In this document: positions 1 through 7,642 of the stretch, piece by piece
Numbering within the stretch: position 1 is the first letter of the stretch
How the letters are laid out: the number at the start of each line of letters is the position of its first letter
Source: Candidatus Bipolaricaulota bacterium
GTDB taxonomy: Bacteria > Bipolaricaulota > Bipolaricaulia > UBA7950 > UBA9294
Length of the DNA stretch: 7,642 nucleotides
Assembly (NCBI GenBank): GCA_018399865.1
Contig: JAGYNL010000055.1
Coordinates: 1 to 7,642, forward strand
Direction: 5' to 3'
Notes under the pieces: model-generated
Databases searched by the model: none
Seen by the model: only the letters and a program-made list of their open reading frames with translations
What the model was told of the DNA's origin: nothing
Program-made: the position numbers and the translations under genes

Positions 1-42
1 GTTTTAGTCATGGGTAAAATCTCGTATGGTGGGTATTCTCAT

Positions 43-615
43 CTAGAAAACGATACGCTGCAGCAGAGGTAGGAGGTAGATAGCTGAAGCAGTGCCAAGC
101 AGCCCGCCGCCCAAGACATCAAGGGGGTAGTGTTCTCTCATGTATACGCGCGAGAGGGATATTGTTATTGCTGATAAATAAATCAGAATCTGGACCCATA
201 TGTATGGATAGCAGACTGATATCACCCAGGCAAGGGCAAACGATGTTGTTGCATGGCCTGAGGGAAAAGAGTAACTATCCAGTAGGCGAGAGCGCAGTGG
301 CGATACTACAAGGATTGGCCTCGGGCGAGCGAAAAAGGATTTGAACAGGCGGAACAAGGCGATATTGGCAAGCATAACACCAAGGCCAAGTATTACATAA
401 GAGCGATCTATCGGATGACCGAACAGTATCAGGCCTAGCGCCAAACCTCCCCAGAGGTAACCATCCCCCATGTAGGTTGCGCTTACCAAGAACTTGGACA
501 TTTTGTCTAGTTTCTGGTTCTGGCTAATCGCCTCCAACATACGCTCATCCCAGCTTATAAGGCCGTCAAGCAGTGTATCTACTTGTTTGGCTGCTAGCGT
601 AAAGAGATTTGTCAT
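43..615 (-). CDS. PAP2-family membrane phosphatase
   Basis: This is a 190-residue integral membrane protein of the PAP2 / type 2 phosphatidic acid phosphatase superfamily. The complete three-part signature is visible: K-x6-R-P with K92, R99 and P100; P-S-G-H at 118-121; and S-R-x5-H-x3-D with S155, R156, H162 and D166. In this family the two histidines and the aspartate form the catalytic centre that removes phosphate from lipid (pyro)phosphates at the outer membrane face. Hydrophobic stretches near 43-65, 72-91, 122-152 and 167-188 fit the usual multi-helix bundle, and no cleaved signal peptide is apparent. Its ATG overlaps the lysS stop by 4 nt (ATGA) and is preceded by AGGGG, so translation is probably coupled to lysS. 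Substrate is not decidable: undecaprenyl pyrophosphate (BcrC-like), phosphatidate or phosphatidylglycerophosphate are all possible. The family call is firm; the function is only general. Confidence 0.93.
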   Translation of the reverse strand: MTNLFTLAAKQVDTLLDGLISWDERMLEAISQNQKLDKMSKFLVSATYMGDGYLWGGLALGLILFGHPIDRSYVILGLGVMLANIALFRLFKSFFARPRPILVVSPLRSRLLDSYSFPSGHATTSFALAWVISVCYPYIWVQILIYLSAITISLSRVYMREHYPLDVLGGGLLGTASAIYLLPLLQRIVF

Positions 616-2078
616 TTTCCCCTACTGCGCAATGCAGGGAAAAAGATCACGTCACGAATGGATCGTGAATTAGTGACCAACATTGCGATTCGGTCTATTC
701 CAAACCCAATCCCGCCAGTGGGAGGCATGCCGTGTTCAAGAGCAAACAAGAAGTCTTCGTCTACCCTTTGTGCTTCCTCATCGCCTTTAGAGCGCAAGCG
801 CTCCTGCGCTTCGAACCTAGTCCTCTGGTCTAGAGGATTGTTCAGTTCGGTAAAAGCGTTAGCCACTTCCATGCCGCCGATAAACAATTCAAAGCGCTCC
901 ACGATGTCTTCATGGCCGAGCTTCATCTTAGCTAGAGGGGATATCTCAACTGGGAAGTCCTTGATAATGGTGGGCTGGATAAGGGTAGGCTCGACAAAAC
1001 GCTCGAACAGTAATTCGATGATCTTGCCTCGGGAAAGGCCAGATACATCTATCCCTTTTTCTCTGGCGCTGGCCACTATTGATTCTTTCGACTGGCCGGA
1101 TATAGATACACCGGATGACTTCTCCACAGCATCGAGCATGCTAATACGCGGCCAAGGAGGCGAGAAATCAATCTCTTGCTGTTGATAGGTTACAGTGGTT
1201 GAACCCCTGGCGGCTTCAACTGCTGCTGTAATGATCTCTTCGGCAAGCGACATCATTCCGGTGTAATCGCTGTATGCCTGATAGATTTCTAGGGTAGTGA
1301 ACTCGGGGTTGTGAGTTGTGGAAACTCCTTCGTTGCGGAAGTTCTTTCCTAGCTCGTATACGCGCTCTAGCCCGCCAATCACCAAGCGCTTTAGATATAG
1401 CTCAGGAGCGACGCGGAGATAGAGGTCGATATCAAGTGAGTTGTGGTGGGTTACAAAGGGCCTGGCTGTAGCCCCTCCAGCTATTGGCTGCATCATAGGA
1501 GTCTCAACTTCCAAAAACCCTCTTTGGTCAAGGTAACGACGCATAGCAGTGATCATCCTAGAGCGCTGAGCGAACGACTCGCGCGCCTGGTCACTGGCTA
1601 TCAGGTCTAGGGTTCGATGTCGATAGCGGAGTTCAACATCCTTAAGGCCATGCCACTTCTCCGGAAGCGGGCGAAGTGCCTTAGCAAGAAAGGTCCATCT
1701 TGCCGCGGAGACAGTCAGTTCCCCTCGACGGGTGCGGAAGACATCGCCCGTAACGCCTATAAAGTCTCCTATATCTGCCTCGCTTAGGCCTTCATATCTC
1801 TCTTGGCCTATTTCATCCACGCAGGCGTACACCTGGATCTTGTCGCTTCCGTCACGTAGATCCAAAAACGCAGCCTTGCCCATGCGGCGAAGGCCAATTA
1901 GCCGTCCGGCAATCGTCACTGTTTCATCACTTCTTTCTTCTACATCAAGCGATGAAAACTGCTTTATCACCTGCAAAATCGAATGACTGGGACAAAACCG
2001 CGGCGGGTAAGGATCAACTCCTTTCTCTTGCAGAGAGCGAAGTTTCTCCAACCGCGCCTGCATTAGGGGCTCTGGCAT
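612..2078 (-). CDS. lysS: Lysyl-tRNA synthetase, class II
   Basis: This cytoplasmic enzyme charges tRNA-Lys with lysine using ATP. At 488 residues it matches the usual bacterial LysS length. It has an N-terminal helix, an OB-fold anticodon-binding domain (about 55-140, with GRLIGLRRMGKAAFLDLRDG), and then the class II catalytic domain. Motif 2 is clear at about 245-261 (GKNFRNEGVSTTHNPEFT). The amino-acid site segment GGMEVANAFTELNNP is at 401-415, and motif 3, GIGFGIDRIAML, lies at about 456-467. All key class II arginines are present (R248, R463). The ATG lies 2 nt after the greA stop with only a weak upstream purine run, so it probably relies on translational coupling to greA. The greA-lysS adjacency is seen in many Gram-positive-type bacteria. 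No T-box leader is visible in front of it, which fits its position deep inside an operon. Confidence 0.98.
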   Translation of the reverse strand: MPEPLMQARLEKLRSLQEKGVDPYPPRFCPSHSILQVIKQFSSLDVEERSDETVTIAGRLIGLRRMGKAAFLDLRDGSDKIQVYACVDEIGQERYEGLSEADIGDFIGVTGDVFRTRRGELTVSAARWTFLAKALRPLPEKWHGLKDVELRYRHRTLDLIASDQARESFAQRSRMITAMRRYLDQRGFLEVETPMMQPIAGGATARPFVTHHNSLDIDLYLRVAPELYLKRLVIGGLERVYELGKNFRNEGVSTTHNPEFTTLEIYQAYSDYTGMMSLAEEIITAAVEAARGSTTVTYQQQEIDFSPPWPRISMLDAVEKSSGVSISGQSKESIVASAREKGIDVSGLSRGKIIELLFERFVEPTLIQPTIIKDFPVEISPLAKMKLGHEDIVERFELFIGGMEVANAFTELNNPLDQRTRFEAQERLRSKGDEEAQRVDEDFLFALEHGMPPTGGIGFGIDRIAMLVTNSRSIRDVIFFPALRSRGK

Positions 2079-2080
2079 GA

Positions 2081-2560
2081 TTAATTCTTTATAGCTATTA
2101 CACGAAAGTGAAAGGCTCCACTAGGAGCGTCAACCTTGATCTTCTGTCCCTCGTGTTTGCCGATAAGAGCCTGCCCTACCGGGGAGTCGACAGAGATCTT
2201 CCCGTTTTCTAGATCTACCTCGGCCGAGCTAACAAGGCTGAAGGTTCCACTCTCCTTGTCTTCCATATCCCGGAGGATAAACTTGCTGCCCACACCAATG
2301 GTATCTTTGGAGATCTGGTCGGCAGGAATAATCTCTGCCGAATCGAGAGTATTTGTTAGACGATGCACTTCACGCTCGTAGTATTGTTGCTCGCTCTGGA
2401 GGTAGATATACTCTTTGTTCTCTCGCAAATCTCCGCCGTTCATCTTGGATGCTTTTAGCTTTTCAGGAATCTCTTCGTAGAGAATCTTCTTTGCTTTCTC
2501 TAGCTCCTCCTGCATCAAGCCATGTCCTTCCTCAGTCAGGAAGATTCTTTCTTTTTCCAT
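2081..2560 (-). CDS. greA: Transcription elongation factor GreA
   Basis: GreA inserts its coiled coil into the secondary channel of RNA polymerase and stimulates cleavage of backtracked transcripts. The 159-residue length is typical. Residues about 8-75 form the antiparallel coiled coil, whose tip GGDLRENKEY carries the acidic pair D44 and E47, expected to help position the catalytic metal. Residues about 80-159 form the FKBP-like domain, ending in SPVGQALIGKHEGQKIKV and the usual hydrophobic last strand. The tip is slightly unusual: Arg replaces the common Ser in the GDLSEN consensus, and YIYLQ replaces the usual small residues after it. The essential acids are kept. The start is well supported by AGAGGTGA upstream, which lies within the preceding ORF, overlapped by 29 nt. 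lysS follows after 2 nt. Confidence 0.96.
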   Translation of the reverse strand: MEKERIFLTEEGHGLMQEELEKAKKILYEEIPEKLKASKMNGGDLRENKEYIYLQSEQQYYEREVHRLTNTLDSAEIIPADQISKDTIGVGSKFILRDMEDKESGTFSLVSSAEVDLENGKISVDSPVGQALIGKHEGQKIKVDAPSGAFHFRVIAIKN

Positions 2561-2993
2561 TTTTCACCTCTGTACCTATTCCTTGCGCATACTCGTCGAG
2601 CATTTTCTTCTCGAACTTGCCTGTGGACAGATCCTTACACAACGCAGTTGGCTGGACTACAAGATCCACACCGGAGAAGAAAGCCTTATTATGGCGGAAT
2701 ACCTCTCTGATGATCCGCTTTGCCCTGTTTCGCTGCACAGCATTTCCGTATCTATGGGAAACAGCAATGCCTATCCGCGCTTCCTGGGAAGTATCAAGCA
2801 CCCGAAACTGAAAGTACTTACCTCTCCACATCCTTCCTTGGCGAAAAACCCTCTCAAAATCGGTCTGTTTCCTGAGGCGCATGCACGCGGGAAACCGGCA
2901 ATCCTTGCCGTTACGCATGACAAAACTATAGCCAACAGCAGCGCTTATTGCAAGAATACTTGCTTGTTTGGAAACAATCAGTAGCTCAGCCAT
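2532..2993 (-). CDS. rnpA: Ribonuclease P protein component-like (RnpA)
   Basis: This is recognisable as the small basic protein that binds the RNase P RNA and helps mature the 5' ends of tRNAs. Visible hallmarks are RLRKQTDFERVFRQG at about 39-53, with the two cleft aromatics F46 and F50, the strand RIGIAVSHRYGNAV at 73-86, and the family RNR helix RNRAKRIIREVF (R88, N89, R90, K92, R93, R96). The strand after the RNR helix is DLVVQPTAL, where RnpA proteins usually have a basic residue after the hydrophobic run, so the copy is somewhat diverged. The longest ORF (153 residues) begins 10 nt after the gcvPB stop with GGTGATC as a possible ribosome site. Its first 25-37 residues are hydrophobic and not RnpA-like. 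Starts at Met26 (2918) or Met38 (2882) would give a more normal length of about 115-128 residues, but neither has a good Shine-Dalgarno. The location is unusual because rnpA normally adjoins rpmH. This could be the sole relocated copy or a paralogue. Confidence 0.85.
   Translation of the reverse strand: MAELLIVSKQASILAISAAVGYSFVMRNGKDCRFPACMRLRKQTDFERVFRQGRMWRGKYFQFRVLDTSQEARIGIAVSHRYGNAVQRNRAKRIIREVFRHNKAFFSGVDLVVQPTALCKDLSTGKFEKKMLDEYAQGIGTEVKNGKRKNLPD
2564..2571 (-). promoter_or_regulatory. Shine-Dalgarno of greA inside the rnpA-like ORF
   Basis: On the minus strand AGAGGTGA precedes the greA ATG (2560-2558), with the GAGG core about 6 nt away. It is a strong ribosome site that lies entirely within the coding end of the upstream RNase P protein-like ORF. 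It fixes the greA start and shows that the 29-nt overlap between the two genes is a real translational overlap. Confidence 0.8.
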
Positions 2994-3003
2994 TACCCAA
3001 AGA

Positions 3004-4572
3004 TCACCGTGTCGCCTTCTGGAAGTAGCCTTGGTACTTCTTCTTATATCCTCTCCAGGTCATAGCCCACTTGCTTGCATCGTCTAAGTAAGAATGATCG
3101 GACACTTTACCCACAACGCTGTTGTAAGGGGAGTTTATCACTAGCTGGGGGTCTTGATAAGCTTCCTTGGCTATTTCTTCTAGCATCGAGGCGTATTTAT
3201 CTAGTTCCTCTTTGGAATACGACTCAGTGGGCTCCAGCGTAACTGGTTGTGGGACAACCCATGGCTCGTGACTCATCCAGTAATGCCCCCCATAATCTGC
3301 TACCCGCCGCTGGATGTCGGTAGTTTTAACCCCTGTTTCTTTCCACAGCTCTTCCCAACTGTAACGCACTTGCTCCAAACGGTGCTTTCCAGGAGCAAAG
3401 GAAGCTTCCACCCCCTTTATCTTCCGCATTTTGCTAAGCAGGTAGTTGTTATTAAGAACTGCGACGCGAGCTACTTCGCGCACACCCTCTGCTCCCAAGC
3501 TCATTATCCAGGCGTAGGCCCGCACAACAGCAGGGATAACGCCGTAGTAATCCTTGATTTTCCCGATAGAGTGTTTTAGCTCATAGTTTAGGAAGTAATT
3601 TCCGGTATCTTTATCTTGGTCCACCAATGGCACCGGCAAGAATGGAGCAAGCTCGTTTGTTACCCCGATTGCTCCGCTTCCAGGCCCGCCACATCCATGG
3701 GGAGAAGCAAACGTCTTGTGAAGGTTAAAGAAAGACATGTCAAAACCCGCCTCAGCAGCGCGGGTGATACCAAGTATTCCATTGGCGTTTGCCTGATCAT
3801 AGCCGCACAATCCCCCCATAGAATGTACTAAATTGGTAAACTTCTTGATATGCGGATTGAAAATCCCTGTGTCCTCAGGATTGGTAATAAAGAGGGCCGC
3901 GGTGCGTTTTGATACGACTTTTTCAAGCGATGATAACCGCACGAAGCCGTCTTTGTCAGCGGGGACGATTATCACCTTGTAGCCCTTTACCCGTGGAGCA
4001 GCAGCATCTGATGGGTGAGAGAAGAGGGTTGTGACTATCTCATCTCGGTCTTCCCTCTTTTCCTCAAAATATGCCTGAACCATGGCGGCCATGGTGTATA
4101 TGGCATGAGATCCTCCTCCGGGTTGAAAGGAGAAGCGATCAAGCCCTGAGATTTCGCGCATGAAAGACTCAAGCCGATATGATATCTCCAGTACTCCTTG
4201 TACAGTCTTTTGGCTTTGCTGCGGGTGTAGATCAGCAAGCTTTGGAGTAGAGACAAATGCTTCGTTTACTGGTGGATTGTATTTCATTGTGCATGTACCC
4301 TGTCCTACATCGATATTGAGGTCTCTGCCTAGCGTTTCTTGAGCCAGATGCAAATAGTGTTGTAGCACGCGCGACTGTCCCATCTCTGGTAGTTTAGGCA
4401 TCCCTCTTCGGCGCATCGATTCGGGGATTGATGAGGTAAATTCACAGGTTTCATTGGCGATTTCTTGTTCGGTCCTAGGTGGAAGAATTCCCCTTTCTCC
4501 TGGAGAGGTAAGCTCGTATATTATCGGTTCGTTCCAGCGCGCTTGATGGAACCCTGTCTGTTTTCGGTTCAT
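3004..4572 (-). CDS. gcvPB: GcvPB-like PLP subunit (divergent glycine dehydrogenase subunit 2)
   Basis: In the two-subunit glycine decarboxylase (P-protein) this subunit carries the PLP cofactor. Fold-defining segments are kept: GQGTCTMKYNPPVNE (90-104), the DLHPQQ-TVQG segment (114-126), an aspartate at D259 (GYDQAN), the PLP lysine K286 in NLHKTFASPHG, the glycine-rich HGCGGPGSGAIGV (292-304), and LEPTES (446-451). Other signatures are changed. The usual AHGTNPASA is SHPSDAAAP (185-193), the usual QPAAGAHGE is QPGGGSHAI (150-158), the HEFVLS strand is replaced by HRLEQVRYS (397-405), and the PTIYFPLIV strand reads MSHEPWVVP (433-441). The C-terminus is extended past the typical end (522 residues against roughly 480-500). 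The ATG overlaps the gcvPA stop by 4 nt with GGAGG upstream, so the subunits are translationally coupled. Family membership is certain; activity on glycine is doubtful. Confidence 0.9.
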   Translation of the reverse strand: MNRKQTGFHQARWNEPIIYELTSPGERGILPPRTEQEIANETCEFTSSIPESMRRRGMPKLPEMGQSRVLQHYLHLAQETLGRDLNIDVGQGTCTMKYNPPVNEAFVSTPKLADLHPQQSQKTVQGVLEISYRLESFMREISGLDRFSFQPGGGSHAIYTMAAMVQAYFEEKREDRDEIVTTLFSHPSDAAAPRVKGYKVIIVPADKDGFVRLSSLEKVVSKRTAALFITNPEDTGIFNPHIKKFTNLVHSMGGLCGYDQANANGILGITRAAEAGFDMSFFNLHKTFASPHGCGGPGSGAIGVTNELAPFLPVPLVDQDKDTGNYFLNYELKHSIGKIKDYYGVIPAVVRAYAWIMSLGAEGVREVARVAVLNNNYLLSKMRKIKGVEASFAPGKHRLEQVRYSWEELWKETGVKTTDIQRRVADYGGHYWMSHEPWVVPQPVTLEPTESYSKEELDKYASMLEEIAKEAYQDPQLVINSPYNSVVGKVSDHSYLDDASKWAMTWRGYKKKYQGYFQKATR

Positions 4573-5966
4573 GTTGCCTCCATTACTTCCCGCACACTTT
4601 TCACTAACCTATCAATATCATCCTTGGTATGAACCTCGGTTACTGAGATCAGTAGGCTCTCTCCCAGTTCAGGGAAGTCCTTTGATAGATCGATCCCGCC
4701 ATAAATTCCCCTCTCAAAAAGGGCATCATTTATTTCATGTGCAGTTTTACCTGAGCTATCCAGGTTCAGAACAAACTCTTGAAAGAATGGGGCGGACAGA
4801 GCAGGAGCCTTAACTTCTCCCATTTGTGAAAGTTCTTTTGCCGCATAAGAGGAACGCCGCATTATAGTATTGCCTAAATCATGCATTCCCTGTGGTCCCA
4901 TCAGAGCCAAATATACGCCAGCCGTGATTCCCCACAGCGCAGCCATTGTTCCCACGTATTCTTTGGACTTTTCACGTTTAGCAAATGACGTTCGCTCCCA
5001 AGCAACATCTCCGAAGCCCCATCTACCATCGGTTGTTGGGGCAATACCGAACAGCCGTGTGGGAAATTGTGATACTATCCTTTCTTCATCTGGGGAAGCG
5101 ATGAATCCTCCGCGTCCTCCACCGTAGTACATGTGAATGCCAAGTGACTGCAATTCTCCGCAAACGATATCTGCTCCGTATTGTGGCGGCGGAGCGAGTA
5201 CCCCAAGAGAAATGGGATCAACCCCAACCACCAACAATGCTCCATGTTCGTGTGTTAAACTGGCGATCTTCTCTGAGTCTGTCTCTATGCTTCCAAGGAA
5301 AGACGGGTTCTCAACGTAAACCGCAGCTACACGGTTGGACAGTTTATCTTCTAGCTCGGGAACATCAGTCAAGCCAGAATCTTTGTCGTAGTTAACCGTT
5401 AAGACTTCAATCTGTGGGTAGCAGTAGTTGCGTATTATTGATGCCCGTTCGGGATTCAGGGAGCGGGGAATAATAATTACTTTCCGATCAGTGATGCGGC
5501 AGGCCATGCGCAGCGAGGAAGCCGCTGCCTGTGAACCATCGTAGGTAGGAACGCTTACCACGTCCATATCTACAAGTTCCCCCAGCATACTTGCGTATTC
5601 GAATAGGGCTTGGAAGCGACCGTGATCCTCGTAAGGCTCGCCCGCATAGGCGGTCAGAAACTCTGAGCGGCTGTTTATAACATCGCAGATAGCTGGGACA
5701 TAGTGTGCCGAGCATCCCCCACCCAGAAAGGACAATCTCTCGCTAGTTGGCACATTTTTTGCTAGAAGCTGGTTCATGTGCCGACGCAGGGAGTACTCGT
5801 CTTGATATCCTTCGGGAATGGCAAGCTCTCTTTTAAACAGGAGTTCATCTGGAATTAACTCATACAACTCCTCTATGCTGTTTGCCCCAATCTGGGAAAG
5901 CATCTCTTTTTGAACCCGTGCAACGGAGTTTGGAATGTATGGGTGTACTAACTTCTCTTTTTTCAT
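4569..5966 (-). CDS. gcvPA: GcvPA-like subunit (divergent glycine dehydrogenase subunit 1)
   Basis: This is the partner subunit of the split P-protein. It has a PLP-transferase fold but no PLP lysine, and in known P-proteins it contributes residues to the shared active site. It is 465 residues long, close to the family norm. Recognisable family segments are HPYIPNSVARVQKEML with IGANSIEELY (8-35), LRRHMNQLLAKN (60-71), SFLGGGCSAHYVPA (79-92), VDPISLGVLAPPPQYGADIVCGE (249-271), LALMGPQGM (353-361), APFFQEFVLNL (392-402) and the SVTEVHTKDDIDRL end. Two hallmark blocks are lost. The usual YTPYQPEISQG is YAGEPYEDHG (107-116), and the usual REKATSNICTNQ is REKSKEYVGTMA (331-342). Start choice is firm: AAAGGAGG sits 4 nt before the ATG, 10 nt after the SDR stop. 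It overlaps gcvPB by ATGA. No gcvT or gcvH is nearby. Confidence 0.9.
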   Translation of the reverse strand: MKKEKLVHPYIPNSVARVQKEMLSQIGANSIEELYELIPDELLFKRELAIPEGYQDEYSLRRHMNQLLAKNVPTSERLSFLGGGCSAHYVPAICDVINSRSEFLTAYAGEPYEDHGRFQALFEYASMLGELVDMDVVSVPTYDGSQAAASSLRMACRITDRKVIIIPRSLNPERASIIRNYCYPQIEVLTVNYDKDSGLTDVPELEDKLSNRVAAVYVENPSFLGSIETDSEKIASLTHEHGALLVVGVDPISLGVLAPPPQYGADIVCGELQSLGIHMYYGGGRGGFIASPDEERIVSQFPTRLFGIAPTTDGRWGFGDVAWERTSFAKREKSKEYVGTMAALWGITAGVYLALMGPQGMHDLGNTIMRRSSYAAKELSQMGEVKAPALSAPFFQEFVLNLDSSGKTAHEINDALFERGIYGGIDLSKDFPELGESLLISVTEVHTKDDIDRLVKSVREVMEAT

Positions 5967-5976
5967 TTATCCTCCT

Positions 5977-6735
5977 TTATGCCAGCCCACCGCCATCGAC
6001 GACGATCACCGCTCCGGTCACCCAGGCCGAGAGATCACTTGCCAGAAAGTAAACCGCCTTAGCGATGTCAAGTGGCGATCCAACACGAGCAAGCGGCCGA
6101 TTTGCTGCTTCGGACATGAATTTGTCTTCGTCTTCTCCCAACTGCGCTGCCTCACTTCGTAGTAGTGGAGTGTCGACGTCTCCCGGACATACGCAGTTCA
6201 CTCTTATATTCTGCGGCCCGTGGTCAATTGCCATGGCTCGTGTTAGGTTTACTACCCCGCCTTTAGCTGCGCAGTAGGCAGAAGCCCTAGGTCCACCTTT
6301 GAGGCCCCAGCCAGAGCCAATGTTAATTATTGTTCCCCCCTGTTCTTTCATAAAGCCTATAGCGTACTTGGACATTAGATAGGTGCCTTTGAGCGATACA
6401 TCAATGACTAGATCCCATTCGCTTTCCGTAAGATCAACCACGCTCTTACGACGGATCACACCAGCGCCGTTCACCAGGACATCAATGCGCCCAAACCGAC
6501 TAACTACCTTTTGGATCGCTGTTTGACAATCCGCATTGCAGGACACATCGCCTCGCACAAATAGTGCTTCCGTTCCCATTTGCTCTATAGCAGATTCGCC
6601 GGCCGCTTCGTTGACATCGATTATAGCTACCCGAGCCCCAGCCTCTTTCAGGTAGCGCGCGCAGCCAAGCCCGATCCCGGAAGCCCCTCCAGTTACAATT
6701 GCCACCTTTCCTGCGAGATTATCATTTTCTGGCAT
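5977..6735 (-). CDS. SDR-family NAD(P)-dependent oxidoreductase
   Basis: This is a classical short-chain dehydrogenase/reductase of 252 residues. The Rossmann nucleotide motif TGGASGIG is at 15-22. Asp40 at the end of the second strand suggests NAD(H) rather than NADP(H). NGAG is at 89-92, the catalytic Ser is S141, and the Tyr/Lys pair is Y154 and K158 (YCAAK). PGDVDTP follows at 184-190 and the VTGAVIVVDGGG end is typical of the FabG / glucose 1-dehydrogenase-like group. The fourth tetrad position, usually Asn in a V-N-L context, reads Ser114 (DVSLKG). It is the first gene of the operon, with AAGGAG about 9 nt before its ATG and a strong promoter just upstream. Co-transcription with the GcvP-like pair suggests that it acts on the precursor or product of that reaction. 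The substrate cannot be read from the sequence, and a generic FabG-like name would mislead. Confidence 0.95.
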   Translation of the reverse strand: MPENDNLAGKVAIVTGGASGIGLGCARYLKEAGARVAIIDVNEAAGESAIEQMGTEALFVRGDVSCNADCQTAIQKVVSRFGRIDVLVNGAGVIRRKSVVDLTESEWDLVIDVSLKGTYLMSKYAIGFMKEQGGTIINIGSGWGLKGGPRASAYCAAKGGVVNLTRAMAIDHGPQNIRVNCVCPGDVDTPLLRSEAAQLGEDEDKFMSEAANRPLARVGSPLDIAKAVYFLASDLSAWVTGAVIVVDGGGLA

Positions 6736-6779
6736 AAATACTAGCTCCTTAACAGACGAGATTTGTCGCTTGTTGAAGC

Positions 6780-6808
6780 AATATAGCTGGGGCCTGTTTT
6801 TCCGTCAA
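6780..6808 (-). promoter_or_regulatory. Sigma-70-type promoter of the SDR-gcvPA-gcvPB-...-PAP2 operon
   Basis: Reading the minus strand, TTGACG (6808-6803) is followed by exactly 17 nt and then TATATT (6785-6780). Each box matches 5 of 6 consensus bases at optimal spacing. Transcription would begin near 6773, giving a leader of about 38 nt that contains AAGGAG before the SDR start codon at 6735. An 8-bp palindrome, CAAGCTTG (6806-6813), overlaps the -35 box and could be part of an operator, though such a short palindrome may be chance. Confidence 0.7.
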
Positions 6809-6931
6809 GCTTGTTTAGTACTTTGACTATCAATTCATACAAGCTATAAAGTGAAACCTTCAGTAACCCTATCATATATATGCTCTTAAACTTGAGATTG
6901 GAACCGTATTTCCGTATAATAATTCTTGAAA

Positions 6932-6959
6932 TCGACATCGGTGGACAATCTGGTATAGT
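6932..6959 (+). promoter_or_regulatory. Candidate sigma-70-type promoter for the GNAT gene
   Basis: TCGACA (6932-6937) is followed by 16 nt and TATAGT (6954-6959). Each box differs from consensus at one base. TG one base before the -10 (TGGTATAGT) makes it an extended -10. Transcription would start near 6966 and give a leader of about 265 nt before the acetyltransferase. No better promoter was found closer to the gene. The call is moderate because A/T-rich intergenic DNA produces such matches by chance. Confidence 0.45.
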
Positions 6960-7035
6960 CACCGAGCTGACTCTTAGATGATGGTGTGGTACGTCGGGAT
7001 CGTAGCTTCGCCTTCAAATGTTCTGTTAACAAAAC

Positions 7036-7221
7036 GGCATTACCTCATGAAGCTTGCATGAAACCCAGTATGTGACATCAAGATTGCTTTGCTTGCACTG
7101 ATGAGGCTGTCTTGATCAGACAGAGCAATGCCTTACTGCATTTAGTCAAAAACCGCTGTTGTGTGATCTTGTAACTTATGTCCGACCAAGTTGACCTAAA
7201 GGCAACGAAAAAGACAGCAAT
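7036..7221 (+). promoter_or_regulatory. Candidate structured 5' leader with alternative pairings
   Basis: In the putative rightward leader GGCATT (7036-7041) can pair with AATGCC (7127-7132), enclosing CCTCAT (7043-7048) with ATGAGG (7101-7106) and the hairpin CTGTCT (7107-7112) with AGACAG (7118-7123). Together these make a three-way-junction-like fold. The segment GCTGTCTT (7106-7113) is also a perfect 8-base complement of AAGACAGC (7211-7218), just upstream of the Shine-Dalgarno. ATTGCT (7083-7088) can likewise pair with AGCAAT at either 7124-7129 or 7216-7221. Mutually exclusive pairings next to a ribosome site are the layout expected of a translational switch. There is no T-run, so transcription termination is unlikely. 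Short complements arise by chance, so this remains a candidate and I match it to no known riboswitch class. Confidence 0.3.
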
Positions 7222-7224
7222 TTA

Positions 7225-7235
7225 AAGGAAGTGAT
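7225..7235 (+). promoter_or_regulatory. Near-perfect extended Shine-Dalgarno of the GNAT gene
   Basis: AAGGAAGTGAT matches 10 of 11 bases of the full 16S anti-Shine-Dalgarno complement AAGGAGGTGAT. The only canonical in-frame start nearby, GTG at 7231, lies inside it and is too close to be read by it. The codon at ideal distance (8 nt after the GGAAG core) is ATA at 7240. Confidence 0.6.
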
Positions 7236-7642
7236 ACCCATAGAATCGATACTTACAAGTACAAGAAACGAAGTTATTAGGCAGGAAACAGAGCTACCAG
7301 AGTGGCTAACGCGGGATAAACTGGCGCGTTTCCTGCACCAGGTGATGAAGCCTTACGAGGATAAGCTTGAGGACATCAAGAGCGCTCTGTCAGTTGTGTT
7401 TGAAGATGAACGTACCCCTGGCGGGTTCGTCATTCTGGCAACTGATGAGGATGAGCTGATCGGCGCAGCCGTGATCCACCACACGCCATGGAGCGGGTAT
7501 GTTCCAGAGAATATGCTTCTGTTTATCGGGGTGAGGCCCGAGTACCGCGGTCAAGGCGTGGGACGCGCGCTTATAGCAGATACTCTCGCTAATTGCGAAG
7601 GGGATGTGAAGCTACACGTGGAATATGACAACCCCGCTAAGC
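7231..7642 (+). CDS. GNAT-family N-acetyltransferase (3' truncated by window edge)
   Basis: An open frame follows an in-frame TGA at 7192 and runs off the right edge, giving 137 codons here. It carries the acetyl-CoA-binding motif A of GNAT enzymes, IGVRPEYRGQGVGRALI (about 99-115), with the R/Q-x-x-G-x-G loop at R106, G109 and G111. The preceding strands are FVILATDEDELIGAAVI, and the beginning of motif B is LHVEYDNPAK (128-137). The N-terminal 60 residues (WLTRDKLARFL, MKPYEDKLEDIKSAL) form helices ahead of the core. GNAT enzymes transfer an acetyl group from acetyl-CoA to amines of small molecules, peptides or proteins; the substrate here is unknown. The start is uncertain: GTG at 7231 is the only canonical choice, but the Shine-Dalgarno is positioned for ATA at 7240 (ATA GAA TCG). 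It is transcribed divergently from the gcv-like operon. Confidence 0.88.
   Translation, partial: MIPIESILTSTRNEVIRQETELPEWLTRDKLARFLHQVMKPYEDKLEDIKSALSVVFEDERTPGGFVILATDEDELIGAAVIHHTPWSGYVPENMLLFIGVRPEYRGQGVGRALIADTLANCEGDVKLHVEYDNPAK

Follow-up and report, generated by a model that had tools for sequence, protein, structure and literature searches.

The GcvPB-like and GcvPA-like proteins encoded in a 7,642-nucleotide stretch of DNA from a Candidatus Bipolaricaulota bacterium (hereafter the window) are best explained, with a probability of roughly 0.6, as a P-protein-related pyridoxal phosphate (PLP) heterodimer that works without a lipoyl H-protein in a small catabolic module for an amine or amino-acid-like substrate. 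Because the sequences, the neighbouring genes and the genome content agree, it is very unlikely that the pair is the P-protein of lipoyl-based glycine cleavage, in other words an H-protein-dependent glycine decarboxylase; it likely acts in a pathway linked to a short-chain dehydrogenase/reductase (SDR). The gene neighbourhood, together with the lack of H-protein and lipoylation genes, is a stronger argument here than the motifs.

The GcvPB-like subunit (PB) is encoded on the minus strand (3004..4572), from an ATG at 4572 to a stop at 3004-3006, and is a PLP protein of 522 aa with its PLP lysine at K286; the open reading frame (ORF) and translation, the NF003346 match, the tree and the column comparison identify it as a member of a divergent clade. 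The stop of the gene for its GcvPA-like partner (PA, 465 aa; 4569..5966, minus strand; NF001696, Pfam and PA tree) overlaps the PB start, the two sharing 4 bases. A classical SDR of 252 aa is encoded 10 bases upstream of the PA gene (5977..6735, minus strand; ORF, NCBIfam and Pfam scans). Downstream of PB and on the same strand follow rnpA-like, greA-like, lysS and PAP2-phosphatase genes. The usual setting of rnpA is beside rpmH; the rnpA ORF of the window (2532-2993, minus strand; 71 bits with TIGR00188 for a cut-off of 38) lies next to PB, with greA-lysS on its other side; it begins ~10 bases beyond the PB gene and overlaps the start of the greA-like ORF by 29 bases at its 3' end, and the order PB, rnpA, greA-lysS recurs at locus L001. 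On the plus strand, the translation of 7231-7641 reads as the beginning of a probable GNAT acetyltransferase that runs off the end of the window.

The automatic GcvPB/GcvPA label is explained by the NCBIfam equivalog cut-offs, which both subunits exceed (PB, 536 bits with NF003346 for a cut-off of 441; PA, 493 bits with NF001696 for a cut-off of 364); Pfam finds GcvP2_C on PB and GDC-P on PA. The GcvPB rule is permissive, its cut-off of 441 lying far under canonical scores: across 32 genomes, the GcvPB model scored near-full-length divergent copies at 508-580 bits, against 672-814 for canonical and archaeal-intermediate ones (one contig-cut canonical copy, in G003, scored 571). Raising the NF003346 cut-off to between ~580 and 670 bits, for full-length proteins, would split canonical from divergent. 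A sequence-only reading of the window had called 'glycine dehydrogenase subunit 2' a probable over-annotation, which is supported by the permissive cut-off and the lack of clustering with proven glycine decarboxylases. Many other proteins may bear a wrong function in the same way, since the best 120 of 7802 matches to PB all have the divergent SH.P segment (HGTNP is found in 0 of these 120, YFPLIV in 0 and HEF in 1); where a source has given them a name, it is GcvPB or glycine dehydrogenase subunit 2. Separately, an identity as 2-amino-3-ketobutyrate CoA ligase (KBL)/alpha-oxoamine synthase, as in a threonine/KBL system, is not supported by family models, no KBL model appearing among the 8 NCBIfam matches of PB or the 6 of PA; PA has a weak NCBIfam match to serine palmitoyltransferase (E 9.5e-05, 21 bits for a cut-off of 500).

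By fold, the pair belongs with the P-proteins (PLP fold type I, paired subunits) as a putative heterodimer. Foldseek ranked P-proteins at positions 1-19 for a model of PB alone, followed by sphingosine-1-phosphate lyase and cysteine desulfurases; rank 1, 9a73_B (34% identical), is an integrative model of GCSPA-GCSPB and stands outside the tree set. The confidence of the PB model was only moderate (mean pLDDT 68.2, pTM 0.71; residues 434-436 below 50), so that no pocket geometry was drawn from it.

A search of 5.8 billion proteins returned 7802 matches to the PB query among 8000 scored candidates. Within the best 120 of these 7802, the closest relative is 91% identical, a group at ~80% includes one protein labelled Candidatus Acetothermia, and a tier at ~60% holds proteins labelled Asgard archaea, Korarchaeum, Aminicenantes, a Clostridium and others. 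Loci L001-L004, from metagenome-assembled genomes (MAGs) with Bipolaricaulota/Acetothermia among them, encode proteins 79-82% identical to PB. In a tree of 79 PB sequences (L004, L029, L034 and L060 (partial), L035, which gave no long match, and repeat loci were left out), the 59 divergent proteins, near-duplicates such as P0011 and L003 included, formed one clade (support 0.951, stem of 0.69 substitutions per site). Outside it stood 17 canonical and 3 archaeal-intermediate sequences, including 1wyt_B of Thermus, human GLDC, and L052, L054 and L055, the Bipolaricaulota-type canonical copies from three close relatives of the window. The PA tree had the same form, with 47 divergent proteins in one clade (support 0.998) and 18 sequences outside. 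When placed in trees with the Thermus P-protein, as the sequence-only reading had proposed, and with human GLDC, the window protein fell outside the proven glycine decarboxylases (0.951 for PB, 0.998 for PA), and its proposal of a subfamily with altered function gains from the separate clades of both subunits; we infer an altered substrate or acceptor. PA is as remodelled as PB, a point that reading had missed. An open-access literature search gave no title or abstract pointing to the divergent clade.

All the motifs quoted from the window are present in the minus-strand translation: in PB, QPGGGSHAI starts at 150, SHPSDAAAP at 185, NLHKTF at 283 (giving K286), HGCGGPG at 292, HRLEQVRYS at 397, MSHEPWVVP at 433, LEPTES at 446 and, in the C-terminal tail, SKWAMTWRGYKKKYQGYF at 500. 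The motif changes are real; they are substitutions at aligned positions, and no segment is missing. For the HEFVLS strand, quoted as HRLEQVRYS, the register needs correcting, the His of HEF aligning with Glu400 and not with His397. Ten columns are near-fixed differently in the 17 canonical and 59 divergent PBs (S>T93, A>G153, P>T182, G>P187, T>D234, Y>W355, A>N375, H>E400, Y>H435 and M>T445), so that the changes are not due to chance, and they mark the whole clade and not one protein. Another 59 columns, including K286, H285, H186 and D259, are conserved alike in both groups. Arg is found at R403 in 59/59 divergent PBs and 0/20 others, and at R398 in 59/59 divergent, 0/17 canonical and 2/3 archaeal-intermediate proteins. 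Two further features singled out at the start proved less distinctive: the Cys of HGCGGPG is frequent in divergent PBs (44/59) but not fixed, and the tail is indeed longer but extends a Trp that 7/17 canonical proteins also have. The archaeal intermediates L053, L057 and L058 carry the canonical residue in each of the ten swapped columns, yet score nearer to the query than canonical proteins do.

We compared both subunits with the human GLDC 'active site' residues Y161, Y164, G618, T894 and W897, as tabulated from a homology model in PMC7259800, and with the H-protein interface residues (human ~366-376) of the docking model in the same source. Human numbers were carried onto PB and PA through PDB alignments, from K754. 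The window pair keeps Y161 (kept in 39/47 divergent PAs) and G618 (G154 in PB, kept in 59/59), has a gap at Y164 and has other residues at T894 and W897. The Y164 column is a gap in 47/47 divergent PAs and Tyr in 15/15 canonical and 3/3 archaeal-intermediate ones, the loop aligned with Y161-Y164 being one residue shorter in all 47, window PA included; another Tyr follows close after the gap (Y112 in the window PA, Tyr in 38/47) and could, judging from the alignment, stand in for Y164. W897 corresponds to E436 of PB, a column with Glu, His or Asp in 59/59 divergent and Phe or Trp in 17/17 canonical proteins, and T894 to M433, where Thr is still found in 21/59 divergent proteins, so that there is no consistent change across the clade. 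In the modelled H-protein contact segment, the Q366, I372 and R373 columns are altered in most of the 47 divergent PAs: Q366 is replaced by Trp, Tyr or Phe (41/47), I372 by Ala or Gly (40/47), and the R373 column holds non-Arg residues among its five commonest types (33/47). Q370 has become Ser and H371 Phe or Tyr (45/47 each), and C382, near the modelled interface, is Gly in 47/47; R374 is kept in 47/47 and K376 in 17/47. The changes are located where published models put the active site and the H-protein contact.

The genes around the pair also set the two groups apart. We scored linkage within 3 kb at 53 divergent loci and at 18 canonical or archaeal-intermediate loci from genomes that also have a divergent copy (flanks of at least 2.5 kb on both sides at 32/53 and 13/18, respectively). 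GcvH was found near 0/53 divergent and 15/18 comparison loci, and GcvT near 0/53 and 11/18. Conversely, an SDR was found near 41/53 and 0/18, and an AcoX-like kinase near 35/53 and 1/18 (the archaeal-intermediate L124), with queries that came from divergent loci and are therefore biased to find both genes there; close relatives are among the loci, and the counts, which are not independent, are inflated by this kinship. The 12 divergent loci without an SDR match comprise four with cut flanks (L016, L020, L021, L109) and eight with full flanks (L024, L026, L032, L036, L038, L041, L042, L108), and at L041 and L042 an annotated SDR is in range but under the score limit. Searched against the PDB, the SDR gave general relatives only, too broad to name a substrate.

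Regulators, permeases (APC and NhaC-type), acyl-CoA synthetases and deacylases recur near the pair and vary by lineage, with amino-acid permeases and NhaC-type antiporters among the lineage-specific neighbours and sugar importers with beta-galactosidase at some Bacillus/Paenibacillus-type loci. At four such loci (L106, L107, L013, L028), SDR-PA-PB is part of, or adjoins, a cluster for sugar import and glycoside hydrolases (beta-galactosidase and an MGH1-like hydrolase by Pfam at L106; hydrolase/importer context by similarity at the other three), a setting at odds with a plain amino-acid substrate.

The SDR is encoded directly upstream of PA in many loci, suggesting that it acts first. In the module of SDR, PA-like and PB-like subunits, often with an AcoX-type 'ATP-NAD kinase', the SDR would oxidise a hydroxyl next to an amine-bearing carbon, PA/PB would bind the product, an amino-carbonyl compound, as an imine with PLP, and a C-C bond would be broken at the amine-bearing carbon, with CO2 released or an acyl group passed on to water or CoA, to give an amine or an amino acid. 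This particular chemistry (SDR oxidation, PLP imine, C-C cleavage) follows pathway logic and is put forward tentatively. Decarboxylation is the ancestral P-protein chemistry, and the pair might instead be a lipoate-free decarboxylase that turns some non-glycine amino acid into an amine, with the SDR in a later or separate step. That ancestry, a primary-amine oxidase gene near the pair in Gemmobacter and the amino-acid or APC permeases of several loci speak for such an enzyme; we nevertheless hold it to be rather unlikely, in view of the SDR position directly upstream of PA and of the change to E400, R403, H435 and E/H436, which may mean that a polar group is held.

The kinase carries the Pfam pair PF01513 and PF20143, and its best PDB match had an E of 0.82. 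It is not found near the window, nor in G001-G004 in a search that covered 13 of the 32 genomes; it is missing within 3 kb of L013, L028 and L104-L107 and present near L032. Being frequent but not universal, the AcoX-type kinase is probably an accessory partner. Its presence at 35/53 loci, the weak diacylglycerol-kinase-domain matches in 4/5 family members scanned and the rank of sphingosine-1-phosphate lyase as the next fold after P-proteins would fit a PLP enzyme that acts, in the manner of that lyase, on an amino alcohol that the linked kinase has phosphorylated. We judge this highly improbable, since the kinase was not found in G001-G004 or near the six loci named, the resemblance to the lyase is general to PLP fold type I, and the SDR would be left unexplained.

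Some kinase loci are of interest in themselves. At L124 (G006:C61, about 6595-11046), from a Heimdallarchaeota genome, an archaeal-intermediate PA/PB adjoins both gcvH and an AcoX-like kinase, an arrangement that possibly links the canonical and divergent systems. In Peptoclostridium acidaminophilum (L085, 8998-13805), the gene for an AcoX-like kinase overlaps that for a class I/II aminotransferase, and an SDR is encoded ~2 kb beyond; this is a second kind of PLP enzyme paired with the AcoX-like kinase family. Of five plasmid contexts around kinase matches, three had no gcvPB annotated nearby and two carried no annotation in that region; in Natronosalvus, the PA/PB pair lies elsewhere on the plasmid bearing the kinase match.

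Genome content points the same way as linkage. We surveyed 32 genomes from 35 loci (L014, L034 and L035 were left out), covering ORFs of at least 90 aa in the carrier survey. A canonical or archaeal-intermediate copy was found in 18/32, and GcvH exceeded 100 bits in 18/18 of these; of the 14 genomes without such a copy, 2 had GcvH (G010, G029; Fisher p=4e-7 for GcvH and canonical copy, kinship ignored). G018 had two marginal partial GcvH matches (~22.7 bits for a cut-off of 22.2), which we attribute to different domains of lipoyl- or biotinyl-like type; a single match in G021 fell below the cut-off. GcvT was found in 17/32 genomes, namely in 16/18 with a canonical or archaeal-intermediate copy (not G002 and G003) and in 1/14 without (G029); the G032 match did not reach the cut-off, and the matches of G001 and G004, which sit in far longer reading frames, may represent other proteins with a GcvT domain. 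The sequence-only reading had conceded that it would be refuted by a genome in which there is no other gcvP and the pair goes functionally with gcvT/gcvH; this does not hold for the close relatives G001-G004 (PB 79-82% identical), each of which has a separate canonical gcvPB and gcvH.

For LipA and lipoate ligase, we searched 13 of the 14 genomes that lack a canonical copy (all but G029) and three controls, which yielded the ligase in 3/3 and LipA in 2/3. Seven genomes (G005, G009, G012, G014, G016, G028, G030) have the pair, and no GcvH, GcvT, LipA over the cut-off or LplA/LipB was found in them; G021 gives the same picture but for sub-cut-off matches. By record title, the seven comprise six Synergistota and one Copromonas, so that they represent few independent events. 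Most of the genomes are MAGs of unstated completeness, yet incompleteness would hardly explain why all these genes are missing together from seven assemblies. On the complete chromosome of Paenibacillus baekrokdamisoli (G027), the pair is present without GcvH, GcvT or canonical PB; LipA and lipoate ligase are both encoded. The pair occurs in 5/299 genomes from the order of G031 and in 9/35 from that of G001 (E up to 1e-120), the pattern of an accessory pathway.

These data bear on whether the pair is a genuine but divergent glycine decarboxylase in which an unlinked or unusual carrier replaces the standard H-protein. Such an enzyme would account for the equivalog scores, for P-proteins as nearest solved folds, for the 59 columns, PLP lysine included, common to both groups, and for G029 and G010, where GcvH accompanies only the divergent PB (with GcvT in G029; without GcvT in G010). 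We consider it improbable, because GcvH, GcvT and the lipoylation genes were jointly undetected in seven genomes (with ORFs of at least 90 aa surveyed for a carrier), GcvH and GcvT were linked to 0/53 loci, and the modelled H-contact segment is rewritten. Altogether, these results favour the P-protein-related heterodimer that is independent of a lipoyl H-protein.

Looking further, the clade could represent a glycine decarboxylase relative that is widespread, needs no lipoate and cleaves SDR-made amino-carbonyl compounds; P-protein chemistry would then have been freed from its dependence on H-protein and put to new use as a general step of amine or amino-acid catabolism in many bacterial and archaeal phyla. 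This broader picture is tentative. If it holds, the AcoX-type kinase, which is not known to have a settled function, gains a second setting in which its function may be found. The operon offers a testable setting for both this kinase and a new PLP reaction. The matter also has a practical side, since gcvPA/gcvPB genes in uncultured lineages are read as a sign of glycine cleavage or of the reductive glycine pathway. One such reading, for Atribacterota, names gcvT and gcvPAB among the genes (PMC11227167, whose sequences may belong to either clade).

The closest known system is the split P-protein of Thermus thermophilus (GcvPA/GcvPB; PDB 1WYT/1WYU/1WYV), which shares the fold, the two-subunit gene pair, NLHKTF and the EPTE segment with the window pair, and is the best PDB sequence match to PB (274.7 bits; ranks 2-3 by fold). 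Unlike it, the window pair stands in a separate clade, with ten near-fixed swaps in PB, a PA loop shortened at Y164, a modelled H-contact segment that is rewritten and no gcvH/gcvT linkage. AcoX has been termed a predicted NAD kinase (PMC9676059). The linked kinase of Sphingomonas shares ~60-71% identity with proteins of Pseudomonas, Actinoplanes and Luteimonas labelled 'ATP-NAD kinase family'. These relatives are probably AcoX proper; unlike the AcoX of acetoin operons, the linked kinase stands beside PLP subunits, and it is absent near the window. For the order of reactions, the analogy lies with threonine dehydrogenase and KBL, which acts on the amino-keto acid after the dehydrogenase: KBL is of a PLP family other than that of the PA/PB pair, but by pathway logic a dehydrogenase would likewise come first and a PLP enzyme second.
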